NCBI RefSeq assembly: GCF_005116675.2 | Contig: NZ_CP050699.1 | Span: forward strand, 2,875,001 to 2,939,000 | Reading direction: 5' to 3' | Length of the DNA stretch: 64,000 nt | From: Desulfosediminicola ganghwensis | Lineage (GTDB): Bacteria; Desulfobacterota; Desulfobulbia; Desulfobulbales; Desulfocapsaceae | Shown here: positions 1 to 64,000 of the stretch, piece after piece | Numbering within the stretch: the first letter of the stretch is position 1 | How the letters are laid out: every line of letters begins with the position of its first letter | Position numbers and translations under genes: made by a program | The notes under the pieces: generated by a model | What the model saw: only the letters and a program-made list of their open reading frames with translations | Databases searched by the model: none | Told to the model about the DNA's origin: nothing

Positions 1-54
1 GATGGCAGCTCATCGTCGGCACATTTCAACCTATTTCTATAATCAGGAGAGACT

Positions 55-1866
55 GTGACAAAGATCAGCGAGAATTCACTCTGGATGTCCGGAAACGAAG
101 CGATTGCTCTTGGCGCTGTAGAGGCAGGAGTAAAGGTTGCTTCAGGTTATCCCGGTACACCTTCCACGGAAATTATGGAAAACCTGTCGACCTACGACGG
201 GGTATATACGGAATGGGCCCCGAACGAAAAAGTAGGTCTGGAGGTCGCCATAGGCGCGTCCTATGCGGGCGGCAGGGCGCTGGCCACCATGAAACACGTT
301 GGCGTCAACGTGGCTGCTGATCCGCTTTTTACCGCTGCCTACACCGGTGTATGCGGTGGGTTGGTGCTGGTTACAGCCGATGACCCGGAAATGCACTCCT
401 CCCAGAATGAGCAGGACAACCGTAACTACGCTTTTGCCGCGAAGTTGCCTATGCTGGAGCCATCCGACCCGGCAGAGGCCAAAGAGATGCTGAAAGTGGC
501 CTACGATCTGAGCGAAGAGCTGGATACCCCGGTAATGCTTCGCATCACCACCCGTATCGCCCATGTAAAGGGAGTGGTACAAAAGGGTGAAATGGTCACT
601 GGTAATCCGGCTTGCGGCATCAATAAGGTACCGCAGAAGATGGTCATGCTGCCTGCCATCGCCCGTGGCCGCAGGGTGTATGTTGAAGAGCGCATGAATA
701 AATGTACGGAGCTTGCCGAAACCACAGAGCTGAACCGGATAGAAGAGGGCGATACCAGACGTGGTTTTATTACTTCAGGTGTATCCTATCTCTATGTGAA
801 AGAGGCATTTCCGGAAGCGGCTGTATTAAAACTCGGTATGTGCTGGCCGTTGCCGGAACAGAAAATCCGTGAATTTGCCGACATGGTCGACGAACTGTAT
901 GTGGTGGAAGAGCTTGATCCGTTTCTCGAAAACCATATTAAGGCGATGGGTATTGATTGCATTGGTAAAGAGCGTATCCCGAATCAGGGTGAGCTGAATA
1001 CCGCTATTGTGCGTGAGTCCATCGAGCAGAATAAACGGGATGATCTATTTGCCCCGGTTCAGTTGCCGATGCGACCGCCTAATATGTGCGCCGGTTGTCC
1101 GCACCGCGGCATATTCTTTAATCTCTCAAAACTCAATGTGTTTGTTTCCGGTGATATCGGCTGCTACACTCTCGGTTTTCTGCCGCCGTTATCTGCGATG
1201 GATTCCTGTGTCTGCATGGGTGCTTCCGTCACCGTGGCGCACGGCATGGTTAAGGCGCTTGGTGAAGGCAGTCACGACAAGGTTGTCTCGGTTATCGGCG
1301 ACTCCACCTTTATGCACTCAGGTGTCACCGGTCTGATCAACTCCGTTTATAACGAGAGCGCTGCCACCACTATCATTCTCGATAACCGCATCACCGCCAT
1401 GACCGGTCAGCAGAACAACCCGGCCAGTGGTCACTCCATCAAGGGCGAGGCTGCCCATGAGATCGATATTGAAGGACTGTGTCGATCCATCGGGGTGAAA
1501 CACATCTTTGTGGTCAATCCCCACGATGTACCGGAGAGTAAGAAGGTGCTGAAAGAGGCCATCGCCCTGGATGAGCCTTCGGTGGTGATCTCCAAAGCGC
1601 CTTGTGTACTCTTGCCGGAGATGAAGGAGAGAAAGCCGGTCTCCTATTTCACTCACCAGGAGAACTGTGTGGGCTGTATGGCCTGTATTCGCCTTGGTTG
1701 CCCGGCGATCAGCTGGACCGCCTTTGCTGAAGGTGAGGCAGAAGCCAAAGGGTTCAGGCCAAAGCAGAAAGGTGTCTCCCAAATCGATGAAATTCTCTGC
1801 AATGACTGTGGACAGTGTGCGTCTCTCTGCAAGTTTGAGGCTATCACCAGAAAGGAGGAAAGATAA
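55..1866 (+). CDS. iorA: Indolepyruvate:ferredoxin oxidoreductase, alpha subunit
   Basis: The 603-residue product is the TPP-dependent subunit that oxidatively decarboxylates aryl pyruvates (from Trp, Phe, Tyr) to aryl-acetyl-CoA while reducing ferredoxin in the cytoplasm. The N-terminal half is a pyruvate:ferredoxin oxidoreductase-like pyrimidine domain containing SGYPGTPSTEI. The TPP domain carries MCAGCPHRG (about residue 350) and the GDS of VIGDSTFMHSG. The C-terminus is a ferredoxin domain with two cysteine clusters, CVGCMACIRLGCP and CNDCGQCASLC. The length is normal for IorA. The GTG start follows AGGAGA by 4 nt. It overlaps iorB by one base (TAATG), so translation is probably coupled, and the two paaK genes downstream point to aromatic amino acid catabolism or synthesis. 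Confidence 0.95.
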   Translation: MTKISENSLWMSGNEAIALGAVEAGVKVASGYPGTPSTEIMENLSTYDGVYTEWAPNEKVGLEVAIGASYAGGRALATMKHVGVNVAADPLFTAAYTGVCGGLVLVTADDPEMHSSQNEQDNRNYAFAAKLPMLEPSDPAEAKEMLKVAYDLSEELDTPVMLRITTRIAHVKGVVQKGEMVTGNPACGINKVPQKMVMLPAIARGRRVYVEERMNKCTELAETTELNRIEEGDTRRGFITSGVSYLYVKEAFPEAAVLKLGMCWPLPEQKIREFADMVDELYVVEELDPFLENHIKAMGIDCIGKERIPNQGELNTAIVRESIEQNKRDDLFAPVQLPMRPPNMCAGCPHRGIFFNLSKLNVFVSGDIGCYTLGFLPPLSAMDSCVCMGASVTVAHGMVKALGEGSHDKVVSVIGDSTFMHSGVTGLINSVYNESAATTIILDNRITAMTGQQNNPASGHSIKGEAAHEIDIEGLCRSIGVKHIFVVNPHDVPESKKVLKEAIALDEPSVVISKAPCVLLPEMKERKPVSYFTHQENCVGCMACIRLGCPAISWTAFAEGEAEAKGFRPKQKGVSQIDEILCNDCGQCASLCKFEAITRKEER

Positions 1867-2447
1867 TGGAAGCAACAGGAAACATCCTCTTTTCAGGGGT
1901 AGGTGGGCAGGGCATTCTGCTGGCCAGTGAGATTACCGCACTCGGTCTGCTTGGTGCCGGATTTGATGTGAAAAAAAGTGAAGTACACGGCATGGCACAG
2001 CGGGGCGGCTCTGTTACCGCTCAACTGCGGTATGGCCAAAAGGTCTACTCGCCGCTGATCGAGCCGGGCTGTGCTGACATCCAGGTTGCCTTTGAGATGA
2101 TGGAGGCGGTGCGTTACCTGCCATATCTGCACAAGGGCAGCAAGGTCGTAGTGAATACCCAGCAGATACTGCCTCCGGCGGTTGCCACCGGCCAGGCGAA
2201 ATACCCTGAGAATGTGCTTGAAGAGCTGGTAGCACGGGACATTGAAGTGGTCAAGGTCAATGCCTTTGATATCGCTCGCGAAGTGGGAGAGGCCCGTACC
2301 GCCAATATCGTCATGGTTGGGGCTATGGCCGCTTTTATGCCGGTTGATGGAGCTATTTTCGAAGAGGCCATCCAGACCCGCGTACCGGAGCGCTTCCGTG
2401 AAGTCAATATTCGCGCTTATCGTGCAGGCAGGGATTTACGAAACTAG
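1866..2447 (+). CDS. iorB: Indolepyruvate:ferredoxin oxidoreductase, beta subunit
   Basis: This is the small gamma-type domain subunit (193 residues, normal size) that pairs with IorA. The N-terminus NILFSGVGGQGILLASEI and the segment KSEVHGMAQRGGSV are hallmarks of the pyruvate/ketoisovalerate oxidoreductase catalytic domain, which contributes to CoA and substrate binding. Its ATG shares a base with the iorA stop codon, so the two subunits should be made in equal amounts. It ends 21 bp before the first paaK. Confidence 0.95.
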   Translation: MEATGNILFSGVGGQGILLASEITALGLLGAGFDVKKSEVHGMAQRGGSVTAQLRYGQKVYSPLIEPGCADIQVAFEMMEAVRYLPYLHKGSKVVVNTQQILPPAVATGQAKYPENVLEELVARDIEVVKVNAFDIAREVGEARTANIVMVGAMAAFMPVDGAIFEEAIQTRVPERFREVNIRAYRAGRDLRN

Positions 2448-2468
2448 AACGAAAAAAAAGGAAGAACG

Positions 2469-3779
2469 ATGACCACCGTTTACTGGGAAGAAGAGATAGA
2501 GACCCTGCCCCGGGTCGGGCTTGAGTCCATACAGTTGAAGCGGCTGCAGCGGTTGGTAGCCAGAGTCTATGACAAGGTTGAGCCGTACCGCAAGAAGATG
2601 GATGAGGCGGGGGTGAAACCGTCTGATATCCAGAGCCTTGCAGATCTCAGCAAGCTGCCTTTCACCTATAAGGATGACCTGCGCGACAACTATCCGTTTG
2701 GTCTGTTCACCGTGCCTCTTGATCAGGTAGTGCGTGTTCATGCCTCATCAGGAACCACAGGTAAGCCCACCGTCGTTGGCTACACTGAGGATGATATCAA
2801 ACTCTGGTCAGGTGTGATGGCCCGCGCTTTCTGCTGTGCCGGTGCCAATAGCGGCGACATGGTGCATAACGCCTATGGTTATGGTCTGTTCACCGGTGGT
2901 CTCGGTGCTCATTACGGTGCTGAACGACTTGGTGCCACCGTTATCCCGGTATCCGGTGGCAACACCAAGCGCCAGATCAATATCATGCGCGACTTCGGTT
3001 CCACTGTACTGATGGCGACCCCCTCCTATGCCCTTAATCTCGCCGATGCCATGTGTGACGCGGGTGTTGATCCCTCATCGCTCTCCCTCAAGGTTGGTAT
3101 CTTCGGAGCCGAGCCGTGGAGTGAGAATATGCGTGAGGAAGTTGAGCGTAAGCTGAACCTGAAGGCGGTTGATATTTATGGTCTTTCAGAGATTATCGGG
3201 CCAGGTGTCGCCATGGAATGTCTCAAAAGCTCAGGTGGTATGCACGTCTTTGAGGATCATTTCCTGCCGGAGATTATCGACCCGGATACCGGCGAGGTAC
3301 TGCCACCGGGAGAAAAGGGTGAACTGGTTTTCACCACCCTTACCAAAGAAGCATTTCCGCTTATCCGTTACCGTACCAAGGATATCTCCCGCTTAATGTA
3401 TGAGACCTGTTCCTGCGGCAGAACCCTGGTTCGCATGGAGAAGATAACCGGCCGTACCGATGACATGCTGATCATCCGTGGCGTTAATGTTTTTCCTTCC
3501 CAAGTAGAACACGTACTTATGGGTATTGACGGGGTTGAACCGCATTACCAGATCGTGGTAGAACGAGAAGGGAACCTGGATACTATGCAGGTTCAGGTTG
3601 AGGTGAGCGAGAACGTGTTCTCAGATGAGATCAGAATGCTCGAAAACCTCTCCAAAAAGATCAAGGCGGATATCAAGGATTACCTTGGAGTAACCTGTAC
3701 AGTGAAGCTGGTTGAGCCTAAAACCATTCAGCGGAGCGAAGGTAAAGCTCAGCGGGTATTTGACAACAGGAAATTATAA
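2469..3779 (+). CDS. paaK: Phenylacetate-CoA ligase (first copy)
   Basis: AMP-forming ligase that activates phenylacetate or related aryl acetates to CoA thioesters. The P-loop-like [13 protein letters not shown] (about residues 93-105) is the adenylate-forming signature, and [11 protein letters not shown] holds the aromatic/Glu adenine-binding motif. [15 protein letters not shown] starts the C-terminal swivelling domain with the catalytic-lysine region, and the end ([11 protein letters not shown]) is typical of PaaK. At 436 residues it is full length. GGAAG lies just before the ATG. It sits between iorB and an ACT protein whose reading frame can begin at the paaK stop codon. Paired with Ior it may handle aryl acetates released as free acids, or run towards arylpyruvate synthesis. 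The exact substrate cannot be read from sequence. Confidence 0.93.
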
Positions 3780-3793
3780 TGGAGGAACGAGGA

Positions 3794-4225
3794 ATGCGTG
3801 TAGAACAGATTGCAGTGTTTTTGGAGAACAAATCTGGAAGACTGGCTGAAATCACCTCTATCATCGCCGAAGAAGGGGTAAACATTCGGGCCCTGTCTGT
3901 TGCGGATACCGCTGATTTTGGCATACTGCGCCTGATTGTCGATGATGTGGAAAAGGCTAAGGCCGCCCTGAAAGGCAAAGGCTTCACCGTGGGTATAACA
4001 AACGTGCTGGCGGTAGAGGTTTCTGACCAGGTAGGCGGTTTGGCCAAGGTGCTGAGGTCCATTGAGACTGCAGGATTAAACGTTGAGTACATGTACGCTT
4101 TCGTCAATAAGAGCGGCGAAAATGCAGTGCTCATTTTCCGTTTCGAGGACATGAACAAGGCCATCGACTCCCTGCTTGGTGATGGCTACACCCTTTTGAC
4201 CGGTGAGCAGATTTGCGCTCTGTAA
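3794..4225 (+). CDS. Tandem ACT-domain protein, probable amino-acid sensor
   Basis: A small protein (143 residues from the start chosen here) made of two ACT domains: roughly residues 3-70, beginning [15 protein letters not shown], and 72-140, beginning [17 protein letters not shown] domains bind amino acids. Stand-alone tandem ACT proteins commonly sit beside paaK and ior genes and are taken to sense aromatic amino acids, though the role here is inferred. An in-frame ATG exists 15 bp upstream, overlapping the paaK stop. I prefer the internal ATG because GGAGG and GAGGA lie directly before it and the family usually begins M(K/R)VEQI. No enzymatic residues are evident. Confidence 0.88.
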
Positions 4226-4337
4226 GCACCCACTGTTAAAAAAGGCACCGGCTTTGCGCACCGCAGCCGGTGTCTGAAATCGATTGATGAATTGCCCGAA
4301 TCTGTGGCTTTAGAGAACTGCAAAAGGAAACATTGAG

Positions 4338-5636
4338 ATGATTTGGCAGCAGAAAGAAGAGTGTATGCCGAGGGAGGATCTCGAAGCACTTCAACTTGAG
4401 CGACTGCAGAATACCTTGCAGCGGGTCGCGACGCGGGTTCCGTTTTACCGCAATACATTTAAGGAAAAAGGGCTCGATGTATCGAAGGTGACTTCCCTTG
4501 AGCACATTCGTGATTTCCCTTTCACCATGAAACAGGATCTGAGGGATAACTACCCATACGGGCTTTTCGCGGTGCCGCTCAGAGATGTGGTGCGGGTTCA
4601 CTCTTCTTCCGGTACTACCGGCATGGCCACGGTGGTAGGTTACAGCCGCCAGGACATTGATACCTGGTCCGATCTTGTCGGACGCATTCTCTGCGGTGCC
4701 GGCGTAACCCCTGATGACGTGATCCAGATCGCCTTTGGTTACGGTCTTTTCACTGGCGGTTTTGGTCTGCACTATGGCGCGGAACGGGTTGGTGCCTCGG
4801 TAATCCCGATTTCGGCGGGCAACACCAAACGACAGATCCAGATTATGAGGGATTTCAAAACCACTGCGCTGGTTTGTACACCTTCATATGCGCTGAAAAT
4901 GGCTGATGTGATGATGGATATGGGGCTCAACCCCAGTGGGCTGTCATTGCGCTACGGCCTCTTTGGCGGAGAGCCCTGGTCTGAAGGAATGCGTGCTGAG
5001 ATAAATGACCGGCTCGGCATAATCGCCACCGATAACTACGGCCTTTCCGAGATTATGGGCCCCGGTGTTGCCGGTGAGTGTCAGGAGTGCAATGGTCTGC
5101 ATATCAACGAGGACCATTTCCTGGTAGAGGTGTTGAATCCGGAAACTCTGGAACCGGTTGCCCCTGGCGAGGTTGGAGAACTGGTCATCACCACCCTGAC
5201 CAAGGAGGCTTTCCCTGTCATCCGTTATCGTACCCGTGATCTGACCCGGCTTATGCCTGAGCCATGCCCATGTGGTAGAACCCTGAATCGCATGCACCGG
5301 GTGATGGGCCGAACGGACGATATGCTTATTATCAAAGGCGTAAACGTCTTCCCTACCCAGATCGAATCAGTTCTCTGTGACATTGAAGGAACCCAGCCCC
5401 ACTATCGCCTGATAGTTGATCGTGACAACAATGAAGATAAACTCACGGTGATGGTTGAGGTGGTCGAAGGGATTTTCTTTGATGCCATGAAGAAGCAGCG
5501 TACGCTGGTTGATACCATCAAACGGCGCTTGATTTCCGAGCTTGGAGTTGGTGTTGATGTAAAACTGGTGGAAGAGCGTACCCTCGAACGTTTCGAAGGC
5601 AAAGGAAACCGCGTTATTGATAATCGCACATTCTAA
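4338..5636 (+). CDS. paaK: Phenylacetate-CoA ligase (second copy)
   Basis: A second full-length PaaK (432 residues), clearly paralogous to the one two genes upstream. It has [14 protein letters not shown] as adenylate-forming loop, [26 protein letters not shown] and the C-terminal [10 protein letters not shown]. It activates an aryl acetate to its CoA ester with ATP. The glycine-loop KP of copy 1 is MA here, so the copies may differ in substrate or kinetics. The ATG is preceded by AAAGGAA at a slightly long spacing. A 112-bp gap separates it from the ACT gene, and a strong terminator follows, so this is the last gene of the ior-paa operon. Confidence 0.92.
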
Positions 5637-5692
5637 TACCTTTAAGTAGAGAGGCAGCTTACGAGCCCTCGATTGACGTGATTGTCATGCAT

Positions 5693-5729
5693 AAAAGGCC
5701 AGAGCAAGTAATTGTGCTCTGGCCTTTTT
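5693..5729 (+). terminator. Rho-independent terminator of the ior-paa operon
   Basis: A 14-bp stem (AAAAGGCCAGAGCA pairing with TGCTCTGGCCTTTT) with an 8-nt loop is followed by a T run, 57 bp after the second paaK stop. It closes the rightward operon before the leftward ZIP gene and could work from both strands because the stem is flanked by A and T runs. Confidence 0.9.
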
Positions 5730-5796
5730 CTATTAAAAGCATCCCGAATGGCTTGGTGCCCTTATCAGCATACTGATAGCGTATGTTCTAGGGGGG

Positions 5797-6612
5797 TTAG
5801 CCCAAAGCCACATCAAGAATCATCATCACGGAGAAACCGACCATTGTCATCATGGTTACCAGATCAATATTTTCAATTTTCCTCTGAGATTCCGGGATTA
5901 ATTCTTCAACAACGACAAAAATCATTGCACCTGCCGCAAAGCAGAGGGCGTATGGCAGAATGTTTTGCATTTTCAGGACAAAATATGCGCCGATAACTCC
6001 CGCGATAGGTTCTACCATTCCAGAAGCCTGGCCCATGAGAAAACTTTTTCTTTTGCTCATTCCTTCGCGACGAAGTGGCATTGATACAGCTGTTCCCTCT
6101 GGAAAATTTTGAATTCCGATTCCGATTGCCAGCGCAATTGCTCCTCCGATTGTGGCCGACGGAAGGTCAGCCGCGACAGCACCGAATGCCACTCCGACTG
6201 CAAGACCCTCAGGAATATTGTGAAGAGTTATGGCCAGCACCAACAGGGTACTCCGTTGCCATGAAGTTTTGATACCTTCGCTTTTATCAATCTTGAGCCC
6301 TGGATGTAAATGTGGGAGAAATTTATCAATTACTCTCATGAAAATGCCTCCCCCCATAAAGCCAATAGCGGCAGTCAACCATGGAATCTGATTGAGCTGT
6401 TCAGCCATTTCAATGCCAGGGGCGAGCAAAGACCAAAAACTTGCGGCAATCATTACACCTGCCGCAAAGCCCAGCAATGAATCCATAAGTTTCTGATTTA
6501 TATCTCTTGTCAAAAACACAAGACTTGCACCAGCTGCAGTTACCGCCCAGGTGAACAAGGTGGCGAATAATGCCTGTGTAACAGGGCTGAATTGCATCAA
6601 AAAAGCAACCAT
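5797..6612 (-). CDS. ZIP-family divalent metal transporter
   Basis: An inner-membrane protein of 271 residues with about eight hydrophobic segments, in the ZIP family (GufA/ZupT type), which imports zinc, iron or manganese. The two family motifs on the metal path are visible: HNIPEG in helix 4 (about residue 132) and NFPEG in helix 5 (about residue 168). A short variable loop between helices 3 and 4 contains HLHPG. The ATG is preceded by GAGGA on the minus strand. It is monocistronic: the ior-paa operon converges on it and the next gene diverges from it. No Fur- or Zur-like operator was recognised upstream. Confidence 0.9.
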
Positions 6613-6976
6613 GTAACTGTCCTCGGTTTATTTGTGAAATATAGGAAGTGATCATGATTAGTAAAATTGATTTCTCTGTTTAAAATCAATAAGAAAATCA
6701 ATAAGAAAATCAATAAATGAGCTTTCCCAGGCAGCGAATTCGCTGAAGTGTTCAACAGGATAAAAATCATGCCGGTGAAGAAACAAAAAGTAGGCCTGGT
6801 CTTAAAATCTATTGACCTGAATGAGAATATAAAGTTCTCGTAACTGGTGAATTATGATTATTATTCAGGGGCGATCGCAGAGGCAAGGCCACTTTAATAT
6901 TGGTCAAAAAAAGTTTAAATGCTATATGGCAGCAGTGAACCACTATTTGCATGTATAACAACGACCTAGGCTATAA
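6613..6976. other. Divergent intergenic region with a 12-bp tandem repeat
   Basis: An AT-rich gap between the leftward ZIP gene and the rightward RimB-like gene that must hold both promoters. Positions 6682-6717 are three tandem copies of AAAATCAATAAG (the last ends in A). No gene, tRNA or clear terminator is visible. Confidence 0.7.
6682..6717. repeat. Three tandem copies of a 12-bp AT-rich unit
   Basis: The unit AAAATCAATAAG repeats three times without gaps, with one mismatch at the last base. It lies about 70 bp upstream of the ZIP start codon, where it could alter promoter spacing or bind a protein. No family of such repeats is known to me. Confidence 0.85.
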
Positions 6977-7438
6977 ATGGTAAAGAAAGCAGGAAAGCGT
7001 CTACCAGTCATTGGCTGGAGAGAGTGGGTGGGACTTCCAGGTCTTGGGATTGACACCATCAAAGTGAAAGTCGATTCAGGTGCACGATCGTCATCATTGC
7101 ATGCTTTTGACATAAAAACTTTTGACCGGGATGGTGAACGGTGGGTCCGTTTTAAAGTACACCCTATTCAGCGCTCAAAAGAAAAGTCTGTTGCAGTGGA
7201 GGCCAAAATACTGGAATTCAGGTCGGTCAAAAGCTCCAGCGGTATCGCAAAAATCAGACCGGTAATTGTGACTGAAGTTGAGCTGCTTGGCGAAAGATGG
7301 CCTGTTGAACTGACTCTGGCGAGTCGTGACAATATGGGCTTTAGAATGCTGCTGGGACGTGAAGCCTTCAGAACAAGATTTCTGGTGGATGGCGGAAGGT
7401 CATATTACGGTGGAAAACCTTACAGGAAGAAGGCTTAA
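6977..7438 (+). CDS. RimB-like retropepsin-fold protease (ATP-dependent zinc protease family)
   Basis: A 153-residue protein of the family named ATP-dependent zinc protease or RimK/LysX-associated protease (RimB). It has a retropepsin-like fold whose active-site Asp lies in KVDSGARSSSLHA (about residues 34-46). Further conserved stretches are RWVRFKVHP and GFRMLLGREA. In Pseudomonas, RimB works with RimA and RimK in controlling glutamate-tail modification of ribosomal protein S6. Here it is the first of three genes (RimB-like, RimK-like, aspartoacylase-like), 46 bp before RimK. The start is ATG without a strong Shine-Dalgarno site. The peptidase activity is taken from the family and has not been shown for this protein. 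Confidence 0.85.
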   Translation: MVKKAGKRLPVIGWREWVGLPGLGIDTIKVKVDSGARSSSLHAFDIKTFDRDGERWVRFKVHPIQRSKEKSVAVEAKILEFRSVKSSSGIAKIRPVIVTEVELLGERWPVELTLASRDNMGFRMLLGREAFRTRFLVDGGRSYYGGKPYRKKA

Positions 7439-7484
7439 AGATGTTGAAGCTTGTAGTCAATAACTTAACTCACAGGAATGACGT

Positions 7485-8753
7485 ATGAAGCTTGCTATTC
7501 TCTCATGTAGTCCCCAGTGTTATAGCACGCGACGTCTTTGTGAAGCTGCAGAGCAACGAGGACATAAGGTTAAAGTATTAAATACCTTGAAGTTTGCAAT
7601 TGACCTTGAGCAGGGTTTGCCGGATCTTTACTATCGGCAAAAACGGTTATCTGAATATAATGCGGTCTTGCCAAGAATAGGAGCCTCCATCACCTACTTT
7701 GGTACTGCAGTCGTCAGACAATTTGAACAAATGGACGTATTCTGCGCAAATTCGTCTGCGAGTATTGCCAACTCCAGAGACAAATTGCGAAGTCTGCAAA
7801 TCCTCAGTCGGCATCACATCGGTATTCCGCAAACAACCTTTGTGAGGGACAAAAAAGACGTGCTCCCTGCAATCGAGCGGGTTGGAGGCGCTCCTGTTGT
7901 TCTGAAGCTGATTGAAGGGACTCAGGGGATTGGTGTTATTCTGGCAAACTCCATCAATACCGCAGCTGGAATAGTAGAATTGTTACAGAGCCAAAAACAG
8001 AGTGTTCTCATCCAAAAATTTGTTAAAGAAAGCAAAGGCAGAGATATCAGAGCCTTTGTTGTCGGTGACAGGGTTGTTGGTGCAATGCGGCGCGTTGCTC
8101 AGGGGCAGGAATTTCGCAGCAATGTTCACAGAGGCGGCACGACTGAACCGGTAATACTTGATGAACTGTATACTCAGACAGCTGTCCGCGCGGCCCAGAT
8201 CCTCGGCCTGCGAGTAGCGGGTGTGGACCTGTTGGAAGGAAATGATGGCCCGCAAATCATGGAAGTGAATTCCTCGCCGGGGCTGGAGGGCATTGAGGGT
8301 TGTACGCAGCTTGATATTGCAGGCGCAATAATTGACTACATAGCAGCACAAGTAAACTTTCCGGTAATTGATATTCGTCAACGACTGACGGTGAGCAGTG
8401 GGTATGGTGTAGCTGAAATTCATATTCCTGAAGGCTCAGAGTATGTAGGCAAAACAATTAAAGATTCTGGGTTGCGGGAAAAAGATGTAGTGGTGCTTAC
8501 ACTTTATCGAAAGAATAAAGTAATTCCGAATCCCCGTGCTGAGCGTGAATTGATCGCGGGTGATCGCCTGCTTTGTTTTGGTAAACTTGAACTTATGCGC
8601 GATATGACCCCTACCAAGATACGTCGTAAACGGAGGCCAAAAGTTCAAGATTTACCTGAGCTTCCTGTTGCTGAGGAAGTGTACAAAGAGTCCGGAAGCC
8701 TTGATCCAATTTCCATATCTGTAGAAAAAGGTGGTTCAGACGGTGACTCATAG
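7485..8753 (+). CDS. RimK-like ATP-grasp ligase with C-terminal RCK-C (TrkA-C) domain
   Basis: Residues 1 to about 290 are a RimK-type ATP-grasp ligase: N-terminal domain MKLAILSCSPQCYSTRRL, ATP-binding VVLKLIEGTQGIGV (about 139-152), and metal-binding PQIMEVNSSPGLEGIEG (about 256-272). RimK enzymes add glutamates to the C-terminus of ribosomal protein S6 or make related peptide bonds. Residues about 305-375 (YGVAEIHIPEGSEYVGKTI to LLCFGKLELM) look like an RCK-C/TrkA-C ligand-binding domain, absent from E. coli RimK (about 300 residues). A basic tail KIRRKRRPK and a charged C-terminus follow. AGGAATG precedes the ATG. The fused domain suggests allosteric control by a small ligand, which is an inference. 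Confidence 0.9.
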   Translation: MKLAILSCSPQCYSTRRLCEAAEQRGHKVKVLNTLKFAIDLEQGLPDLYYRQKRLSEYNAVLPRIGASITYFGTAVVRQFEQMDVFCANSSASIANSRDKLRSLQILSRHHIGIPQTTFVRDKKDVLPAIERVGGAPVVLKLIEGTQGIGVILANSINTAAGIVELLQSQKQSVLIQKFVKESKGRDIRAFVVGDRVVGAMRRVAQGQEFRSNVHRGGTTEPVILDELYTQTAVRAAQILGLRVAGVDLLEGNDGPQIMEVNSSPGLEGIEGCTQLDIAGAIIDYIAAQVNFPVIDIRQRLTVSSGYGVAEIHIPEGSEYVGKTIKDSGLREKDVVVLTLYRKNKVIPNPRAERELIAGDRLLCFGKLELMRDMTPTKIRRKRRPKVQDLPELPVAEEVYKESGSLDPISISVEKGGSDGDS

Positions 8754-9825
8754 AACTTTGAAGCACTCTCATTTAGACTGGTTCGGGGAAAAAATAGGGC
8801 CGGGTGAATCACGTAATGTTCAGCTTGCCGTAGGTGAGAGTTACAGCAGCATGGCTGTAAAACTCCAGATCCATATTCGACGGGGAGTTGAGGATGGGCC
8901 TGTGGTATTTGTGACTGCAGCCTTACACGGTGACGAAATAAATGGATGTGGTGCCATTCGCAATCTGATCCAGGATGATGAATTCAGGCTCAGCAGAGGC
9001 TCTGTAATTCTCATTCCGGTGCTCAATCTTCCCGCTTTCGAACGACATTCACGCTACCTGCCTGATCGTCGCGATCTCAATCGTTCCTTCCCCGGAACTC
9101 CTGATGGTAGCCTGGCCAGCCGTATGGCTTATACCATTTTCAATGAACTTGTATCCCGCTGTGATTACGGCATAGATCTACATACGGCATCAGTACGTCG
9201 AACGAATTACCCGACCGTGAGAGCCGACTTGGCCAATCCGGAAGTCCGCAGGCTAGCAGAAGCTTTTGGGTCTGAAATCATTATTAACAGTAAGGGACCG
9301 AAAAGTTCTTTTCGACATGAAGCATGTAAAGCAGGATGTCCCACAATTGTGATGGAAGGCGGAGAAGTCTGGAAAGTTGAGCCGGGAATTGTCGAAACAG
9401 CAATTCGAGGGATCAAAAATGTACTCTGTGAACTCAAGATGTTAGACTTGCAGATAGAACGCCCGTCCCACCAGGTCATTATCGAAAAATCGAAATGGGT
9501 CCGTGCAGAACGGGGTGGTTTCCTCGATTTTCACATTAAACCGGGCGATATTGTAAAAAAGGATGATCCGCTTATAACCAACACAACAATCCTGGGCGAA
9601 GAGCAAAGCACCATTTATGCCCCTTTTGATGGCGTGGTAATGGGGATGACAAGTCTGCCGTCAATAAGCCCTGGCGAACCTATCTGTAATCTTGGTAAAC
9701 TCCCGAAAAAATACAGCCCGGTCAAACTCAGTAAGCTTCGTGCTGATGAAGATGGGCTTGAACAGCAGGTTCTCGAAGAACTCGGGACAAATGTGCTGGT
9801 GGTCGAACCGCCGGAGGAGTTTTAG
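8731..9825 (+). CDS. Succinylglutamate desuccinylase/aspartoacylase-family zinc hydrolase
   Basis: A 364-residue member of the AstE/AspA family (M14-like zinc amidohydrolases). The zinc ligands are seen in ALHGDEING (H and E, about residues 64-72) and in IDLHTAS (about 148), with DRRDLNRSFPG as the substrate Arg/Asn motif and a catalytic Glu in VMEGGE. Residues about 280-330 form the usual beta C-terminal domain (YAPFDGVVMGM). It overlaps the RimK-like gene; the GTG used here gives a 23-base overlap, and a second GTG 12 bp further in is equally possible. In this cluster it could reverse or trim the amino-acid linkage made by RimK. The substrate is unknown. Confidence 0.85.
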   Translation: MVQTVTHRTLKHSHLDWFGEKIGPGESRNVQLAVGESYSSMAVKLQIHIRRGVEDGPVVFVTAALHGDEINGCGAIRNLIQDDEFRLSRGSVILIPVLNLPAFERHSRYLPDRRDLNRSFPGTPDGSLASRMAYTIFNELVSRCDYGIDLHTASVRRTNYPTVRADLANPEVRRLAEAFGSEIIINSKGPKSSFRHEACKAGCPTIVMEGGEVWKVEPGIVETAIRGIKNVLCELKMLDLQIERPSHQVIIEKSKWVRAERGGFLDFHIKPGDIVKKDDPLITNTTILGEEQSTIYAPFDGVVMGMTSLPSISPGEPICNLGKLPKKYSPVKLSKLRADEDGLEQQVLEELGTNVLVVEPPEEF

Positions 9826-9854
9826 AAAGAAATTTGGTTTACCGAAACAGACGA

Positions 9855-9893
9855 AGCCCCCTTACAAATAGAACAACTTTTGTAAAGGGGGCT
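9855..9893. terminator. Probable bidirectional terminator hairpin
   Basis: Between the convergent aspartoacylase-like gene and mgtE, AGCCCCCTTACAAA pairs with TTTGTAAAGGGGGCT (one bulged A) across a short loop. No clean T run follows on either strand, so termination strength is uncertain. Confidence 0.6.
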
Positions 9894-9898
9894 ATCAA

Positions 9899-11263
9899 TT
9901 ACATGCCGCCAAGCTTTGGTAAAACGGCGCTTGCAAAGCTGAGCACAAAGAAAAAACCACACATATCTGTAACCGTAGTCAGCAATGGACTTGAGACAAG
10001 GGCCGGATCAATCTTTACCTGTTTCAGAATCAGGGGTAAAACCCCGCCAATGGTGACTGATACGAGAGTATTTGCAGCCAGCGCCCCACCAATGACAATT
10101 CCCAGCCACATGTTTCCCTGCCACAAAAAGGCAGCCATGCCGAGCAGGCCCCCCAACACTATGCCGTTTATTATGCCAACTCGGGTTTCTTTGAGTATTA
10201 CCCATAAAATCTCGCGGGGTTTAACCAGTCCAAGAGATAATTCACGCATGGAGACCGCCACTGCCTGATTTCCTGAACAACCGCTCATATCGCTCACCAT
10301 CGGCAGAAAAACAGCTAAAGTGATAACCGCTGCCAGCGTATCCTGATACATTGCAATGACACTGGCCGCTATAATGTTGAGAACTATATTCATACTCAAC
10401 CAGGTAAGGCGTCTGCCGGAACGTATAGTGAGCGGCATGGTTCTGAATTCTTCGCCGCCTATGATACCGCTCAGACGTAAATAGGCTTTAGTTCTCTGCC
10501 TGTTTACCCCCTCTTCAACAGCACTGGGGAGTACAACCCCCAAAAGGTGTTGGTCACTGTCGACAACGGGTACTCCAAACAATTTGTGCTCATCAAAAAA
10601 ATCTTTTAACTCAAGAAGAGTAGCTTGACCAGATACACTGAGAGGGGGATGTATCATTATTTCTTCAAGTCTGGTTTTTCTCGCAGGAAACAACAGGTTG
10701 TGCATCCGCAGGACACCAACCAGCTTTTCCTCGGAATCCAGCACATAAAAATACTGTACATTGTAATCTTTGTATTTTTCCTGATTATCCTGCAGATCTG
10801 CAAGAACATCCCCGATTGTATCATCGGCCCTGTAGGCCAGGTACTCTGAAATCATGAGTCCCCCTGCTACATCCGGGGCATAATTGAGCAAAGTCCTGGC
10901 CTCTTCAGCATCCTCCTGTGCCATTTCTGAGAGAATTGATTCACTCTTATCAGTTCCCATTTCAGCGAGTACATCAACGAGATGGTCGCTATTCAATTCC
11001 TCCATTATTGCTGCGGCCTGTCCAGTTGAGATATTTCCGACAATTTCAGCTGCCTGACTTTCAGGAATTTCTTTTATAATTTCAGCTGCATCTTCAGGGT
11101 TGAGCAGTGAAATCAGATTCTCTCGTTCAACTTCTTTAAGCCGTGAGATAGCTCTTGCTGTCTCAGAAACGCTGAGCGACTCGATAAATTGAACTATTTC
11201 CGAGTCACGTCTATCTTGGATTAACTGGCTGAGGGTTTCCCAGGGTTCAGTGCGCTGGCTCAT
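9899..11263 (-). CDS. mgtE: Magnesium transporter MgtE
   Basis: An inner-membrane Mg2+ channel/transporter of 454 residues. From N- to C-terminus it has the superhelical N domain (repeats such as LLNPEDAAEIIKEIPES), a CBS pair (about 130-255, with GVPVVDSDQHLLGVVLP in the second CBS), and five transmembrane helices with the pore signature FLPMVSDMSGCSGNQA (about 320-335). The cytosolic domains gate the pore according to Mg2+. A longer frame adds 14 residues; I use the internal ATG because AAGGA lies 8 nt upstream and the length then fits the family. It converges with the RimK cluster and seems monocistronic. No M-box riboswitch is evident upstream. Confidence 0.94.
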   Translation of the reverse strand: MSQRTEPWETLSQLIQDRRDSEIVQFIESLSVSETARAISRLKEVERENLISLLNPEDAAEIIKEIPESQAAEIVGNISTGQAAAIMEELNSDHLVDVLAEMGTDKSESILSEMAQEDAEEARTLLNYAPDVAGGLMISEYLAYRADDTIGDVLADLQDNQEKYKDYNVQYFYVLDSEEKLVGVLRMHNLLFPARKTRLEEIMIHPPLSVSGQATLLELKDFFDEHKLFGVPVVDSDQHLLGVVLPSAVEEGVNRQRTKAYLRLSGIIGGEEFRTMPLTIRSGRRLTWLSMNIVLNIIAASVIAMYQDTLAAVITLAVFLPMVSDMSGCSGNQAVAVSMRELSLGLVKPREILWVILKETRVGIINGIVLGGLLGMAAFLWQGNMWLGIVIGGALAANTLVSVTIGGVLPLILKQVKIDPALVSSPLLTTVTDMCGFFFVLSFASAVLPKLGGM

Positions 11264-12058
11264 TTTGAAGTCCTTAATGTTTTGTAAGCTAAGAAAGTAT
11301 TTCAAATCGTAAAAGAGTTCCCATTTCAGGTTCTTTGTAATAATTGAGTTTGAAGACAGGTTGATACCAATTGATTTGACCTGTTTCGGCGGTATCGCGA
11401 ACCCTTGTACCTTTCACCATACGTTATGTGAAGGGCAGCAGGAAAGATTACGCCCTGATTGTATCAGCAGATGTCTGCATCTCCCCGTCTTCATAAAAAC
11501 AGGTTTTGTAATTCAGAGAGTAAGAAACGTTCTCTCGATTAATCGCTAACAGTCTGTTTCGGTACAGCCTCTGATTGTACCGCCAATGAGTTCTGAAGAA
11601 TAACGTTGCTATGTAGAGAATATACACAGCGAGTTGAAGTTTCGTGCTTTTTGTATCCTGACAATTAAAAAAAATGGTACACGTACATTTTTTTGTTTTG
11701 CCCAAAATCAGTGACCTTAATGCCTGTGAACGGTCTGTAACAAATATATTGAATGTAGCATTGCATGTACATTGTGGCATTTCTTAATGCAACGTTATTA
11801 ATCGCTAAAATGAAATAATTTATAGCAATAACGCTTTTACTGCACTCCTGATTTCTCTTCTGAATCGATCGGGGATATCTGCAAAAATCTGACCACTGAC
11901 GCTCTGCAAAACAGCTGAAAACAGACTCCGGGGTACAAAAAATTTGACCAGACCATTGACCTGACAAATTAATTCATCCTAAATTTGAATGTGGCCTATG
12001 ATAACAGAGGGTTTTTTGGAAATTCCAGAGGGTGAAACTATATCAAAGGAGGGGGAAC
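11264..12058. other. Long divergent intergenic region upstream of the decahaem cytochrome
   Basis: About 795 bp without a convincing gene, between leftward mgtE and the rightward cytochrome operon. Short open frames on both strands have no ribosome-binding site, recognisable family or plausible composition. It is AT-rich towards the right. A possible sigma70-type promoter lies at the right end (separate entry). No tRNA or riboswitch was recognised. Confidence 0.6.
11944..11973 (+). promoter_or_regulatory. Possible promoter of the decahaem cytochrome operon
   Basis: TTGACC (5/6 match to a -35 box) and ATTAAT (4/6 match to a -10 box) are separated by 18 bp, about 85 bp before the cytochrome start codon. 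Such matches occur by chance in AT-rich DNA, so support is weak. Confidence 0.3.
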
Positions 12059-13033
12059 GTGAAGCAGACAATGGAGAGAGTGAGATTGTATGCGACACTG
12101 TTTTGTGCGCTCGTTTTGCTGGGTGTAAACGGTGTCGCTTACGCAAATGGAGATGGGGGGGAGCCACTGGCCGGCCAGGTTGAGGAGACGGTGCTGATAG
12201 TCACGGAAATGACGACCACGGGCTATGTTGGAGATAGTACCTGTCTTGAGTGCCATGACGAGATGGAAGGCCACTATTACAAATCACTCCATTTCCGGGC
12301 CTGGGAGTCCACGGGGAATACTGCAGCTGGCTGCGAATCATGCCATGGCCCTGGAGAAGTGCATGCAGATGACCCAGAGCCGGATAACATTATCAGCTTT
12401 TCAGACCGGGATGGAGCAGAGGTTAAGGTGTATAACGAGACCTGCCTGAACTGTCATGTGAAGAGTGAAAAGATTTCCATGTGGGATATGAGCCAGCATG
12501 AGAAATATGATGTTGCATGTGCTACCTGTCATCCGATGCATGAGGGGTATTCGCCGATAGCAGAGACCCCGGATGTTTGTTACCAGTGCCATACACGAGT
12601 AAAAGTCCATGCGAATCTTCAGGCCAGACATCCTATCCGTGAAGGTAAGGTAACCTGTAAAGATTGTCATAATCCGCACGGTACCCACACAGACGGCATG
12701 ATCGAGGCTGAGACCCTGAATGAGCTCTGCTACAACTGTCATGGCGACAAACGTGGGCCTAATTTCTGGGAGCACCCGCCAGTGGAAGAAGATTGTTCCA
12801 CATGTCACGCACCACACGGCAGCAGGCATAAAGGAATGCTTGTCCAGAAGGTGCCGACCATCTGTAACAGTTGCCACCAGGTCGTTCATACTCCGCCATA
12901 TGGTGAAGAATCTGGCTTCACCGGCTCAGAAACGCCTAATAGCCGATATTACGCGAGAGCATGTCTGAATTGTCATCAGACGGTGCATGGAAGCATGTCA
13001 GCTGACAGAGACGGTAGCCGTTACAGAAAGTAA
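12059..13033 (+). CDS. MtrA/DmsE-like periplasmic decahaem c-type cytochrome
   Basis: A secreted cytochrome of 324 residues with exactly ten CXXCH haem-binding motifs, at about residues 62, 92, 129, 154, 174, 200, 224, 246, 269 and 302 (CLECH, CESCH, CLNCH, CATCH, CYQCH, CKDCH, CYNCH, CSTCH, CNSCH, CLNCH). The number, even spacing and size match the MtrA/PioA/DmsE family, which threads through an MtrB barrel and carries electrons between periplasm and cell surface. A signal peptide ends near GVAYA. The GTG start is chosen because AAAGGAGGGGG lies directly before it; longer starts place that site inside the gene. The MtrB-like gene follows after 13 bp. No surface cytochrome (MtrC/OmcA) is present nearby. 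Confidence 0.93.
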   Translation: MKQTMERVRLYATLFCALVLLGVNGVAYANGDGGEPLAGQVEETVLIVTEMTTTGYVGDSTCLECHDEMEGHYYKSLHFRAWESTGNTAAGCESCHGPGEVHADDPEPDNIISFSDRDGAEVKVYNETCLNCHVKSEKISMWDMSQHEKYDVACATCHPMHEGYSPIAETPDVCYQCHTRVKVHANLQARHPIREGKVTCKDCHNPHGTHTDGMIEAETLNELCYNCHGDKRGPNFWEHPPVEEDCSTCHAPHGSRHKGMLVQKVPTICNSCHQVVHTPPYGEESGFTGSETPNSRYYARACLNCHQTVHGSMSADRDGSRYRK

Positions 13034-13046
13034 AAGGAGAGCAAAA

Positions 13047-14939
13047 ATGAAGAAACGAATATGTGTTCTGGCCATGCTTTCCCTTTGCTGGGGTGTAACT
13101 GATGCTGCGGCAGCAGGGCCGGACTTGGATGGATATGTAGAATTTGGCGGACGTCTTTTTGATGTGGACGGGGACGAGGCTAAATTTAATGAATATCGGG
13201 ATATTGATAATGGTGTATACGGCAATGTGGATATCCTCTCGTACTGGGAAGGCGGATATTATATCGACTTTCTGGCCGAGAACATAGCCTATGACGATCA
13301 GGCCTACTGGTTGAACGGAGGCCGTTTCGGGTCATTGAAGTACTCGCTGTACTACGATGAGATTATCCATAACATCACTGAAGATGCCCTGACACCTTAT
13401 GATGGTATCGGTAGTGATACGCTGGTGGGTACCGGGGAGACTGAACCGGCTCTCTGGAATAGTTTCGACTATAAGAAGGAGCGGGAAAAGTATGGTGGTG
13501 ATGTAGAGTACGCGTTTGAAAATGGCTACTTTGTACAGTTTGGTGCGAGCAATATGGAATCCTCGGGAGTCATGCCTTATGGCGGTACATCCTCTGCAGA
13601 GTTTCCGGCCCCCATCGATTGGGAAGAGAACCAGTTTAACATTACCGGTGGTTACCGGGCCAAGAAGCTAACCGCTAGTCTGACGGGTCAATTCATTAAT
13701 TTTGATAATGAGGATGATTCGCTGACCAGAGATGACACTATCGGCTCATTGCCACCTGATAACGATGTGGCGAAAGTACTCGGAAAAATGGTCTGGCGAC
13801 CGGAGTATTATGGTTCTGTGGTAGCGTTGAATGCTGGATACTCTAAAACGGAGAGCGATGAGCAACTGGGCATTGTTGTGCCGGGAGAGACCAGAAATTT
13901 TGATGGTGAGATAACCAAGTGGCATGTGAACGGCTCCTGGAAGTTTGAACCGATTGAAGATCTGGACCTGAAACTGCTGGCCAGATATGACGATCGGGAC
14001 AATGATTCCACTGAGTTGACAACCCTGGATGGCAATGAGAATGAGAACTACAGCAGCGAAATCTTTAAGACTGGTATCGAAGCCGACTACAAGCTTTCGC
14101 GTAATAACAGAATTGATGGTGGATACCACTACCTCAATAAAGATTACGAGGGGAGAAGCGATTCCGACGGGGCTGATGATAACCTGTTTTTTATCCAGGC
14201 CAGAAACTATTCGCTTGAAGATGTGGAATTACGAGCCAAGTACAGTTTCCTCACCCGCAGTGGCGACTACACTGTTGAACCTGGCGAAACGGACGAAGGT
14301 TACAGGAGTTATGATGTAGCTGATCAGGACAGGAATCAGGTTGAGTTGGAAGGTGGTTATTACGGTGTTGAAGACCTTGGTCTTGATCTCGAGTTCACCT
14401 GGTTTAATGCCGACTATGATGACACCGAAGTGGGGCTGGTTGAACTCGATCATTATGACCTCTATTTTTCTGGTACATGGGCAATTCAATCGAATGTCAA
14501 CACAGGCTTTTATGTCGGTTTTGAGAGGGATTACAGTGAAGATTTAGGTGATGCCGCAGAAACAACCTATTACACCTATGCGGCAGGGCTCAATATTGAG
14601 GCTTATTTTATGGCCGAAAAACTGAGGCTCTATGCAGGGTGGGATTGGGCAGAGAGTGATGGTAAATCTGAGTTTGATAGCGCAGACATCATTGACACTG
14701 ACGAGGTTGAGGATTTCACCCAGCATATTCTCTCACTTAAAGGAACCTACTTCATAGACGAGGCCTGGTCGGTTACTTTGGGCTATGTGTATGAGGAATG
14801 GGATTATTCGGATGACCAGTGGAATAACTATGTAATTGTTGTGCCAGGATCGAGAGGGGATACTTTTCTGTCCGGAGCGTATGATGACCAGGATTACGAA
14901 GGTCATACAGGCTATCTCAGTGTGAAGTACAAGTTTTAG
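13047..14939 (+). CDS. MtrB/PioB-family outer-membrane beta-barrel
   Basis: A 630-residue predicted outer-membrane porin that would sheath the decahaem cytochrome encoded just upstream. The signal peptide ends near TDAAAAG. The mature protein opens with DLDGYVEFGGRLFDVDGD, resembling the decahaem-associated MtrB/PioB family, continues with alternating aromatic beta-strands (for example YAGWDWAESD, VTLGYVYEEW), is rich in Asp/Glu/Tyr, and ends SVKYKF with the C-terminal Phe typical of barrels inserted by BamA. No cysteine remains after the signal peptide, so the N-terminal CXXC of Shewanella MtrB is absent. AAAGGAGAG precedes the ATG; a longer in-frame start overlaps the cytochrome and lacks these features. 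The family call rests on context and overall character. Confidence 0.88.
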   Translation: MKKRICVLAMLSLCWGVTDAAAAGPDLDGYVEFGGRLFDVDGDEAKFNEYRDIDNGVYGNVDILSYWEGGYYIDFLAENIAYDDQAYWLNGGRFGSLKYSLYYDEIIHNITEDALTPYDGIGSDTLVGTGETEPALWNSFDYKKEREKYGGDVEYAFENGYFVQFGASNMESSGVMPYGGTSSAEFPAPIDWEENQFNITGGYRAKKLTASLTGQFINFDNEDDSLTRDDTIGSLPPDNDVAKVLGKMVWRPEYYGSVVALNAGYSKTESDEQLGIVVPGETRNFDGEITKWHVNGSWKFEPIEDLDLKLLARYDDRDNDSTELTTLDGNENENYSSEIFKTGIEADYKLSRNNRIDGGYHYLNKDYEGRSDSDGADDNLFFIQARNYSLEDVELRAKYSFLTRSGDYTVEPGETDEGYRSYDVADQDRNQVELEGGYYGVEDLGLDLEFTWFNADYDDTEVGLVELDHYDLYFSGTWAIQSNVNTGFYVGFERDYSEDLGDAAETTYYTYAAGLNIEAYFMAEKLRLYAGWDWAESDGKSEFDSADIIDTDEVEDFTQHILSLKGTYFIDEAWSVTLGYVYEEWDYSDDQWNNYVIVVPGSRGDTFLSGAYDDQDYEGHTGYLSVKYKF

Positions 14940-14993
14940 TCTGGGCAGATTACGCTGAGCGGACTCACTGAAGTTGTATTATAATTTACACAT

Positions 14994-15036
14994 CAACTCC
15001 TGTCGGGCAAATGCTGTCTGCCAGGAGTTGTTTTTT
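14994..15036 (+). terminator. Rho-independent terminator after the mtrAB-like operon
   Basis: CAACTCCTG pairs with CAGGAGTTG (9 bp) around a 19-nt loop and is followed by TTTTTT, 54 bp after the porin stop. It closes the two-gene cytochrome-porin operon. Confidence 0.88.
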
Positions 15037-15126
15037 CAGGTGGTGTCATTGGTTGAGGGTATAATACAGTTATGAGTTTAATTTCTAAGTTGATGGGGTG
15101 TTCCTAACACGCTTGAGAGAAACGAT

Positions 15127-15483
15127 ATGCAATTGATTTTCGTATACAATGCCGACAGCGGTCTGGTGAGTACAGTGAAGGATATCGGTCACAAACTCTT
15201 CAGCCCGGCCAGCTATGACTGCTTTTTATGTAGCCTTACCCACGGAACATTTAAAGAAAATCCGGAGTGGCGGGCGTTTCGTGAAAATGCAAAAATCGAA
15301 ATGCTGTTTTTGCACAGGGATGAATTTGAGCAGCAGTTCAAAACCCGACATGATTACCCGGTGGTTTTGAAAGTGAAGGGCGATTCCAGCCAACTTGAGG
15401 TTCTGCTTTCCCGTGAACAGTTGGCTGGTTTTACTTCCCTGAAAGAGTTGATCAAGGCAATAGAAGCGGTGGAGGCAGGGTAA
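15127..15483 (+). CDS. Conserved protein of unknown function (YNADSG-type)
   Basis: A 118-residue cytoplasmic protein, function not recognised. It begins MQLIFVYNADSG, followed by HKLFSPASYDCFLCSLTHG with a Cys-x2-Cys pair (about residues 35-38) and a region rich in charged residues (EWRAFRENAKIEM). I recall similar proteins scattered in Bacteroidetes and Proteobacteria with the same N-terminal motif and paired cysteines, but no assigned role. A GAGAG ribosome-binding site precedes the ATG. It stands alone after the cytochrome-operon terminator and ends before the leftward usp gene. There are no signal peptide or membrane segments. Confidence 0.75.
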   Translation: MQLIFVYNADSGLVSTVKDIGHKLFSPASYDCFLCSLTHGTFKENPEWRAFRENAKIEMLFLHRDEFEQQFKTRHDYPVVLKVKGDSSQLEVLLSREQLAGFTSLKELIKAIEAVEAG

Positions 15484-15537
15484 TTGCCGAAGCTGTGTTC
15501 CAATGAACGAAAGCAGCAACGGCAGATTTTTTATATT

Positions 15538-15966
15538 TTAGAACAGTAAAACCGGGCATCGCACGTTGTGCAGTACGTGGTTGGCGACTGAGCCAAATAT
15601 CACATTGCGTATCTCTCCGCCCCCTTCATGACGCCCGACAACGACCAGATGGTAGCCATCATTATTGGCGATTTTAGAAATTGTCTGTCGCGGATCGCCG
15701 GTCTTCAGTATCAGCTCGCACGAATACCCCGCTTCCCCAAGTTGAGCCTCATAACGTTCAAGTAATTGCATACCGGCTTTACGGGCATTCTCCCGCACCA
15801 TATCCAGCTGAAAATCCGGAATCATCCTGTAGGCGAGTTGCTCCTGATTAATGACGTAAAGCAGATGCAGTGTCTGCGGAAAGCGATTGCGTTGTTCAAT
15901 TACCGCTTCAACTGTCTTTCTGGCTGTTGGGGAATCATCCAGGGGAATCAGAATCTTTGGTTCCAT
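15538..15966 (-). CDS. Universal stress protein (UspA family), TRAP-associated
   Basis: A single-domain UspA protein of 142 residues. It starts MEPKILIPLDDSPTAR and carries the nucleotide-binding region VVVGRHEGGG...FGSVANHVL near the C-terminus, ending RCPVLLF as in many Usp proteins. It lies 82 bp behind dctM on the same strand, like teaD behind the Halomonas ectoine TRAP genes teaABC, where the Usp tunes transport. A similar role here is inferred. GAGGA lies before the chosen ATG; a longer frame adds 19 residues unlike the family. Confidence 0.88.
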   Translation of the reverse strand: MEPKILIPLDDSPTARKTVEAVIEQRNRFPQTLHLLYVINQEQLAYRMIPDFQLDMVRENARKAGMQLLERYEAQLGEAGYSCELILKTGDPRQTISKIANNDGYHLVVVGRHEGGGEIRNVIFGSVANHVLHNVRCPVLLF

Positions 15967-16048
15967 AGTTTTCCTCAGGGTCAGAAGTCGGTTGGTCCAA
16001 CGGGTGTATTGCGTTCGATGCAATATGATTTCATACTGTTCTCGTATA

Positions 16049-17335
16049 TTATCCGTATATCAGATTAGGCAGCAGTAATACAAGCCCGGGCCAGAAGGTG
16101 AGCAGCAGCAGGATCGCCATCTGAATCAGCAGAAACGGCATAACCGCTCTTGAGACAAAAAGCAGGTTGCGATCGACCGTGGCACCAGAGATATAGAGGC
16201 TGACGCCAAGTGGCGGGGTGCAGTAGCCAATACCCAGGTTGATGGTCATGATCAGCCCGAAATGCATGGTGTCGATGCCGAATTTACTGAGCAGAGGCAG
16301 AAAGATCGGGGTCAGGATCAAGGTTGCCGAGATGATGTCCATGAACATACCGATGATCAGAAGCAGAATGTTCACCGAAATCAGGAAAACCCAGGGGGAG
16401 CTGATATTTTCCACAACTACTGTGGCGATCTTGCCTGGAATCTGCTCAAAAGTGAGGTACTCGCCAAAAACGGAAGCACCTGCCACAATGATCAAAAGGG
16501 TTGCAGAGGTGACGGCGGATGAGACCACAACCCGTTTCACATCCTTGATCTTCATGTCCCCGTGAATAAATATCTCGACGAAAAAGGCGTAAAAGCACGC
16601 CACAACTGCCGCCTCGTTGGCGGTAAACATACCTGAATAGATGCCGCCGAAGATGAGCACAGGCAAAAAGAGTGCCCAGCCGCTCTCTTTCAAAACAGAG
16701 ATAACTTCTTTTGAAGTTGGCCTTTTCTGGCGCTCCATGCCTGCACGCTTGCAGACGAAATAGGAGTAGACGCTCATGGCTACCATGATCAAAACGCCAG
16801 GCAGAAAACCTGTGAGGAAAAGCGCTTCCAGCTGGTCGTTACTCACCATGGCATAGAGAATCATGGCAATGGAGGGCGGTATGATCACTCCAAGAATCGG
16901 AGCAGTGGTCATAAGTCCTACAGAGAATCGTTCGTCATATTTATTCTCGATAAGGGCGGGAATCATAAAACCGCCGATTGCGACCACAGTGGCGACGGTA
17001 GAACCGGAGATGGCACCGAAAAAGCCGCAAGCCAGCACGCCGGCCATCGCCAGCCCGCCAGGCAGAAAACCGACCATTACGTTGGCTGTCTTGATAAGCT
17101 TCTGGACGATGGAACCGGTGGTCATGATATTTCCGCAGAGTACGAAGAACATCACCACCACCAGGGCAAATTTATCCATGCTGCGGTAGAGCACTTCAAT
17201 GACAATCTGCGGGTCGATACCCACCCCCCAGACCAGGCCGACTGTTCCGGTGAAAAACAGCGCCATGAAAACCGGCATGGTGGAAGCCAGGCAGCCAAGC
17301 AGGAGGGCAAAAATCATCAGGTATGAATTTTCCAT
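16049..17335 (-). CDS. dctM: TRAP transporter large permease
   Basis: The large membrane subunit (428 residues, about 12 helices) of a tripartite ATP-independent periplasmic transporter, which moves an organic anion inward with Na+ or H+. Family signatures include the N-terminal LGCLASTMPVFMALFFTG, GFFGAISGSTVATVVAIGG (about 118-136) and MTINLGIGYCTPPLGVSLY (about 365-383). It lies 2 bp behind dctQ, so the two are co-translated. Together with DctQ it would serve the binding protein DctP encoded upstream and perhaps the divergent paralogue as well. The substrate is not readable from sequence. Confidence 0.94.
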   Translation of the reverse strand: MENSYLMIFALLLGCLASTMPVFMALFFTGTVGLVWGVGIDPQIVIEVLYRSMDKFALVVVMFFVLCGNIMTTGSIVQKLIKTANVMVGFLPGGLAMAGVLACGFFGAISGSTVATVVAIGGFMIPALIENKYDERFSVGLMTTAPILGVIIPPSIAMILYAMVSNDQLEALFLTGFLPGVLIMVAMSVYSYFVCKRAGMERQKRPTSKEVISVLKESGWALFLPVLIFGGIYSGMFTANEAAVVACFYAFFVEIFIHGDMKIKDVKRVVVSSAVTSATLLIIVAGASVFGEYLTFEQIPGKIATVVVENISSPWVFLISVNILLLIIGMFMDIISATLILTPIFLPLLSKFGIDTMHFGLIMTINLGIGYCTPPLGVSLYISGATVDRNLLFVSRAVMPFLLIQMAILLLLTFWPGLVLLLPNLIYG

Positions 17336-17337
17336 GA

Positions 17338-17847
17338 TCAGTTGCCCCCAGTGATGTCGCTTACGCCAGTCCAGTCTTCACGCATGGTGATGAGTGTCCT
17401 GACAAACATCATCACTCCCATCAGTGGCAATACAGCGTAAAAGTACCATTCGGGAATCTGCAGGGTCGCAGTAAGGGCGTATTCATCTTCATACATCATC
17501 ATGGTCATTTGCCAGCCAAGATAGATCATGCAGCTTGAGAAAATCAGTACTGCCAGGTGGGAGAGCAGGCTAAGCGGTTTTTTCAGGATGGGCAACATCT
17601 GCGGCAAGGCATCAATGCGAATCAGGGATCTGCTGCGAATGGCAGCGACACAACCTATATAAGTTGAGAAATAGATCACTTTCCGTACCACCTCATCCGA
17701 CCAGTAGAGTGAGTAATCGCTGGTGGCTTTTCGCAGAATAACATTGGCCATAGCGGTTAGCAAGGCGATGCAGACCGCTGCAAACAATGACCATTCCTCA
17801 ATGAAGAGGAAGAGCCGGTCAATCGGTTTAAAGACTTTTTTAAACAT
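17338..17847 (-). CDS. dctQ: TRAP transporter small permease
   Basis: The 169-residue small membrane subunit with four helices and the typical middle stretch NVILRKATSDYSLYWSDEVVR (the W-S-D-E motif, about residues 38-55). It forms the membrane complex with DctM, which begins 2 bp downstream. It is separated from dctP by about 200 bp holding a strong terminator, so permease expression probably depends on read-through or on a promoter in that gap. Confidence 0.92.
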   Translation of the reverse strand: MFKKVFKPIDRLFLFIEEWSLFAAVCIALLTAMANVILRKATSDYSLYWSDEVVRKVIYFSTYIGCVAAIRSRSLIRIDALPQMLPILKKPLSLLSHLAVLIFSSCMIYLGWQMTMMMYEDEYALTATLQIPEWYFYAVLPLMGVMMFVRTLITMREDWTGVSDITGGN

Positions 17848-17896
17848 GCCTGATCTGTTAGTTGGAGAGGTAGAGATTGTCTATTACCTGAGAAAA

Positions 17897-17935
17897 GAAA
17901 AAAGGGTCGATGGGGGGAATGCCCCCATCAACCCG
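17897..17935 (-). terminator. Intra-operon terminator between dctP and dctQM
   Basis: On the minus strand GGGTTGATGGGGG pairs with CCCCCATCGACCC (one mismatch) across a short loop and runs into a T tract. It lies after dctP and before dctQ, so it should favour abundant binding protein over permease, as often seen in binding-protein-dependent systems. Confidence 0.88.
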
Positions 17936-18049
17936 TAAAAATACATCCGATCATTCAACGACTAACCTGGATTTCGCATCAACTCAGGCTGTGAGGCCTT
18001 CAGTTCATGAGAAATGCGGGTTTGTGATCAGCTCAATCAACTTGCGTCG

Positions 18050-19087
18050 TTAGTTACCAAGAGTCTCGCGAACCTTGGCAAGGTAGTCAGGTCCAATCTT
18101 CTGTCCCCATTTGTTCAGAACCGGTTCTGCCTGATTTTTAAGGGCAACGATTTCCGCATCTGACAATTTGATGAATTCGACACCGGCTTCTTTGGCCTTA
18201 GCTACCTGTGCATCATGCTGCTGACGGGTAAGAGCACGTGTTTTCTCGCTTTCCTCCTTGATAACACTGAGGAAAGTTTCCTGCAAGTCTTTTGGCAGCT
18301 TGTTCAGCCAGCGCTTGTTCACCAGGTGAATAAAAAGGCCCTGGGCATAATTCAACTCAGTGAAGTTTTTAGCAATTGTAAACTTCTTGGTGATGTTGCA
18401 GACAATGGCGGTGTGATCGAGACCGGTTATAACTCCGGTCTGGAGTGCCTGGGGGACATCAGGCCAAGGCATAACGGTGAACTTCAGGCCCCAGGCCTTA
18501 TATGCATCGGTGTTGACCGGGGCTTCGGCGATACGGAAGTTTACGTCCTTGGCATCGGAGTTGGTGCGAACGGGACTGGTTGTCGCCCAGCCGTAAGGAC
18601 CATAACCGGTAATGTCGGCGACAATGAGACCCTGGCGTTGTGCACCATTGGCGAAAGGCTCCCAGAGCTCGGGGGTATTTCTAAAGGTATCGAGCTTATC
18701 GAAGGTATCTATCACATAGGGAAGATTGACGATGCCGAGGCGATCAGAGACGTTTGCTGCAGCAACAGAGGAGGAGAGCATTCCCTGTACTGCACCGATT
18801 TTCAGCTTGCTGATAACATCCTTTTCACCGCCGAGCTGGGCAAGAGGTCGATAATCAACGTAGATTTTTCCATTTGTTTTCTCCCATACCGCATCGCGGA
18901 TGCGGTAGCCCACGGCAACACCTTCGATTACCGGGTGGCTGATGTTGGAGAGTATGTACGTATACTCAGCCGTGCTTGGGTCAAAATTAGGTTTCCAGGC
19001 CGCAAGCGGATCTTTTTTCCCTTCTGCCATGACAGTTGCTGGCAGAACCAAGCAGGACATCAGGATCGCAACAAAAAGCTTTTTCAT
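18050..19087 (-). CDS. dctP: TRAP transporter substrate-binding protein DctP (first copy)
   Basis: A periplasmic solute receptor of 345 residues in the DctP family. The signal peptide ends at PATVMA. The ligand-site region includes NFRIAEAPVNTDAYKAWG (about 183-200; the Arg normally salt-bridges a substrate carboxylate) and PWPDVPQALQTGVITGLDH (about 206-224). GAGGAGAAG precedes the ATG. It heads the leftward cluster dctP-dctQ-dctM-usp and is about two-thirds identical by eye to the protein encoded on the opposite side of the shared upstream region. The ligand is probably an organic acid; identity unknown. Confidence 0.93.
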   Translation of the reverse strand: MKKLFVAILMSCLVLPATVMAEGKKDPLAAWKPNFDPSTAEYTYILSNISHPVIEGVAVGYRIRDAVWEKTNGKIYVDYRPLAQLGGEKDVISKLKIGAVQGMLSSSVAAANVSDRLGIVNLPYVIDTFDKLDTFRNTPELWEPFANGAQRQGLIVADITGYGPYGWATTSPVRTNSDAKDVNFRIAEAPVNTDAYKAWGLKFTVMPWPDVPQALQTGVITGLDHTAIVCNITKKFTIAKNFTELNYAQGLFIHLVNKRWLNKLPKDLQETFLSVIKEESEKTRALTRQQHDAQVAKAKEAGVEFIKLSDAEIVALKNQAEPVLNKWGQKIGPDYLAKVRETLGN

Positions 19088-19450
19088 CGTTTTCTTCTCC
19101 TCACGTAGGGGATTATCCTTAATGGAAAAAATCTTTAACCACGAAAGATATGAATTTTGTTCATTATGTAGCGAAACTGCTTAACACGAATTGTTCAGTA
19201 TTTCAAATTAAAAATTAATGAAATAAGGTTTGTCGAGCATAAAAGCGAACAAAGTTAATCCACGAGGGTGCCGTTGCTTAATTAGCTGTTTTTGAAACCA
19301 GGAGTCTTGTGGCGTCGATTATTAATATAGTTACAGCTGATGAAGTTTTTTTGTTGTATCCATTTGCATTTTCAAGGAAAATGCATGGCGTTGGTGTTTT
19401 GGTTCCGGTAGCTTTCTCTTCTCAAAGACTGACCTTTTCAAGGAGAAAAA
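19088..19450. other. Divergent control region between two dctP paralogues
   Basis: About 360 bp of AT-rich DNA separating two divergently transcribed dctP genes; both promoters should lie here. An inverted repeat TATTTCA-N13-TGAAATA at 19199-19225 is a candidate operator. No gene was recognised. Confidence 0.6.
19199..19225. promoter_or_regulatory. Candidate operator (inverted repeat) in the dctP divergent region
   Basis: TATTTCA and TGAAATA form a perfect 7-bp inverted repeat with a 13-bp AT spacer, placed between the two divergent start codons. It may be an operator. The composition is AT-rich, so chance is possible, and no matching regulator gene is adjacent. Confidence 0.3.
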
Positions 19451-20494
19451 ATGAATACAATCAAGCCGGTTATACTGCGTGTGTGCGTGGCTGTTTGGGT
19501 GCTTTTGGCATCAGTCCAGTTTTCTTTTGCCAGTGATCCTTTGGAGCAATGGAAACCCTCTTTTGACCCAGCAGGTGCCAAGTATACCTATCTGCTCTCA
19601 TGTGTTGGGCATCCGGCTATTGAGGGTGTTGCCGTAGGTTTTAAAATTCGTGACAGGGTCTGGCAGGAAACCGGAGGCCAGCTTTATGTGGACTTTCGGC
19701 CATTGAGTCAATTGGGTGGTGAGAAAGATGTTATAAACAAACTGAAATTCGGGGCAATACAGGGCATGATGACTTCGTCGGTTGCTGCGGCAAACATCGC
19801 ACCTGAACTCGGTATTGTCAATCTCCCCTATGTCGTCGACACTTTTGATAAGCTCAATTCTTTTCGTAGTACCCCTGCAACCTGGGAGCCGTTTCGGGAC
19901 GCGGCGCTTTCTAAAAATATTCAGGTAGTAGATTTCACCGGCTATGGAAGTTATGGCTGGGCCACAACCAGGCCTGTGAAGACGCTTGCAGATGCCAAAG
20001 GGGTGAATTTTCGTATCGCCCAAGCACCTGTAAATATAGACTCCTATAAAGCCTGGGGCCTGAAGTTTGCAGTTCTGCCATGGCCTGATGTGCCACAGGC
20101 GTTGCAGACCGGCGTAATTGACGGTCTTGATCACACTCCGATCGTTTGCAATATTTCAAAAAAATTTACTGTTGCCCGCTATTATACCGAGCTTGATTAT
20201 GCGCAGGGACTTTATGTACATATGGTAAACAGTCGATGGCTCAAGAAGCTCCCCCAGGATATTCGTGAAATCCTGCTGCGGGTAATCGCCGAGGAGAGCG
20301 CCGCTGCCCGTGAAAAAACCCGTCTCCAGCAGAACAATGAAATTGCTGCAGCAAAAGCTGATGGAGTAACCTTTTTCACCTTAAGCGAGGAGGATCGTCA
20401 GATAATGCTGAAGAACACCGAAAAAGTATATTCAGCCTGGGAGAAAAAGATCGGTAGTGATTATCTTGCCACTGTACGTGAAGCACTCAGGTAG
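19451..20494 (+). CDS. dctP: TRAP transporter substrate-binding protein DctP (second copy)
   Basis: A 347-residue paralogue of the divergent DctP. The signal peptide ends near SVQFSFA. It shares the ligand-site blocks NFRIAQAPVNIDSYKAWG and PWPDVPQALQTGVIDGLDH. AAGGAG lies 5 nt before the ATG. No permease genes accompany it and a terminator follows, so it is a single-gene unit that probably feeds the nearby DctQM. Two receptors for one permease would widen the substrate range or allow differential control. That sharing is inferred. Confidence 0.92.
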   Translation: MNTIKPVILRVCVAVWVLLASVQFSFASDPLEQWKPSFDPAGAKYTYLLSCVGHPAIEGVAVGFKIRDRVWQETGGQLYVDFRPLSQLGGEKDVINKLKFGAIQGMMTSSVAAANIAPELGIVNLPYVVDTFDKLNSFRSTPATWEPFRDAALSKNIQVVDFTGYGSYGWATTRPVKTLADAKGVNFRIAQAPVNIDSYKAWGLKFAVLPWPDVPQALQTGVIDGLDHTPIVCNISKKFTVARYYTELDYAQGLYVHMVNSRWLKKLPQDIREILLRVIAEESAAAREKTRLQQNNEIAAAKADGVTFFTLSEEDRQIMLKNTEKVYSAWEKKIGSDYLATVREALR

Positions 20495-20581
20495 CAGGGG
20501 CAGGGATAATAAAAATACCTGAACAGCTTAAGAATAAAGATAAAAATACGTTTTAATTCTGAACGGTTCAGGGGTATGCTT

Positions 20582-20620
20582 AAGGGGCTTGGTGCATTCG
20601 CCAAGCCCTTTAATTTTTTT
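20582..20620 (+). terminator. Rho-independent terminator after second dctP
   Basis: AAGGGGCTTGG pairs with CCAAGCCCTT around an 8-nt loop, followed by TAATTTTTTT. It lies before the RNase PH start used here and shows that longer upstream starts for that gene are unlikely. Confidence 0.9.
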
Positions 20621-20707
20621 AAGATAACAGAAGAAGGGAATCCGAAATGCTACGAGAGGTGTTGGGTTACCAATCAAGAGTTCATATCAGAAGTAAGGAA
20701 GTACCTT

Positions 20708-21406
20708 ATGAAAAGATCGTTTAACAGGGCTGCTGATGGATTGCGCCCGGTATCAATAGAGCGTGGGATTCAACTTAATGCGGACGCTTCCATCCTAATC
20801 AAAATGGGCAACACCCATGTTATCTGCGGGTTGACCATCGAAGAAAAGGTTCCTCCCTTCCTTGAAGGAAAAGGGCAGGGGTGGATCACGGCCGAGTACG
20901 GCATGCTGCCCTGTGCGACCAGTGGCCGTTATCGGCGGGAAACAAACGGCAGGTCCGGCAGAACCTCAGAAATTCAACGCTTGATCGGCAGAAGCCTCCG
21001 GATGATGGTGGACCTTAAGTCTATCGGCGAGCGGACTCTGAGAGTGGATTGTGATGTGCTGAATGCTGATGGCGGAACCAGGACCGCATCCATTACAGGT
21101 GGTGCTTTGGTGGTGCGTGATGGACTCAGGAAACTGGTTGCCGCAGGCAAGTTGGAGACAATGCCGGAAATTCAGCCGGTGGCAGCGATTTCAGCCGGTA
21201 TTGTTGATGGAGTTCCGGTGCTGGATCTCGATTATGTAGAAGATTCCTCAGCTGAGACCGACGCCAATTTCGTAATGGCCGGTGATGGATGCTGGATTGA
21301 AATTCAGGGAACCGCAGAAGGAGTGCCTTTTGCCGAAGAAGAGTTTTTGAAAGTAATGGGCATTGCCAGAAAGGGTATCAACGAACTCTTTACGTATTGG
21401 GATTGA
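20708..21406 (+). CDS. rph: Ribonuclease PH
   Basis: A phosphorolytic 3'-to-5' exoribonuclease that trims tRNA 3' ends using phosphate; it acts as a hexamer in the cytoplasm. The 232-residue product starts [20 protein letters not shown], the canonical N-terminus, and carries the active-site stretch [20 protein letters not shown] (about residues 76-95) with its arginines, then [19 protein letters not shown] with the catalytic Asp. AAGGAAG lies 5 nt before the ATG. The same frame extends 132 bp upstream, but this would run through a terminator. It is slightly shorter than the usual 238-240 residues. Confidence 0.95.
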
Positions 21407-21440
21407 TGATATTCAGCAGAAGGTGGCAGTATGGGCGCGA

Positions 21441-21579
21441 ATGAAAGAAAAGATAAGAAGAGGGCAACCACAACCTATTCGTGGCACCAGAGAGTGGGTT
21501 GTAGCCAATATCGATTGCTGTACCGGTTGCTCCCATGACTGACTGCCGTTACTGCTATGCTCACAGGTCAGACGGATGA
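21441..21579 (+). pseudogene. Remnant of a radical SAM protein, frameshifted in its iron-sulfur motif
   Basis: From an ATG the frame reads MKEKIRRGQPQPIRGTREW and then VVANIDCCTGCSHD before a stop. In the next frame it continues at once as CRYCYAHRSDG and stops again. Joined, CTGCSHDCRYCY resembles the radical SAM cysteine motif in its CxxxCxxC spacing. The break lies at GACTGACTGC (about 21538-21547), where removing one 4-bp copy restores the frame, so a tandem duplication is the likely lesion. The rest of the gene (normally 250 residues or more) is missing, so it should be non-functional. A sequencing error could explain the frameshift but not the truncation. Confidence 0.6.
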
Positions 21580-21694
21580 GAGAGTTTTTGAGATTTATGC
21601 GGAATTGAAAAATGAACCATTAGTGAGATGGAGAGAGCAGATGAAAGCGGTGTTGGGGCTTGCACTACTCGGCCTGCCAGGTCTGGATCAATAA
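21557..21694 (+). pseudogene. 45-codon open frame, possible gene fragment
   Basis: An ATG-initiated frame in a third phase overlaps the end of the radical SAM remnant and contains TDERVFEIYAELKNEPLVRW, which has protein-like composition. It has no Shine-Dalgarno site and no family I recognise. It may be a leftover of another deleted gene or chance. Confidence 0.25.
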
Positions 21695-21756
21695 ATATTT
21701 GCTCTTCACATAAAAAAACGTAATGATATCAGAGCAATTTAATGAATGAGGCTTAG

Positions 21757-22341
21757 ATGAGAAAAAAGTACTGTGCGGTGACGGACAGTGAAGATATTAG
21801 CAGAATTCTGGAACGTTGCCGCATCGGTCGACTCGCCACCAATGGTGTAGACGGGTTCCCGTACATCGTGCCGCTGAACTTTGTCTACTGGCGGGGTTCT
21901 GTCTATTTTCATTGTGCCCGAAAAGGGGAGAAAATGGATAATATCAAGCGGGACCCGAAAGTCTGTTTCGAAGTGGATATTCCGCTCTCCTATGTTGGGC
22001 GGGAATGCAACTCACAGCTTCCACCTTGCCAGGTGCACCAACTGTATCATTCGGTAATTCTCCGCGGACTTGCCGAAATTGTTGAGGATATAGATGAAAA
22101 GGTCGCGGCATTGAATGCGCTGATGGCACGTCATGAAGAGCGACCGGATTTCGATGAAATTAAGGCTGATATGACAGGTGTGAAAATCTGTAACGTTGTT
22201 GCCGTTCGGGTAGAATCGATTACGGCTAAATCAGATTTGCTGCAAAAGAAGACAGATGATGAGAAGAACCATGTCGCTGAGTATCTGGCACGGCGTGATT
22301 TGCCTGGCGACTCAGAAGCTGCGAGTCTGCTTAGGCGGTAA
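21757..22341 (+). CDS. Pyridoxamine 5'-phosphate oxidase-like flavin split-barrel protein
   Basis: A 194-residue cytoplasmic protein of the FMN-binding split-barrel fold, closest in pattern to the NimA/nitroimidazole-resistance-like group. Features are GRLATNGVDGFPYIVPLNFVYW (about residues 27-48), VYFHCARKGEKMDNIKRDPKVCFEVD (about 50-75) and the C-terminal VVAVRVESITAKS. Such proteins reduce or bind small molecules using FMN or F420; the substrate is not predictable. The Shine-Dalgarno site (GAGG) is weak. It stands between the decayed region and the large membrane protein. Confidence 0.85.
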   Translation: MRKKYCAVTDSEDISRILERCRIGRLATNGVDGFPYIVPLNFVYWRGSVYFHCARKGEKMDNIKRDPKVCFEVDIPLSYVGRECNSQLPPCQVHQLYHSVILRGLAEIVEDIDEKVAALNALMARHEERPDFDEIKADMTGVKICNVVAVRVESITAKSDLLQKKTDDEKNHVAEYLARRDLPGDSEAASLLRR

Positions 22342-22425
22342 GTTTCGGTACTGCAGTATTTACAGTTCATAAAATGTGTGGTGACGGGTTGTTGTGATAG
22401 TCAAAAATTACTGAGCGTATTTATG

Positions 22426-25146
22426 CATCTTGTTCTAATTGTTGTTTCTGCAATAGTTACGGCTGTATTTCTTGGCTGGGGTGGTCTTGTTGTGGGTGGC
22501 CTGCTCGGTTATTGCCTGGCGGAAGTGGTTGGCTTGAAAAAGCGATTGCTCGAGCTTGAAGAAAGGTTGAGTGATTCAACTCAGGCTGTCCGGGCAGAGA
22601 CGACTCCAGTTGCAACCGAAAGCAGGTCTGTTGCGGCAAAGATACCTACCAAAGACAGAAATAGTGTTGAGAAAGTAGCATCACAACCAGATTTTCCTGA
22701 AGAAGAGGTCGTTTTTGCTGTAGCCTCTGGGGATGAAAGGGCGGGCATGTCTGCATCTCATGAGGACAATTCTGATGAACAACCTGTGACGTCATCCCTG
22801 CCGGATAAGCTGACTGCAGCCATTAAGCGTTTTTTCACAGAGGGAAATCCCGTAGTGAAAATCGGGCTTGTCGTCCTCTTTTTCGGGGTGGCATTTTTGT
22901 TGAAATATGCCGCAGACAGGAGCCTGCTCTCCATTGGGGCCAGACTTATTTTGACGGCATCAGGTGGAGTATCTCTCGTCTTACTCGGCTGGCGACTGCG
23001 GAATCGCCCCCTCGGGTATGGGCTTGGCTTGCAGGGAGGCGGTATTGGTATTCTCTATATAACCGCTTTTGCGGCGGCCAAGCTCTATGCGCTCATCCCA
23101 TTGTCGGCAGCTCTCTTCATTCTGGTCGGAATGGTGATTTTTTCAGGTGTTCTGGCTTTGGCCCAAAGTGCGAGGGTGCTTGCCGCGATGGGCGTCATCG
23201 GTGGCTTTCTCGCCCCGGTGCTGATGTCGACAGGAGCTGGTGATCATGTTTTGCTGTTCTCATATTATGCTGTTTTGAATATAGGAATATTCGCTATTGC
23301 CCTGTTCAAGACTTGGCGGGAACTGAACCTGATAGGTTTCTTTTTCACTTTCGGTATCGGCTCATACTGGATATTGGATCGATACTCAGCCGCTCATTTC
23401 AATACCACCGAGCCTTTTCTTATTCTCTTTTTCGTGCTCTATGTTGCTATTGCAGTACTTTTTGCTCTCAGGCAGCCGGTTAGATTGAAGGGTGTAATTG
23501 ACGGACCCATAGTTTTTGGCACGCCGATCGTGGCCTCGATGCAACAGTACCAGCTGGTCTCTGAGAGTGAATACGGTATGGCTGTGAGTTTTCTGGCAGC
23601 CGGCGTAATGTATCTGCTTCTAGCCCTGTTTCTTCGGCGAAGTGACAGGAGAGAGGGGGCAGGGTCCCGTGTGCTGTCAGAAGCCTTTCTGGCTTTGGGT
23701 GTAGTTGGAGTAAGCATGTCGATTCCTCTCGCTTTCGACAGTAAGGTAACTGTCGCTGCCTGGGCGCTTGAAGGTGCGGCTCTGGTTTGGGTGGGGGTTC
23801 GACAATCCCGTCTGCTTGCCAGGATTTTTGGATTACTACTCCAGTTCGGCGCGGGGTTTATCTTTCTTGCGAGCGTGTTTTATCCGTTTGGTTCCACGCC
23901 GTACATCAATCATTATTTTCTGGGGTGTGCCTGGATAGGAACCGGTGCACTCTTTTCCAGTTATTGGCTCTATCGTAGAAAGGACATCTCGTTGAGCTGG
24001 GAACAGTACCTGTGCTGGCCATTGCTTATCTGGGGAACTGTCTGGTGGTACTACGGTGGTTTCCGGGAATCGACAAGACATTTCGAATATCTGCGCGATC
24101 ACAACGCCTTGCTGTTATTTGCATCGGCACTGACCATGCTGCTTTCCATTGCCGCGAGAAAATGTAACTGGAAGCAGCTTGCAGTGGCTCAATGCCAGTT
24201 CCTGCCGGTCCTCCTCTTCTGCGGGGTGGTTGGTTTGCTGGCAGACGATGGCCTGGAGCATCTCTTTGCCGGTTGGGGGGCGATGGTCTGGGCTGTAGCA
24301 ATTTTCACCCAGCACCGGATGCTGCAACAGTTCGATCTATTGTGGCCGAAGAGGTTGGCTGGTTCCTGGCATGGTGCAGGTTTCTTGTTGATGTTGCTGC
24401 TATTGTGTTATGAGTTGAGTTGGTATGTTGCCAATACAGGCTTTTCAGAGGTGTGGCAGGTTGTCGTCTGGGGCGTATTCCCCGCGCTGGTCCTGCAATT
24501 ACTTATTCGTTTTGGGGCACGCCTGGCCTGGCCGGTTCAGCGTTGGTCTGAATATTATCTTGGTATCGTTCCCACGGTAATAGCTACTGCACTCATTGGC
24601 TGGCTGATGTGGAGCATGACCAGCAGTGGCGAGGCGATGGTCTGGGGATGGTTGCCTTTGCTGAATGTATTGGAATTGTCGCAGATATGTGTTTTTCTTT
24701 CCCTCCTGGGCTGGTTCATTGCCTGCAAAAGAGAGCACTGTCATCTGCCGCTGCCAATGCGACCGGCAGCTATCGGCTGGATCTTTTCTTTTTGTGTTTT
24801 CCTCTGGGCGAATAGTATAGTCGCCCACGCCGTGCATCATTGGACCGGTATCGCCTATCACCTGGAACCGCTCTATCAGTCTGTCGTGTTTCAGGCAGCG
24901 GTCGCCGGGCTATGGAGTATGATTGCCCTCGGGGTTACTCTCTGGTCTTCCAGATCCGGCAGCAGAGTTCTCTGGATAAGCGGTGCAGTTCTTATTGGCT
25001 GCGTGGTTGTAAAGTTGTTTGTGATTGATCTTTCTGGAACAGAAACCATAGCTCGTATCGTTTCTTTTCTGGTAGTTGGAGCGTTGATGCTGGTGATTGG
25101 CTATATCTCACCGATGCCGCCTGCTGAAGAGCGGGATACGGTCTAA
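22426..25146 (+). CDS. DUF2339-type polytopic membrane protein
   Basis: A very large inner-membrane protein (906 residues from this start). After a first hydrophobic stretch (LIVVSAIVTAVFLGWGGLVV) comes a charged, coiled region (KKRLLELEERLSD) and a linker up to about residue 125. Then about 25 closely spaced helices follow, beginning FFTEGNPVVKIGLVVLFFGVAFLLKYAADRS, the most conserved part of DUF2339 proteins. The function of the family is unknown. An upstream in-frame GTG would add 16 residues; I chose the ATG at the first hydrophobic segment, though neither start has a good ribosome-binding site. It appears monocistronic. Confidence 0.85.
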   Translation, partial: HLVLIVVSAIVTAVFLGWGGLVVGGLLGYCLAEVVGLKKRLLELEERLSDSTQAVRAETTPVATESRSVAAKIPTKDRNSVEKVASQPDFPEEEVVFAVASGDERAGMSASHEDNSDEQPVTSSLPDKLTAAIKRFFTEGNPVVKIGLVVLFFGVAFLLKYAADRSLLSIGARLILTASGGVSLVLLGWRLRNRPLGYGLGLQGGGIGILYITAFAAAKLYALIPLSAALFILVGMVIFSGVLALAQSARVLAAMGVIGGFLAPVLMSTGAGDHVLLFSYYAVLNIGIFAIALFKTWRELNLIGFFFTFGIGSYWILDRYSAAHFNTTEPFLILFFVLYVAIAVLFALRQPVRLKGVIDGPIVFGTPIVASMQQYQLVSESEYGMAVSFLAAGVMYLLLALFLRRSDRREGAGSRVLSEAFLALGVVGVSMSIPLAFDSKVTVAAWALEGAALVWVGVRQSRLLARIFGLLLQFGAGFIFLASVFYPFGSTPYINHYFLGCAWIGTGALFSSYWLYRRKDISLSWEQYLCWPLLIWGTVWWYYGGFRESTRHFEYLRDHNALLLFASALTMLLSIAARKCNWKQLAVAQCQFLPVLLFCGVVGLLADDGLEHLFAGWGAMVWAVAIFTQHRMLQQFDLLWPKRLAGSWHGAGFLLMLLLLCYELSWYVANTGFSEVWQVVVWGVFPALVLQLLIRFGARLAWPVQRWSEYYLGIVPTVIATALIGWLMWSMTSSGEAMVWGWLPLLNVLELSQICVFLSLLGWFIACKREHCHLPLPMRPAAIGWIFSFCVFLWANSIVAHAVHHWTGIAYHLEPLYQSVVFQAAVAGLWSMIALGVTLWSSRSGSRVLWISGAVLIGCVVVKLFVIDLSGTETIARIVSFLVVGALMLVIGYISPMPPAEERDTV

Positions 25147-25798
25147 CCTGGCTGGAGACGTATTTGGGAAGGGGTGATGGCTGATTGATCCGGGTCTGTC
25201 TTTGCCTCATCACGTGAGCTTGGGTTGCCGGCAATTGTCCCCTTGATTGGTTGTAGATCAGATCTTGCAGCTGCACCCCTCTTCGTCTCCGGGCCTCAAT
25301 AACCTGCTGATAACCAGCGAGTCCTTCCTGGTATTGGCAGGCTGTACAGTTCTGTTCTCAAGTGCCCGGGGTGATTCGGGCGAGTACTGTACCTCTGGTA
25401 ACCTCGTCGCCTTTTGCGTCTCAAAGTTCGATAAGTCTGCTGTTAACCTGACCTGAGGAATGGGTGGGGTTTGCGGTTGTAGCTTTATTCCTGAGCAATT
25501 GAGAAGAAAAAAATAAAAAATATGGGTATATAGCGAAGTTTAAGGATATGACCTGTATTTTAGGGCAATACAGGGTGTTGAGCAGAGTGATCAGGTAGCT
25601 GAATTCGTCCTGCATTGGTACCATGCAACGAAATATCGGTTGTCGAAAGTTTTGTAAAAAGCCTATCATGTCAATGATGTTGTATTGGGAAAGCCTTTTT
25701 CTGGTTTTTCGGAAACGCAACTATTTTTCGACAACCATATATACACCGGATGCAATTTCCCCAAACCATCTGAGTTGAAGAAGGAGAGAAAACATTTT
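25147..25798. other. Intergenic region with a distant inverted repeat
   Basis: About 650 bp without a gene between the DUF2339 protein and phospholipase A. GGTTGTCGAAA (25638-25648) and TTTCGACAACC (25726-25736) are perfect inverted copies 77 bp apart, directly upstream of the pldA leader. No terminator with a T run is clear after the DUF2339 gene. Confidence 0.6.
25638..25736. repeat. 11-bp inverted repeat upstream of pldA
   Basis: The two 11-bp arms at the ends of this interval are perfect inverted copies. They could be paired operators or close a long RNA hairpin in the pldA leader. Function unknown. Confidence 0.5.
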
Positions 25799-26845
25799 AT
25801 GCCATATTCGATATCAAGAAGAGGTAGGAGGCATGCTCAACTGTCGATTCTGATAGTTGTCTTAATCCACTTGATGGTTCCAGACTGCACATTCGCAAAA
25901 TATTCGGACCTGAATGACTGTTTGCTCCATCACTTTAAGACAGCACCGGATGAGATGACATTGGGGCAGATTCGTGAGGAGTGTATCAACATAATTGCGA
26001 TAAAAGACACCGCTGAAATGGCAGAGGTGGAAGCTGAAGGGCCTGTGGAAACACGTCTCAGAGTAGATCAGAAAAATGTATTGAAGCCATTTACCATTAT
26101 GGCGCACAGGCAGAATTATCTGCTGTTTGGTGTATACAATTTTCATGGTTACAGCTCTGAAGAATTCAGGGAGGCATTTGAAAATGAGGAAATTGATATT
26201 GAAGATACTGAAGCACAGTTTCAGCTCAGTATAAAAACGCCGCTGGCACTGGATCTCTTTGACAAGGGTATAGGGATCTGGGGTGCGTATACAGTTCGCT
26301 CTTTCTGGCAGGTGTATAATACTGAAATTTCATCACCGTTTCGTGAGACGAATCATGAGCCGGAAGTCTGGGTGCAGATGCAGCCTGAGTGGGAATTTTG
26401 GGGTTTGAAGGCCTCTGCCATTGGAGCTGGTATTAACCATCAGTCAAACGGCCAGGCGAGCACGCTGTCAAGAAGTTGGAACAGGCTTGTTGCGAGCATT
26501 GTTTTGGAGAAGGGGAATTTTGTTCTGGCTGTTAAGCCCTGGTACAGGATTCCTGAAAGTTCAAGTGATGATGACAATCCGGACATAACAGATTTTCTGG
26601 GGCATGGCGAATTACGCATAGCCTATAAACATGATAAGCATGTTTTCAGTTTGATGAGCAGAAACAACCTTGAATCAGGGTTTTCGAAAGGAGCGATTGA
26701 GCTCGGCTGGAGTTTCCCACTTTTCGATTATCCGTATCTCAAGGGGTATTTGCAGTACTTTTCGGGTTATGGCGAGAGCATGATCGATTACAATCGATAT
26801 GTAAACAGGCTGGGGGTAGGGATCCTGCTTACAGATTTGCTGTAA
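25799..26845 (+). CDS. pldA: Outer membrane phospholipase A
   Basis: An outer-membrane beta-barrel enzyme that hydrolyses phospholipids misplaced in the outer leaflet. The 348-residue precursor has a signal peptide ending at CTFA. The catalytic His and Ser lie in NHQSNGQASTLSRSWNRL (about residues 217-234), a close match to the OMPLA signature. A preceding extension of about 100 residues (SDLNDCLLHHF...) is longer than in E. coli. AAGGAG is 11 nt upstream of the ATG; a longer frame adds 38 residues that hide the signal peptide. It fits the many envelope-maintenance genes further right. Confidence 0.92.
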   Translation: MPYSISRRGRRHAQLSILIVVLIHLMVPDCTFAKYSDLNDCLLHHFKTAPDEMTLGQIREECINIIAIKDTAEMAEVEAEGPVETRLRVDQKNVLKPFTIMAHRQNYLLFGVYNFHGYSSEEFREAFENEEIDIEDTEAQFQLSIKTPLALDLFDKGIGIWGAYTVRSFWQVYNTEISSPFRETNHEPEVWVQMQPEWEFWGLKASAIGAGINHQSNGQASTLSRSWNRLVASIVLEKGNFVLAVKPWYRIPESSSDDDNPDITDFLGHGELRIAYKHDKHVFSLMSRNNLESGFSKGAIELGWSFPLFDYPYLKGYLQYFSGYGESMIDYNRYVNRLGVGILLTDLL

Positions 26846-26878
26846 ACTTTACGGCAAATCGGGCTGTAAGAAAGTATT

Positions 26879-26927
26879 TGATTCGCCCTGATCGCAACCT
26901 TTTTAAGCTGAAGATCAGGGCGAATCA
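26879..26927. terminator. Large perfect hairpin between convergent genes
   Basis: A 15-bp perfect inverted repeat (TGATTCGCCCTGATC and its complement) with a 19-nt loop lies between pldA and the leftward SYLF gene, making a bidirectional terminator likely. No strong T run follows. A second hairpin (GATTTGC/GCAAATC, inner GTAAA/TTTAC) spans the pldA stop codon. Confidence 0.6.
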
Positions 26928-26981
26928 GAAAGAAGTACTCCTCCTCTTCAGCCCGATGTTATAACAGACCCAATTTCAGGA

Positions 26982-27584
26982 TCAGGGATTTGGCGTGTAG
27001 GGGCTGATTTTACTTCCCTGTATACCCAGACCGGCCATAAGTCCCTTCTGGTTGAAGAAGAAGACGTAGATATCTTCCTGGGTGCTGGTTGTGGTAAGCG
27101 TTTTTGCCATTCCTTCATCCACAACAGCGACAGATGGTCCAACGCCAACTTCCCATCCCTGGGAGTCTTTGAGGTAGTTCAGGCCGTTGCCTGTCATGAT
27201 GAACATCGCATAACCGAATGTTTGGGCTCCAATCTGCAAACCGTACGATGCTGCAACTGTCTGGTAATATCCATACGTTGCACCATTGATTTTCAAAGAA
27301 CCGATTCCGTATTGTCCGCCAATAATCAGCCCACCTTTAATGATGTTGGGAAATACCATGATGCCTTTGGCGCTGGTGGAGAGTTTTCGTGCGGTCGGAT
27401 TGATATCGTAAAGCTTTTGCAGTGCGATATTTACATCGCGATCAATTTCGGCGGCAGTGTCGGCAGAGCCGGGTTTCGGTTGGAGAATCAGCAGCAATAC
27501 ACTGATACAAAATAGAATGAGAGGGAGTTGAACTCCTGATTTCGAGCTCGATTCTGTCTGACTTTCGGATAATGTGATTTTCAT
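26982..27584 (-). CDS. SYLF/YSC84-domain protein, exported or membrane-anchored
   Basis: A 200-residue protein with an N-terminal hydrophobic segment (LPLILFCISVLLLILQP, about 22-38) ending near GSADT, probably a signal peptide or anchor. The rest is a SYLF (YSC84-like) domain: ARKLSTSAKGIMVFPNIIKGG (about 70-90), GGQYGIGSL, and the hydrophobic repeat ending MAGLGIQGSKI. The domain binds lipids in eukaryotes; the bacterial role is not established but export fits the envelope. AGGAG lies before the chosen ATG; the frame continues 45 codons upstream without family features. Confidence 0.88.
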   Translation of the reverse strand: MKITLSESQTESSSKSGVQLPLILFCISVLLLILQPKPGSADTAAEIDRDVNIALQKLYDINPTARKLSTSAKGIMVFPNIIKGGLIIGGQYGIGSLKINGATYGYYQTVAASYGLQIGAQTFGYAMFIMTGNGLNYLKDSQGWEVGVGPSVAVVDEGMAKTLTTTSTQEDIYVFFFNQKGLMAGLGIQGSKISPYTPNP

Positions 27585-27953
27585 AATCGACTCCTGTAAT
27601 GGATCCGAATGGTTGTTGAAAATGGTGCTGGCAGGGATGAGAACCGTTACCGCAAAGTGTCGCCTGTTTTTGCACCTTCCGACTGTAGGAATTCTCTCAC
27701 AAGAGGTGAATGAAGACAATGGGGAAAGAGTACGACCGAAAGAGTGTTATGCCGCATTGAAGTGGAGGGACAGTAAATTGAGACAATGTTATGGCTCAAG
27801 AAAAAATCAATGGGGCAAAACCCGGTCCTGATAGTTTTGAGCATGGCGCCGGGGTTGTCAGTTTCGCTGGCTGAGAGTGGGTTAGGCGAGAGAAGCGGGG
27901 GAGGGTGAGACTAGGTGATTCTCATTGGTGTCAGGACGAGAGGGGGCGCGTGT
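27585..27953. other. Intergenic region between two leftward genes
   Basis: About 370 bp without a recognised gene; it should contain the promoter of the SYLF gene. A purine-rich G tract (around 27896-27915) stands out. Short open frames here are shadows or lack start signals. Confidence 0.55.
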
Positions 27954-28640
27954 TCATGGGCGCTGGGAAGAGCTCGATCTATTTTGATACCCATGTCGGT
28001 TTTCCATAATCGCCAGCAGAATAAAGAAAGGAATCGCAAGTTCAGAAGTCTCTTCGAGAATTCGTATGAATGTTGTCGGGTCAATAAACAAAAGAGAAGA
28101 GATTAGCGCATTAAGTTGGTCAGACATTCTGTCGAGTGTCTTGGAGAATATTGCAATACCCATAGCCAGGGCAATGCAGATAGAGGCCATCTGCCCATTG
28201 CGCAGGTTGATCATGAAGCGTTTGTAGTAGGCTTTGGTGTACCAGATAAGCCCGAAAAACATTAGCAGGACAATTACGGACCCAATGATTTTTTCGTTCA
28301 CCGGAACCTTTTCGCTGAGAAAAAAGCGGCTCTTGAAAATTCCCATTGTAGTGAAACGGCAATGGAAATCAAGTTCACGTAGGCCGAGGCAAAGTACTAC
28401 AATACCTGAGGTAAAATGGAACTGCTGACGTTTCATGTAGCCACTCCAGAGAAGCAACACCGCAGCGACAAAAAGCCCGACGGCAGTCATCATTTCTATA
28501 GGGCCGTTTTCCTCAATAAGCAGGTCGAGCAAGTCCTCGGGCACATAGAGAAGAGTAATCCCAAGAATTGTGAGTAATAGAAAAATTGAAAAGAACTCTA
28601 TGGTATTTTTGTGTGCGCGCACTGTAGCCCGGATCATCAT
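27954..28640 (-). CDS. Uncharacterised polytopic membrane protein (first of tandem pair)
   Basis: A 228-residue inner-membrane protein with about six hydrophobic segments, family not recognised. It shares several polar, strongly conserved blocks with the next protein encoded upstream: ENGPIEM (about 44-50), LGLRELDFHCRFTTMGIF (about 85-102), SKTLDR (about 168-173) and EETSELAIPFFILLAI (about 195-210). Acidic and His residues at helix ends suggest a metal-dependent or hydrolytic site, but that is speculation. It begins MMIRATVRAHKN with a weak ribosome-binding site. Confidence 0.75.
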   Translation of the reverse strand: MMIRATVRAHKNTIEFFSIFLLLTILGITLLYVPEDLLDLLIEENGPIEMMTAVGLFVAAVLLLWSGYMKRQQFHFTSGIVVLCLGLRELDFHCRFTTMGIFKSRFFLSEKVPVNEKIIGSVIVLLMFFGLIWYTKAYYKRFMINLRNGQMASICIALAMGIAIFSKTLDRMSDQLNALISSLLFIDPTTFIRILEETSELAIPFFILLAIMENRHGYQNRSSSSQRP

Positions 28641-28839
28641 GAGACATCAGCAAATTACCTGTACCGAGAGCGTAGTAGAATTACTGCTTACTATGGATAT
28701 GTTACAGTACTGAATGTGATGCATCAATGTGTAAGGAGTGGGTGCGGGGAAATTATATAGGATGGAGCGGCAGGGAGAATGACCTCCCTGCTGTCAGCAT
28801 AAATATAATGCAGGCAAAAGAACAACGGGCTTGTGTTGA

Positions 28840-29511
28840 TCAATGTTCAATTGCGGGCGCAAACTCAGGCTCTGTTTCATTCAATTGAGAATAGGAGATC
28901 GCAAGGAGAATAAAGAGTGGAATAGCCAACTCCGATGTCTCTTCGGCGACGCGAAGCAATTGGGTGATATCGATTGAACTGATCAGGGCTACGCAATCCA
29001 TTATCAGGTTAGAATTTCTATCGAGTGTTTTAGAGAAAACAGCCAGACCAATAGCACAGGCGATTGAGATAGCGGTCCGGCCCTTACTTTTGAGACCGGC
29101 AATGAATTGCGGCAAATGTTTCCTGGCATACAGAAACAAGCCGAGAAGCATTGCAATAACAATAAGGGAGACAATGGCTTTCTCCATTGGAGGGACCGTG
29201 TCGCTTATGAAGAATCGGGTTTTAAAAATGCCCATAGTGGTAAATCGTGTATGAAAATCAAGTTCGCGAAGCCCGAGAAAGAGTACAATAGTCCCTGATG
29301 AAAAGCCGTGGCTCAGGCGTTTTTGAAAGCCTCCATTAAACAACCAGCCAGCCGCAATGAGGTAGCCTATTGCCGAAAGCATCTCAATAGGTCCATCTTC
29401 ATTTATCATTAAGTCTGATGTCTGGGGCGGCAAAAGGAGAACAACGGCGCCTATAAACAGGGTTATTGCAAATATTACATGAATACCTCTATAACGTTCC
29501 AGATGCTCCAT
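28840..29511 (-). CDS. Uncharacterised polytopic membrane protein (second of tandem pair)
   Basis: A 223-residue paralogue of the protein encoded 200 bp downstream, with the same layout of about six hydrophobic segments. Shared blocks are EDGPIEML, LGLRELDFHTRFTTMGIF, SKTLDR and EETSELAIPLFILLAI; loops between them have diverged, so the duplication is old. I place the start at the ATG preceded by GGAGC; a GTG six codons upstream is possible. Nothing in the neighbourhood (SYLF protein, NSS transporter) reveals its task. Confidence 0.75.
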   Translation of the reverse strand: MEHLERYRGIHVIFAITLFIGAVVLLLPPQTSDLMINEDGPIEMLSAIGYLIAAGWLFNGGFQKRLSHGFSSGTIVLFLGLRELDFHTRFTTMGIFKTRFFISDTVPPMEKAIVSLIVIAMLLGLFLYARKHLPQFIAGLKSKGRTAISIACAIGLAVFSKTLDRNSNLIMDCVALISSIDITQLLRVAEETSELAIPLFILLAISYSQLNETEPEFAPAIEH

Positions 29512-30083
29512 TCTCTTGCTCCATTTCACCTTTTAAATGCCAAAACACGATACCGTTCACTGACGAGAAATAATTCGATAGGAATTCAAGCTGATTTGTA
29601 TCTGTAATTCCTCTGCGTTGGATGATTTGCTCACAGTGTTGAAACGATTTCCTCATAAAGCCTTAACAAATACCAGGAAATGGGGGCAAGTGCCATAGTA
29701 ATGTCACAGAACACCTTAATATTTGGAGGGAAAATGGGTTTAAAGGACGATAATTCGAGCATATGGCTCAAGGTCCGTCAGATTGCTACGAATCCTCAGT
29801 AGAAGCTTTGTGAGGGGGGGAGGTGAGAGACGTAAGGTGAGAGGGGGGAGATATGAAACCGCATCATAGACATTTTTAGGACAAGGTCTTTGGGCGGGAA
29901 TCACAGTTCAATAAGTAATTGAGTACATATTATTTACATCCCCTCCTATCCGCCTGCCACCTCATGGGCAACGTCCGACCAGTTCCCGCTGAGCTTGAGT
30001 TGAAATCTAAAATGACAAAGGGGTTGGCACTGAAGCGCCAACCCCTTTGTTCAATGAGAGCAGTTACGCACGAGGCGTACCCA
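29512..30083. other. Intergenic region with a purine-rich G-tract stretch
   Basis: About 570 bp without a recognised gene. Positions 29808-29850 hold two runs of six or more G separated by repeated GGTGAGAG-like units. The right end carries the terminator of the NSS transporter. The promoter of the leftward membrane-protein pair is expected near 29550. Confidence 0.55.
30015..30050 (-). terminator. Terminator of the NSS transporter gene
   Basis: ACAAAGGGGTTGGC pairs perfectly with GCCAACCCCTTTGT (14 bp) around an 8-nt loop, 33 bp after the stop codon of the leftward transporter gene. The T run is short. Confidence 0.8.
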
Positions 30084-31430
30084 TCACATCTTGATAATCC
30101 CAATCTTGGTGAGGAATACGACTAGAACGAGAATCGGGGCAATGTAACGAATTACAAAGTACCAGATATTGAAGATGGCAAGATATGCCTGACCATCCTC
30201 TGTAATCTCAGCCTGGGCAATACGTTTGTCCATGATGAAACCAGCGTAAATTGCAATCAGCAGGCCACCGATTGGCAGCATGAAGTTACTTGCCACATAG
30301 TCAAGGAAGTCGAAGATCTCCATGCCGAAGAATTTGACATCAGCAAGCACCGAGTAGGAGAGCGCTGACGGAATACCGGCGATGTAGACAACGATTGCCA
30401 TGCAGATGGTTGCTTTTTTACGGTCGAACTTTTTTTCGTCGATCATAAACGCAGTGAGTACTTCCAGCAGTGAGATAGCGGAAGAAAGCGCGGCGAAAGC
30501 GAGCAGTACAAAGAACATTACTGCCAGAGCGCTACCAAACGGAATGGTTGCAAAAATGGTTGGCAGAGTCTTGAAAATCAGACCTGGGCCTGCACCAGGC
30601 TCGAGGCCGACAGAGAACACGATCGGAAAGATAGCAAGACCGGCGAGAATTGCCACCAGTGTGTCAAGGAACGCGATCCGGATGGAGACAGGGTAAATAG
30701 CCTCTTTTTTATCCATGTAGCTTGCGTAGGTGATCATGGCACCCATTGCCAGACTCAGGGTAAAGAAAGAGTGGCCGATAGCTTCAAGGACACCGTTGAT
30801 GGTGAGCTTGGAGAAATCAGGGTAGAGCATGAACTTCAGACCCTCTTTCGCGCCACTTGTGGTCATGGCGTAAACGGCCATAATGATGATGAGTCCAAAC
30901 AGGGTTGGCATAAGAACTTTGTTCCAGCCTTCTAGTCCCTTTTTTACACCACTGATAACAGCGAGGATACAGAGGCCAACAAACAAGGTGAGCCAGAATA
31001 TCTGTCGTACCGGATCGGTAACGAGAGCGCCGAACATTCCTGCGATCACTTCAGGGTCCTCTCCGGAGAATGAACCGGTGAGTGACTTGAACAGATAATC
31101 GAGGGTCCAGCCAGCGACCACTCCATAATACGAGAGAATAATGAAAGCCGCTGAGAGAAAGAGCCAACCTACGCTTTTCCAGAATGGAGAATTGGGTGTC
31201 AGTTCCCGAAAAGAGCCGACAACGTCTTTTTGTGAATGACGTCCGATGATGAACTCTGCCATGAGTATAGGCAGACCGCAGAACAGGATGGCTATCAAGT
31301 AAACGAGAACGAAAGCACCACCGCCATTCATTCCTGTGATATACGGGAATTTCCAAATATTACCCAGACCGACCGCTGAACCGACAGCCGCCAGAATGAA
31401 TCCAAACCTGCTACTCCAATGATTACGCAT
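30084..31430 (-). CDS. Sodium-dependent neurotransmitter-symporter (NSS) family transporter
   Basis: An inner-membrane Na+-coupled amino-acid transporter of 448 residues, LeuT fold. The N-terminus RNHWSSRFGFILAAVGSAVGLGNIWKFPY is the family hallmark (unwound helix 1 with the Na+ and substrate sites). Helix 6-8 regions include AIGHSFFTLSLAMGAMITYASY and VFFVLLAFAALSSAISLLE. The size indicates 11-12 helices, as in bacterial members such as MhsT or TnaT. AAGGAG precedes the ATG. It is flanked by its own terminator and has no partner genes. The amino-acid substrate is unknown; aromatic or branched-chain is common in the family. Confidence 0.93.
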   Translation of the reverse strand: MRNHWSSRFGFILAAVGSAVGLGNIWKFPYITGMNGGGAFVLVYLIAILFCGLPILMAEFIIGRHSQKDVVGSFRELTPNSPFWKSVGWLFLSAAFIILSYYGVVAGWTLDYLFKSLTGSFSGEDPEVIAGMFGALVTDPVRQIFWLTLFVGLCILAVISGVKKGLEGWNKVLMPTLFGLIIIMAVYAMTTSGAKEGLKFMLYPDFSKLTINGVLEAIGHSFFTLSLAMGAMITYASYMDKKEAIYPVSIRIAFLDTLVAILAGLAIFPIVFSVGLEPGAGPGLIFKTLPTIFATIPFGSALAVMFFVLLAFAALSSAISLLEVLTAFMIDEKKFDRKKATICMAIVVYIAGIPSALSYSVLADVKFFGMEIFDFLDYVASNFMLPIGGLLIAIYAGFIMDKRIAQAEITEDGQAYLAIFNIWYFVIRYIAPILVLVVFLTKIGIIKM

Positions 31431-31784
31431 ATTCTAACTCCTTAACGTAAGTTGATTTGAAAGCGAACTAATGTAGAGCAAATAATGTCGATGTCAATAA
31501 TTTATTTAGGCGATATCGCGGAATACACCGAAAAAAATAGGCAATATCGATGAATTCGTGAAGAATTACAAATTTGTAGATTGGAGTTTGGTGGCCAGAA
31601 AGGGATGTAATATCAGAAGACTACAGTCTGGTACCTTGTTAGGCTTGAGTCGCCTGCTGAAAAATATTATTCGGCAGAAAAAAAGAGGTGTCCGTTGTTT
31701 CAGAGGCTTCGGCGAAATTCTCCCGGGTCGAGATACCTCTGAAACACAACTTTATAAAGAGTCGGGGCAAGGGGGGGCAGCGAC
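31431..31784. other. Intergenic region with a terminator-like hairpin
   Basis: About 350 bp. It holds the promoter side of the leftward NSS gene (AT-rich left part) and, at 31697-31745, GTTTCAGAGG inverted as CCTCTGAAAC over a 29-nt loop, followed on the minus strand at a short distance by a T run. That hairpin probably ends the leftward flavoprotein transcript. A rightward open frame over this stretch lacks family features and a ribosome-binding site. Confidence 0.55.
31697..31745 (-). terminator. Probable terminator after the BaiN-like flavoprotein
   Basis: A 10-bp inverted repeat (GTTTCAGAGG/CCTCTGAAAC) with a long loop, about 40 bp past the stop codon; CTCTTTTTTTC follows a few bases further on the minus strand. 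Confidence 0.5.
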
Positions 31785-33020
31785 TCAGGATGAGGTGGCA
31801 GCTGAGCGCCCTGCAAGCCAGCCTGTTGAGAACGCGGCTTGCAGGTTATAGCCACCGGTGTCAGCATCGATATCGAGGAGTTCACCGGTTACATAGAGAC
31901 CTTGAACTATAAGGGACTCCATGGTGTTGGGGTTTACCTCTTTAACCTTTATGCCACCGGCTGTAGCAATTGCTTCACGCACGGGGCGATAACCGCTTAT
32001 CTCGAAACTGACATTTTTCAGCCAATCTTTTAGGATAGTACGTTCTTTGGCAGAAATGGTTCCGGCCAGCATGGTAGAGGAAAGACCTGTTTGCTCCAGG
32101 CAGAGAGGAATAATCTGCTTGGGCAGCAGGCCGCGCAGGACAGATTGCAGTTCCTCTGTGTGTCTGGTGCTGAAATCACGCTGTAGCCTGGCGTCGAGCT
32201 TGTGGTCATCAAGAGCGGGTTTAAGGTCAAGTGCTACTGATACCTGTCTATTTTTATCGAGTTGCTCAATGACGAATTTGCTCAGAGTCAAAATCACGGG
32301 TCCACCGATTCCGGAACGGGTGAAGCTTAGATCACCAAACTCGACCTTCTTGCGTTTACCATTCACGAACACTCGCACTCCGGTGTTTCGAAGATCAAGG
32401 CCGGCCAGGCTCTGGAGATGATTTTTCACCACCAGAGGTACCAGCGCAGGACGAACCGGCACAATGGTATGACCAGCGTTTCGAGCCATGTTGTAACCGT
32501 CTCCACTAGAACCGGTGGCAGGGTAGGATGCACCGCCTGTTGCAAGAATAACTGCGTCAGCAGCGATCTGCTGGTTGCCGCAAAAGACGCCAATGACTCT
32601 GTCGTCTTCGATGTGTAAACCCGTCACAGCTTTCGAACACTCTACCTTTGCTCCTGTTTGCTGAAGCCATCGCAGGAGAGTGTGTAATACATCCTGCGCT
32701 TTGCCGTTGGCAGGGAAAACCCTGTTGCCTCTTTCGGTCTTCAGTTGCAGCCCGTTTTCGGTGAAAAACTCCATAAGATGGGGTACAAAAAAACGGGCAA
32801 AAGCCTGGTGTAGAAAACGTCCGCTGCGATTGAAATGACTAAGATGGTTGTGCACATCGGAATCATTGGTGATGTTGCACCTTCCCTTGCCACTGATGAG
32901 AATTTTGTTACCAGGCTTTTTCATTTTCTCAAGAAGCAGAACATCGGCACCTGATAAGGCAGCCTGACCTGCGGCCAGGAGTCCTGAGGCTCCTCCGCCT
33001 ACGACAACGATTTTTTTCAT
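31785..33020 (-). CDS. BaiN/HI0933-family FAD-dependent oxidoreductase
   Basis: A 411-residue cytoplasmic flavoprotein. The N-terminal dinucleotide motif is VVVGGGASGLLAAGQAA (about residues 4-20), followed by KILISGKGRCNITN (about 38-51) typical of HI0933/YhiN/BaiN, the mid-chain ATGGASYPATGSSGDGY (about 160-176) and the C-terminal FAD loop GELLDIDADTGGYNLQAAFSTG. Members reduce C=C bonds in bile acids (BaiN) or have unknown substrates. It is followed upstream by an HD-domain gene on the same strand (26 bp away) and may be co-transcribed with it. Confidence 0.9.
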   Translation of the reverse strand: MKKIVVVGGGASGLLAAGQAALSGADVLLLEKMKKPGNKILISGKGRCNITNDSDVHNHLSHFNRSGRFLHQAFARFFVPHLMEFFTENGLQLKTERGNRVFPANGKAQDVLHTLLRWLQQTGAKVECSKAVTGLHIEDDRVIGVFCGNQQIAADAVILATGGASYPATGSSGDGYNMARNAGHTIVPVRPALVPLVVKNHLQSLAGLDLRNTGVRVFVNGKRKKVEFGDLSFTRSGIGGPVILTLSKFVIEQLDKNRQVSVALDLKPALDDHKLDARLQRDFSTRHTEELQSVLRGLLPKQIIPLCLEQTGLSSTMLAGTISAKERTILKDWLKNVSFEISGYRPVREAIATAGGIKVKEVNPNTMESLIVQGLYVTGELLDIDADTGGYNLQAAFSTGWLAGRSAATSS

Positions 33021-33046
33021 TTGTTATCCGGTAAAGAATCCGACGC

Positions 33047-33664
33047 TCAGTTACAGAGGGGCGGATAATGGTGAAGATTGATGTCGGTCCAGTTTCTTTG
33101 CTGTACCATCTTTTCGGTATCATCTGCGGAAAAAGGAAGGTGTGAGAACAACTGTATTTCGAGTTTCTGGCAATGGAGAAAATTTTCTTTGATGACTGAT
33201 TCCCTGAGCAGGTTGCCAGCCCCATACTTCTCAAGAATGTATTCGAGCCGTTCGTCCAGTGAAACTATGCGATCATGAAGGACTCTTTTGTCGGCGTAAT
33301 AGACAATCTCCGTGGCGTTAAATTCACCACGGCTGTAACGCTTCTGGTCAAAATGAGACAAGAGAACGTGGTTGGCGACGATTTCGGCAATTTCGGGATA
33401 ACCAAGGTCCTTACAGATTGCCGCTCCGGTCTCTGCATGGGCGCATCCTTCTTCAAGACATCGCGTTTTGGCGATATCGTGTAACAGCGCTCCCGCAAGT
33501 ATAATTTCCTGCGAAGGGACGGCGGTGCTGACCTCTGTAAGTCCCTGGTGCAGTGTGGCGGCAACCCGGGCCACCATGAGCGAATGGCGCCGAATATTTT
33601 CCAGCATGGAAAAATCGTCAATCAGGGCGAGACAGCGCGATGTATTGGGGATGGTAGGGGACAT
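33047..33664 (-). CDS. HD-domain phosphohydrolase
   Basis: A 205-residue soluble protein with one HD domain. Metal-ligand candidates are H27 in RRHSLMVAR, the HD pair in LLHDIAK (about 62-63), H75 in CAHAETG and H98 in NHVLLSHFD. The order H...HD...H...H matches metal-dependent phosphohydrolases of the HDIG/YqeK-like kind, acting on nucleotides or related phosphoesters. The ATG lies directly behind the hemE terminator and has no clear Shine-Dalgarno site, so the start is uncertain. It probably shares a transcript with the flavoprotein. Confidence 0.82.
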   Translation of the reverse strand: MSPTIPNTSRCLALIDDFSMLENIRRHSLMVARVAATLHQGLTEVSTAVPSQEIILAGALLHDIAKTRCLEEGCAHAETGAAICKDLGYPEIAEIVANHVLLSHFDQKRYSRGEFNATEIVYYADKRVLHDRIVSLDERLEYILEKYGAGNLLRESVIKENFLHCQKLEIQLFSHLPFSADDTEKMVQQRNWTDINLHHYPPLCN

Positions 33665-33669
33665 TACTG

Positions 33670-33697
33670 AAAAAGGTGGAGGCTGTGACCTCCACCT
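33670..33697 (-). terminator. Terminator after hemE
   Basis: On the minus strand AGGTGGAGG pairs with CCTCCACCT (9 bp, 6-nt loop) and runs into TTTTT. It lies between hemE and the HD-domain gene, only 5 bp ahead of that gene's ATG, so it may also act as an attenuator for the downstream pair. Confidence 0.85.
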
Positions 33698-33733
33698 GGG
33701 TTAAAAGTGAAATCAGTAGAGCGCAGCAGTTTT

Positions 33734-34753
33734 TTATTTGCTGCTCAGTTCATGGACCAGATCGACGGCAAGCTTTGCCTGTGCAGGCGGAGTGAACTGA
33801 TGAATGCCGTGACCAAGATTGAAAATATGGCCTCTGGCATCTTTGGCATCATCGAGTAACCTCTGGATGCGGTTTTTCAGCTTGTCTTCCGGCAGCAGCA
33901 AGGCAAAAGGATCAATATTCCCCTGAACAGCTTTATTGCCAACCCTGGCGATGGCGTCTTTGATATTTATGCGCCAGTCAAGGCCAACCACGTCTGCACC
34001 CGATTCTGCCGAGTACTCCAGCAGCGTAGCACCGTTATTGGCGAAATAAATCAGCGGGACATCATATTGCTTCAGGCTGGCCAGAATTTTACGAACATAT
34101 GGATAGGCGAACTCTTCATAGTCGCATGGGGCGAGGATGCCAGCCCAGCTGTCGAAAAGCTGCAGTGCCTGGGCACCAGCCCGGGCCTGGGCCTGCAGGT
34201 AGAGAATGGTCGCCTCGGTGATTTTTTCCATCAGGCCGTGGAACAGCTCAGGCTGGGTAAACATGAGCTTTTTGGTTTCCCAGAACACTTTCGAGCTGCC
34301 GCCTTCAATCAGGTAGGTGGCACAGGTGAATGGGGCACCGGCAAAACCAATCAGCGGTACTTTCAGCTCTTTTTTCAGGAGCTTGATGGTCTCCATGACA
34401 AAGCCTGTGGCCTCATCCGGGTCCGGAATAATCAGTTTGTCCAGGCTGGCCTGGTCCCGGACGGTGGTGGCGAATACGGGGCCTTTACCTTCGTGGAAAT
34501 CCAATGGAGCGCCCATGGCCTCCATGAGGATGAGGATGTCTGAGAAGAGAATCGCTGCATCCATATTAAGAAGGTCGATGGGCTGCAGGGTAACTTCCAC
34601 ACAGAGTTCGGGTGATTTGCAGAGCTCCAGAAAGGTAACGTTACCACGAACCTTTTGATATTCGGGCAGGTAGCGGCCTGCCTGGCGCATCATCCAGATT
34701 GGAGTATAGTCTGTTTTCTCACCGCGACAAGCCCTCAGAAATGTATCGTTCAT
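33734..34753 (-). CDS. hemE: Uroporphyrinogen III decarboxylase
   Basis: It converts uroporphyrinogen III to coproporphyrinogen III by removing four acetate carboxyls; cytoplasmic, cofactor-free. The 339-residue chain starts MNDTFLRACRGEKTDYTPIWMMRQAGRYLPEY, where the MRQAGRY arginines bind substrate. Further features are ILFSDILI with the catalytic Asp (about residue 71), GFAGAPFTCATYLIEGG (about 137-153), and the C-terminal FNLGHGIHQFTPP. AAGGA precedes the ATG. It lies 88 bp downstream of the AhbD-like gene on the same strand, so the two haem enzymes are probably co-expressed. Confidence 0.96.
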   Translation of the reverse strand: MNDTFLRACRGEKTDYTPIWMMRQAGRYLPEYQKVRGNVTFLELCKSPELCVEVTLQPIDLLNMDAAILFSDILILMEAMGAPLDFHEGKGPVFATTVRDQASLDKLIIPDPDEATGFVMETIKLLKKELKVPLIGFAGAPFTCATYLIEGGSSKVFWETKKLMFTQPELFHGLMEKITEATILYLQAQARAGAQALQLFDSWAGILAPCDYEEFAYPYVRKILASLKQYDVPLIYFANNGATLLEYSAESGADVVGLDWRINIKDAIARVGNKAVQGNIDPFALLLPEDKLKNRIQRLLDDAKDARGHIFNLGHGIHQFTPPAQAKLAVDLVHELSSK

Positions 34754-34841
34754 ACTGTCCTTTATCGATTTTTGTTGAAAAGGCGTTTGAAACGGAAACT
34801 GTTACCAGATAGGGGTATGGGCATTTCCGTTCAGCTACGCT

Positions 34842-35906
34842 TTACTTTTTTTGTATTCTCAGTGGAGTATAGCTGCAGAAAGGTTCAGGAGCAAGGAAAT
34901 CACCTGTCATGGCGTATGACCTGGCTCGGCACCCGCCGCATACGCCGACATATTCGCATTCTCCGCATTTGCCTTTGTAACTCTTGAAATCGCGCAACTG
35001 CAGAAACAGATCGGACTCTTCCCAGATCTTTTTGAATTCGGTGGTCTTGATGTTACCGGCAGATTTTGGGAAATAGCTGCAAGGCAGGACTTCGCCATCA
35101 ACGTCGATCAAGCAGATAAGCTGGCCGGCGAGGCAGCCCTTTGAACCGCCTGTGGAAAACTTCAGGTTGCGCCGCTTGAAGTTCTCTCCCTCTTCCTTGG
35201 CCTTTTGGCGAACAATGCGATAATAATGCGGGGCACAGGTGGGGCGCATCAGCAGTTCGTTTTCTTCCTTTTCCACCTGGTAATGCCATTCCAGAATTTC
35301 GTCGTAAAGTTTTTCCGGAATGAGCTCAGCCATGATATCCTCGCCACGACCGGTGGGCACGATCATGAACATGTACCAGGCAGTGGCGCCAAGTCCTTTG
35401 ACCAGCTTATAAATTTCAGGAATCTCTTTCTGGTTACGAACCGTGAATGACGAGTTGACCAGGAAAGGAATACCGTGGGCATTAAAAAGCTCGATGGCCT
35501 TCATCGTGCCTTCAAACGCACCTTTTTGATTGCGGAAGTCGTCATGGGTTTCGGCACAGGCACCATCGAGGCTCAGGGAAACCATTCGGATATCCGAATC
35601 TTTCATTTTCCTGCAGATTTCTTCTGTGACCAGGGTGCCGTTGGTGGCCATGCACATCCTGAAACCGAGGTCTGACCCGTATCTGGCAATATCGAAGATG
35701 TCTTCCCGCAACAGCGGCTCGCCGCCCGACAAAACAACAACAGGACTGGCGTAAGAGGCGATGTCATCAAGTATCTTTTTTGCTTCTTCTAAAGAAAAAT
35801 CGGGGTGTTCATTGGCCTCAAGTTCGGAAGACGACCGGCAATGCACGCATTTTAAATTGCAGCGACGGGTTGTTTCCCAGGCTATCCACTTTGGCTCAAA
35901 TTCCAT
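34842..35906 (-). CDS. ahbD: AhbD-like radical SAM/SPASM haem b synthase
   Basis: A 354-residue radical SAM enzyme. The SAM cluster motif CNLKCVHC is at residues 16-23 (start [16 protein letters not shown]), with [10 protein letters not shown] (about 71-80) as the GGE motif. The C-terminal SPASM region has cysteines in GCLAGQLIC and [18 protein letters not shown]. The stretch [19 protein letters not shown] is characteristic of AhbD, which decarboxylates Fe-coproporphyrin III to haem b in sulfate reducers and archaea. GGAGA lies before the chosen ATG; a longer frame adds 12 residues. Its place beside hemE is unusual for the siroheme route. A related porphyrin or peptide enzyme of the same superfamily cannot be excluded. 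Confidence 0.85.
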
Positions 35907-36332
35907 ATATAGTATCTCCAGATGAGAAATTTCTAAAAACAATATTCAGTTGCCCACTATATTGCCTTTTTAGGGCAGGGCAAAGGCGAAAAGTCGTCTG
36001 ATCGGCTAACTCTAAGCATTCACGATAAAAAATAAAGTATTTTCAATTCGCCGGACGAGATTGACCCGCTTGTTGAGCCTCAAACCTTGAAATTGGGCAG
36101 CCTGGACGCATTTTATTTGTAATTTGCTAATGGTCGGCTATTATCTGTTGGTCTATATTTACGCCTGCCGAAAAGTTGGATTGGTAGCATGTGCACTGAT
36201 CAACCCCGATATGAGTCATCAGCAGAGGCGCTTCATTAAAACCAGAGCCAAATTTTCTTGGCATTTTATTTCAAGGGAATGGTTTTCCCGCACAAAGCCA
36301 GATAATCATCAGAGAACTTCAAGAGAATAACC
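35907..36332. other. Divergent intergenic region between ahbD and hisD
   Basis: About 425 bp that should hold the promoters of the leftward ahbD-hemE unit and of the rightward hisD. A small hairpin GCCTTT...AAAGGC occurs near 35965-35987. No gene recognised; a short rightward frame ending just before hisD lacks a ribosome-binding site and family features. Confidence 0.55.
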
Positions 36333-37637
36333 ATGATTATAACACCTGTATCTACAACCAGCCCGGAAGGAAATGACATTATTTCCGATTTATTGCAACG
36401 TTTTCAGGACGCAGACAATTCCTGTCAGCACGTGGTTGAAGAGATTCTGCATAATGTGCGCACCAGAGGCGATGACGCAGTTGTCGAGTATGGACGAAAA
36501 TTTGATGCTCCGAACCTGTCTGTGGAGCAGCTGCAGGCATCTGCGGAAGAAATGCAGGCTGCTTATACTGCAGTCGGTGAAGAATTTTTGGAGACATTGT
36601 CCCTGGCAATAGAGCGTGTTCAGTCATTTCACGAGCGTGAGATGGAAGATTCCTGGATGCAGACACGGGAGGACGGGACCATCGTAGGCAGGCTGGTGCG
36701 GCCGGTTGACTCGGCAGGGCTCTATGTACCTGGCGGCCAGGGTGGTTCGACCCCACTGGTTTCTTCAGTTTTGATGAACGGTATACCGGCTGCAATAGCT
36801 GGTGTTCCTGAGCGGGTGATGATGACACCGCCGGATGCTGATGGTAAGATCAGCCCGCATCTGCTGGTGGCGGCCCAGGAAATCGGCATCACCCAGATTT
36901 TTAAGGCAGGTTCAGCCTGGGCGGTTGGCGCTCTCGCCTATGGTACCCGCACTATTCCGAAAGTTGATGTGATTGTCGGTCCGGGCAATCAGTTTGTTAC
37001 CGAGGCCAAAAGGCTTGTCTCTGGCATGGTCCGTATCGATATGATCGCAGGGCCGTCGGAAGTGTTGATTGTGGCGGACGAGACTGCCAAAGTGGAAAAT
37101 ATAGCTGCCGACATGCTTGCCCAGGCAGAACACGACACCCTGGCTTTAGCTGTGGTTGTAACCACCGACCGGGAATTGGCAGAGGCTATACCGGCGGAGC
37201 TTGAGCGTCAGCTCGGGGAGCTTTCCCGTGAAGAGATTGCCAGGAAATCTCTCGCCGATCGTGGTGTGATCCTGATTGCGGAAAACCTGGAGGAGGCGGT
37301 CAGCCTTGCCAACGATATCGCCATTGAGCATCTGGAAATGATGATTGCAGACCCTTGGTCGCAGGTTCCGTTTATTCGCCATGCAGGTGCGATCTTTCTT
37401 GGCAGCCACACTCCGGAAGCAGCGGGCGATTATCTCGCAGGCCCGAACCATGTGCTGCCCACCATGGGCACGGCGCGCTTTGCTTCAGCGCTTGGTGTTG
37501 AGACCTTTCTAAAGAAGAGTTCAATCATCAGTTATTCAGAGAGAGCCCTCAAGGCAGATAGTGAGCATATTCAGAGGCTGGCCAGATTGGAAGGTCTCAC
37601 CGCCCATGCCAACTCTGTTGCGGTGCGGGTAAAATAG
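36333..37637 (+). CDS. hisD: Histidinol dehydrogenase
   Basis: A zinc enzyme catalysing the last two oxidations of histidine synthesis (L-histidinol to L-histidine, NAD+). The 434-residue length is typical. Signatures are LVRPVDSAGLYVPGGQG (about 110-126), KVDVIVGPGNQFVTEAKRL (about 209-227), MIAGPSEVL, AQAEHDTLA (about 265-273, zinc-ligand region), the catalytic pair in AIEHLEMM (about 329-336), and the late zinc ligand in GPNHVLPT. The ribosome-binding site (AAGAGAA) is weak. It leads the run hisD-rsmG-leuB-prs, with gaps of 49, 120 and 23 bp. Confidence 0.96.
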   Translation: MIITPVSTTSPEGNDIISDLLQRFQDADNSCQHVVEEILHNVRTRGDDAVVEYGRKFDAPNLSVEQLQASAEEMQAAYTAVGEEFLETLSLAIERVQSFHEREMEDSWMQTREDGTIVGRLVRPVDSAGLYVPGGQGGSTPLVSSVLMNGIPAAIAGVPERVMMTPPDADGKISPHLLVAAQEIGITQIFKAGSAWAVGALAYGTRTIPKVDVIVGPGNQFVTEAKRLVSGMVRIDMIAGPSEVLIVADETAKVENIAADMLAQAEHDTLALAVVVTTDRELAEAIPAELERQLGELSREEIARKSLADRGVILIAENLEEAVSLANDIAIEHLEMMIADPWSQVPFIRHAGAIFLGSHTPEAAGDYLAGPNHVLPTMGTARFASALGVETFLKKSSIISYSERALKADSEHIQRLARLEGLTAHANSVAVRVK

Positions 37638-37686
37638 GCAACAGTGTTACACTGGGGTTGATCAAATATAAATTACGAGTAGTAGT

Positions 37687-38367
37687 GTGAGCGAGAGTAA
37701 AACCATCTTTACCCAAAAGCTTGAAAAGGGTCTGGCTATCCTGGAAATTTCCCTTTCCGGGGAGGCCGTGGAGCGCCTTTTTGTGTACTTCACAGAGTTA
37801 AGGAAATGGAGTCGCAAGGTGAACCTGATAGCCAAAGGGGCAACGTATGAAGAGATCGTCGAAAATCATTTTATCGACTCCCTGACCCTGTTGCCACTAC
37901 TTGAAGGTGGGGATGTTCATCTGTTGGATGTGGGTTCAGGTGCTGGTTTTCCCGGGCTTGTGTTGAAAGCCGCCAGGCCTGAAATGCGGCTTACACTGGT
38001 GGAGCCACGTCTGAAGCGCATATCTTTTCTCAAGCATGTGGCCCGTACCTTGAAACTTGAAGGTGTTGAGGCACTGGCCTGCAGGGTGGAAGATGAGCGG
38101 TTGCTGCCCTCTGATCAGGATTTCACCCATGTAACGAGCAGGGCAGTGAGTGAGGTAGGACCGTTTCTGGAGATGGTTTCGCGGTTTTCAAATCCCGGAT
38201 TGCAAGTGATCTGTATGAAGGGACCGAAGTGGCAGCAGGAGTTGGAGAGAGCGGAAACGATTGTGCGTGAAAATGGTTATGTGCAATCGAAGACCCTTTC
38301 CTGCCGACTGCCTTTTTCCGGTGCAGAGCGAAATATGCTGGTTTTCCTGACGAATACCCGCTTGTAG
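37687..38367 (+). CDS. rsmG: 16S rRNA (guanine527-N7)-methyltransferase
   Basis: A SAM-dependent methyltransferase for G527 of 16S rRNA (GidB); 226 residues, usual size. The SAM-binding motif is LLDVGSGAGFPGLVLKAARP (about residues 78-97), followed by LVEPRLKRISFLKHVAR and the substrate-site HVTSRAVSEVG (about 146-156). It starts at GTG close behind hisD. Here it lies apart from gidA/parAB, its usual neighbours in many bacteria. Confidence 0.94.
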   Translation: MSESKTIFTQKLEKGLAILEISLSGEAVERLFVYFTELRKWSRKVNLIAKGATYEEIVENHFIDSLTLLPLLEGGDVHLLDVGSGAGFPGLVLKAARPEMRLTLVEPRLKRISFLKHVARTLKLEGVEALACRVEDERLLPSDQDFTHVTSRAVSEVGPFLEMVSRFSNPGLQVICMKGPKWQQELERAETIVRENGYVQSKTLSCRLPFSGAERNMLVFLTNTRL

Positions 38368-38478
38368 CACTGGCAAGTTAAATTCAAATTTGGTAATAAA
38401 CGACCTTGGCAACTGCTTGAATAACTGGGCTTTCGGAGATTGTGCAATACATTCAAGTTGTGCAGGTTGAACAAGTAA

Positions 38479-39561
<1,083 letters not shown>

Positions 39562-39584
39562 GCTTTGGAGGGAGGTGTGAACAT

Positions 39585-40517
39585 ATGGCTCTGAAATCAA
39601 GTCTGGTAGTTGTCGCCAACGAGGCGTCAACAGTCCTGGGCCGAAAAGTCGCCGATATTCTCGGGGTGGAGTTTTCTGAGATGGTTCGGAAGACCTTCGC
39701 CGATGGAGAGTGCTATCACGCCTTCCCCAGTTCAATTGCGGGCAAGAACCTCATTATAGTGGGTGCGACCCACAGTGAAGCCGCGTATCAGGAACTGCTT
39801 GACCTCATCCAGGGGGGCAGATACTGGAATGCGGCTTCCATTAATGTGGTCATTCCCTATCTGGGCTATTCCACCATGGAGCGGGCCAGACCATTTTCCT
39901 TTGAAATCCCCAAAGGCATTACCCGTGCCCGCCAGATCTTTCAGGCAAGACCTGACTTTGTCGCTTTTGTCGACCTCCACTCTGAGGCGGTTCTCCATGC
40001 ACATGCAGGGGCGATTCGCACCCATCATATCTGGACCGACAGCCTGGTTGTTGAAAAGATCAGGCAATCCGATCTTACAGATTATGTACTTGTCTCACCT
40101 GATTACGGTTTTTCAAAGCGGGTCGCCAGATTGGCAAGCCTGCTCGATTGCCCACATACAGCCGCAGACAAAGATCGCTACGATACCGACAAAACCATAG
40201 TCAGCCAGGTATCGAGTGTTGTAAAAAACAGGACAGCCATCGTCTGCGATGATATGATTCGCACCGGTGGATCGATTGTACAGACAGCCTTAAGGTGTCT
40301 TGACGCCGGGGCGCGAGACGTTGTTGTCATGGCAACTCACCTGGTGCTTGCTGGCCAGGCAGAAGAGAAACTTGCAGCGAGCCCCATCCAGCGAATTATC
40401 GGTTCGGACAGTTACCCCGGCCGTACCAGCAACACCTTGCTGGATGTGTATTCAGTTGCCCCTTTGCTTGCAGATGTTATGCGAAAATATTTGCATTTAG
40501 ATAACGATTTGAAGTAG
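39585..40517 (+). CDS. Divergent ribose-phosphate pyrophosphokinase (class II-like PRPP synthase)
   Basis: A 310-residue protein with the PRPP-synthase fold: N-terminal KTFADGECYHAFPSS (F-DGE motif), VVIPYLGYSTMERARPFS (about 86-103), FVDLHSEAVLHAHAG (about 126-140) and the PRPP loop IVCDDMIRTGGSIVQTA (about 222-238). Canonical bacterial Prs has YARQDRK where this has YSTMERA, and a KRR catalytic loop where this has DKDRYDT. The TMER pattern recalls plant class II, phosphate-independent enzymes. It may make PRPP (needed by the his pathway) with altered control, or have another role. It lies 23 bp behind leuB with GGAGGGAGG before the ATG. Confidence 0.82.
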   Translation: MALKSSLVVVANEASTVLGRKVADILGVEFSEMVRKTFADGECYHAFPSSIAGKNLIIVGATHSEAAYQELLDLIQGGRYWNAASINVVIPYLGYSTMERARPFSFEIPKGITRARQIFQARPDFVAFVDLHSEAVLHAHAGAIRTHHIWTDSLVVEKIRQSDLTDYVLVSPDYGFSKRVARLASLLDCPHTAADKDRYDTDKTIVSQVSSVVKNRTAIVCDDMIRTGGSIVQTALRCLDAGARDVVVMATHLVLAGQAEEKLAASPIQRIIGSDSYPGRTSNTLLDVYSVAPLLADVMRKYLHLDNDLK

Positions 40518-40624
40518 CCATACCAGTGTTCGCGCAGCACAGTGCGTTTGTGACCGCCTGCTTTTTTAAAGAAATGGTGATTACAACGAAGTGGAAGGTA
40601 AAGCAGTAGGCGGGTCTGACGAAA

Positions 40625-43258
40625 ATGAAGAAGCAACTTATAGCAGAACATCTCCATCATTCTCTTATCTTTTCAGAGGTAGGTCGCTCCGATCTCGAAG
40701 CTTATGCGGATTGCTGCAGGGTTCAGATCGTGCAGGAGGGCGAGTATGTCTATCGCCAGGGGGATAGCAGTGAGTTGTTTTACGTGGTTGCCCAGGGCGA
40801 AGTTGAGCTGGTATTAGAACGTGAGGACGGAGACAGTCGGGTTGTAGGCCGTGTTGCACAGGGCGGCCATTTCGGTGAGACCAGTATGATTACCGGAAAG
40901 CCCCGATCCCTGAGCGTCAAAGCGCTTTTTGATCTGGTATTGATCTGTTTTGAGCGGAGGATTTTTCGTTCCGTGCTGCTGGTGAACCCGCTGGTGCACA
41001 AGAAATTTGATGAAGCCCTTGCCGAGAGACTGCGTGTGGCCTATCTGGATCAGGCCGATACAGCCAGCCACAATGATCCCCATGCAAAATCCAGCGCCGA
41101 TGATGTAATCCTGTTCAGGGAAAGAAATCTTTCGCAGATCAAGTTGCGCAGACTTGAAAAGAAAAAACAGTCGATTATCTACCACTCGAAGAGCGCCCGT
41201 CAGGCTCAGACTGTTATCAGTGCTTTTGCGGCCAATAACGAGCCGTACATCCTTACTGGAGAGTCCGGTACCGGAAAGAAAATCATTGCCCGCCAGATTC
41301 ATGCCGAGAGCAGTCGTTTTGAAGGCCCATATGTAGAGATAGACCTGCGGGAGCATGACCCGGTTTTGCTGGAGAAGAAGCTGTTCGGTACGAAGCAGGT
41401 AAACTCGCCGTTTGGCATGGCTCAGCAGTCTGGAATATTTGAACGTGGTTATGGTGGCACCATCGCCTTTCACGAAATTCGCCTGATGCCGCAGGATATC
41501 CAGGAGAAGGTGGTGGAGGCCATGGAGAGAAACACCTTCTCCCATGTTGATTCCGACGAGCCTATCGCCATGCAGTCGAGAGTTGTGTTCACTTCGACCC
41601 AGGATCTTGATCATCTTGAAAATACCGGCAAGATCATCCCGGAGTTGCTGCAGATATTCCAGCGTCAGCACTTCAGTGTGCCTGCATTACGGGAGCATAA
41701 ACGTGATCTGCCGCGACTGATTGAGCATTATCTCGGTCGGTACAGCAAAGAGTATGGGAAAAGTATCCTGAAGGTGTCCCCGGAAACTCTGGGTAATCTG
41801 ATGAACTATGACTGGCCTGGCAATCTCACCGAACTTTCCAGTGTGATAAGAAGGGCTGTGATGTTGGCCAAGGAAGAGGAACTGCTCTCGGATAATATCC
41901 TCCTGGGATTACCCAAGACTGAGGGGAAGTGGGAATTCAACCTGCTGCGGATTCCGTTTTTCAGGGCGTTTCTGACCTCCAAAAAATTCCCTACCTTGCC
42001 GCAGGGAGTGGTTGGTGTGGTAATTGCTGCCACCGTGCTGGCGCTTTTTCTCGGTTCCACTGAACCTGAAAAGAATGTCGGCCTCATCATGAGTTGGGCG
42101 ATCGGCTGGCCTCTGCTTTTCTTCTCTTTCTTTTTCCTGGCCAGAACATGGTGCAGTGTCTGTACTCTTGCTATGCCGGGTAAGCAACTGCAAAGCCTGA
42201 TAAAACCCAAAAAGAATACGCCCTATTTCATCAAAAATTATTCGGGCTGGATCATGGCGGTGCTCTGCATTCTGGTGCTTTGGGTTGAGATTGTCTGGAA
42301 CGCGTATCGCAACCCTGTCCTGACCGGTTGGATTATTCTGGCTGTAACCATTGGTTCCTGCGTCTGCAGTGTGCTCTTTTCACGCAGAACCTGGTGTCGT
42401 TATCTCTGCCCGCTGGGAGCGATTAACGCCATCTTTGCCATGCCGTCTATTCTGGAGCTTCGCTCCAACAGGCATGTCTGCCTTAACCGCTGTACAGAGC
42501 ACAATTGCTTTGGTGGCGGGGAGGTTCAAGGTGGTTGCCCTATGTTCAGGCATCCATACCTTGTTGATAATAACAGGGACTGTATATTCTGTGGCGACTG
42601 TGTGAAAAACTGCCGTAACAGTTCCATTCATCTGAATCTCCGACTGGCACCGCAGGAGCTTTGGTCACTGCAGACTCCGAGAAGGGCTGATTCGTTTCTG
42701 ATCGTTGCGCTCGGGGCAATTTTTTTCCCTTTCGCTCTGCATAGCGAGTTCTCAACGCTGGTCCTGTGGTTGAACGGAATGCTGGCAAACTATAACATCT
42801 GGCTGCCCAATGCACTAACCGGTTCCGTTATATTCTTCCTGGGAATTCTGATATTTCAGATTGGCTATTACCTGATGGTACAGGTCCAGTCATGGAAGGG
42901 CGGAATGGATAGGGAGTTTCTCCTGCCAATGCTTGGTTATGGCTTTATTCCGCTCATTCTGGGTGGATATATGGCGGTGCATTTCGAGGTTTTTGTCAGT
43001 GAGGCAGGAAGTATATTACCGGCGATAAAGCATGCATTTGGTCAGGAGGCGGTATTTGACCACTCCAGACTGCTCAGCCCTGACAGTACCTTTGTATTGC
43101 AGATATTTACTGTGGTTGGCGGATTGCTGGCATCGATGTATGCCACTTACCGTATAATCGCCAGAGGAGTGAACGATGTAATTGTGGATTCAGCTGTTCT
43201 GGCGATTCCCTTTAGCTTCCTGATTACTCTGGCCGTTTTGTTTGTGGTGATGATCTGA
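40625..43258 (+). CDS. Fusion of cyclic-nucleotide domain, degenerate sigma54-type AAA+ and membrane polyferredoxin
   Basis: An 877-residue three-part protein. Residues about 11-125 form a cNMP-binding domain (GEYVYRQGDSSELFYVVAQG, GGHFGETSMI). Residues about 183-430 are a sigma54-activator-like AAA+ domain with intact Walker A (GESGTGKK, 212-219), but the GAFTGA loop is replaced by NSPFGMA (about 260) and Walker B reads GGTIAFHEI in place of GGTLFLDEI. Residues 459-877 hold about nine membrane helices and NosR/NapH-like iron-sulfur cysteines: C510/C513, WCRYLCP (591-596), C619/C623/C628/C638, and CIFCGDCVKNC (653-663). There is no DNA-binding helix. It looks like a nucleotide-gated membrane electron-transfer protein. 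Start context is weak; its upstream gene is the PRPP synthase. Confidence 0.88.
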   Translation: MKKQLIAEHLHHSLIFSEVGRSDLEAYADCCRVQIVQEGEYVYRQGDSSELFYVVAQGEVELVLEREDGDSRVVGRVAQGGHFGETSMITGKPRSLSVKALFDLVLICFERRIFRSVLLVNPLVHKKFDEALAERLRVAYLDQADTASHNDPHAKSSADDVILFRERNLSQIKLRRLEKKKQSIIYHSKSARQAQTVISAFAANNEPYILTGESGTGKKIIARQIHAESSRFEGPYVEIDLREHDPVLLEKKLFGTKQVNSPFGMAQQSGIFERGYGGTIAFHEIRLMPQDIQEKVVEAMERNTFSHVDSDEPIAMQSRVVFTSTQDLDHLENTGKIIPELLQIFQRQHFSVPALREHKRDLPRLIEHYLGRYSKEYGKSILKVSPETLGNLMNYDWPGNLTELSSVIRRAVMLAKEEELLSDNILLGLPKTEGKWEFNLLRIPFFRAFLTSKKFPTLPQGVVGVVIAATVLALFLGSTEPEKNVGLIMSWAIGWPLLFFSFFFLARTWCSVCTLAMPGKQLQSLIKPKKNTPYFIKNYSGWIMAVLCILVLWVEIVWNAYRNPVLTGWIILAVTIGSCVCSVLFSRRTWCRYLCPLGAINAIFAMPSILELRSNRHVCLNRCTEHNCFGGGEVQGGCPMFRHPYLVDNNRDCIFCGDCVKNCRNSSIHLNLRLAPQELWSLQTPRRADSFLIVALGAIFFPFALHSEFSTLVLWLNGMLANYNIWLPNALTGSVIFFLGILIFQIGYYLMVQVQSWKGGMDREFLLPMLGYGFIPLILGGYMAVHFEVFVSEAGSILPAIKHAFGQEAVFDHSRLLSPDSTFVLQIFTVVGGLLASMYATYRIIARGVNDVIVDSAVLAIPFSFLITLAVLFVVMI

Positions 43259-43265
43259 TAATGGA

Positions 43266-44168
43266 TCAGGCTTTATCCAGATAATTGTTGATTGCCTCGG
43301 TGGCCCGCATTTCTTTGAGCCAGTTTTGTTCAAGCCCGTCAAGTCCCTGGTATGCTCCAAGAATCATACCGACTATCATGCCCCGGGCTGCTGAGTCTCC
43401 CCCCGCCATGACGTTTTGTACCAGAGCTTCCTGCAAGTTGTCCTGGTAGGCGCAGATGAGGTGAACAGCTCCGGGCAGGGCTGCGCTGGTACTGCACATC
43501 TGGCCGAAACGGGTAATAACTTCGCGACTGTCATCGGCTACGGTTTCCAGACTGCTCCGTACCCGCATATCGAGATCGATATCTGCAAGACCATCATCAA
43601 CCAGGGTCTCAATTGCCTGTTGCGGAGCAATTCCACCGAGCACTTTCAGTGAAGCGTGGACTATAAAATCAGTCGTTGCCGCAATTCCGGCTCCCTTGTG
43701 GGTGAGACGGGTCTGTTGTCGGGCGAATTTCATAAGCAGTTCCGGATCATGTTTGTACCAATGAATCAGGGGAGCTATGCGTGCCGGTCCGCCGAGATCG
43801 CTTGAGTTTGAGCCGCAATCTTCGGCTGAAGCACCACACTCCAACGCTTCAAGCGTTTTCCTGGTTGCACTGTCCCGATAACCTGAATAGCTGTTGCTGA
43901 ATTGCTGCCACGCATTGGCAAAAGTATGGAGGTCAAAGCCACCGTTTTCGGCGAGATGACGAAGAAGTAGCAGGGCTTGGTCACCATAGTGAGTGAAGTC
44001 ACCTTTTTCTTTGGAGGAATGGAACGAATTCGGGACTGGTGGTCGGAGTTGATCGACTATACCGAGCTCGGTCTCTATTTTGCTGGTGTCATAAATCCAG
44101 TGAGCGCCGAGAGCGAGTGAATCGGCGGCAAAGGAAGCGAGAACCATGGCCTTACTATTCGTTTTCAT
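43266..44168 (-). CDS. ADP-ribosylglycohydrolase family protein
   Basis: A 300-residue protein of the DraG/ARH family, which removes ADP-ribose from proteins or small molecules with two Mg2+ ions. Visible are ASFAADSLALGAHWIYD (about residues 11-27; the family's first helix), GDFTHYGDQALLLLRHL (metal-site region, about 56-72), and the late metal motif MAGGDSAARGMIVGMILGA (about 255-273), where the usual GDT is GDS. No partner ADP-ribosyltransferase is adjacent, so it is not an obvious nitrogenase-control DraG. It converges on the fusion gene with 7 bp between stops. Confidence 0.88.
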   Translation of the reverse strand: MKTNSKAMVLASFAADSLALGAHWIYDTSKIETELGIVDQLRPPVPNSFHSSKEKGDFTHYGDQALLLLRHLAENGGFDLHTFANAWQQFSNSYSGYRDSATRKTLEALECGASAEDCGSNSSDLGGPARIAPLIHWYKHDPELLMKFARQQTRLTHKGAGIAATTDFIVHASLKVLGGIAPQQAIETLVDDGLADIDLDMRVRSSLETVADDSREVITRFGQMCSTSAALPGAVHLICAYQDNLQEALVQNVMAGGDSAARGMIVGMILGAYQGLDGLEQNWLKEMRATEAINNYLDKA

Positions 44169-44448
44169 TTATGATCTCCGCAAGGGTATAATTTTCTACA
44201 ATAAATATTAATGCTGCCATCTAGTCAAACAGGATAGTTCCCAACCTGTTTGGTGTCAAAAAAAGCGGGTCTATTTCAGAAAAAGAAAGTTGTAAATGTT
44301 TTTGAATATTGGATAAATATACTTATATTCAATGTTGTCGTTACAATAAAAACTCGTATGCGATAGCTTTCGAATACAAAACAACCTTCATGGATGGTTG
44401 CTGCTATCCCTGATAATCTGTCAATAACGGAGTGGAGTGGAGCAAGAT

Positions 44449-46491
44449 ATGGGAAAAATAGTCAAGTACTTTGCATTTATATCGGGTGGCTTGGCCCTGG
44501 TGCTGGTGGCGGCGATATTAATCGTACCAAGCCTGGTTGATGTGCAGAAATACAAACCGGTCATCGAAGAAAAATTAGCTGATGCAACTGGCAGAAAGGT
44601 GAGCCTTGGCGGTGATATCAAGCTCTCACTTTTTCCATGGGTAGGCGTTTCGCTGGCGGATTTTCAGATAGCGAACCCTGAAGGTTTTGCTGAAGCTACT
44701 TTTTTGCAGGTAAATGCCTTTCAAGCCCACGTAAAGGTGATGCCACTTCTTTCCAGGGAAATCTACGTAGATAAAATTGTGCTTGATGGACCGCAGGTCT
44801 ATCTTGAAAAACGTAAAGATGGCAAAGTAAACTGGCAAGGATTCGGTTCACCTGAGACTGCAGCTTCAAAACCTTCTGCAGCTGTAAAAGACCCAAAGGA
44901 GAGTCCTGCGGAAGAGTCTTCCGGTTTTGCAGTAAAGTCTATAGAAGTTGGTGAGTTTGCCCTCAAGGACGGTAAAATCGTTTATGCGGATGCGCAGCAG
45001 GGAACCAGCACTACTGTTTCTGATATTTCCCTGTTGTTAAAAGATGTGAGTCTGACCAGACCGCTTGGAGTCGATTTCAGTGCAACTTTTGAAGGCAAGC
45101 CAATAGGGTTGCAGGGTCAGATCGGGCCGCTTGCTTCAGCCGGCGGTGCAGTTGGTAAAGGGATCATCCCGGTGGATCTTTCTGTAAACATCGCTGATCA
45201 ATTGCAGGCTACCCTTATTGGCCAACTTGAGGATGTCGTTGGCGATATGCGATATAGCTTCGGTCTGAACACCGAATCTTTTTCATTGCGGGATCTGGCC
45301 AAGGCGCTCGGGGTTGAAAATTTTCCGGTGCAGACCACAGATCCCAAGGTGCTCAATACGCTGGAGCTTGCTTTAAAGGCAACTGGTACAGCAAGCAGTG
45401 CAGCTATCCAGGGCGGGAGTTTCACTCTTGATGACTCGAAACTCACTTTTGAGGCGAATGTTGCCTCGTTCTCCCCACTGAACCTTTCAGCTTCTGCGGC
45501 TCTTGATACGATAGATCTGGACAGGTATTTACCGCCACCTGCCGAAACGGAGACCGCTTCCGCAAATGGTGGAGGTTCTGCAGCGCCAGCCACTGCCCAA
45601 AAGAAAACTGATTATTCTGGTCTTCGCGCTATTACGCTGGACACCAAATTCTCTGCAGGAACAGTGAAGATCAAAGGTGGTACAGTTGAGAATGTTGTTG
45701 TCCAGTTGAAAGGGAAGAGGGGGGTATTCACCGTTGAACCTATGAGCGTAGACCTGTATAACGGTGCGTTGTCGGGTTCAACCGAGGTTGATGTAAGAAA
45801 GGATGCACCGCTAACGAAGGTAGCTGTCAATACCACTGGTGTGCAGGTCGGGCCTCTCTTACATGATTTCGCAGGTAAAGATGTACTGGAGGGGGCGCTT
45901 GCATCGCAGCTTACTCTTTCCTTCAGGGGAGACACACCGGAGGCAATCAAGAAGAGTCTGGATGGCAAAGGTCTCCTGACTTTCACCGATGGTGCCATCG
46001 TCGGTGTAGATCTTGCCGGAATGGTACGAAACGTTCAGGCGAGTTTTGGCCTTGCTGAGAAACCTACAGAAAAGCCGAAGACCGATTTTGCTGAATTGCA
46101 GGCTCCCTTCACCATTACAGATGGTCTGGTCGATACTCCCGGCACTACTCTCACCTCCCCACTTATCAGGGTTGCCGCGGCAGGGTCTGCTCACCTGGTG
46201 AGTGAAAAGCTCAACATGAAAGTGCATCCGAAATTCGTTGCCAGCCTCAAAGGTCAGGGAGACACTTCAGAGCGGAGCGGTGTTATGGTGCCGATTTTAA
46301 TTGGCGGAACATTTAATCAACCCACTTTCGCCCCGGATCTCGCTGGATTGTTGCAAGGTGGCCTGCCTGATGTCAACGCATTGCAGGAAGCACTGCAGCA
46401 GGAACTGAAACCCAAAAAAGAAAATTCGGGTGAAGAGACAGACGCAATAGAGCAGGGGATCAAGAACCTGATTCCCCAGTTCAAATTCTAA
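44449..46491 (+). CDS. AsmA-family protein
   Basis: A 680-residue envelope protein with one N-terminal membrane anchor (YFAFISGGLALVLVAAILIVPSLV, about 7-30) and a large periplasmic part. The N-terminal AsmA domain has DVQKYKPVIEEKLADATGRKV and LFPWVGVSLADFQIANPEGF; an AsmA-like C-terminal domain lies at about 390-620 (GTVKIKGGTVENVV..., LEGALASQLTLSFRG). AsmA-like proteins form long grooved bridges moving phospholipids towards the outer membrane, as does TamB, also encoded in this window. A low-complexity Ala/Pro/Glu linker occurs near 140-155. GGAG precedes the chosen ATG; a GTG four codons upstream is possible. Confidence 0.9.
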   Translation: MGKIVKYFAFISGGLALVLVAAILIVPSLVDVQKYKPVIEEKLADATGRKVSLGGDIKLSLFPWVGVSLADFQIANPEGFAEATFLQVNAFQAHVKVMPLLSREIYVDKIVLDGPQVYLEKRKDGKVNWQGFGSPETAASKPSAAVKDPKESPAEESSGFAVKSIEVGEFALKDGKIVYADAQQGTSTTVSDISLLLKDVSLTRPLGVDFSATFEGKPIGLQGQIGPLASAGGAVGKGIIPVDLSVNIADQLQATLIGQLEDVVGDMRYSFGLNTESFSLRDLAKALGVENFPVQTTDPKVLNTLELALKATGTASSAAIQGGSFTLDDSKLTFEANVASFSPLNLSASAALDTIDLDRYLPPPAETETASANGGGSAAPATAQKKTDYSGLRAITLDTKFSAGTVKIKGGTVENVVVQLKGKRGVFTVEPMSVDLYNGALSGSTEVDVRKDAPLTKVAVNTTGVQVGPLLHDFAGKDVLEGALASQLTLSFRGDTPEAIKKSLDGKGLLTFTDGAIVGVDLAGMVRNVQASFGLAEKPTEKPKTDFAELQAPFTITDGLVDTPGTTLTSPLIRVAAAGSAHLVSEKLNMKVHPKFVASLKGQGDTSERSGVMVPILIGGTFNQPTFAPDLAGLLQGGLPDVNALQEALQQELKPKKENSGEETDAIEQGIKNLIPQFKF

Positions 46492-46507
46492 GATGCCAGA
46501 ATAGTGA

Positions 46508-46542
46508 CGAATCAGGGTGCGTTGCATGAGCACCCTGATTCG
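46508..46542 (+). terminator. Hairpin after the AsmA-like gene
   Basis: CGAATCAGGGTGC pairs with GCACCCTGATTCG (13 bp) around a 9-nt loop, 16 bp after the stop codon. No T run follows, so it may slow or stabilise the transcript end and not be a classical terminator. Confidence 0.6.
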
Positions 46543-46721
46543 AATTCTGCCAGGGGAACGCTGGTTTTTCATCAATCGACAGGCATTGTTTATTCCTGAA
46601 AACAACGGGTTGATCAACTAAGCGAGCAAAGTGAAACTCCGCCGATTGATAAATTCGGACCGGCGGATGGTTTGGGGTTCGTCTGGTATATGCTTGGACG
46701 ACGGGGATTGTGGTTTCATCT

Positions 46722-48263
46722 TTATAGCTGGCCTTCCACCGGCAGAAAGCGACCAAAGAAATCACTTAGTGTCTGGAAGAAGCTTCGGGATGGTTGAGTG
46801 GTACGTGTGCTTTGTTCAGATCGCCATTCAATGGAGTTGTTGTCGTTGACAACTACGTACCAGCTATTTTTTTCTTCCATTATTTCGTTTAGGAAGTCGG
46901 TCAGTTCTCCGGTGAGTGATGGAGAATCTATCAACAGGCCATTTTCCGAATTGATGACCAAAGCCCTGGGGTCGAAGTTGAGGGAGCCGATAAAGCATTT
47001 ACGCCGGTCAGAAATCATAACCTTGGCATGAAGCGAAATAAAGCGTGGAGTAACCGACTGCGCACTGGCCAGCTCGATGACTTCATTAGATGGCTGATGG
47101 TTGAACTCAAAAAGTTCCGCACCCGTCAGGAGGATGTTTCGCCTGTATTTTTTGTAATGGCTATTTACCAGCGTATGGTTTGTTGACGCGAGTGAGTTGG
47201 TAAAAACTTTAATTTGTATGCCATCGCTTTCCAGCCTTTCCATAACTGCCAGGGAGTCACCCACCGGTATGAAATACGGAGAGGATATAATAAGTTCTTT
47301 TTCAGTCGGGTCGGAAAAATAGCTTATCATATCGATAAGGCGGTAGTCCCGACCATCTATTTTCACAGGGTCGTCTTGTAAGAAATATGCCTCACCCACA
47401 TGGAGACGTTCTCCGATATCTGAGAACCAGTTATCCCAGTTCTGCGGCTGAAGTGGATATGACTGTAACAACTTCTTGTGTTTCCATAGCGATTTTTCCA
47501 CATCTTCTTTCATGTTGGCAAAGTCGACCTTCCCCATCTTCTGATGCCAGCCGCTGACAGGAAAAACGGTGTCGGTGTTCCAGTAGTCGTCAAAAGCGAA
47601 TGATGCCTCTTTAACGACATCGCCAATGGCCATGACATCTATATCCAGGAAATTGAACTTGTTGGAAAGGCCGAAATACTCATTGCCTATGTTACGTCCG
47701 CCCGCAATTATCGCCTGGTTGTCAACGATCATCAGTTTATTATGCATTCTCCGGTTAAGCGAATGATAACTGGCGATAAAATGGAGTTCTCTGCTGATGA
47801 ACGTATCACGGGCAGGGTTCGGATTAAATATCCGTATCTTGAGATTGGGGTGGGAATTCAATCTGGTGAGAGTTCTGGTGCTGGAAGCCAGCCAGACATC
47901 ATCGACAATGACCCTGACTTTGACACCCCTGTCTGCGGCTTTCATAATCCGGTCGAGAAGGAGGATGCCCACAGCATCATCTTTCCAGATGAAATACTGT
48001 AAATCTAATGAGTTTTTTGCCGAGTCGATGAGGGCCAGACGGGCAGTCAGGGATTCTTCTGCATCAATCAGCAGGTGAAAACCGGAGGCTTCATTGCCAT
48101 GACTTGCCCTGAAACCCTGAGCTAAATCGGGGAGGATGCCAGTGTTTGCAGCAGGAAGTGCACTTTCATATTCGAGATTTGGGCGCGGTGGTAATGAGGC
48201 GCAACCATAGAGGAAAAGGATTAATAAAAGCAGGATGACCAGTTTGTACCTGCTGGCAGTCAT
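46722..48263 (-). CDS. Phospholipase D/cardiolipin synthase-like lipoprotein (ClsC-like)
   Basis: A 513-residue protein with an N-terminal signal and lipobox (ILFLYGC, Cys about 20), so it is probably a lipoprotein. Two HKD motifs define the phospholipase D superfamily: HNKLMIVDNQAIIAGGRNIGNEYFG (about 174-198) and HAKVMISDRRKCFIGSLNFDPR (about 412-433). This two-motif layout with DIDVMAIGDVV resembles ClsC, which condenses phosphatidylethanolamine with phosphatidylglycerol. An upstream ATG adds 13 residues before the signal; neither start has a strong ribosome-binding site. It fits the lipid-handling genes around it. Confidence 0.88.
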   Translation of the reverse strand: MTASRYKLVILLLLILFLYGCASLPPRPNLEYESALPAANTGILPDLAQGFRASHGNEASGFHLLIDAEESLTARLALIDSAKNSLDLQYFIWKDDAVGILLLDRIMKAADRGVKVRVIVDDVWLASSTRTLTRLNSHPNLKIRIFNPNPARDTFISRELHFIASYHSLNRRMHNKLMIVDNQAIIAGGRNIGNEYFGLSNKFNFLDIDVMAIGDVVKEASFAFDDYWNTDTVFPVSGWHQKMGKVDFANMKEDVEKSLWKHKKLLQSYPLQPQNWDNWFSDIGERLHVGEAYFLQDDPVKIDGRDYRLIDMISYFSDPTEKELIISSPYFIPVGDSLAVMERLESDGIQIKVFTNSLASTNHTLVNSHYKKYRRNILLTGAELFEFNHQPSNEVIELASAQSVTPRFISLHAKVMISDRRKCFIGSLNFDPRALVINSENGLLIDSPSLTGELTDFLNEIMEEKNSWYVVVNDNNSIEWRSEQSTRTTQPSRSFFQTLSDFFGRFLPVEGQL

Positions 48264-48488
48264 GGAGAGTGTGTGAAGTTGAATAGCATGAACAAGGTGC
48301 ATTACCCTTGGGTTAGTGCTCCATTAGCGTGTTATTTAGTGGAGCCTTTAGTGGTTGAGTACAATTGTCGTAAAGTAATAATATCGTACAATTGAATCGG
48401 ATTGTAAAAGAAAATGGTGGAGCTGGCAACGGGTATTGTTCGGGCTGGTGTCCGGATAGTGGCCGTATTATCGGATGAGCTGGGAACA

Positions 48489-48534
48489 TAAAAAAATCCC
48501 CTGTAGACAGGTGCTCAGCACATTTACAGGGGAT
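48489..48534 (-). terminator. Terminator of the lysS-lolC/E-lolD operon
   Basis: On the minus strand ATCCCCTGTA pairs with TACAGGGGAT (10 bp) around a 19-nt loop and runs into TTTTTTT, 32 bp after the lolD stop. Confidence 0.9.
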
Positions 48535-48566
48535 CAATATTGAGTCAGGGCTTTGGTGTTTCGGTA

Positions 48567-49241
48567 TTACTCTTCGATCTTTCCGTCTTTCAAGGTGTAG
48601 GTTATGTCCATCCGGGCCGCAAGATCCATGTTGTGAGTGACCATAATTACCGCCAGAGAGCGCTCCCGACAAAGCTCTTCAAGCAGGCGGAAGACTATAT
48701 CGCCGGCACGGCTGTCGAGATTACCTGTTGGTTCATCGGCAAGCAATATGGCCGGATTCATAATCAGCGCCCTGGCAAGAGCGGTACGCTGCTGTTCACC
48801 GCCGGAAAGTTCGGCAACCCGGTGATCGAGTCTGTGGTCCAGTTCTACCCGTTTCAACAGGCTGGTCGCGGGCCCAATCAGATCTTTACGTTTCTGGCCA
48901 TTGATCAGGCCAGGCATCATCACATTCTCAAGAGCACTGAACTCGGGCAAAAGATGATGAAACTGAAAGATGAAACCAAGTGAGTTATTACGAAATGCGG
49001 CCATCTTGGTGTCATTTTTGCCGTTGAGCTTGTCGTTCTTGAAATAGAGCTCACCTGAGCTGGGGCTGGCAAGAGTACCGAGTATCTGCAAAAGAGTTGT
49101 CTTGCCGGACCCTGAAGCACCGACTATCGCGGCCATTTCACCGGCGGAGATAGAGATGTTCACCTGGTCGAGAACATGAATCTCCTCACTGCCGGAGTGA
49201 TATGTTTTGGAGAGGTTTCTGGCTTCAAAAAGCGCGCTCAT
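48567..49241 (-). CDS. lolD: Lipoprotein-releasing ABC transporter ATPase LolD
   Basis: The ATPase of the LolCDE complex, which releases outer-membrane lipoproteins from the inner membrane to LolA. The 224 residues include Walker A GASGSGKTTLLQILG (about 37-51), FQFHHLLPEFSALENVMMPGL (Q-loop region, about 92-112), the ABC signature LSGGEQQRTALARAL (about 144-158), Walker B ILLADEPTGNLD and the switch histidine in VMVTHNMDLA. Its ATG overlaps the stop of the permease gene by 4 bp (ATGA), so the two are translationally coupled. Confidence 0.95.
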   Translation of the reverse strand: MSALFEARNLSKTYHSGSEEIHVLDQVNISISAGEMAAIVGASGSGKTTLLQILGTLASPSSGELYFKNDKLNGKNDTKMAAFRNNSLGFIFQFHHLLPEFSALENVMMPGLINGQKRKDLIGPATSLLKRVELDHRLDHRVAELSGGEQQRTALARALIMNPAILLADEPTGNLDSRAGDIVFRLLEELCRERSLAVIMVTHNMDLAARMDITYTLKDGKIEE

Positions 49242-50464
49242 GACAGCACCTCCGCCGGTTGCACTTTAGAAGCCTTCCACGAAGGGTAAAGCGTTGCCAG
49301 CAGGGTGATCACTATGGAGCTGACAGCTACTATGGTGATATCAAGCGGCAAGACTTTGATCGGTAAAGTTGTCATTGGGTAGACATTTGAAGGCAGTTCA
49401 ATGAACTGGTAGCGCGAAAGCAACTCGCAGAGACCGAGCCCGCCGAGCACTCCAAGAGTTGTGCCTGTGAGAGCGATAACTGCACCCTGCAGGAAGAAGA
49501 TCTTCATGATGGAACCTGATGTGGCTCCCATGGATTTCAGGATAGCGATATCCTGGCTTTTTTCCATGACCACCATTATCAGGGCGCTGATGATATTGAG
49601 TGCAGCCACCAGTATGATCAGGGTGAGGCAGATGAACATACCTATCTTTTCCAGTTTAAAAGCTGCAAAAAGATTTCTGTTCATGCTCATCCAATCCTTG
49701 GCGATGAAACCTGTGCCGAGCTTGCTGACAATATCCCGCCCTACCTGGTCCGCCTTATTCAACATTTTGTGACGAACGGTAACCTCGATGCCGTGGGCAA
49801 TGTCTCCCTCGCCCAGAAAATTCTGGACATTGGCAAGGGACATATAGGCGAGAGATGAGTCATACTCAAACATGCCGGTCTCAAAAATCCCGCTCACCCG
49901 GGTGGTTTTCACCTTGGGAATGACCCCCATGGGAGTCAGCGGACCGGAAGGGGAAATCAAGCGTACTTTGTCACCCAATCCCACGCGCAGATCGGCAGCA
50001 AGGGCTTTACCGAGAATTATTGTCGGTACCCTGTCTTCTACAACTTCGTCAAGGTCGTGGATAGAACCAGCAATCATCTGTCCCGAGAGGCCAACCACAT
50101 TTTCGGCGGTGACAGGATCAATACCACGCAAGACGACACCGCTACCGCCGTAGGAACTGCTGACAAGCGTCTGGGCGTAGAGGTATGGTGTTGCCCCGGT
50201 CACGTCTTTTACCGTCAGCACCTGTTCACGGGTGTTCTGGTAGTCCCTGATGGCACCACCATACTGCTGGACAATGATATGGGAGTTAACGCCGAGGATC
50301 TGATCTCTTAATCCATTGGTAAAACCTGCATATACAGCCAGTACCACGATGAGTGCAATGACACCAACCGTGATACCGATTACAGAGATAAGAGATATAA
50401 GGGAGATAAACCCGTGTTTGTGTTTAGCGCGTAGATATCTCTGGCTGATAAACCATTCGTACAT
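49238..50464 (-). CDS. Lipoprotein-releasing ABC transporter permease LolC/LolE
   Basis: An inner-membrane subunit of 408 residues with four helices: one near the N-terminus (ISLISLISVIGITVGVIALIVVLAVYAGF, about 20-48), a large periplasmic domain, then three helices at about 265-395. The start MYEWFISQRYLRAKHKHGF is typical of LolC/LolE. As only one permease gene is present, it probably forms a homodimer (LolF-like single type). A longer frame reaches into lysS; the chosen ATG lies 1 nt after the lysS stop and matches family N-termini. Confidence 0.93.
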   Translation of the reverse strand: MYEWFISQRYLRAKHKHGFISLISLISVIGITVGVIALIVVLAVYAGFTNGLRDQILGVNSHIIVQQYGGAIRDYQNTREQVLTVKDVTGATPYLYAQTLVSSSYGGSGVVLRGIDPVTAENVVGLSGQMIAGSIHDLDEVVEDRVPTIILGKALAADLRVGLGDKVRLISPSGPLTPMGVIPKVKTTRVSGIFETGMFEYDSSLAYMSLANVQNFLGEGDIAHGIEVTVRHKMLNKADQVGRDIVSKLGTGFIAKDWMSMNRNLFAAFKLEKIGMFICLTLIILVAALNIISALIMVVMEKSQDIAILKSMGATSGSIMKIFFLQGAVIALTGTTLGVLGGLGLCELLSRYQFIELPSNVYPMTTLPIKVLPLDITIVAVSSIVITLLATLYPSWKASKVQPAEVLS

Positions 50465-50465
50465 A

Positions 50466-52001
50466 TTAGTTTTCCGCGTTGTCGTCTGAAGAGGCTTCAG
50501 TTTCGGCTCCCTCTTCAAGTTTCACCTCGGGCTTGAGGTGTGGGAAGAGGATAACGTCGCGGATAGAAGGAGAATCGGTAAGCAGCATTACCAGACGATC
50601 AATGCCGATGCCCTCGCCAGCTGCGGATGGCATGCCATATTCCAGGGCGCGGATATAATCGTTGTCCATTTCCGGGTGGATCTCGTCGTCATCACCACGC
50701 TCGTCGATCTGCTTCTGGAAGCGTTCACGCTGGTCGACCGGGTCGTTCAGCTCACTGAAGGCGTTGGCTATTTCACGACCGGTAACGAACAGCTCAAAGC
50801 GGTCGGTAACAGTAGCGTCATCTTCATTCCTCCGGGCCAGAGGTGATACCTCGGTGGGATATGAGGTGATGAAGGTAGGGTCAATCAATTTTTCTTCAAC
50901 CAGCTCTTCAAACAGCTCGGTTTTAGCTTTGCCGGCTCCTGCCTGTTTTTCGAGCTTGATACCTTTCTCCTTAGCCAGGGCGAGTACCGCTTCCTCGTCT
51001 TTGAGGAGTTCTGCGTCAATGCCGGCAACTTCGATCAGAGCTTCGTCCATGGTCATACGTTTCCAGGGCGGAGCGAGGTTCACCGGTACTCCCTGGTATT
51101 CGATCTGCATGGAGCCGTTAACTTTTTCGCAGATAGAAGAGATCATCTCTTCGGTGAGATCCATCAGTTCGTCATAGGTGGCGTATGCCTGGTAGAATTC
51201 AAGCATAGTGAACTCAGGGTTATGCCTGGTGGAAAGACCCTCGTTACGAAAATTTCTGTTGATCTCAAAGACGCGCTCGAAACCACCCACCAGCAGTCGT
51301 TTCAGGTAGAGTTCAGGGGCGACGCGCAGAAAAAGATCCATTCCCAGAGCGTTATGATGTGTCTGGAAAGGTTTTGCGGTAGCACCACCGGGAACTGCCT
51401 GCATCATCGGAGTTTCCACTTCCATGAACTGTTTGGCGTTCAGGAATTCACGTACCAGCCTGATGATTTCTACACGTTTCCTGAATGTATCTCGGGATTC
51501 AGGGGTAACGATAAGGTCAACATAGCGCTGGCGATACCGGGTTTCCACGTCGGTCAGACCATGCCATTTTTCGGGCAGAGGGCGCATGGATTTGGAAACC
51601 ATGTTGACACAGCCGGCCTGCAGGGAGAGTTCGCCGACTTTGGTCTTGAACAGGGTACCCGTAACTCCTACGATATCACCGATATCCCACTTTTTGAATC
51701 TGGCAAACTCATCTTCTCCGAGAATGTCCTTTTTCAAGTAGATTTGTAACTGGCCACTGCGATCGGCGAGGTGGATAAAAGCCGCTTTACCAAACTTGCG
51801 CATGGACATGATACGACCGGCGAGGGAAAAAGTTTCACCGCTTTCGTCATGCTGCTGAGCTTCGAGGTTTTCTCCTTTTGGGAGCAGGTCGGATACGATG
51901 TTGGCAGGTTTGAAGCTGTTGGTGTAAAGCTTTACGCCAAGCTCTTCGAGAGCTTCAGCTTTTTCGCGACGTTGCTGCAAAATTTGGTTGTCTTTGCTCA
52001 T
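50466..52001 (-). CDS. lysS: Lysyl-tRNA synthetase (class II)
   Basis: It charges tRNA-Lys with lysine using ATP. The 511-residue chain starts MSKDNQILQQRREKAEALEELG, contains the OB-fold anticodon domain (FSLAGRIMSMRKFGKAAFIHLADRSGQLQIY, about 55-85), class II motif 1 (FMEVETPMMQAVPGGATAKPF), motif 2 (FRNEGLSTRHNPEFTMLEFYQAY, about 267-289) and motif 3 (GIGIDRLVML). A longer frame adds 40 residues without family features. The ribosome-binding site is weak. It is the first gene of lysS-lolC/E-lolD, a common gene order in delta-proteobacterial lineages. Confidence 0.96.
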   Translation of the reverse strand: MSKDNQILQQRREKAEALEELGVKLYTNSFKPANIVSDLLPKGENLEAQQHDESGETFSLAGRIMSMRKFGKAAFIHLADRSGQLQIYLKKDILGEDEFARFKKWDIGDIVGVTGTLFKTKVGELSLQAGCVNMVSKSMRPLPEKWHGLTDVETRYRQRYVDLIVTPESRDTFRKRVEIIRLVREFLNAKQFMEVETPMMQAVPGGATAKPFQTHHNALGMDLFLRVAPELYLKRLLVGGFERVFEINRNFRNEGLSTRHNPEFTMLEFYQAYATYDELMDLTEEMISSICEKVNGSMQIEYQGVPVNLAPPWKRMTMDEALIEVAGIDAELLKDEEAVLALAKEKGIKLEKQAGAGKAKTELFEELVEEKLIDPTFITSYPTEVSPLARRNEDDATVTDRFELFVTGREIANAFSELNDPVDQRERFQKQIDERGDDDEIHPEMDNDYIRALEYGMPSAAGEGIGIDRLVMLLTDSPSIRDVILFPHLKPEVKLEEGAETEASSDDNAEN

Positions 52002-52208
52002 GATAATTACGTGTGTGTTGAAAAAATGGTGATTCGTTGCTGGAGCATCGAGACCACGCTTGTAGCGCGGCGAATGAGGAATCGGGCGAACCTGTTTGTT
52101 GTGGTAGGCCGCTCTAAACACACAGTGAGGTCTGTTTCCTGGGTGTTATCTAGTCCGCACGAACGTTCTCCGGAGTATTTTCGGGTATTTCTAATGCCAG
52201 TTGTTCTA

Positions 52209-52236
52209 TAAAAAAAGCGGCAGACTGGCTGCCGCT
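52209..52236 (-). terminator. Terminator after rlmD
   Basis: On the minus strand AGCGGCAG pairs with CTGCCGCT (8 bp, 5-nt loop) followed by a run of T. It separates rlmD from the lysS-lol operon, whose promoter should lie between here and the lysS start. Confidence 0.9.
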
Positions 52237-52286
52237 GGTTTAAACACAAATGCGCTACTAGGAATTAACGGGAAAGTCCCATTCTG

Positions 52287-53618
52287 TCAATTCTTTTCAA
52301 GCAAAACCACAGTCTCGATATGATGGGTCTGGGGAAACATATCGACAGGTTGAATACATTTGACGGTGAAGCCTGACCTGACAAGTTCGCCCATATCCCT
52401 GCACAGGGTTGCAGGGTCACATGAAATATAAACAATACGGCTTCGGCAAAGCTGAGTCAATTCCCGGTTGAGGCCTGGTATCCCCTGGCGTGGAGGGTCT
52501 ATGACCAGACAATCAAAAGAGGCGCCATCCGCGACCAGCTTTTTGCAGGCCTGGTGAATGGGGCTTTTGGTAAACTCTGTGTTGTTCAAGCCTGCCAGGC
52601 CAGAGTAGTGTCTGGCAGAGCGGATAGCTGCCCCTTGACCTTCAATTCCCAACACATGCCGGGCTCTTGTTGCGATGGGGATGGAGAAATTTCCAGAGCC
52701 GCAGAAGAGATCGAGAACTGTTTCGTCTGCCTCAACAGCCAACTGGTTCAGAACGCATTCAATCAGATTTCTATTCTGCTCCAGGTTGACCTGGCAAAAC
52801 CCACCTATCTCCCAGCCGAGTCTCAAAGTCGCAGAATCATGATTAAAATCGGGATAGGTTACTGCCAGACTGGCCGCTTCAGCTCTTTTGCTCAGGCCAT
52901 CTGTGAGAGGGAATGCTTCCCCTTTAAAAAAGATACTCTCGATCAGCTCAAGTTCTTTGACTATAGCTGCAGCCGCCTGAAAATCTGCCGGGCGTGGCTT
53001 GCGTCTATAATGAAAAATAGTCGCAATTTTCGAGGATTCCGGATTCCAGAGTAATTCTACTTCGCTTGTCAGGTCGGTAAGGTGGTTAAAGCTGCTGTGC
53101 TCCCGCAGTTGCCTGAGGGCCTGGTTCAGTTCCGGTTTTGCCAGCATGCAGCTTTCAATTGCCACAACTTCGTGACTTCGATGCCGGTGAAAACCGCAAT
53201 CTCCATATTCGTCAACCCAGAGTCGTATTCGCTGGCGATAGTGAAACTGGTCTGGTGAAGCGAGGGCTTTGGCGACTGAACAGCCTACCTGCACCTCTGT
53301 CCCATGAAACTCTTTATCGACAAGATCCTGAATAACATCAGTCTTAATCTGAAGCTGGAGATCATACGCGGCATGTTGCAGGTCGCAGCCACCGCAACTG
53401 CCGTAATATGGGCAGGGCGGAGCTATACGTCCTCTATTGGCCTTGATGATGTTCAGTAATTTGCCATGGACATAGTTCTTTTTAATCCGGTCGATAGCGA
53501 TATTTACCTGTTCTTCCGGGAGAGTGAAGCGTGTCATGGCCCACTTGCCGTCAGCAAGTTGACCCAGGCCGAGGCCACCGTGAATTATTTTTGAAATAGT
53601 TATAGAGTGCGTATTCAT
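52287..53618 (-). CDS. rlmD: 23S rRNA (uracil-C5)-methyltransferase, RlmD/TrmA family
   Basis: A SAM-dependent methyltransferase of 443 residues. It has an N-terminal TRAM-like domain (about 1-55), iron-sulfur cysteines in CPYYGSCGGCDLQHA (about 69-83), the SAM motif VLDLFCGSGNFSIPIA (about 297-312), FDCLVIDPPRQGIPG, and the catalytic Cys in YISCDPATLCRD (about 396-407). RlmD methylates U1939 of 23S rRNA; paralogues RlmCD act on U747 as well, so the exact site is not certain. It is divergent from the TamA-like gene, with 124 bp between the starts. Confidence 0.9.
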   Translation of the reverse strand: MNTHSITISKIIHGGLGLGQLADGKWAMTRFTLPEEQVNIAIDRIKKNYVHGKLLNIIKANRGRIAPPCPYYGSCGGCDLQHAAYDLQLQIKTDVIQDLVDKEFHGTEVQVGCSVAKALASPDQFHYRQRIRLWVDEYGDCGFHRHRSHEVVAIESCMLAKPELNQALRQLREHSSFNHLTDLTSEVELLWNPESSKIATIFHYRRKPRPADFQAAAAIVKELELIESIFFKGEAFPLTDGLSKRAEAASLAVTYPDFNHDSATLRLGWEIGGFCQVNLEQNRNLIECVLNQLAVEADETVLDLFCGSGNFSIPIATRARHVLGIEGQGAAIRSARHYSGLAGLNNTEFTKSPIHQACKKLVADGASFDCLVIDPPRQGIPGLNRELTQLCRSRIVYISCDPATLCRDMGELVRSGFTVKCIQPVDMFPQTHHIETVVLLEKN

Positions 53619-53742
53619 GTTTCAATCGGGCGCAAGTCGTGTACAATATGGGGCAATGGCAGAAGGACGCCTGGCGGCCTAGCCGTACGAAGCTATCTCT
53701 ATACCCAATACAACAAAAAAAGCTCTACCTAATATACCAACT

Positions 53743-55482
53743 TTGTATCGTCGAATTCTAATTTTTTCACTGTTGATGGTCGTCGGGCTGGTGCTGATAC
53801 CGCTCCATGCTCTGGCTGCGACCGTAAAAGTTTCGGTAACAGGACTGGACGCTGAGCTGAAAGACAATGTCCTGACCAGGCTTGAACTCTATCAACACCG
53901 CGACAGTCCCAGATTGACAGTTTATGAGATTCGTCGTCTCCACCGAAAAGCAGAAGGTGATATTCGCTCGGCGATTGCTCCGTTTGGCTTTTACGATCCT
54001 GAGATATCAGCAGAACTCAAGGAAGTAGACGGACAATTCATTGCCTCATATGATGTAAAACCGGGTGAACCGGTGCTGGTAAATGATGTTGATTTATCAA
54101 TTACCGGGCCTGGCAGTCAAAAGCTCATGGGCGGTCTGCAACAGTTTCCGCTCGGGGTTGGCGATGTTCTGGATCAGGCCAAATATGAAAAAGCGAAGAA
54201 ACAGCTCGTTCGCGCTGCCATCCGCCAGGGATATATGAAGGCGGAGTTCATTGTTCGGGAGATTCGTATAAACCGCAAAGAACGGCGAGCTGATATAAGT
54301 CTTACCCTTGATACAGGGCCGCAATACGTTTTCGGTGAAACAATTTTTTATGACGAGAATGTCGATCAGTCGCTGTTGGCAAAGTACCTGCCGTATACAG
54401 ACGGCGAGCCATACAAACCGATCAAACTCATAAACCTGCAAAGATCTCTGTACAGATCTGATTATTTCAGTCGTGTGGTGGTCGACGGCAAAGTCGATCA
54501 GGCTGTGGATAATGTCGTGCCGGTAGAGGTTCGGCTCACTGAGCCTGAGCACTTGAACAGGTATTCCATTGGTCTCGGGTATGCGACTGATACCGGGGTT
54601 CGAGGTCGTTTTGAGTGGCGGAACAGGTTGCTCAACCATAAAGGTCACAAATTTCGTTTCGGTGCTCAGTTAAGTGAACTGGATAATAACATAGGTCTGA
54701 ACTACGAAGTACCCTGGCGTAACCCTATAACCGACAAGATGCTCTATAACGCCTCATACCATGACCAGATATGGGATGATACCGACACCCGTCTTTTCAC
54801 TCTCGGGGTACAGCTGGAACATCGTGGGGAAATTGTCAGGCACAGTGGCTTGTTCGAAGTTCGTGACGAGCGTTACACCGTTGGGGCGACCTCAGGTGAT
54901 AGCCTGCTGTTCGTGCCCACCTATACCGGTACGCTGGTCTGGGCCGATGACCTTTTTGATACCCGCTATGGTCTGGAACTTTCCTTGAGCGTGAGTGGTG
55001 CCAGTAAAGCCCTGGGATCGGATGCCTCTTTTGTGAAAAGCGTTATCGGCGGAAAATTCATATATCCCTTTGTACCTGGCTGGCGTTTGATCACTCGGGG
55101 AAGCCTGGGGGCAACTCTGGTCGATTCTATTGATGACCTGCCGCCCTCACTCCGCTTTTATGCCGGTGGTGACAACTCCATTCGAGGCTATGGCTATAAA
55201 GAGATCGGTACCAAAGATTCATCCGGGACAGTGGTTGGCGGCAGGTATCTGGTGATTGGCAGCATTGAGGTTGAAAAGGAAGTTACCCCCACCTGGGGAG
55301 TGGCGGCATTCTGGGATGTGGGAACCGCCACCGATGACCTCAGCTTGAGGTTTGAGCAGGGTGTGGGAGTTGGCCTTCGATACCGGCTGCCATTCGGGCA
55401 GGTTCGTGTAGATCTGGCGAGTGCCATCCTGGAGGATGGTGCACCTCTGAGGTTGCATCTGACAGTAGGGGCGGATTTATGA
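53743..55482 (+). CDS. tamA: TamA-like outer-membrane assembly protein (BamA/Omp85 superfamily)
   Basis: A 579-residue outer-membrane barrel of the Omp85 superfamily. The signal peptide ends at HALAA. About three POTRA domains occupy residues 26-265 (VTGLDAELKDNVLTRL; PVLVNDVDLSITGPG; QYVFGETIFYDENV), and a 16-strand barrel follows with the lid/loop-6 motif RFYAGGDNSIRGYGY (about 468-482). With TamB it assembles or inserts outer-membrane components and lipids. No ATG or GTG fits the signal peptide; the start is TTG with no clear Shine-Dalgarno site, an oddity. tamB overlaps its stop by 4 bp. Confidence 0.92.
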   Translation: MYRRILIFSLLMVVGLVLIPLHALAATVKVSVTGLDAELKDNVLTRLELYQHRDSPRLTVYEIRRLHRKAEGDIRSAIAPFGFYDPEISAELKEVDGQFIASYDVKPGEPVLVNDVDLSITGPGSQKLMGGLQQFPLGVGDVLDQAKYEKAKKQLVRAAIRQGYMKAEFIVREIRINRKERRADISLTLDTGPQYVFGETIFYDENVDQSLLAKYLPYTDGEPYKPIKLINLQRSLYRSDYFSRVVVDGKVDQAVDNVVPVEVRLTEPEHLNRYSIGLGYATDTGVRGRFEWRNRLLNHKGHKFRFGAQLSELDNNIGLNYEVPWRNPITDKMLYNASYHDQIWDDTDTRLFTLGVQLEHRGEIVRHSGLFEVRDERYTVGATSGDSLLFVPTYTGTLVWADDLFDTRYGLELSLSVSGASKALGSDASFVKSVIGGKFIYPFVPGWRLITRGSLGATLVDSIDDLPPSLRFYAGGDNSIRGYGYKEIGTKDSSGTVVGGRYLVIGSIEVEKEVTPTWGVAAFWDVGTATDDLSLRFEQGVGVGLRYRLPFGQVRVDLASAILEDGAPLRLHLTVGADL

Positions 55483-58400
55483 AGTCTGTCCTCCGTTTTA
55501 CAGGAGCACTCCTGCTGCTGATAGCAGCTCTGGTCTTTATCCTTGGTTGGAGTCAGCCCGGTTTGAGATTACTTGCCAGAACAGCCGCGGGGCTGACCGA
55601 TGGCAACGTTTCGTATCATGCCGTTTATGGAACTCTGGCCTCCTCCTGGGAGGTCGATAATCTGAAAATCCATACCCCGGCCGCGGAAATTGCCATTGGC
55701 TCGGTGAAGGCCGACTGGCGACCGTTAGAGATATTCAAGAACAAGCTGCATGTTCTCTCTTTTCGAGTCCAGAGTGTGGATGTTTTCCTGCTGGAACAAG
55801 AGCATGTTGCCGAAAAGGAAGAACAGAGCCGGGAACCTGTTATTCTCCCTCACTTGAAGTTGCCGATTGAGGTCTTGCTCGACAGCATCAAAATAGAACA
55901 TGCCAGAATCTCTTCCGTTTCCTTCCCCGAAATTGCCTATGTTGAGCATCTTTACCTGTCGCTTTCAGGCCAAGAGGACACTGTCCGGCTGAGCCTTCTG
56001 GATCTGCAGGCAAAGGGCTATAGCGCCAATTTGACAGGTATGCTCAATACCGCCGATGGCTGGCAGGTTGAGCTGGGCGGCGATGCCACCTTTTCGGGAT
56101 ATGGGGTTGGCCCCCTGGCTGGTACATTGCACCTCGCCGGGCCAATTGAGCAGTTGGCAGCCCATGTGGAGCTGAATGAGCCCACCAGGGCAACAGTGGA
56201 TGGTGAAATAACAGGCCTGCCGAACAATTTCTTGTGGCGAGCGGACCTGGATATCGAAAGATTTCAGCTGGAGAATGGCCACCGGATTTTGCCGGAAATG
56301 ATGATCGGGGTGAAAGGACCGGCCCACGGTGATCTGAAAAATTATTCAGGAAAGCTCAAAGGGAATCTGGATTATCTTTTTTTCGATGATGTCGATTTCG
56401 AAATTGAGCTTTCCGGCAACTATGATCAGATTGAGTTTCCATACATACACGCTTCGAACAGGAAGGGAGAGGCCGAGCTTGTCGAAGGGCTGCTTTCCTG
56501 GGATGAGGAATTGCTCTGGCGAGGAAAGCTGACACTCTCTGATTTTGACCCGTCACAGCTCCACCAGCAGTTTCCCGGCAGGATTGGCCTTGGGCTGATC
56601 AGCTCCGGCAGCTATACGGGAGAAGATGGTCTGCAACTGCTTGGTGACTTCAGTGACATCAAGGGGGAACTGCGTGGATTTGATCTGGAAGGTGAAGGAC
56701 AGATTAAGGTTGCACAATCGACTATTACGCTTGAGGGGGTCAATTTTACCAGTGACGATGCTGAATTGCAGCTCGAGGCGATGGCTCGTATGGCGAATGG
56801 CCTCGACAAGCCCGGAGAATCTTTTGAGTGGCAGACCGATCTCTCCGTTAAAGAGCTGAATCCTTCCCTTTTTTTTGCAGACTATCCCGGCAGCTTGAGC
56901 GGCAGTTTCACCAGTAACGGTATTCGGGAACAGGAAAGCCTCAGAGGCGTGGTTCAGGTTGAACAGCTTGAGGGAGTGGTACGCGACTACCCGGTAGAGG
57001 GACATGGTGAACTTCTGTTAACGCCCGATCGACTCGATATCGACAATGTGATTCTCAAAAGTGGTACATCTGAACTGAGTCTGACAGGGACTGCCGGCGA
57101 AGAACTGGATCTTTCGGTGAATCTTGAATCTCCGGATCTCAGTGAATTCCTGGTTGATCTGGGGGGCAGGGTGAACCTGTCCGGAAGCGTGGTAGGTAAT
57201 CGGCAGCAGCCCGATTTCTCGGCAAAACTGCTAGGCAGTGAAATCCGTTATCAGGAACTGGGGGTAGCCAGTGTCAATGCAGAGATACGGGGCGGAGTAG
57301 ATCCGGAAAGTGTTGTTTCAGCCACAGTTGAGGCTTATGGCCTGCAGACAGGTTCTCCGGATAGTCTGGTAGTTGAAAAAATCAAACTCAACCTTGAGGG
57401 CCTGGTTAAACAACACGAATTAACAGGGTTGTTGCAGGTCAATGAGGGGCTGGCGGATTTTATTCTCAGTGGCGGTTTGTCAGAAGAATATGAGTGGGCT
57501 GGTGACTTGCAGCGTTTCCGGGTTACAGGACAGAATATAGGTACCTGGGGACAGAGGGGGGAAGCACCCCTTGCACTGTCGATGGATCAGGCCCTTCTCG
57601 ACTCTCTATGCGTGTTCGCCGGGAAGGAACGAATCTGTCTGTCGGGCATGTGGGAAAAGGAAAATCAGTCATTCTCCGTGGATTTTGGCTGGCAGGATAT
57701 GGAATTGTCTCGACTCCAACCCTTTTTGCCGGTGACTGATCCCGTGTGGGGCAAAAGCTCGGCCGATTTCAGCTTTCGAGGGAACCATGGCCGGTTTGAG
57801 CTGGGGAGTGGCCTTATGGCGATTGCAAAAGCGGGTATAGGGCACCGAGATGAACAGACTGAAGACGATTGGGAGCGTACAGATCTTGATAATGCTGTTT
57901 TGCGAGTGAATCTCGCTGGCGATAATCTGACAGCTCAGATTGATGCTTTTTTTGCCGACCAGTCAAAATTTAGACTGGATTCGGAAATTTCCAATTTGGG
58001 CTCTTTGGGCAAAGGGTTGGATGAGCTTCCTCTTCGCGGCGTCGTCGAAGCTGATATTCGTTCCCTTGATTTTGTTGCTCCCTTAACCGATTACCGTGTT
58101 CGTCCTTCAGGCTCTTTGTCCGGAACGATGGATTTAAGCGGAACAGTGGCTCAACCGGCCATCACCGGCAAGCTCGATCTGACGGATGGTGTTGTTGACG
58201 TACCTAGCCTTGGAATTTCACTCAAAGACCTGAAGTTCACCCTGAGCGGTGCCCAGAACGGGGTCAGTTTGTTAGCCGAGGCGGTCTCTGGCGCCGGTTG
58301 GCTTAAGGCCCAGGGGGACCTCGGGGTAGGTGACGGCGGTGTGTTTGGTGATTTTGCATTCACCGGGGACAGTTTCGATGCGGTTATGCTGCCGGAGTAC

Positions 58401-59303
58401 GCTATTCAGGCCTCGCCTGATCTGCGTTTGCAGTTCAACGAGGAGGGAGGGCACCTCAGTGGCAAGCTTCATATTCCGAGTGCTCAGGTCATGCCGAAAA
58501 ATCTCAAGGCTGCGGTCAGCGAGTCCGGTGACGTGGTATTTATCAATGGCGAGGAGGAACAAAAAGCTGCCAGCTGGCAATTCGGTATATCCATGCTGCT
58601 TACCCTTGGGGATGAAGTAAAGCTGAGTGGATACGGCCTGAGCGGCGACCTCGGGGGGAATCTGCAGATTGACATGGTGCCGGGCTCGGTTATGACTGGC
58701 AAAGGAGAGTTGTCTCTTGAAGAAGGAGTCTTCTCCATTTATGGTCGTTCCCTGGATCTGGTTCGAAGCAAGCTGCTCTTCAGTGGTGGTCCGATCGACA
58801 ACCCCGGAATCGATGCACGGGCGGAAAAAGTCGTATCGGAGGGTGATGCAACCAGTGAAGCAGTTAAAGTGGGAGTGGATGTCAGCGGCACGGTTGATAA
58901 TCTGGAGTTTGTGCTCTATTCAGACCCTCCGATGGATGACACTGATATTCTTGCCTATATGGTGGTAGGACGATCCATGTCAAACACCGGCCAGCAGGAT
59001 GAAAACCTGCTCAGTTCTGCTGCTCTGGCTTTAGGGCTTGAGACAAGTGTCGGCCTGGTGGACAGGTTGACCAGTCTGCTGCCAATAGATGATATGTATA
59101 TCGAGGGGACCACCAGTGAAGAAATGTCACTGGTGGTTGGCAAAAAGCTGACTGACGAACTGTATATCGGCTATGACCATAACTTCTTTGACCAGCTTGG
59201 TGAATGGCTGTTGCGTTATGACCTTGGTAAAGGTTTTTCGGTGGAGACCAGGTCTTCAACCGAGGCGACTGGCGCCGATATCCTCTATTCCTTTGAGCGT
59301 TAG
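55479..59303 (+). CDS. tamB: TamB-like translocation and assembly module subunit
   Basis: A very large periplasm-spanning protein (1274 residues) with an N-terminal anchor (FTGALLLLIAALVFILGWSQPGL, about 6-28), a long beta-taco region of repeating strands, and the C-terminal DUF490 domain at about 950-1274: MTGKGELSLEEGVFSIYGRSLDLVRSKLLFSGGPIDNPGID region, ending TGADILYSFER. It pairs with TamA; together they bridge inner and outer membranes and carry phospholipids or help barrel insertion. The ATG overlaps the tamA stop (ATGA), so translation is coupled. The length is normal for the family. Confidence 0.94.
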   Translation: MKSVLRFTGALLLLIAALVFILGWSQPGLRLLARTAAGLTDGNVSYHAVYGTLASSWEVDNLKIHTPAAEIAIGSVKADWRPLEIFKNKLHVLSFRVQSVDVFLLEQEHVAEKEEQSREPVILPHLKLPIEVLLDSIKIEHARISSVSFPEIAYVEHLYLSLSGQEDTVRLSLLDLQAKGYSANLTGMLNTADGWQVELGGDATFSGYGVGPLAGTLHLAGPIEQLAAHVELNEPTRATVDGEITGLPNNFLWRADLDIERFQLENGHRILPEMMIGVKGPAHGDLKNYSGKLKGNLDYLFFDDVDFEIELSGNYDQIEFPYIHASNRKGEAELVEGLLSWDEELLWRGKLTLSDFDPSQLHQQFPGRIGLGLISSGSYTGEDGLQLLGDFSDIKGELRGFDLEGEGQIKVAQSTITLEGVNFTSDDAELQLEAMARMANGLDKPGESFEWQTDLSVKELNPSLFFADYPGSLSGSFTSNGIREQESLRGVVQVEQLEGVVRDYPVEGHGELLLTPDRLDIDNVILKSGTSELSLTGTAGEELDLSVNLESPDLSEFLVDLGGRVNLSGSVVGNRQQPDFSAKLLGSEIRYQELGVASVNAEIRGGVDPESVVSATVEAYGLQTGSPDSLVVEKIKLNLEGLVKQHELTGLLQVNEGLADFILSGGLSEEYEWAGDLQRFRVTGQNIGTWGQRGEAPLALSMDQALLDSLCVFAGKERICLSGMWEKENQSFSVDFGWQDMELSRLQPFLPVTDPVWGKSSADFSFRGNHGRFELGSGLMAIAKAGIGHRDEQTEDDWERTDLDNAVLRVNLAGDNLTAQIDAFFADQSKFRLDSEISNLGSLGKGLDELPLRGVVEADIRSLDFVAPLTDYRVRPSGSLSGTMDLSGTVAQPAITGKLDLTDGVVDVPSLGISLKDLKFTLSGAQNGVSLLAEAVSGAGWLKAQGDLGVGDGGVFGDFAFTGDSFDAVMLPEYAIQASPDLRLQFNEEGGHLSGKLHIPSAQVMPKNLKAAVSESGDVVFINGEEEQKAASWQFGISMLLTLGDEVKLSGYGLSGDLGGNLQIDMVPGSVMTGKGELSLEEGVFSIYGRSLDLVRSKLLFSGGPIDNPGIDARAEKVVSEGDATSEAVKVGVDVSGTVDNLEFVLYSDPPMDDTDILAYMVVGRSMSNTGQQDENLLSSAALALGLETSVGLVDRLTSLLPIDDMYIEGTTSEEMSLVVGKKLTDELYIGYDHNFFDQLGEWLLRYDLGKGFSVETRSSTEATGADILYSFER

Positions 59304-59406
59304 CCGGAACTCCTCAGACGTTCAGGCAGATTGAAGTTGGTCCCGGAGCTGAGAATGTTACCGGAAAGGATGGTAGCAGATGGGGACAAGTCAGCGGGGG
59401 CGCATT

Positions 59407-59904
59407 TCACCCGGTGGGGTTGATCTCCTCGAACATGTTACGTTCGAGATTTTTACGCACATTGTCTGCATTGAATATTGCCCCGTTCATGGCAATATAA
59501 ATTCCGGGTTCAAGAGATTGTACAGCGCCCAGCGCACAGCCGACATTGAAAATGGCATCGCTGGTCTTGAAGAGGGCTGGTTCCAGGGCTCCAGTCAGTA
59601 CTATGGTCTTATTCTCAATACCAATGAGTGCCCTGGCTGTTTCGGCCATGGTGTCTGTGCCATGAGTTATGACAATTTTCTGTGATTTTGTTTCCTGTAC
59701 CGCTTTGCGTATGGTTTGGCGATCCTCGTCAGTGACATCAAGACTGTCTTTGCGAAACAGGGAAACAATTTTATAACTGAGATTCAGATTCAACTCCCCC
59801 AGCAAACGCTCAACATTGGGCGGTCCGACCTCATATTCACTCTTGGCATCGAAGTAGATCTTATCGATTGTACCGCCGGTGGTGAGAATTGTAATATCCT
59901 TCAT
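59407..59904 (-). CDS. One-domain asparaginase-like protein
   Basis: A 165-residue protein with the N-terminal half of L-asparaginase only. Both catalytic threonine motifs are present: ILTTGGTIDK (about residues 6-15) and ITHGTDTMAETA (about 80-91). The C-terminal domain that completes the dimer interface and site in full-length type I/II enzymes (about 330 residues) is absent. Small asparaginase-domain proteins of this size are common in proteobacteria, so it is not simply truncated. Activity is unproven. It is monocistronic between tamB (convergent) and the response-regulator gene (divergent). Confidence 0.85.
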   Translation of the reverse strand: MKDITILTTGGTIDKIYFDAKSEYEVGPPNVERLLGELNLNLSYKIVSLFRKDSLDVTDEDRQTIRKAVQETKSQKIVITHGTDTMAETARALIGIENKTIVLTGALEPALFKTSDAIFNVGCALGAVQSLEPGIYIAMNGAIFNADNVRKNLERNMFEEINPTG

Positions 59905-60156
59905 TTGATGTTCCTATGGGTTTAGTGGTGATTATTAAGCGGAGTATTGAGTGGTGCCGCCTCGAAATGACCGCTTAGGTATTTCATTATACAACGGATT
60001 GGCTCGCCACTGTTTGTACAAGATTTTTTCTTGCATTTCACATGGGATGAGCACATATTTCAAGCCTGAAATATAACTTTTTATATTATACACTAAAACA
60101 GCAGCACCCCTTTCCCGGTCAACTGCTCTTTTATAAATGAACTCAAGGGACATCAA

Positions 60157-61515
60157 GTGGCAAATAGACAGATGACAGTTCTGGTTGTGGATGACGAACA
60201 GGTTCACCGTTACATGTTGAGCTCCATGCTGAAAGAGTGGGGGTGGAGGTGTGTTGAGGCGGATGACGGGACCACTGCCGTGGCGGCAGTTGAGCAGAAC
60301 AGTTATGACGCGGTGCTGATGGATATCCGGATGTTGAAAATGGATGGGCGCGAGGCTTTTCGGCGTATTCGCGAGATTCAGCCAGCCTTGCCGGTTGTCT
60401 TGATGACCGCCTATTCTTCTGTAGATGATGCGGTCTTGATGATTCAGGAGGGGGCCCACGATTACCTGACAAAGCCCCTTGATTTCGACCGGCTCAGGCT
60501 GGCGCTGGAACGGGCTGTGGATCATCGCCAGGTTACAGAAAAAAGGCAGCAGGCACCCAAGGAGAGGCGGGAGGTTGAAACAGCTATTATAGGTGAGTCA
60601 CCGAAGATGCTTGAACTTCTCGAGATGATCTCTTATGTGGCGCCAACGGAAGCTACGGTGCTCATTTACGGAGAATCAGGGACAGGTAAGGAACTGGTGG
60701 CCGAGGCGCTGCATATCAATAGTGAACGTCGTGATGGACCGTTTATTAAAGTGAACTGTGCCGCGCTCGCCGAAAGTCTCTTGGAATCGGAGCTGTTTGG
60801 CCATGAAAAGGGCGCATTTACCGGTGCTGACCGGCAGCGGGACGGTAAGTTTGTCCAGGCGGATGGTGGAACCCTTTTTCTGGATGAGATCGGGGAAACT
60901 TCCCAGGCCATGCAGGTAAAGCTGCTGCGTGTGTTGCAGGAGCAGGAGCTGCAGCGGGTGGGCGGTGAGGTGACGGTCAAGGTTGATGTGCGAATTATTG
61001 CTGCCACTAACCGCGATCTGGAAGAAGAGGTCAGAAAAGGAAATTTCAGGGAAGATCTCTACTATCGGCTCAACGTGGTGATGCTGACTTCACCGGCACT
61101 CCGTGAACGCGACGGGGATATCCCGCTTTTAGTGAATCATTTTGTAGAGAAATTTGCTGCCAAAAACAGAAGAACAGTCTCCCGCGTTATTCCGGCATGT
61201 ATGGATCTGCTCTGCGGCTATCCCTGGCCCGGCAATGTCCGGGAGCTGGAAAATGCAATAGAACGCGGGGTAATCCTGATGCGGGGCGAAGAGCTGACTG
61301 AAAAGAGTCTGCCTTTGTCTGTCCAGAGATTTCACCAGCAGCAAAAGGAAACCACTGTAGCCAAGCAGCCTGCGTCACTCTTTGAGGCAGAGAAAAAACT
61401 TATTCTTGAAACGCTCGAAAAGACAGAAGGAAACAAAAGTGAAGCGGCGCGCAGACTGGGGATTACCCGGAAGACTCTGCAGAATAAGTTGAACAAGTAT
61501 GAAAGTGAGGGGTGA
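60157..61515 (+). CDS. Sigma54-dependent response regulator (NtrC family)
   Basis: A 452-residue transcription activator. The receiver domain (about 6-120) has the acidic pocket VVDDEQ, the phospho-Asp in VLMDIRM (about residue 54), and the conserved Thr and Lys in LMTAYSS and LTKPLDF. The AAA+ domain has Walker A YGESGTGKELVAEAL (about 168-182), the sigma54 loop ELFGHEKGAFTGAD (about 210-223) and Walker B GGTLFLDEIGE. A Fis-type helix-turn-helix ends the chain (NKSEAARRLGITRKTLQNKL). The GTG start has AAGGGA 6 nt upstream. No histidine kinase is adjacent, so its signal is unknown. Confidence 0.93.
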   Translation: MANRQMTVLVVDDEQVHRYMLSSMLKEWGWRCVEADDGTTAVAAVEQNSYDAVLMDIRMLKMDGREAFRRIREIQPALPVVLMTAYSSVDDAVLMIQEGAHDYLTKPLDFDRLRLALERAVDHRQVTEKRQQAPKERREVETAIIGESPKMLELLEMISYVAPTEATVLIYGESGTGKELVAEALHINSERRDGPFIKVNCAALAESLLESELFGHEKGAFTGADRQRDGKFVQADGGTLFLDEIGETSQAMQVKLLRVLQEQELQRVGGEVTVKVDVRIIAATNRDLEEEVRKGNFREDLYYRLNVVMLTSPALRERDGDIPLLVNHFVEKFAAKNRRTVSRVIPACMDLLCGYPWPGNVRELENAIERGVILMRGEELTEKSLPLSVQRFHQQQKETTVAKQPASLFEAEKKLILETLEKTEGNKSEAARRLGITRKTLQNKLNKYESEG

Positions 61516-61559
61516 GGTAACAAACGCTGGGCTAAGGGATGTTGGATGAATGACTGAGA

Positions 61560-62030
61560 TCAGTAGGTTGTGTCCCAGGTGTAGCCCTTTTCACTGATAA
61601 ATTCTCCACCGAGCTTCCAGATGTGAACCTTCTGTCGGTCACTGACTGTGTAGTAAGCGCCTCCGGGAACCCAGTTTAAGATCGATTTGGTATAGAACAG
61701 GCCGCCTGCATAGTGATGGATGCTGCTTGTGGTACCATCGGTGCTAAAGGTTCTATATTCCAATTTTTCTGGTGCTGCAAAGTAGTAATAATGCGTATTT
61801 TCCGCTTCCAGTGTATACGTACCGCCAGGAAACCTGATGCCCTCGGATTTGAAAATTGAGTCATAAAAGACCATTGATTCGTTTAGAATTATCTGTTTCT
61901 GCGGGTCGACGATCGCCTCGACCTCTCGATCTGCATAGGTAACGGGATTCATGGGTGGCAACACCAGGCCACACCCGCCAAGCAACGGGTAGAGAAATAA
62001 AACCGGCAACATTGCTTTACAATTGTTCAT
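61560..62030 (-). CDS. Putative lipoprotein of unknown function
   Basis: A 156-residue precursor with a lipoprotein signal: hydrophobic AMLPVLFLYPLLGG then Cys20 (LLGGC lipobox). The mature part is rich in Tyr/Gly/Thr and beta-prone (FPGGTYTLEAENTHYYYFAAP), with no family I recognise. It converges on the response regulator with 44 bp between the stops. Anchoring in the outer membrane through Lol is likely, as position +2 is Gly and not Asp. Confidence 0.75.
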   Translation of the reverse strand: MNNCKAMLPVLFLYPLLGGCGLVLPPMNPVTYADREVEAIVDPQKQIILNESMVFYDSIFKSEGIRFPGGTYTLEAENTHYYYFAAPEKLEYRTFSTDGTTSSIHHYAGGLFYTKSILNWVPGGAYYTVSDRQKVHIWKLGGEFISEKGYTWDTTY

Positions 62031-62416
62031 ATGAACTCCGGCTGATCGGAAAAAGTAACTGAACGGGCGAATACTGCGCCTAACAATACAATGGCTTATT
62101 CCTGGTGTCGACGGGAAATTTTTCGCCTTTTTATGATGTTGGCATGGATTGAACGAGTAATTTAACTCTATTCAGCCATTTTCTTGTACTACTCATCTCT
62201 TTGTTTCTTCGCTACTCTTTTGAGGTGATGCCGTGCCCTCGCCGGATCTGTTCTTTCTCCGGAAAATAATTGACATAATCTGAATATATCTGTCTTGACA
62301 TTGGCCGAGGCTTACTTATTGTTCGCACAGGTTTTTGAAGTGATTCGAGGGGGTGGCACAATGTAGCACTTTCTCGGTATATAAGTTTATTTCTTGGCAA
62401 GAAATTGGAGGAAATG
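62031..62416. other. Divergent intergenic region upstream of grpE
   Basis: About 385 bp between the leftward lipoprotein gene and grpE. It contains a sigma70-like promoter for grpE (separate entry). No hrcA gene and no CIRCE element (TTAGCACTC-N9-GAGTGCTAA) were found, only an isolated TAGCACT half-match. Confidence 0.6.
62295..62322 (+). promoter_or_regulatory. Probable sigma70-type promoter of grpE
   Basis: A perfect -35 box TTGACA is followed after 16 bp by TATTGT (4/6 to the -10 consensus), about 95 bp ahead of the grpE start. A good match but not proven; no sigma32-type box is clearer. Confidence 0.45.
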
Positions 62417-63013
62417 GTGAGCAAAGTTACGAAAGACAATGATCTTCAGGAAGAGAACGAAAAGCTCGAGCAGGAAGATATTGTGTCGTCTGAAGAAGCT
62501 GCAGCAGGTAGCACTGAAGAAGAGGCACCGGATTTAGAGAAAGAGCTTGTTGCTGCCAGGGAAGAGATTGCAGAACTTCGTGACAAGATGCTGCGGACGG
62601 CCGCTGAGTCAGAAAATTTCAAAAAGCGCATGGAACGTGAGCGAGCTGCAGCCTTAAAATACTCTGGTGAGCAGATCTTCAGAGAAATTCTGCCGGCAGT
62701 GGATAACCTGGAACGTGCTATTGGCCACTGCAACGATATGGACGACGCAGAGGCAAATTTCAAAGCATTTCTGGAGGGAGTTCAGCTTACACTGAAGAGT
62801 CTGGTCACTGCCCTTGAGAAGTTTGAGGTAAAGGCCGTTGATTCGATTGGGAAACCGTTTGACCCCAATCATCAGGAGGCTCTGACCATGGAGGCCAGCG
62901 ATTCCGTTCCGGCTAATCATGTAGTCAATGAATTTGAGAAGGGCTATTACTATAAAGACAGGCTGCTCAGGGCTGCGAAAGTTATAGTATCGTCCGGCAA
63001 GGTTAATGATTAA
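62417..63013 (+). CDS. grpE: Nucleotide exchange factor GrpE
   Basis: The cochaperone that releases ADP from DnaK. The 198-residue chain has an acidic, disordered N-terminus, a long coiled coil (ELVAAREEIAELRDKMLRTAAESENFKKRMERER, about 44-77) and the C-terminal beta-wing with the GrpE signature (VGKPFDPNHQEAL-like; here SIGKPFDPNHQEALTMEAS, about 147-165). GGAGG lies 5 nt before the GTG chosen; the ATG one codon upstream or a TTG three codons further would also serve. It lies 174 bp before dnaK on the same strand. Confidence 0.95.
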   Translation: MSKVTKDNDLQEENEKLEQEDIVSSEEAAAGSTEEEAPDLEKELVAAREEIAELRDKMLRTAAESENFKKRMERERAAALKYSGEQIFREILPAVDNLERAIGHCNDMDDAEANFKAFLEGVQLTLKSLVTALEKFEVKAVDSIGKPFDPNHQEALTMEASDSVPANHVVNEFEKGYYYKDRLLRAAKVIVSSGKVND

Positions 63014-63187
63014 GGCGATATAACAGGTCGCTGTCAGCTTATTAAATCTGTAGACATCTCTTGACAATATCCGGAACATGACCACTTTAACAGTCAATGA
63101 TGAAAGCAGATTTCGACTTAACAGGATTGTCTTCTCTGTAACGGAGTAAACAGTCCGACATAGATTGATATAAGGAGAAAAGAAAAC

Positions 63188-64000
63188 ATGGGTAAGATTA
63201 TCGGAATTGACTTGGGAACCACTAACTCCTGTGTAGCTATTATGGAAGGTGGCGACCCGAAGGTTATCGCAAATGTCGAGGGCAACAGAACAACTCCATC
63301 AGTTGTTGCTTTTACAGACAACAAGGAACGCCTGGTTGGCCAGGTAGCAAAACGTCAGGCGGTAACCAACCCCGAGCGTACCCTTCATGCGATCAAGCGC
63401 CTTATCGGACGTAAATTTGCTGATGCCGAGGTTAAGCGCTCCATAGAAATCAGCCCTTTCAAGATTGTTGAAGGAACGAACGGCAGCGTATCCGTTGAGG
63501 TAGAGGGCAAGGTATACCGCCCGGCAGAGATCTCTGCGATGGTTCTGGCCAAGATGAAGCAGACCGCAGAGGAGTATCTCGGGGAAGAGGTTACCGAGGC
63601 AGTGGTAACAGTGCCTGCATACTTCAACGATTCTCAGCGACAGGCAACCAAGGACGCTGGTAAAATCGCAGGTCTTAACGTTCAGCGCATCATTAACGAG
63701 CCTACTGCAGCTTCCCTTGCATACGGACTTGATAAGAAAGGTGAGGAGAAGATCGCGGTATTCGACCTTGGTGGTGGTACCTTCGACGTTTCCATCCTTG
63801 AGATCGGTGACGGTGTATTTGAGGTTAAGTCCACCAACGGTGACACTTTCCTCGGTGGCGAAGACTTCGATATGCGTATCGTAAACTGGCTCGCAGACGA
63901 GTTCAAGCGCGAGCAGGGCATTGACCTGCGTGGCGACAAAATGGCTCTGCAGCGCCTGAAAGAAGAGGCTGAGAAGGCCAAGATGGAACTCTCTACTACC
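63188..64000 (+). CDS. dnaK: Chaperone DnaK (5' part, runs off the window)
   Basis: The first 271 codons of Hsp70. It starts [22 protein letters not shown] with the phosphate-1 motif ([10 protein letters not shown]), then [20 protein letters not shown] (about 138-157), [12 protein letters not shown] (about 166-177) and phosphate-2 [14 protein letters not shown] (about 187-200), so the nucleotide-binding domain is intact as far as seen. TAAGGAG lies 11 nt before the ATG. A TTGACA at 63061 with a poor -10 may give it its own promoter besides read-through from grpE. Confidence 0.97.

Follow-up and report, generated by a model that had tools for sequence, protein, structure and literature searches.

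The described proteins closest to the one reported here are the sigma54 activators of the NtrC/PspF/FleQ type (bEBPs) and the membrane polyferredoxins of the NapH/MauN and NosR/NirI type. Activators which lack GAFTGA exist, for example Caulobacter NtrC, but these are described as DNA-binding regulators (PMC10274813). A survey of Desulfovibrio vulgaris grouped 37 activators by the form of their GAFTGA motif, and the terms "4Fe-4S" and "cyclic nucleotide" are absent from its main text (PMC4641369). NapH-type proteins have been described as conduits that take electrons from quinol (PMC5928378, PMC8238504). RdhC/PceC and other "NapH-like" flavinylated conduits resemble the family presented here in having a polyferredoxin-type module with swapped redox partners, whereas the partners described in those surveys are extracytosolic FMN partners (PMC5928378, PMC8238504); PMC8238504 uses neither "cyclic nucleotide" nor "regulatory" in its main text. 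A targeted literature search, with subscription journals and preprints mostly outside its scope, found no paper on the architecture reported below.

The protein studied here is related to bEBPs and to NapH/NosR and is a member of neither. It is encoded within a window comprising 64,000 nucleotides of Desulfosediminicola ganghwensis DNA by an open reading frame which runs from an ATG at 40625 to a stop codon ending at 43258 on the + strand with no internal stops. The original prediction of one 877-residue chain joining a cNMP-binding domain, a sigma54-type AAA+ domain and a nine-helix membrane module agreed with both Pfam and the structure model. The features of the locus are as follows.

39585-40517, + strand: PRPP-synthetase-family gene directly upstream, ending 107 bases before the start codon (TIGR01251)
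40625-43258, + strand: gene for the sensor/degenerate AAA+/membrane polyferredoxin protein (open reading frame; co-linear in other genomes)
40730-40978, + strand: cNMP-binding domain, residues 36-118, with G84-E85 and R94-S95 kept (Pfam PF00027, column counts)
41174-41896, + strand: sigma54-activator-type AAA+ domain with lid, residues 184-342 and 356-424, catalytically degenerate (Pfam, Foldseek, residue count)
41258-41281, + strand: Walker A, GESGTGKK, residues 212-219 (sequence, alignment)
41399-41416, + strand: VNSPFG in place of GAFTGA, residues 259-264 (V259-G264; alignment with 34 control activators)
41471-41476, + strand: HE in place of the Walker B DE, residues 283-284 (alignment)
41933-43255, + strand: membrane polyferredoxin module, residues 437-877, nine predicted helices (structure models, K+R counts, profile A2)
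42152-42163, + strand: CX2C, C510-C513, where NapH/NosR have CX3CP (invariant in 55/55)
42395-42412, + strand: CX3CP, C591-P596 (both cysteines invariant in 55/55)
42479-42541, + strand: unusual CX3CX4CX9CP, C619-P639, a possible first iron-sulfur site (cysteines invariant in 55/55)
42581-42613, + strand: CX2CX2CX3C ferredoxin-type [4Fe-4S] motif, C653-C663 (55/55; Pfam Fer4 below cut-off)

The possibility that two genes had been fused by a sequencing error was rejected, as the identical order was found in many genomes: co-linearity of the three parts was seen in named records at 46 loci, of which two run into contig ends and two have frame breaks, and in 17 of 38 relatives, the own genome counted and two of the 17 being cut at contig ends. 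When compared with the nearest relative, pN/pS was 0.157 for the cNMP domain, 0.162 for the AAA+ domain and 0.214 for the membrane module, and comparison with two other relatives gave 0.219 and 0.261 for the AAA+ domain; because synonymous sites were saturated, only the order of magnitude of these ratios counts. On this basis every domain looks to be under purifying selection.

Pfam matched Sigma54_activat (PF00158) to residues 184-342 at 97 bits (cut-off 20.2) and AAA_lid_14 (PF25601) to residues 356-424 at 63.8 bits (cut-off 27), and Foldseek gave a target-normalised TM-score of 0.90 to NtrC1 (1ny6). As it scores above the Pfam cut-off for the sigma54-interaction domain, the protein is easily misread as a transcription activator. 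It shares with bEBPs the AAA+ fold and lid, with the P-loop largely kept, and with single-component bEBPs an N-terminal regulatory domain ahead of the AAA+ domain, but it lacks GAFTGA, the Walker B pair, the arginine fingers, the sensor II arginine and a DNA-binding domain, and its membrane module stands where bEBPs have a helix-turn-helix. As predicted, no DNA-binding domain was present among the nine Pfam families matched, and the C-terminal half consists of membrane helices.

Walker A was located where it had been predicted. Its lysine is replaced by arginine in 28/55 members, which means that nucleotide-driven transmission may be restricted to part of the family. The GAFTGA loop was correctly called degenerate, although the residues which align with it are VNSPFG rather than NSPFGMA as first given; the key threonine was found in 34/34 controls and 0/81 members, and the closest forms in the family were GTFATA (L131) and GAFADA (L179). 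Walker B indeed reads HE, but E284 is peculiar to this protein (1/55 members), the position being occupied by histidine in 32 and asparagine in 17. The alignment survey of relatives found both Walker B acids in none of 90 members (0/81 and 0/9 further), while WPGN was nearly invariant. Any finger arginine was kept in 2/81 members, compared with 31 and 34 of the 34 controls at the two positions. The losses listed in the original prediction can be extended, since both arginine fingers and the sensor II arginine are also missing here (I, I and T). Counted over eight catalytic residues, two were kept in this protein, none to two in 80/81 members and three in one, while the 34 ordinary activators kept five to eight; the AAA+ count excludes L144, where the domain is cut off, and 13 loci without AAA+ (L146, L149-L160). 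An unusual but active sigma54 activator was rejected by this test. Taken with the lack of a DNA-binding domain, these replacements bear out the predicted loss of transcription activation, and the AAA+ domain would be a pseudo-ATPase in every member examined. Since none of the 90 members has both Walker B acids and yet pN/pS is low, it probably does useful non-catalytic work.

The N-terminal domain matched PF00027 at 65.6 bits (cut-off 27.5), and its phosphate-binding cassette retained E85, R94 and S95, which we take to be the phosphate-binding residues of a cNMP domain. It is thus like the CRP/PKA-type domains, but a DNA-binding domain does not follow it. R94 is retained in the four members of the genus, and the own genome contains two matches to class III cyclases. 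A cyclic nucleotide such as cAMP or cGMP is a possible ligand of this protein. Across the family the arginine column holds R in only 23/55 aligned members, and the sensor itself varies, being cNMP, FHA with cNMP (L143; L145 by eye), cNMP with GAF (L179) or GAF only (L183), while the degenerate AAA+/polyferredoxin pair stays constant beside it. The nucleotide sensing originally proposed is therefore plausible for this protein and is not the general job of the family. The part that varies in a signalling protein is as a rule its input, and the swapping of sensors beside a constant pair points to the polyferredoxin as the output.

The membrane module was read from the predicted structure as nine helices, five of them predicted to follow the cysteine domain. 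It is cysteine-rich as had been noted, with 12 rather than about ten cysteines invariant in 55/55 members (510, 513, 591, 595, 619, 623, 628, 638, 653, 656, 659 and 663) and C548 present in 54/55. A 12-cysteine pattern drawn up from the family matched 77/80 modules of all architectures, the exceptions being L160, L181 and L182. The two cysteine-bearing loops contain 6 and 12 K+R compared with one each in the short loops TM1-2 and TM3-4, and the cysteines are predicted to lie on the cytoplasmic side; the loops of helices 5-9 hold 0-1 K+R each and are non-discriminating for topology. Pfam matched Fer4_5 to two stretches at 21.6 bits, slightly below the cut-off of 22, and Fer4 to residues 649-665 at 14.1 bits (cut-off 21.1), and by sequence one standard and one unusual ferredoxin motif are present. 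No solved structure resembling the module was found (best Foldseek E 0.11), and a profile search for a solved homologue returned short ferredoxin-type or doubtful matches only. As there is no solved lookalike and the cysteine loops were modelled poorly (pLDDT below 50 at residues 616-626 and 647-652), any cluster geometry is only putative.

The likeness to NosR/NapH raised in the original prediction holds as a distant one, comprising membrane helices, two cysteine-pair motifs, then ferredoxin-type cysteines, and weak model matches which fall far below the family cut-offs (NapH/MauN TIGR02163, 38.8 bits against 213.05; NosR NF046105, 19.1 against 1000). NapH/NosR have two CX3CP motifs, whereas here one CX2C and one CX3CP are found, the first ferredoxin site is CX3CX4CX9CP, five predicted helices lie beyond the cysteine domain and cytoplasmic signalling domains stand in front. 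NosR has an N-terminal periplasmic FMN-binding domain, while no FMN-binding family was found here among the nine Pfam families or the 25 of 40 NCBIfam matches listed. Elsewhere the module is fused to cytochrome c (L146, by Pfam; three CxxCH motifs each in L186, L187 and L189) or to YHS (L149), or stands alone; the fusion partners are redox or metal domains.

When 395 genomes from the own phylum were searched, 71 matches resulted, and 26 fused members were among the 40 loci taken from these; further members were found in samples of three additional phyla. In a tree of 79/80 modules (L160 was omitted as short; 20 of the 55 aligned members were used), HtrA-linked stand-alone modules nest within the fused clade; the module may thus persist after the loss of its sensor and AAA+ domain. 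A single fusion event is only putative, because the branch of the nested clade is long (1.91), midpoint rooting was used and five changes on the tree are needed to account for the plain cNMP-AAA+ label. The 55-member alignment is without L067 and L074 (broken frames) and eight named loci (L031-L033, L041, L043, L047-L049) whose genes are also present as whole-genome loci, while near-copies such as L056 and L059 were both counted. One folding alignment was made without L059, L067 and L074 and another without L040, L050, L059, L065, L067, L073 and L074.

The reading we favor, tentatively and at close to an even chance, is a membrane-anchored signal-to-redox transducer in which a non-hydrolysing AAA+ relay links a cytoplasmic sensor to a redox module in the membrane. 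The cytoplasmic cNMP-type domain would receive the signal, which in this lineage could be a cyclic nucleotide, and the AAA+ domain, with neither ATP hydrolysis nor sigma54 contact, would be a folded and possibly oligomeric transmitter of the sensor state to the membrane. There the 12 cytoplasm-facing cysteines probably hold two [4Fe-4S] clusters, with CX2C/CX3CP as a thiol or metal site, and the nine-helix module may pass electrons between a partner and a donor in the membrane, probably menaquinol, this traffic being gated by the sensor. The observed basis is the domain order, the loss of catalytic residues, the conservation of the domains, the sensor swapping and the cytochrome c fusion. The layout is consistent with sensor control of a redox unit in the membrane, and control of electron flow would be the best inference from it. 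It also suits this reading that some loci lie beside signalling genes (named by eye), namely a histidine-kinase-like and an NtrC-type gene at L125 and L126 and Ser/Thr-kinase-like genes at L143, L134 and L148. We consider it possible, with slightly less assurance, that this protein represents a widespread class in which a former activator AAA+ domain, without ATPase, sigma54 contact or DNA binding, is the transmitter between interchangeable sensors (cNMP, FHA, GAF) and a polyferredoxin. In sulfate reducers and other anaerobes, electron flow would then be throttled directly by second messengers or by phosphorylation.

Since the AAA+ domain has lost its catalytic motifs, the gene might be a functionless, decaying fusion, but this is scarcely credible in view of the 12 invariant cysteines and the spread of the family across families and several phyla, and a relic was rejected on the low pN/pS throughout the domains (order of magnitude only, synonymous sites being saturated). 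The main rival is a redox-controlled decoy: the polyferredoxin would sense the quinone or thiol state and the inactive AAA+ domain would co-assemble with sigma54 activators, blocking or sequestering them at the membrane, with transcription as the output. The well-kept fold and the WPGN motif would suit such co-assembly, 53 stronger PF00158 matches (at least 150 bits) in the genome are potential partners, and paralogous activators have been reported to interact (PMC9542535). At L125 and L126 a histidine-kinase-like gene and then an NtrC-type gene with intact activator motifs (both named by eye) precede the family gene, the NtrC-type gene on its strand and about 100 bases away. However, sensor swapping points to the polyferredoxin as the output, and the finger arginines, which form the interfaces between subunits in active rings, are left in only 2/81 members. 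The nearest activator in the window lies about 17 kb off, and a motif scan which recovers 26/34 known activators found intact ones in the flanks of 0/25 subfamily, 2/21 other named-record and 2/30 further loci, where own-genome density would give about 2.8, 2.1 and 2.0. As neighboring activators are no commoner than chance, we rate the decoy slightly lower for it and consider it unlikely.

NosR takes part in activating its enzyme and in electron transfer to it (PMC5928378), and by analogy the AAA+ domain could be a chaperone-like adaptor while electrons from the polyferredoxin serve to build or repair a metal centre in some other enzyme, in the way NosR supports NosZ. The related module carrying YHS favors such a maturation factor, but a dead ATPase by itself cannot power assembly and a conserved adjoining enzyme gene was not found at the examined loci, which makes this distinctly unlikely. 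Against the transducer reading, neighboring genes named no reductase or dehydrogenase partner, and no neighbor was common to at least four loci among the other named-record loci outside the subfamily. In the search for a partner (named loci and 30 further), only the PRPP-synthetase-family gene and the preceding gene row were steady, and in the subfamily only. A promoter scan around the gene found 5 sites in all, compared with 3.9 in shuffles; one, a sigma70-like site on the + strand, falls within the upstream gene. The upstream gene (TIGR01251, 174.1 bits, cut-off 113) could form a subfamily-specific sensor of the adenine-nucleotide/PRPP economy with our protein, whose membrane part would then be mainly anchor and redox input. 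It is present on the same strand in 22/23 subfamily loci with room, its product is just 26% identical to the other copy in the genome, and R94 and the two cyclase matches would suit nucleotide sensing. L044 nevertheless lacks this neighbor, the searched loci of members outside the subfamily gave no match to it, and the linkage may be passive, because gene order is kept over a longer housekeeping-like stretch (hisD-, rsmG- and leuB-like genes, by eye, and the PRPP synthetase); we regard this explanation as very unlikely.

The degenerate motifs provide a simple way to distinguish members of this family from true activators, and the family is large enough for comparative and genetic testing. If the signal-to-redox reading is true, the family would be a clear case in which an AAA+ motor has become purely a signalling relay, and second messengers would act directly on respiratory electron transfer, bypassing the transcription step.

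The original prediction that a cNMP-binding domain, a sigma54-activator AAA+ domain and a membrane polyferredoxin module are joined in one 877-residue chain was confirmed by an uninterrupted reading frame and by Pfam, which placed the cNMP-binding domain at residues 36-118, the AAA+ domain at 184-342 and its lid at 356-424; Fer4_5 matched in two stretches marginally below cut-off and Fer4 was sub-threshold. Among 25 of the 40 NCBIfam matches listed, the top ones were sigma54 activators, under cut-off. The genome is a single contig of 5,653,142 bases and holds one copy of the gene, which lies in the window as follows.

39585-40517, sequence-divergent PRPP-synthetase-family gene (TIGR01251, 174.1 bits)
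40625-43258, + strand, gene for the 877-residue protein
43266-44168, - strand, ADP-ribosylglycohydrolase-like gene (DraG model 52.2 bits, below the cut-off of 337.05)

Matches to the ADP-ribosylglycohydrolase-like gene were seen near the gene in 8 other loci.

The concern that two genes had been joined by a sequencing error was contradicted by co-linear relatives, and such an artefact was ruled out. Window-type copies were found in 17 of 38 genomes (own included; two interrupted at contig ends), all 17 belonging to the same family, of which 25 genomes were searched, and two other genomes of this search (G032, G033) held more distant copies. Of 80 loci kept from a named genome collection, 46 (L031-L076) were co-linear at 41-81% identity, although contig ends truncate L049 and L050 and the frame is broken in L067 and L074; in the remaining 34 the match was confined to the AAA+ region or slightly beyond. 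The window's type accounts for 25 of the 46 (49-81% identity; the rest 41-47%). The closest named relative, Desulfosediminicola flagellatus (81%), carries two types (L031 and L053), and in L075 (1197 aa) a long insertion separates cNMP from AAA+.

The AAA+ domains of 81 family members (55 from the first genome searches, 26 from loci found with profile A2, a sequence profile of the membrane module) were aligned with 34 ordinary activators (L077-L110) from the named-collection search and scored at eight catalytic residues: Walker A Lys, GAFTGA Thr, Walker B Asp and Glu, sensor I Asn, two arginine fingers and sensor II Arg. Members retained none (22), one (46), two (12) or three (1) of these, against five (3), seven (6) or eight (25) in the control activators. 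The comparison of Walker B and GAFTGA across homologues, proposed as a check on their predicted loss, gave no member of the 81 with both Walker B acids, nor any in an additional set of nine, most of them outside the own phylum, where none (4) or one (5) of the eight was retained (one, L175, is cut, with two positions missing). These counts agree with the prediction, and the AAA+ domain is, as judged from these residues, degenerate in every member examined. Of the eight, the window's protein retains two, K218 and E284, the latter found in it alone among 55 aligned members. WPGN is conserved almost throughout the 81 (W 78, P 80, G 79, N 81). Two loci without Walker B acids have GTFATA (L131) and GAFADA (L179) at the GAFTGA position, and their sequences point to an ancestor near to a real activator. 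The modelled fold is intact (target-normalised TM-score 0.90 to NtrC1), and the degenerate domain appears to be constrained as much as its neighbours: pN/pS against the nearest relative was 0.157 for cNMP, 0.162 for AAA+ and 0.214 for the membrane part, and against two other relatives 0.23-0.24, 0.22-0.26 and 0.23-0.26, ratios that are a rough guide only because synonymous differences are saturated.

The nine helices predicted for the membrane module (residues 437-877) were borne out by the models, but its cysteines number 12 rather than about ten, all invariant in 55 of 55 members.

Residues 510-513, CX2C
Residues 591-596, CX3CP
Residues 619-639, CX3CX4CX9CP
Residues 653-663, CX2CX2CX3C

By our own reading of the models (pTM 0.81 for that of the module, with its cysteine loops modelled poorly), four helices would be followed by the cysteine domain and then five helices; K+R counts place the cysteine loops inside but do not discriminate for the loops after them. 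A fold search found no solved structure resembling the module (best E 0.11), and matches in a sequence-profile search were limited to short ferredoxin-type or doubtful pieces. For NapH and NosR, quinol-linked electron transfer is described as involving CX3CP motifs together with two 4Fe-4S motifs, and function is lost in first-motif mutants (PMC5928378). The proposed likeness to NosR and NapH is distant: the NapH/MauN model scored 38.8 bits against a cut-off of 213.05 (among 25 of 40 NCBIfam matches listed), and because the first motif and first ferredoxin site differ we do not claim membership.

As to the suggested nucleotide sensing, E85, R94 and S95, at the positions of the CRP phosphate-binding residues, are present in the protein and three genus relatives, and two matches to class III cyclases occur in its genome; position 94 in 55 members is R (23), H (14), N (11), Q (6) or D (1). 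With R94 kept in the genus and the two cyclase matches, cyclic-nucleotide binding is plausible in the window's lineage; with R in 23 of 55, it is unlikely as a family-wide trait.

Profile A2 matched 71 places in 61 of 395 own-phylum genomes (E up to 1e-30). Forty were fetched, beginning with those that have long open frames; the other 31 are the own copy and places with open frames of 453-498 aa, lengths that suggest stand-alone modules. AAA+ was present in 26 of the 40, some cut at contig ends (L144 was cut ahead of AAA+). The front end varies among the fusions of all samples, plain cNMP being one form: FHA with cNMP (L143 by Pfam, L145 by eye), long cNMP versions into which GAF-like stretches are inserted (L122, L124, by eye), cNMP with GAF (L179) and GAF without cNMP (L183; both confirmed by Pfam). 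Elsewhere the module is joined to a cytochrome c domain (L146) or to YHS (L149), or stands alone. A YHS/TRASH-type metal domain accompanies the module in L149-L151 (PF04945, 57.5 bits in L149; L150 and L151 by eye). In samples of other phyla, whose central taxon was inferred, the module occurred in 6/148 genomes around Thermodesulfovibrionales, with AAA+ fusions in four (L177-L180), in 16/199 around Bryobacteraceae, where one of four loci read (L171) was FHA-cNMP-AAA+ (FHA and cNMP by eye), and in 28/398 around alphaproteobacteria, where none of the four loci read had WPGN and their CxxCH motifs numbered one (L188) or three. In L186, L187 and L189 of this last sample the module is fused behind the three CxxCH (cytochrome c type) motifs. 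All 4 genomes of the phylum of L075's genome were positive, each with an AAA+ region.

In a midpoint-rooted tree of 79 modules, with several long branches and with L147 and L148 possibly joined falsely, a supported branch (64 rows, 100/96) separates the AAA+ fusions from the cytochrome, YHS and other front-end forms. Six stand-alone 12-cysteine polyferredoxins (L020-L025; branch 1.91) nest within the fused side, which suggests that they arose by loss of the front end; most adjoin MgtE-, HtrA-like protease and CorC/CBS-like genes (by eye), and they may connect redox state with magnesium or with envelope stress.

A literature search, with subscription journals mostly outside its coverage, found no description of this architecture. 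The chief rival to a signal-to-redox transducer is a redox-controlled decoy, in which a dead AAA+ domain would co-assemble with real sigma54 activators; 53 matches to these score at least 150 bits in the genome. A motif scan of the flanks, however, found intact activators in 0/25 subfamily, 2/21 other named-collection and 2/30 further loci, where about 2.8, 2.1 and 2.0 were expected at this genome's density; this is about as frequent as chance, and we therefore rated the decoy, already unlikely, slightly lower. By eye, an activator-like neighbour was seen in three of the other co-linear named-collection loci (L061, L066, L071), a response-regulator-like neighbour in three, and no neighbour was shared by four or more of them; L125 and L126, among the 30 further loci, have histidine-kinase-like and NtrC-type genes directly upstream. 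L061 and L071 directly follow universal-stress-protein-like genes (by eye), and the window has a strong ordinary sigma54-activator AAA+ match (253.2 bits) at about 60586-61086 (+).

A maturation factor is somewhat more doubtful than the decoy. Upstream on the same strand, a PRPP-synthetase-family gene stands in 22 of the 23 subfamily loci with room for it, missing from L044 alone (room is lacking in L034 and L049), and this genome has two such genes, 26% identical to each other; a PRPP- or adenine-nucleotide-linked sensor would be peculiar to the subfamily, and we consider it improbable, behind both transducer and decoy. That the protein is a relic, also ranked below these two, is very hard to credit. 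The signal-to-redox transducer is the best-supported reading, tentatively held, in which a varying sensor would act through a non-catalytic AAA+ relay on a constant redox module.
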